A DNA stretch of 10,652 nt from Bacteroidota bacterium (GTDB lineage: Bacteria; Bacteroidota; Bacteroidia; Bacteroidales; Prolixibacteraceae): NCBI GenBank assembly GCA_030691295.1, contig JAUYEQ010000638.1:1-10652 (forward strand), given 5' to 3'. The stretch's first letter is position 1. The number at the start of each line of letters is the position of its first letter. Positions 1 to 10,652 of the stretch are shown piece by piece. A model generated the notes under the pieces. That model was given only the letters and a program-made list of their open reading frames with translations, did no database searches and had not been told where the DNA came from. Made by a program: the position numbers and the translations under genes.

Positions 1-807
1 ATAAACTTCCTCAATATCACCGGTCACCTTAAAACATGCCGTCAATAAGCCCTGATAGTCGAGGCAAGGAATACGATAATCAGCATGGAGCAATCCTGCT
101 GCACTCAGCATGTGTATTTTTGTTTTCCCGGCACGATCGAATCGCCTCACGCCAAAATATTTACCCTCGAACAAACGGGTTTCGGGCATTTCAATTCCGC
201 AATCATTTGCCAGTAAAGCATGTTCATATTCAATTTGTCCAACATTCTGCGGATCAAAAGTCGACCGGAATTTTATCAGCCATTCCTCACCTTCGATATT
301 GAGCAGCACTTTTGGCCGTGCTCCTCCGGAAGAACCACCCAATTTGAAAAGCGTTTCAAGCGATGTTCCATTGTCTTTCTGATTCAGTATTTTTTCGGCC
401 TCAGCAGCCAAAAAATCCAGATCATGAACACTTTCGTTGGTCGCGAAACTGTTATCGGGTTTGTATTCGAGCGCACCCATGCCCGATGAACCGGCTATAC
501 TAAGCCGATCCAAAACCGTCAATCCTGAAGGATTGATTTTTTGCGCGTTTAAGTAGCGATCCAATAAAAGGTTTCCCCAGCCATCAGGAAGAGAATCGTT
601 GAATACACCAAAGTTGCCTGAAAATGGATCGCGTTTGGCAACAAATACACCAGGCCGCAGCGGAAGATAAAATGGAGAAATCGACTGCCCGTTTCTTAGG
701 TACCCCAAATCGTACTCAAAAGCGCACAAATTGTCGGGCGTAAGCGCCAACCTTCCAACTATTTTCCCGTTCAGGAAAACCGAAACTGATTTAGGTTTAG
801 TAAACAT
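1..807 (-). CDS. hipA: HipA-like serine/threonine kinase toxin, N-terminal 269 residues (partial)
   Basis: The minus strand is open from an ATG at 805-807 to the window edge, giving 269 residues without a stop. HipA kinases phosphorylate cytoplasmic targets (GltX in E. coli) and are neutralised by a partner HTH antitoxin. Residues 8-115 look like the HipA N-terminal subdomain, including FNDSLPDGWGNLLLDR at 69-84. Residues 157-166 (GGSSGGARPK) match the Gly-rich loop, with a Ser in the place of the autophosphorylated Ser150 of E. coli HipA. Residues 176-180 (WLIKF) supply the likely ATP-binding Lys179, and RRFDR at 221-225 is also typical. The catalytic and metal-binding Asp residues lie beyond the edge, so activity cannot be judged. 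The start overlaps the end of the upstream XRE gene by 11 bases, which suggests translational coupling. The N-terminal subdomain is fused here, unlike split HipS/HipT systems. The family call is secure; the target is unknown. Confidence 0.92.
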   Translation of the reverse strand, partial: MFTKPKSVSVFLNGKIVGRLALTPDNLCAFEYDLGYLRNGQSISPFYLPLRPGVFVAKRDPFSGNFGVFNDSLPDGWGNLLLDRYLNAQKINPSGLTVLDRLSIAGSSGMGALEYKPDNSFATNESVHDLDFLAAEAEKILNQKDNGTSLETLFKLGGSSGGARPKVLLNIEGEEWLIKFRSTFDPQNVGQIEYEHALLANDCGIEMPETRLFEGKYFGVRRFDRAGKTKIHMLSAAGLLHADYRIPCLDYQGLLTACFKVTGDIEEVY

Positions 808-1153
808 TTCTCCTCCCTCGTTTTGCCGTTTTCGCCTTGTCTTTCGTTAGCAATTCATCAATGCTTTGGTATTTCCTTCCTGAAAATAGTGACGCGAATT
901 CATTCGTCGCATCTAAAGCGACCGCCAGCATCACCAAATTTTTGAGCGATATCTCAGCAGTTTGTTCAAATCGTTTCAGGCTGCCTAAACTTACTCCTGA
1001 TTTTGCTGCCAGGGCATTTTGACTCAGGTTCAATTCCAGCCTGTTACGTTTTGCCCTTACGGCAATATTCTTCAGAATTGCACCCGGATTAAAGTCATCC
1101 AATAAAAAATCATTAGTGGATATCATATTAGCTTCAATATTGTCTTTTGGCAT
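797..1153 (-). CDS. XRE-family HTH antitoxin, HipB-like
   Basis: This 118-residue protein has one helix-turn-helix at about residues 32-82, with the classic LSQNALAAKSGVSLGSLKRFE core at 43-63. An acidic, probably flexible N-terminal stretch (residues 1-27) precedes it, and a very basic tail (KAKTAKRGRRN, 107-117) follows. It directly precedes and overlaps hipA, so it should be the cognate antitoxin and autorepressor. The tail could contact DNA or the kinase; that is inference. I chose the ATG at 1151-1153 because the likely -7 box at 1184-1191 would start transcription near 1177, leaving a short leader. A second in-frame ATG at 1124-1126 (Met10) is a possible alternative and would remove most of the acidic extension. 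It stops with TAA at 797-799. Confidence 0.88.
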   Translation of the reverse strand: MPKDNIEANMISTNDFLLDDFNPGAILKNIAVRAKRNRLELNLSQNALAAKSGVSLGSLKRFEQTAEISLKNLVMLAVALDATNEFASLFSGRKYQSIDELLTKDKAKTAKRGRRNVY

Positions 1154-1162
1154 TTAAAGGAT

Positions 1163-1193
1163 ATTATATTGGCTATTAAAATGCAAATATAAT
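1163..1193. promoter_or_regulatory. Palindromic operator covering the hipBA promoter
   Basis: ATTATATTGGC (1163-1173) and GCAAATATAAT (1183-1193) form an inverted repeat of two 11-base arms with one mismatch and a 9-base spacer. The left end lies 9 bases before the antitoxin ATG. On the minus strand the right arm contains TATATTTG (1191 to 1184), an exact fit to the Bacteroidota -7 consensus TAnnTTTG. No convincing TTG -33 element stands at the usual distance. HipB-type regulators bind two-fold symmetric operators, so autorepression by blocking the -7 box is the simplest reading. Confidence 0.65.
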
Positions 1194-1315
1194 GATTAAA
1201 TATATTACAGGGAATTGATAAAATGATAAAAAATCTGTAGCAAAAAACAATGTCTATTGCTTTTACAGCCATTAAATGCGAATGCCATATCTGGAATTAT
1301 TATGAATAAATCAAA
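1194..1315. other. AT-rich gap between the GH95 gene and the hipBA operator
   Basis: This intergenic DNA follows the GH95 stop codon (TAA, 1316-1318). I see no coding potential and no convincing intrinsic terminator. The only hairpin before a T-run on the minus strand (near 1246-1258, read right to left) has a 4-bp stem. A perfect tandem 8-mer, TGATAAAA twice, lies at 1216-1231 upstream of the hipBA promoter and could be a minor protein-binding site or chance in AT-rich DNA. Confidence 0.4.
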
Positions 1316-3754
1316 TTAATTGAATGATTGATTATCAAGCAATTGCTTCTGGCCTTTTTGCATTGCCGGGAGTTCGGCAGTTTTTTCCTTGTACCTAACA
1401 GGGGAGGAGCCTCCATTTCTGGAATAGATTGTGGCAGAAACCAACTGATTGTTTTCCCATTTGATATCCACCACAAAGCCGCCCCGGGCAACCAATCCTC
1501 TTACTTCGCCATTTTTCCATGCTGATGGTAATGCAGGCAACAATTCGATGCAGCCATTATGGCTTTGCAACAACATTTCTGCAATACCGGCTGTCGCTCC
1601 AAAGTTTCCATCGATCTGGAAAGGTGGATGGCCACAGAACAGATTAGCATACGTTCCTCCGGCGTTGGACATGTTGATTTTGTAATTTTCGGTTGGACGA
1701 AGCAGGTTTTTTAATAGTTGGTAGGCTCGGTCACCATCTTTGAGCCTTGCCCAAAAGTTTACTTTCCAGGCCAGCGACCAGCCTGTTCCGATATCAGTTC
1801 TGGCCTCCAGACTTTTCCTGACTGCCCCTGCCAGTTCAGGTGTCTTCTGTATATCAACCTGATTGCCGGGATGCAACATATACAAATGCGAGGTATGCCG
1901 GTGGGTGGGTTCTGTTTCTTTGAATTCTTCACTCCATTCCATCAGTCGCCCATCTGATCCGATTTTTGGAAGAGCAAGATTTTGTAAAGCGATATCAATT
2001 GTGTCCAGCAATGGATTGGTATCTTTTAATATTTCTGAAGCATTTAGCACATTGGTGAACAGTTCGTGCAGAATCTGCTGATCGTGTGATGGACCCATGC
2101 TCATTGAACAAACTGAGCCATCAGGAGCGACAAAGGTGTTCTCTGGTGACGTGGCGGGGCCTGAAACCAATTTGCCGGAGGCCGGGTCTTTCACCAGCCA
2201 GTCGAGGTAAAACTGTGCCGATTTCAGCATGATTGGATAAACCCGTTCCAGATATTTTTGATCCTGTGTAAAGGTGTAATGATCCCAAAGGTGCTGACAC
2301 AACCAACCTCCGGCAGCCACATGCATTCCCCATCCCGGATGTTCGCCCGGAGCAGTGTAACCCCAAACATTGGTAATTGGATGGATACACCATCCGTTCG
2401 CTTTGTATTGCACCGATGCGGTCACTTCTCCGGGTTTCACCAGCGACTCGATCAGGTCGGTCAACGGCCCGTGACATTCAGAAAGATTTGTTACATCAGC
2501 CGGCCAATAGTTCATCTGAACATTGATGTCGGTATGGTAGTCGCAGTTCCACGGAGTCTGTATTTTGTTGGCCCAGATGCCTTGCAAGTTGGCTGGCAGA
2601 GAACCTTCTCTGGAAGAGGAGATCAGCAGGTAGCGCCCAAACTGAAAATATGTTTCCTGCAAGCGGAGATCGTCAGGATTCTTTTCCTGATTTTTCAGTC
2701 GGACATCGGTTGGAATGGTATCGGGTTCGTTGTTTGTCAATTTTAAACTGACTTTTCCGAAAAGAGCGGAATAATCGTTAGTATGGCTTTTCAAAAGAGC
2801 TGCATATGATTGGGATGCTGCTTTGTTGAGTTGCTCGAGTGTGGTTATCTTCGGATCAGCTCCAAGATAGTTGGGGTATTCCTGTTTGTAATTGGTTGAA
2901 GCGGTCATGAATAAAACCACTTCATCGGCGTTTTGCACCTCCATACTGTTGCCTGAAAAGGTGATCGTTCCACCAGATGCAACAGCCTTTAGCCTGACGG
3001 CATATTGCATTCCATTGCCGCCTTTTCCGTCGTCCATGGTTCCGGTCATCAACAAATGGTCATTTTCGGCGTGTGTTTCAAACCGTTCTGGTCGGGTTAA
3101 GGAAGTTTTAAAGTTCAAAGATCCTTTTTTGTCAGCTGTTAACCGCATTACCAGTGCCCGGTCAGGATAACTGGCAAAAATTTCGCGTTGATAGTTGACA
3201 TCCTCCTGATTGTATGAAACATTGACCACACCCCTGTTCAGGTCGAGTCCCCGGTGATAATTATCAAATGCTGCTGTTTTTCCAAAATCCAGCCGCAAAT
3301 CACCCAATGTCTGAAAGCAGCCAAAAGGAACATTGGCACCATTCCCTTGTCCGGAACCGACTCCTTTGCAAATCTGCGTTTTGTTGGTCAGTTCATTGGC
3401 TTCCTTGTACTTGCCCTCGAACAACAATTGCCTGATTTTTCCCAGTGAAGCGAAAGCATCGGGATTGTTGTCGTCGTTTGGACTGCCTGACCACAAAGTT
3501 TTTTCGTTGAGCTGAAGGCGTTCCTGATTAACATCGCCGAATACCATTGCCCCCAGAAATCCATTACCAACAGGCAATGCTCTGAGCCATTCGGCATCGT
3601 TTATCCAGCCCTCTTTCACATCTTCCACCGAAGAATTCGCAGGCTGATTGTACCAAAGTTTGAGGTGAGATTGTTCAGTTTCTTTTTTTTCTGAATAGCA
3701 TGACACTAAAAAGAATAACGCAAGTGTCAGGATGTGGAATCGGTTTAATTTCAT
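1316..3754 (-). CDS. GH95 family alpha-L-fucosidase-like lipoprotein
   Basis: This 812-residue protein belongs to glycoside hydrolase family 95, whose characterised members are inverting alpha-1,2-L-fucosidases (AfcA) and alpha-L-galactosidases. A lipoprotein signal ends in LVSC (Cys19) and is followed by YSEKKE, so it is probably membrane-anchored and possibly on the surface. The N-terminal beta domain spans about 32-300, including [14 protein letters not shown] at 60-73. The (alpha/alpha)6 catalytic domain spans about 360-725 and a C-terminal beta domain 735-800. SPEN at 536-539 supplies the likely general acid Glu538. QIDGNFG at 713-719 supplies Asp715, matching Asp766 of AfcA. HTDIN at 407-411 matches the AfcA H-x-N-x-N motif, but the first Asn is Asp409 here. 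His407 favours fucose over L-galactose, from what I recall of the family. Length is normal. It follows susD across a strong terminator, so it may have its own promoter or depend on read-through. Confidence 0.93.
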
Positions 3755-3813
3755 GTTGATGTGAATAATTTATTGGATGTGTCAGTTGGTTAAAGGCTTG
3801 AAAAGAGGAATCG
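3755..3813 (-). other. Leader of the GH95 gene
   Basis: About 60 bases separate the susD terminator from the GH95 ATG (3752-3754). The leader is AT-rich near the start and has no Shine-Dalgarno-like purine block, as is common in Bacteroidota. I found no TAnnTTTG box, so a dedicated housekeeping promoter is not evident. Confidence 0.4.
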
Positions 3814-3851
3814 AAAAAGAAACGAGAGAGCATTTTAAACTCTCTCGTTTC
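3814..3851 (-). terminator. Intrinsic terminator after susD
   Basis: GAAACGAGAGAG (3819-3830) and CTCTCTCGTTTC (3840-3851) make a perfect 12-bp stem with a 9-base loop. On the minus strand it is followed by TTTTT (complement of 3814-3818). It starts 10 bases after the susD stop codon (3862-3864). It should end or strongly reduce transcripts from the susCD unit before the GH95 gene. Confidence 0.85.
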
Positions 3852-3861
3852 AACTTATTAT

Positions 3862-5412
3862 CTATTTGTAATCCGGATTCTGGACTAAAACGCCGTGGTT
3901 TTTATCTATTTCATTTTGTGGAAGCGGCCAGTGGTAGAATTTGTCTTCCCATTTGTATGGAAGCATACCGTCGGTAACATTGTTTAAAATTTCACCTGCA
4001 ATGTGCCATCTTTTAAGGTCGAAATAGCGCAAGCCCTCAAAAGCCAGCTCAATTCTTCTTTCCTTTCTGATTCTTTCACGCATTTCAGCTTTAGACAAAC
4101 CAGCGGGATAAGGAGGCATGTCAACACGGGCACGCAAATCTGTTATCGCCTTATAAACAGAAGCATCCGGACCTGCAATTTCATTTTGAGCTTCAGCATA
4201 CATCAGTAAAACTTCACCTAACCTCAAAACAACAGAATTCTGCTGACTAAGCGTGGTATAGCCATAAGGTGTATTTTCAGGACAAAGGAATTTTTTCAGG
4301 CCATAACCGGTTGGACGGCTATTGGTTGGAAAATGCACGTTGCCACCTCCCCAGTCAGGATGGTCAACAAAAACGGTCTTGGATAACCTTGGGTCTCTGT
4401 TTGAAAAAGGATTTGCAGCATCAGTAAGCGGTGAAACACCCCAGGGCAGTCCGTCGGTACATTCAAACGAATTGACAAAACTTTGAAGCGGACTCACCAC
4501 AATCCAGTCGCCATAAATTAAATCGGCTGCATAGGTAGGAACATTGTCGGGTGCCAGATAATTTACTGAATAGATAATTTCAGGATTTGTGCTCTGCCCT
4601 TTATCCTGAAAAACAGCTTCAAACACAGGACTCAATGAATACTGAGGGATAACCTGCAAACACAAATCTCTAACTTGTGTCAACTTCTCAATATTCGGTG
4701 TTCCGTTGTTTCCATACGCATCATAAATCAAAACGCGGGCTTTTAAAGCCTGTGCAGTTGATTTGGTTACATGCCCTGTATTTTGAAAGTAGGGAACGGT
4801 ATTCAGATTGGCAATTGCAAAATCAAGATCGGTAATTACCTGAGCCAGTATCTGGGCTGCCGGAACTTTAGGTTGTTCCTGCGTTTCAAGGGTTAATGGC
4901 TCAAGAATAAGAGGCACATCGCCATAAGCGCTATACAATTGGAAGTAATAATAAGCCCTCAAAAACCTGATTTCAGCCTCTGCTCTTTTTTTATCAGCAT
5001 CCGGGAAATCAGTTCCCTTGTATGCGCTCAATTCTTTCAGGAAAATATTTCCCCTGGCTATCGCCTGATAACTAAGCGAATATACCAATGAGATGTAACC
5101 GCCTGTTGTTGAGCTGATGTCTCCGGAAGCAATTGCTTTTGAGTTGAAATTATTGTGTTGCCCAAAACAATTGTCGGTTATACAATCCCAGTTGGGAAGC
5201 AGATATGACCATACTCCTCCGGGAGGGTTGTCCCAAGGCGCTCCGGTTGTATTAAGTCCGTAGTTAGCGGTTAGCGCCATGTCAAAATCTGTTTTGGATT
5301 TCCAGAACGTACTTGAAGAAATCTGATCCAGTGGATTTCTATCCAAATAATTATCACATCCGCTTAAAAGAAGGATGGATATTACGAAGAATGGTATTAT
5401 ATATCTTTTCAT
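3862..5412 (-). CDS. SusD/RagB-family outer-membrane glycan-binding lipoprotein
   Basis: This intact 516-residue SusD homologue forms the lid of a SusC transporter and captures oligosaccharides at the cell surface. The signal peptide ends in the lipobox LSGC (Cys19), followed by DNYLDRNPLDQIS, a stretch characteristic of the family. TPR-like helices are visible at 143-169 (RAEAEIRFLRAYYYFQLYSA and onward), 394-411 and 447-469, the last with FEGLRYFDLKRW at 458-469. The C-terminal signature HWPLPQNEIDKN (494-505) leads into VQNPDYK at the end. It starts 12 bases after the susC stop, so the two genes are surely co-transcribed and probably translated together. SusD sequence alone does not reveal the glycan; the GH95 neighbour hints at fucose. 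The length and terminal motifs show no damage, in contrast to its susC partner. Confidence 0.96.
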   Translation of the reverse strand: MKRYIIPFFVISILLLSGCDNYLDRNPLDQISSSTFWKSKTDFDMALTANYGLNTTGAPWDNPPGGVWSYLLPNWDCITDNCFGQHNNFNSKAIASGDISSTTGGYISLVYSLSYQAIARGNIFLKELSAYKGTDFPDADKKRAEAEIRFLRAYYYFQLYSAYGDVPLILEPLTLETQEQPKVPAAQILAQVITDLDFAIANLNTVPYFQNTGHVTKSTAQALKARVLIYDAYGNNGTPNIEKLTQVRDLCLQVIPQYSLSPVFEAVFQDKGQSTNPEIIYSVNYLAPDNVPTYAADLIYGDWIVVSPLQSFVNSFECTDGLPWGVSPLTDAANPFSNRDPRLSKTVFVDHPDWGGGNVHFPTNSRPTGYGLKKFLCPENTPYGYTTLSQQNSVVLRLGEVLLMYAEAQNEIAGPDASVYKAITDLRARVDMPPYPAGLSKAEMRERIRKERRIELAFEGLRYFDLKRWHIAGEILNNVTDGMLPYKWEDKFYHWPLPQNEIDKNHGVLVQNPDYK

Positions 5413-5424
5413 GTCTGATAGTTT

Positions 5425-7986
5425 TTAAAATTTAACATTTACACCGAAAGAATAAATCTTATTCTGAGGGTAGTTTACGAAAGAACCGCTACCACCACGC
5501 TCAGGATCTAAGCCGGGATATTTGGTCAATGTAACAAGATTATCTCCTGAGAAATACACCCTCAATTGCTGTATTCCCGCACGTTGTGTCAGTTGATTAG
5601 GCAGCGTATAACCAAAAGTTAAATTTTTCAGTCTGAAATAGGAACCATCCTGGAGATACCATGAAGAATTGCGTCTGATACGTTCAGGTGCTCCCCATCC
5701 CCAATACATGCGGGGCATGGTAGTTGAAGGATTGGATTCAGTCCAGCGGTCTCGCCAGTCAGTTGTTGGAGGCGAACCCTGAACAAAAGGAATTGTTCCC
5801 CAGTCATTTACGAAATACTTAACATTTTCAACTCCCTGGAATTGTGCTGACAAATCAAAACCTCTCCAGTTGGAAGACAAATTAAATGCATAGTTAAAAG
5901 CGGGGTATCTTCCAGAAATTGGGATTCTGTCGTCATTGTCCACTTTACCATCTTTGTTCGCATCTTTAAACTTCAAATCGCCTGGTACCGTTGCATCAGT
6001 AAATTGTTTTGGAGAATTGGTAATTTCGGTGGTTGACTGAAAAATGCCAATCCACTCCAGCATATAAAATGAATCCCATTCATAACCTTCTTCTCTTAAA
6101 GAATAGCCACTGATTTCACGTGCTCCAAAATCAACCAGTTTATTCTTGTAATGGTCAATATTAAATCCGAGGTTGTAATTCAATCCTGAAAAATAACCTG
6201 AATTAACGCGGTTGGTGTATTGAAGGCCCAATTCAACGCCTGAATTTTCCATGGTACCATTGTTTACTGTTGGTGGGTTTAATCCAACTGCATCGGTAAC
6301 CTGAGAACCTCTTAAAATATCCGTTGTTGTTTTCTTATACCAGTCAAAAGTTACATTCAATCCCTGAAAGGCAGTAAGGTCAAAACCAAAGTCGAGGATG
6401 GAAGTAGTTTCCCACATGATATTTGGATTGGCCAAACTTGTTTGTGCAACTCCTGAAGATAAGCTTGAGTCATTAAATGAATAATTTCCGGTTAAAGCAA
6501 GGATTGACTGGTATGGATACAAACCAATGTTCTGATTTCCAAGCTCTCCGTACGAACCTCTGATTTTCAAGCTGTTCAGCCAGTTTAGGTCAAGGTCTTT
6601 CACAAACTGTTCTTCGGTTACCCTCCAGCCAGCTGAAAACGACGGGAAAACACCCCAGCGGGAATCCGGATTTAACCGTGAAGTACCGTCATACCTTAAG
6701 TTTGCTTCCAAAAGATAACGATCTTTAAAGTTGTACCCCAACCTGCCAAAGAATGACATCATTGCCCATTCGTTTTGAGTGCCGGTTGCTTGTTGTACCG
6801 ATGGACTTCCGGCATTCAGCTGCCTGAGCACATCACTTGGATAGTTCTTCCGGTACCCGTTTAAATATTGATATACATTGTCTTCCATGCTGTAACCTGC
6901 CTGTGCAGACACCTTGTGTCCATCGCCAAATTCCTGATCAAAATTCAGGTAGGTATAAAGGTTTTTATACACATTTTGATCATCCTGAACAACTAACCCA
7001 GAACCACCAACATCTAACAAAGTCATAAATTCATTTGTCCGGAAATTGTACAAAGGAACCTGAGCCCTGAAATCGTAGTATTTGCTAAAATCCATGTTTA
7101 CAGCAGCTTTCGTGTACCATTTAAGTCCTTTCAGCAACTGTATGTCAAGCCATCCCTGTGAGGAAATAACGTAATCGTCGGTATTTCTGTTGACTTTATT
7201 GTCGATAAGTGCAATAGGGCTTTTGTTGTTATACTCAAAGTCGTAGGCTTTAAATGTATATCTGCCGCTGCCGTCAGCAAGCTGCGGCGAGTAGGTCGGG
7301 GCCTGTGACATGGCTGCCAGGAATGTGTCTGCAGCTCCCTGGCGCGGTGCCGATTTTACTCCTTTTTTTACCGAGAAATTTGCGCCAAATTTAATTTTAT
7401 CATTCACCTGCGAGCTTAGGTTAACCCGAATATTGTACTTTTCATAGTTAAAGCCTTTCATGATACCTTCCTGATTTACATACCCCAGCGATATGTCAAA
7501 TCTAGTACCCCCGGTACCCCCGCTAAAACTCAAATTGTGAGTTTGGGTAGGTGCTGGATTGAATATCAGGTCGAGCCAATCAGTATTTGGATACAAATTA
7601 CGGTCAGTTGCATTGCGGTAGGTGTTTATTATATCCTGACTGTAAAGTCCAGATGTTAATCCGGAGTTGAGCCTTGCTTCATTAAACATTTCCATGTACT
7701 CGGCTGAGTTTGTTATCAGTTCATACATTTTAGTGGGCGTATGGACACCATAATTTCCACTGTATTCCATGCTGATTTTGCCCTCTTTGCCAGTTTTTGT
7801 GGTTACCAGAATAACTCCGTTGGCAGCTCTGGCTCCGTAAATTGAGGCAGAAGCGGCATCTTTCAAAACTGAGATATTTTCAATGTTGTTGGGGTTTAAG
7901 TCGGAAAGGTTACCCTGTACTCCATCGATTAATACCAATGGGTTTGAGCCGGCACTACTGAAGGTTCCGGTACCACGAATACGAAT
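5425..7986 (-). CDS. SusC C-terminal fragment: rest of plug and 22-strand-type barrel
   Basis: These 853 codons continue the plug right after the stop: IRIRGTGTF, then NPLVLIDGVQG, then ENISVLKDAASASIYGARA, all hallmark SusC plug segments. The barrel follows with the SusC signature YPNTDWLDLIF and periodic aromatic-rich strands, a calcium-like DANKDGKVDNDDRIP loop, and a C-terminal KIYSFGVNVKF ending in Phe as outer-membrane barrels do. No ATG with a plausible leader lies just after the stop; a TTG at 7936-7938 is the first possible restart. A restarted product would lack a signal peptide and could not reach the outer membrane. The segment is therefore functional only if the stop is read through or is an error. 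Confidence 0.75.
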   Translation of the reverse strand: MRIRGTGTFSSAGSNPLVLIDGVQGNLSDLNPNNIENISVLKDAASASIYGARAANGVILVTTKTGKEGKISMEYSGNYGVHTPTKMYELITNSAEYMEMFNEARLNSGLTSGLYSQDIINTYRNATDRNLYPNTDWLDLIFNPAPTQTHNLSFSGGTGGTRFDISLGYVNQEGIMKGFNYEKYNIRVNLSSQVNDKIKFGANFSVKKGVKSAPRQGAADTFLAAMSQAPTYSPQLADGSGRYTFKAYDFEYNNKSPIALIDNKVNRNTDDYVISSQGWLDIQLLKGLKWYTKAAVNMDFSKYYDFRAQVPLYNFRTNEFMTLLDVGGSGLVVQDDQNVYKNLYTYLNFDQEFGDGHKVSAQAGYSMEDNVYQYLNGYRKNYPSDVLRQLNAGSPSVQQATGTQNEWAMMSFFGRLGYNFKDRYLLEANLRYDGTSRLNPDSRWGVFPSFSAGWRVTEEQFVKDLDLNWLNSLKIRGSYGELGNQNIGLYPYQSILALTGNYSFNDSSLSSGVAQTSLANPNIMWETTSILDFGFDLTAFQGLNVTFDWYKKTTTDILRGSQVTDAVGLNPPTVNNGTMENSGVELGLQYTNRVNSGYFSGLNYNLGFNIDHYKNKLVDFGAREISGYSLREEGYEWDSFYMLEWIGIFQSTTEITNSPKQFTDATVPGDLKFKDANKDGKVDNDDRIPISGRYPAFNYAFNLSSNWRGFDLSAQFQGVENVKYFVNDWGTIPFVQGSPPTTDWRDRWTESNPSTTMPRMYWGWGAPERIRRNSSWYLQDGSYFRLKNLTFGYTLPNQLTQRAGIQQLRVYFSGDNLVTLTKYPGLDPERGGSGSFVNYPQNKIYSFGVNVKF

Positions 7987-8799
7987 TTATACTCCCTCGT
8001 TGCCTGGTTCTCCTGAATTTTGGGTTACCTGAACGCCCGGCATCAATCCTTGTATCATGGTTCCTGCATTTGTTACAGGGCGTTTGATCATATCAGCACC
8101 ATTAACCGTGGCAATCGCTCCTGTCAGATTAACTTTTTTCTGTGTACCATACCCAATTGCAACCACTTCTTCAATTCCAATTGCATCTTCGGCAAGTGTA
8201 ACATTGATGTTTGTTTTTCCACCAACGACCACTTCCTGCATTTTCATCCCTACAAACGAAAATTGCAGTATTGAATTGGCCGGAACATTGGACATGGAAT
8301 AATTCCCGTTGGCATCGGTTATAGTACCTGTTGTAGTACCTTTTACCACCACCGAAACGCCCGGCAATCCGATGCCCGATGAATCAGTAACTTTACCCGA
8401 AACGCTGTTGGCTTGCTGCGAAAAAGCACTGTTGGTGTTTTCGGAGAAAAGCAAGATTTGCCTGTTTACAATCCTGTAATTGACCTCTGTTCCTTCAAAC
8501 AGTTTTTGAAGCACCTGATCGATGTTCATAGAGTTCACTTCCATATTCACTTTACGCTCAACGTCAACTTGTTTGTTGTCGAACATGAAAAAGAATTCGC
8601 TCTGATTTTCGATTTGACTGAGGACTTCCTTCACCTGGGTATTTTGAACCTTCAGGTTGAGTTTGGTTTTTTGTGCATAACTGCTTGAGTAGGCACTAAA
8701 AACACTGAGAACCAATAGGAATAGCGTTAGTCGCATAACTAAAAGAATTTTTTGTGCCATCGGATTTCGCCGAAACACGTCCATTAATTTTTTTTTCAT
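7987..8799 (-). CDS. SusC N-terminal fragment: signal peptide, STN, regulatory-like domain, TonB box
   Basis: If translated as it stands, this gives 270 residues. A long basic N-region and hydrophobic core (about 17-36) lead to a likely signal cleavage after SYA (residue 42). An STN domain at about 46-118 is the part that contacts FecR in transducing TonB-dependent receptors. A carboxypeptidase-regulatory-like beta-sandwich spans 131-202 (VSGKVTDSSGIGLPGVSV and onward). The TonB box region is EEVVAIGYGTQKK at 210-222, and the first part of the plug reaches 270. I chose the ATG at 8797-8799 over the longer frame starting at 8868 because the MKKKL start gives a conventional signal peptide. Without the barrel this product would be a soluble periplasmic protein that cannot transport, though it could in principle still touch FecR. 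Confidence 0.8.
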   Translation of the reverse strand: MKKKLMDVFRRNPMAQKILLVMRLTLFLLVLSVFSAYSSSYAQKTKLNLKVQNTQVKEVLSQIENQSEFFFMFDNKQVDVERKVNMEVNSMNIDQVLQKLFEGTEVNYRIVNRQILLFSENTNSAFSQQANSVSGKVTDSSGIGLPGVSVVVKGTTTGTITDANGNYSMSNVPANSILQFSFVGMKMQEVVVGGKTNINVTLAEDAIGIEEVVAIGYGTQKKVNLTGAIATVNGADMIKRPVTNAGTMIQGLMPGVQVTQNSGEPGNEGV

Positions 8800-8896
8800 A
8801 ATTTTGAATGATTTAGTTTTTGAATTTTTGATGCAGTACTTTTTCTCAGGAAGCCATTTGCATCTCAAATTCGGTTCAACAATAAAACTAACTTAG
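8800..8896 (-). promoter_or_regulatory. susC leader / fecR-susC intergenic region
   Basis: This 97-base stretch separates the hairpin at 8897-8923 from the susC ATG and is AT-rich next to the start codon. On the minus strand I see no full TAnnTTTG box; the closest is CGAATTTG around 8866, consistent with a promoter read by an alternative (ECF) sigma factor, or with transcription from fecR. On the plus strand TACTTTTT (8837-8844) and a TTG at 8820-8822 form the best, still imperfect, candidate for a divergent antisense promoter. Confidence 0.35.
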
Positions 8897-8929
8897 AACA
8901 GGGAGCCTCGAACGCTTCCTGTTTTTTTT
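8897..8929 (+). terminator. Plus-strand intrinsic terminator in the fecR-susC gap
   Basis: AACAGGGAGC (8897-8906) and GCTTCCTGTT (8914-8923) form a 10-bp stem with one G-T wobble and a 7-base loop, followed on the plus strand by an unbroken run of eight T (8922-8929). On the minus strand the A-run precedes the stem and no immediate U-run follows, so the signal is oriented for plus-strand transcription. No plus-strand gene precedes it; a short antisense RNA is the likely client. Confidence 0.6.
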
Positions 8930-8944
8930 GATTTCAGGATCACC

Positions 8945-9943
8945 TCATCGTTTTTTGTATTTAATGGTAACTTGTTCTCCTTCAATTTGGTATTGAATTG
9001 GCGTGATGTATGAAATCAGCTCCATTACTTCGCGCAAACTTTCGGTTTTTACTTTAAATGTGTAATTGTGCCTGTAATATAAACTCTTGTCGAGTTGAAT
9101 TTTCACCCCGTACCAATTCTCCAGGTAATAGATAACCTCTTCGAAAGGCTGGTTGTCGAATATCAGCATGTTGTTCAGCCAGGCTGTCAGCGCTTCCAAA
9201 TTTTCGGCCTTCTGTAAATGATATTTCCCATCGCTGAATACCAATTGCTGCCCGGGAATTAATTCCGAAATCAATTTATCCTGAAGGCTTAATACCTCAA
9301 CTTTTCCTGAAACCAGTGTCACATCGGCTGTATTCTTCAGGTTGTGTTCATTTATATTAAACCGCGTTCCATATACCTTCACCTTAAATTTTGAGCCGCT
9401 CACTACGAATGGATGCTCCGGATCTTTTACCACATCAAAAAAGCATTCGCCTTTCATTTGCACTTCGCGGTTTTCAGCCGAATAATCTGAAGGGTACTGC
9501 AATTCAGATCCTGAATTGAGCCATACATAAGTACTGTCAGGCAAAATAATCTGGGTTTTATTTCCTTCAGGAGCAATTATTTTGGTGTAAGAAATGGCAG
9601 TTTGTGTTGTGGTGAAACCATCACCCAAACCAATTCCGGCCAGAAACACAATTGCCAGAATAGCGGCGGCGGCGGCCCACCTGAAATAAATGTTTTGAAT
9701 TGCTTTTTGTTTTGGCTGATAATTGATCAGTTTCATCAGTTTCTGCCAGTTAATGGTCATGTCGGGCTGGTAGAATTCAGTTTTATTTTTGGTGAGCGAC
9801 CATGTATTCACAATCTCCGATAAAATCAGAGAATTTTCAGGGGAACTATCCAGCCAATTATGAATTTGCTTCCTCTGCTCCTGATCAGCATCGTTTTTTA
9901 ACTTTGCTGAAATCGCCTCCCATGGTATGTTTTGTTGTTGCAT
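8945..9943 (-). CDS. FecR-like anti-sigma factor with C-terminal DUF4974
   Basis: This 332-residue inner-membrane regulator should hold an ECF sigma factor inactive until the SusC STN domain reports substrate. Residues 1-80 are the cytoplasmic sigma-binding part. One membrane helix lies at about 88-107, rich in Ala. The periplasmic FecR domain follows at about 120-218, with the family hallmark APEGNKTQIILPDSTYVWLN at 124-143 and YGTRFNI at 191-197. A DUF4974-type domain occupies about 255-330. This architecture is standard for glycan-locus anti-sigma factors in Bacteroidota. The susC gene follows after 145 bases. Oddly, no ECF sigma gene precedes it: the next gene upstream is an unrelated TIM-barrel enzyme ending in its own terminator. 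The ATG at 9941-9943 is the first Met and is preceded by an AT-rich leader. Confidence 0.93.
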   Translation of the reverse strand: MQQQNIPWEAISAKLKNDADQEQRKQIHNWLDSSPENSLILSEIVNTWSLTKNKTEFYQPDMTINWQKLMKLINYQPKQKAIQNIYFRWAAAAAILAIVFLAGIGLGDGFTTTQTAISYTKIIAPEGNKTQIILPDSTYVWLNSGSELQYPSDYSAENREVQMKGECFFDVVKDPEHPFVVSGSKFKVKVYGTRFNINEHNLKNTADVTLVSGKVEVLSLQDKLISELIPGQQLVFSDGKYHLQKAENLEALTAWLNNMLIFDNQPFEEVIYYLENWYGVKIQLDKSLYYRHNYTFKVKTESLREVMELISYITPIQYQIEGEQVTIKYKKR

Positions 9944-9979
9944 AAATATTGTCTTACATGTATATGTCGCAGAAAACGA

Positions 9980-10011
9980 AAAAATCCCTCAACCGAAATT
10001 AAGGGATTTTT
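9980..10011 (-). terminator. Intrinsic terminator after the TIM-barrel gene (possibly bidirectional)
   Basis: AAAAATCCCT (9980-9989) and AGGGATTTTT (10002-10011) pair perfectly over 10 bp. On the minus-strand RNA the stem can extend inward through T-G and A-T pairs to a UUCG tetraloop, and the hairpin ends in a run of U. It lies between the TIM-barrel stop (10103) and the fecR start (9943). The A and T runs on both sides mean it could also act on plus-strand transcripts. Confidence 0.75.
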
Positions 10012-10030
10012 CCATTTATTTTTATCTGTC

Positions 10031-10038
10031 CAAATATA
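10031..10038 (-). promoter_or_regulatory. Possible -7 promoter box upstream of fecR
   Basis: Read on the minus strand this is TATATTTG, an exact fit to the Bacteroidota -7 consensus TAnnTTTG. A TTG lies only 11 bases further upstream, too close for a standard -33 element. If used, transcription would begin near 10024 and pass through the hairpin at 9980-10011 before reaching fecR. Such boxes also occur by chance in AT-rich DNA. Confidence 0.3.
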
Positions 10039-10102
10039 TATCTATAAATCAATTATTTACAGATCATTTAATTTTTATCAGAATCGTATTTTTGCCTGAA
10101 GT

Positions 10103-10652
10103 TTATACCAAAATCTTTGTTGTAAGGTTACTGATGCTGATTTCAAGTTCCTCAAAAGTATTTCCGTTACCCTGGTTATCGTCTTCAACAAACAGGTATT
10201 TCATTCCTGCTGTTTCTTTTGCAGCCAGTATCCTTTTGAAATCAATTACACCAGCACCAACCGAACAAACATCATCTTTGATTACATCAAAAAATGGCGC
10301 TTCGTTGGTTTTCATATCTTTAAAGTGCAAAAGCTGGAAACGACCAGGATATTTGCCAAACATCTCTACCGGATCCTGTCCGGCTTTGTTTGCCCAGAAA
10401 AGATCCAGCTCCATGGTAATCAGGTCAGCATCCATTTCAGGCATGAATATATCATAATAAGGAACAATTCCATCAATATTGGCGAACTCAAAATTATGGT
10501 TGTGGTAACCAAACTGAATTCCCACCCCTTTCATTATTCTTCCAACTTCGTTCCAGTCGCCAATCATTTCTTTGTACGATTCGATGTTGCGGTCTGGCTC
10601 ATTCACCCATGGCTGCACACAATATTTTACGCCAAGCTCGGCATGGTCTTCG
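10103..10652 (-). CDS. Sugar phosphate isomerase/epimerase-like TIM-barrel protein, C-terminal part
   Basis: The frame is open from the right edge to a stop at 10103, giving 182 complete codons plus the stop; the start lies outside the window. A GTG at 10616-10618 is in frame, but coding sequence (EDHAELGVKYC) continues upstream of it, so it is not the start. The protein looks like the xylose isomerase-like / AP endonuclease 2 TIM-barrel superfamily. Likely metal-binding or substrate residues appear in order: FGYHNHNFEF, the strand ITMELDLFW, FQLLHFKDMK and YLFVEDDNQ. These enzymes isomerise or epimerise sugars, keto-sugars or inositol derivatives, usually with a divalent metal. The substrate cannot be deduced. 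A terminator separates it from fecR, so it is probably not in the same transcript, although a role in sugar catabolism would fit the neighbourhood. Confidence 0.82.
   Translation of the reverse strand, partial: EDHAELGVKYCVQPWVNEPDRNIESYKEMIGDWNEVGRIMKGVGIQFGYHNHNFEFANIDGIVPYYDIFMPEMDADLITMELDLFWANKAGQDPVEMFGKYPGRFQLLHFKDMKTNEAPFFDVIKDDVCSVGAGVIDFKRILAAKETAGMKYLFVEDDNQGNGNTFEELEISISNLTTKILV

Follow-up and report, generated by a model that had tools for sequence, protein, structure and literature searches.

The SusC gene of the 10,652-base contig analysed here (the window, by which we mean this whole stretch of DNA) is, by comparison with related loci, a mosaic of an N-terminal head resembling that of one relative and a barrel resembling that of another. 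This feature was absent from the first-pass annotation, which had drawn attention to an in-frame stop codon in the gene, and it is better supported than any account of that stop. It is likely that in these Prolixibacteraceae recombination near the TonB box remakes SusC, with FecR and the STN head kept constant and the barrel, SusD and hydrolase swapped as a cassette. For the stop itself, we lean towards an error in the assembled consensus or a minority allele, ahead of a genuine recent nonsense mutation.

The window belongs to the host assembly G000 (4.44 Mb in 721 contigs, with an estimated completeness of 93%), and its main genes all lie on the minus strand. They code for a xylose-isomerase-like TIM-barrel protein (10103-10651, assigned by domain scan and a match to the related genome G009), a FecR-type anti-sigma factor of 332 aa (8945-9943, with FecR and FecR_C domains, 95% identical to the G009 copy), SusC (8799-5425), a SusD-like protein of 516 aa (3862-5412), a GH95 family glycoside hydrolase of 812 aa (1316-3754, from the domain scan), an HTH protein (797-1153) and a HipA-like protein (1-807). 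The SusD gene adjoins that of SusC and matches SusD_RagB with 155 bits. Members of the GH95 family include fucosidases. The HTH, GH95, SusD and FecR genes are open and the HipA-like and TIM-barrel genes, which are both cut by a contig end, are open as far as they are present. The HTH gene overlaps the HipA-like kinase gene, a placement also found in G009, to which this left flank (1-1153) is 93% identical; we take the two to be a HipBA-type pair.

Two separate parts of the window, 1-1199 and 8144-10651, matched one G009 locus (L063) at 93%, and between these flanks G009 carries a different SusC barrel and a different SusD. Positions 1315-8419 matched a locus of a second related genome, G015 (L042), at 88%. 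FecR, the STN head and both outer flanks of the window are G009-like, and the barrel, SusD and GH95 are G015-like. The junction inside SusC falls in a zone at 8144-8420: identity to G009, followed in 60-base steps, was 83-100% above it and dropped to 68% below 8420, and identity to G015, about 90% below the zone, was 85-93% from 8180 downward, with 8180-8420 close to neither relative. A second junction zone, placed likewise by identity to G009 versus G015, lies at 1200-1315, between the GH95 and the HTH/HipA-like genes. An assembly chimera was considered as the cause of this pattern and rejected as a simple reading, since both flanks return to a single G009 locus at 93%; two independent false joins would be needed, and a single join cannot explain it. 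The displaced G009-type barrel was searched for in G000, where the best match reached 39%, and it has apparently not simply changed place; it could sit in the missing part of an assembly that is 93% complete.

Such exchange has happened more than once, judging from ten SusC proteins whose heads and barrels were compared separately. The heads of the window, G009, G002, G013 and G022 proteins are 77-93% identical and their barrels 27-35%, except for the G002/G022 pair (88%), such that one head occurs with four barrels. Conversely, the barrels of the window, G015, G017, P0001, P0002 and P0003 proteins are 80-98% identical and their heads 25-52%, except for P0002/P0003 (85%), which gives one barrel with five heads. 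FecR tracks the head, being 81-95% identical in G009, G002, G013 and G022 and 27% in G015. In each of the ten sequences the head/barrel border falls at an EVVAIGYG motif within the TonB-box region. Overall, two units reassort between relatives, across the window and the loci L063, L042, L064, L065, L066 and L067: the head, with its STN domain and accompanying FecR, and the barrel, accompanied by SusD and, here, also by the hydrolase.

Recombination is known to generate SusC diversity at the phase-variable SusC/SusD loci of Bacteroides, through DNA inversion and shufflons. The window differs from these in that the difference is seen between species and has its border between head and barrel, and no invertase domain was detected among the eight window proteins scanned. 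Among the matches listed in open-licence PubMed Central, taken by their titles and the starts of their abstracts, we found no report of head/barrel exchange in SusC and none of natural nonsense alleles of SusC; in the excerpt of PMC11633381, the stops in glycosidase genes are engineered ones.

The SusC frame runs on the minus strand from 8799 to 5425 and comprises 1124 codons with one internal stop, followed by a terminal TAA. The internal stop, a TAA at 7987-7989, is codon 271 counted from the ATG at 8799, so that SusC is not a continuous open frame. Before it lies a part of 270 aa (7990-8799), recognised by domain and profile matches, that holds the N-terminal region, the STN domain (residues 73-118, PF07660, 47.4 bits), the CarboxypepD_reg/NTE domain (residues 133-213), the TonB-box region and the start of the plug. 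After it come 853 codons and the terminal TAA (5425-7986) that, according to the domain scan, carry the remainder of the Plug domain and the β-barrel, and that are 98% identical to the intact G015 gene. The upstream piece covers positions 2-137 and the downstream piece positions 140-981 of one SusC model, TIGR04056; the downstream piece scores 760 bits against this profile (cut-off 368) and 62.9 bits against TIGR04057 (cut-off 46.2). The first-pass description of a single in-frame TAA splitting an otherwise intact SusC therefore holds, as do its remarks that SusD and the rest of the barrel are undamaged and that the stop occupies the x of the plug motif, which reads GV*IRIRG. It was also right that a homopolymer miscount cannot account for the stop: both sides of the TAA share one frame, with no bases gained or lost.

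With its Plug, barrel and NTE domains and its SusD partner, the gene resembles other SusC/RagA TonB-linked outer membrane proteins (TIGR04056), and differs from them in being broken by one TAA where the listed relatives have a sense codon. Its STN domain precedes the NTE domain, the reverse of what an excerpt of PMC7782687 gives for SusCs, where the NTE comes before the STN.

The stop appears to be private to the window. A search with the downstream piece found 7989 relatives, and the best 120 of these 7989 all have a sense codon at the stop column: serine in 95, asparagine in 12, glycine in 6, threonine in 4, and tyrosine, aspartate and leucine in one each. The closest SusC, from G015, a related metagenome-assembled genome (MAG), is open over 1124 codons, and the 853 residues that follow the stop are 98% identical to it. 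Of the eight named loci matched by the SusC gene, the nearest two belong to Prolixibacteraceae MAGs. Among the matches listed, no Plug match in any row of 61 genomes contained a stop, and in the host genome 1 of 50 Plug matches did, namely the SusC with the TAA at 7987-7989.

These comparisons bear on whether the TAA is read through or recoded so that full-length SusC is made, which would be one way to explain the purifying selection on the barrel downstream of the TAA. A stop serving such a purpose should be common to orthologues. None of the 120 best listed relatives has a stop at this column, nor does the G015 gene, which makes recoding very unlikely. SusC itself, GH95, the HTH gene and the TIM-barrel gene all terminate in TAA. 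A second in-frame TAA in G000, in the gene for the helicase DnaB (described below), stands at a column that is glutamate in relatives and the SusC column is mostly serine, and one reassignment therefore does not fit both. Predicted folding of the RNA surrounding the stop is on a par with shuffled sequences (z -0.02), and neither an Rfam family at gathering scores nor a tRNA was found in the whole window. The doubt that the first-pass annotation had cast on read-through was thus well founded, and of all the readings considered here we rate this one the least probable.

Selection on the barrel was examined in the part of the gene behind the stop. Between the window and G015 this part has 200 synonymous and 23 nonsynonymous differences, a pairwise dN/dS of 0.024. 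Polarisation with G017 assigned 49 synonymous and 2 nonsynonymous codon changes to the window branch, against 60 synonymous and 5 nonsynonymous to the G015 branch, with 98 codons not polarisable; random single changes in the same part would be expected to give 3.38 nonsynonymous per synonymous. Taking the textbook Poisson upper limit for 2 events, 6.3, selection on the barrel can have been absent for no more than about 4% of the window branch. From residue 220 onward, the window departs nowhere but at the stop from columns that hardly vary among its nearest relatives. With no sign of decay in the barrel behind it, the stop is either an error, a minority allele or of extremely recent origin. 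The relaxed selection expected behind the stop of a pseudogene was not seen; the data are compatible with a very young one.

Of these, a consensus error or a minority allele is the reading we hold to be probably right, though by a modest measure of confidence. The TAA would have no function of its own and most likely stems from the assembled consensus of a metagenome-type assembly, through a miscalled base or a minority variant taken into it. The population would carry an intact SusC working as usual: its STN head would contact FecR in the periplasm and report to it, its barrel would import an oligosaccharide together with SusD, and GH95 would help to degrade or trim the imported sugar. The 49 synonymous and 2 nonsynonymous changes of the window branch behind the stop are what an unbroken gene would show.

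A gene elsewhere in the assembly points the same way. A search of G000 gave one full-length DnaB_C gene, the other match being weak, as in most relatives, and this gene has an in-frame TAA at codon 417 (contig C693, L116, 4180-4182). The stop sits in the motif HRP[E]YYG, at a position that is glutamate in 6/6 relatives compared. Since the replicative helicase is essential, only an error or a minority allele can explain this TAA, barring a second copy that the assembly lacks, which could be so at 93% completeness. The DnaB stop suggests that false stops occur in the G000 assembly, and we infer that the SusC stop has the same artefactual origin. At otherwise invariant columns, the G000 DnaB has 3 private changes (the stop and two others), compared with 0 each in its three nearest relatives, G007, G009 and G011, and, among more distant relatives, 5 in G001, 12 in G005 and 115 in G043. 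The odd changes in this gene are not significantly clustered, as 4733 of 20000 random placements reached the observed clustering.

The assembly was also scanned for coding-like frames running on past a stop, over 554,315 bases in 63 records of G000 and, in two relatives as controls, 400,000 bases of G012 and 361,033 bases of G009; many of the contigs had been picked for TonB-type genes. Four such frames were found in G000 (SusC, DnaB, a subtilase and L154) and none in G012 or G009. L154 was rejected as a false stop and represents a C-terminal length difference. The excess is small: with the window left out there are 2 real cases versus 0, for which the chance by share of bases is about 0.17. 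The subtilase gene (contig C279, L083, 8271-10806) has an internal TGA and a frameshift, and its G009 copy is open over 834 codons. Frameshift-like candidates from a looser scan were not in excess, with 5 in 448,625 bases of G000 versus 6 in 400,000 of G012.

An apparently high genome-wide stop rate, with 6 of 36 G009 ORFs disrupted in G000 and 0 of 35 in the reverse direction, dissolved on inspection. Three of the six had stops within their last 7 residues, two (DnaB and the subtilase) lay in loci added after the run-on scan had found them, and the sixth, of 101 aa and antisense to the HipA gene, was taken as spurious. The remaining 30 ORFs were open in this comparison of G009 genes with G000, which gave no mid-gene stop beyond DnaB and the subtilase. 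A TGA in a SusD match on contig C442, tried as a further broken gene, appears to be the natural end of the protein.

The window contig looks otherwise clean. Radical private changes number 0 in the SusC barrel, SusD, FecR and the STN head, and 3 in GH95, as also in the GH95 of G015. All private changes together amount, for the window and G015 respectively, to 5 and 8 in the SusC barrel, 6 and 5 in SusD and 17 and 24 in GH95, and, for the window and G009, to 3 and 4 in FecR and 2 and 3 in the STN head.

With so few stop cases, no excess of frameshifts and a clean contig, a genuine young nonsense mutation is well in play. It would be real and very recent, fixed or at high frequency in the strain, and would truncate SusC inside the plug and abolish SusCD import; it would date from, or postdate, the exchange by which the FecR-STN locus acquired its barrel. 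We regard this whole reading as a serious alternative that falls short of being probable. It is favoured by the isolation of the lesion and by its place in the exchanged part of the mosaic gene, where the loss of an ill-fitting import function is plausible; the stop lies some 50 to 145 codons into that part, depending on the position of the border within the junction zone. Other genes lend it weight: besides the subtilase, a second SusC of G000 (contig C252, L072, 4903-7921) appears frameshifted near the end of its barrel, and short SusC N-terminal proteins occur on long contigs elsewhere, such as P0130, of 360 aa on a contig of 348,479 bases. Such proteins (P0130, P0143, P0196 and P0232, 360-461 aa, on contigs of 132,764-399,000 bases) are possibly truncated genes or contig ends, and broken SusC genes may therefore be no rarity. 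Against a nonsense mutation stand the lack of decay in the 49 synonymous and 2 nonsynonymous changes of the window branch and the suggestion from DnaB that G000 contains false stops. Nonsense pseudogenes and spurious stops of metagenome assemblies both present as one private stop within a frame that is conserved elsewhere, and no feature was seen that would set the SusC stop apart from them. A real stop would abolish import and deprive SusD of its barrel, and an exported head might remain.

With STN on the receptor and FecR directly upstream, the arrangement resembles the TonB-dependent transducers of cell-surface signalling (Fec, Fox and Fiu), and the FecR and the STN-bearing SusC next door to it form a putative cognate pair. 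A possible difference from those systems is that no sigma gene was seen beside the window FecR: no sigma domain was detected in the eight window proteins scanned, in a contig that ends 0.7 kb beyond FecR, and none was seen beside FecR in the G009 locus (L063), where the TIM-barrel gene is found instead. In the loci of G013, G018, G004, G029 and G024 a sigma match lies close to FecR, and in G022 it is 2.3 kb away.

The 270-residue product might itself be kept as a regulator, an exported, barrel-less STN head that binds FecR, prevents its cleavage and keeps the locus silent. Both the STN and the NTE domain lie wholly before the stop, and the head and FecR match the same relative, G009. A precedent comes from Pseudomonas, where, according to an excerpt of PMC11637429, signalling domains overproduced on their own completely inhibited signalling and blocked proteolysis of the anti-sigma factor. 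A search with the 270-residue piece, which found 1690 proteins, tells against this reading, as the sole identical match among the best 120 of 1690 was the window's own contig and the next, labelled partial, was 89% identical over 84% of the length. Constraint still seems to act on the barrel downstream of the stop, and a sigma gene was seen neither beside FecR in the 0.7 kb to the contig end nor in the G009 locus. This use of the head as a decoy is possible, and found no direct support here; we consider it most improbable. More improbable still is a combined course of events in which a cassette was exchanged near the TonB box and the stop then switched the new cassette off, leaving the STN head as a decoy for FecR.

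A consensus error or minority allele remains the preferred origin of the stop. A lone stop in one uncultured genome is of little importance beyond a warning: given the in-frame stop in DnaB, stops in G000 merit a check against the reads before they are put to biological use. The mosaic structure of SusC is the part worth keeping. It suggests that one exchange within a gene could put a glycan importer under a new sensor, or couple a sensor to a new importer.
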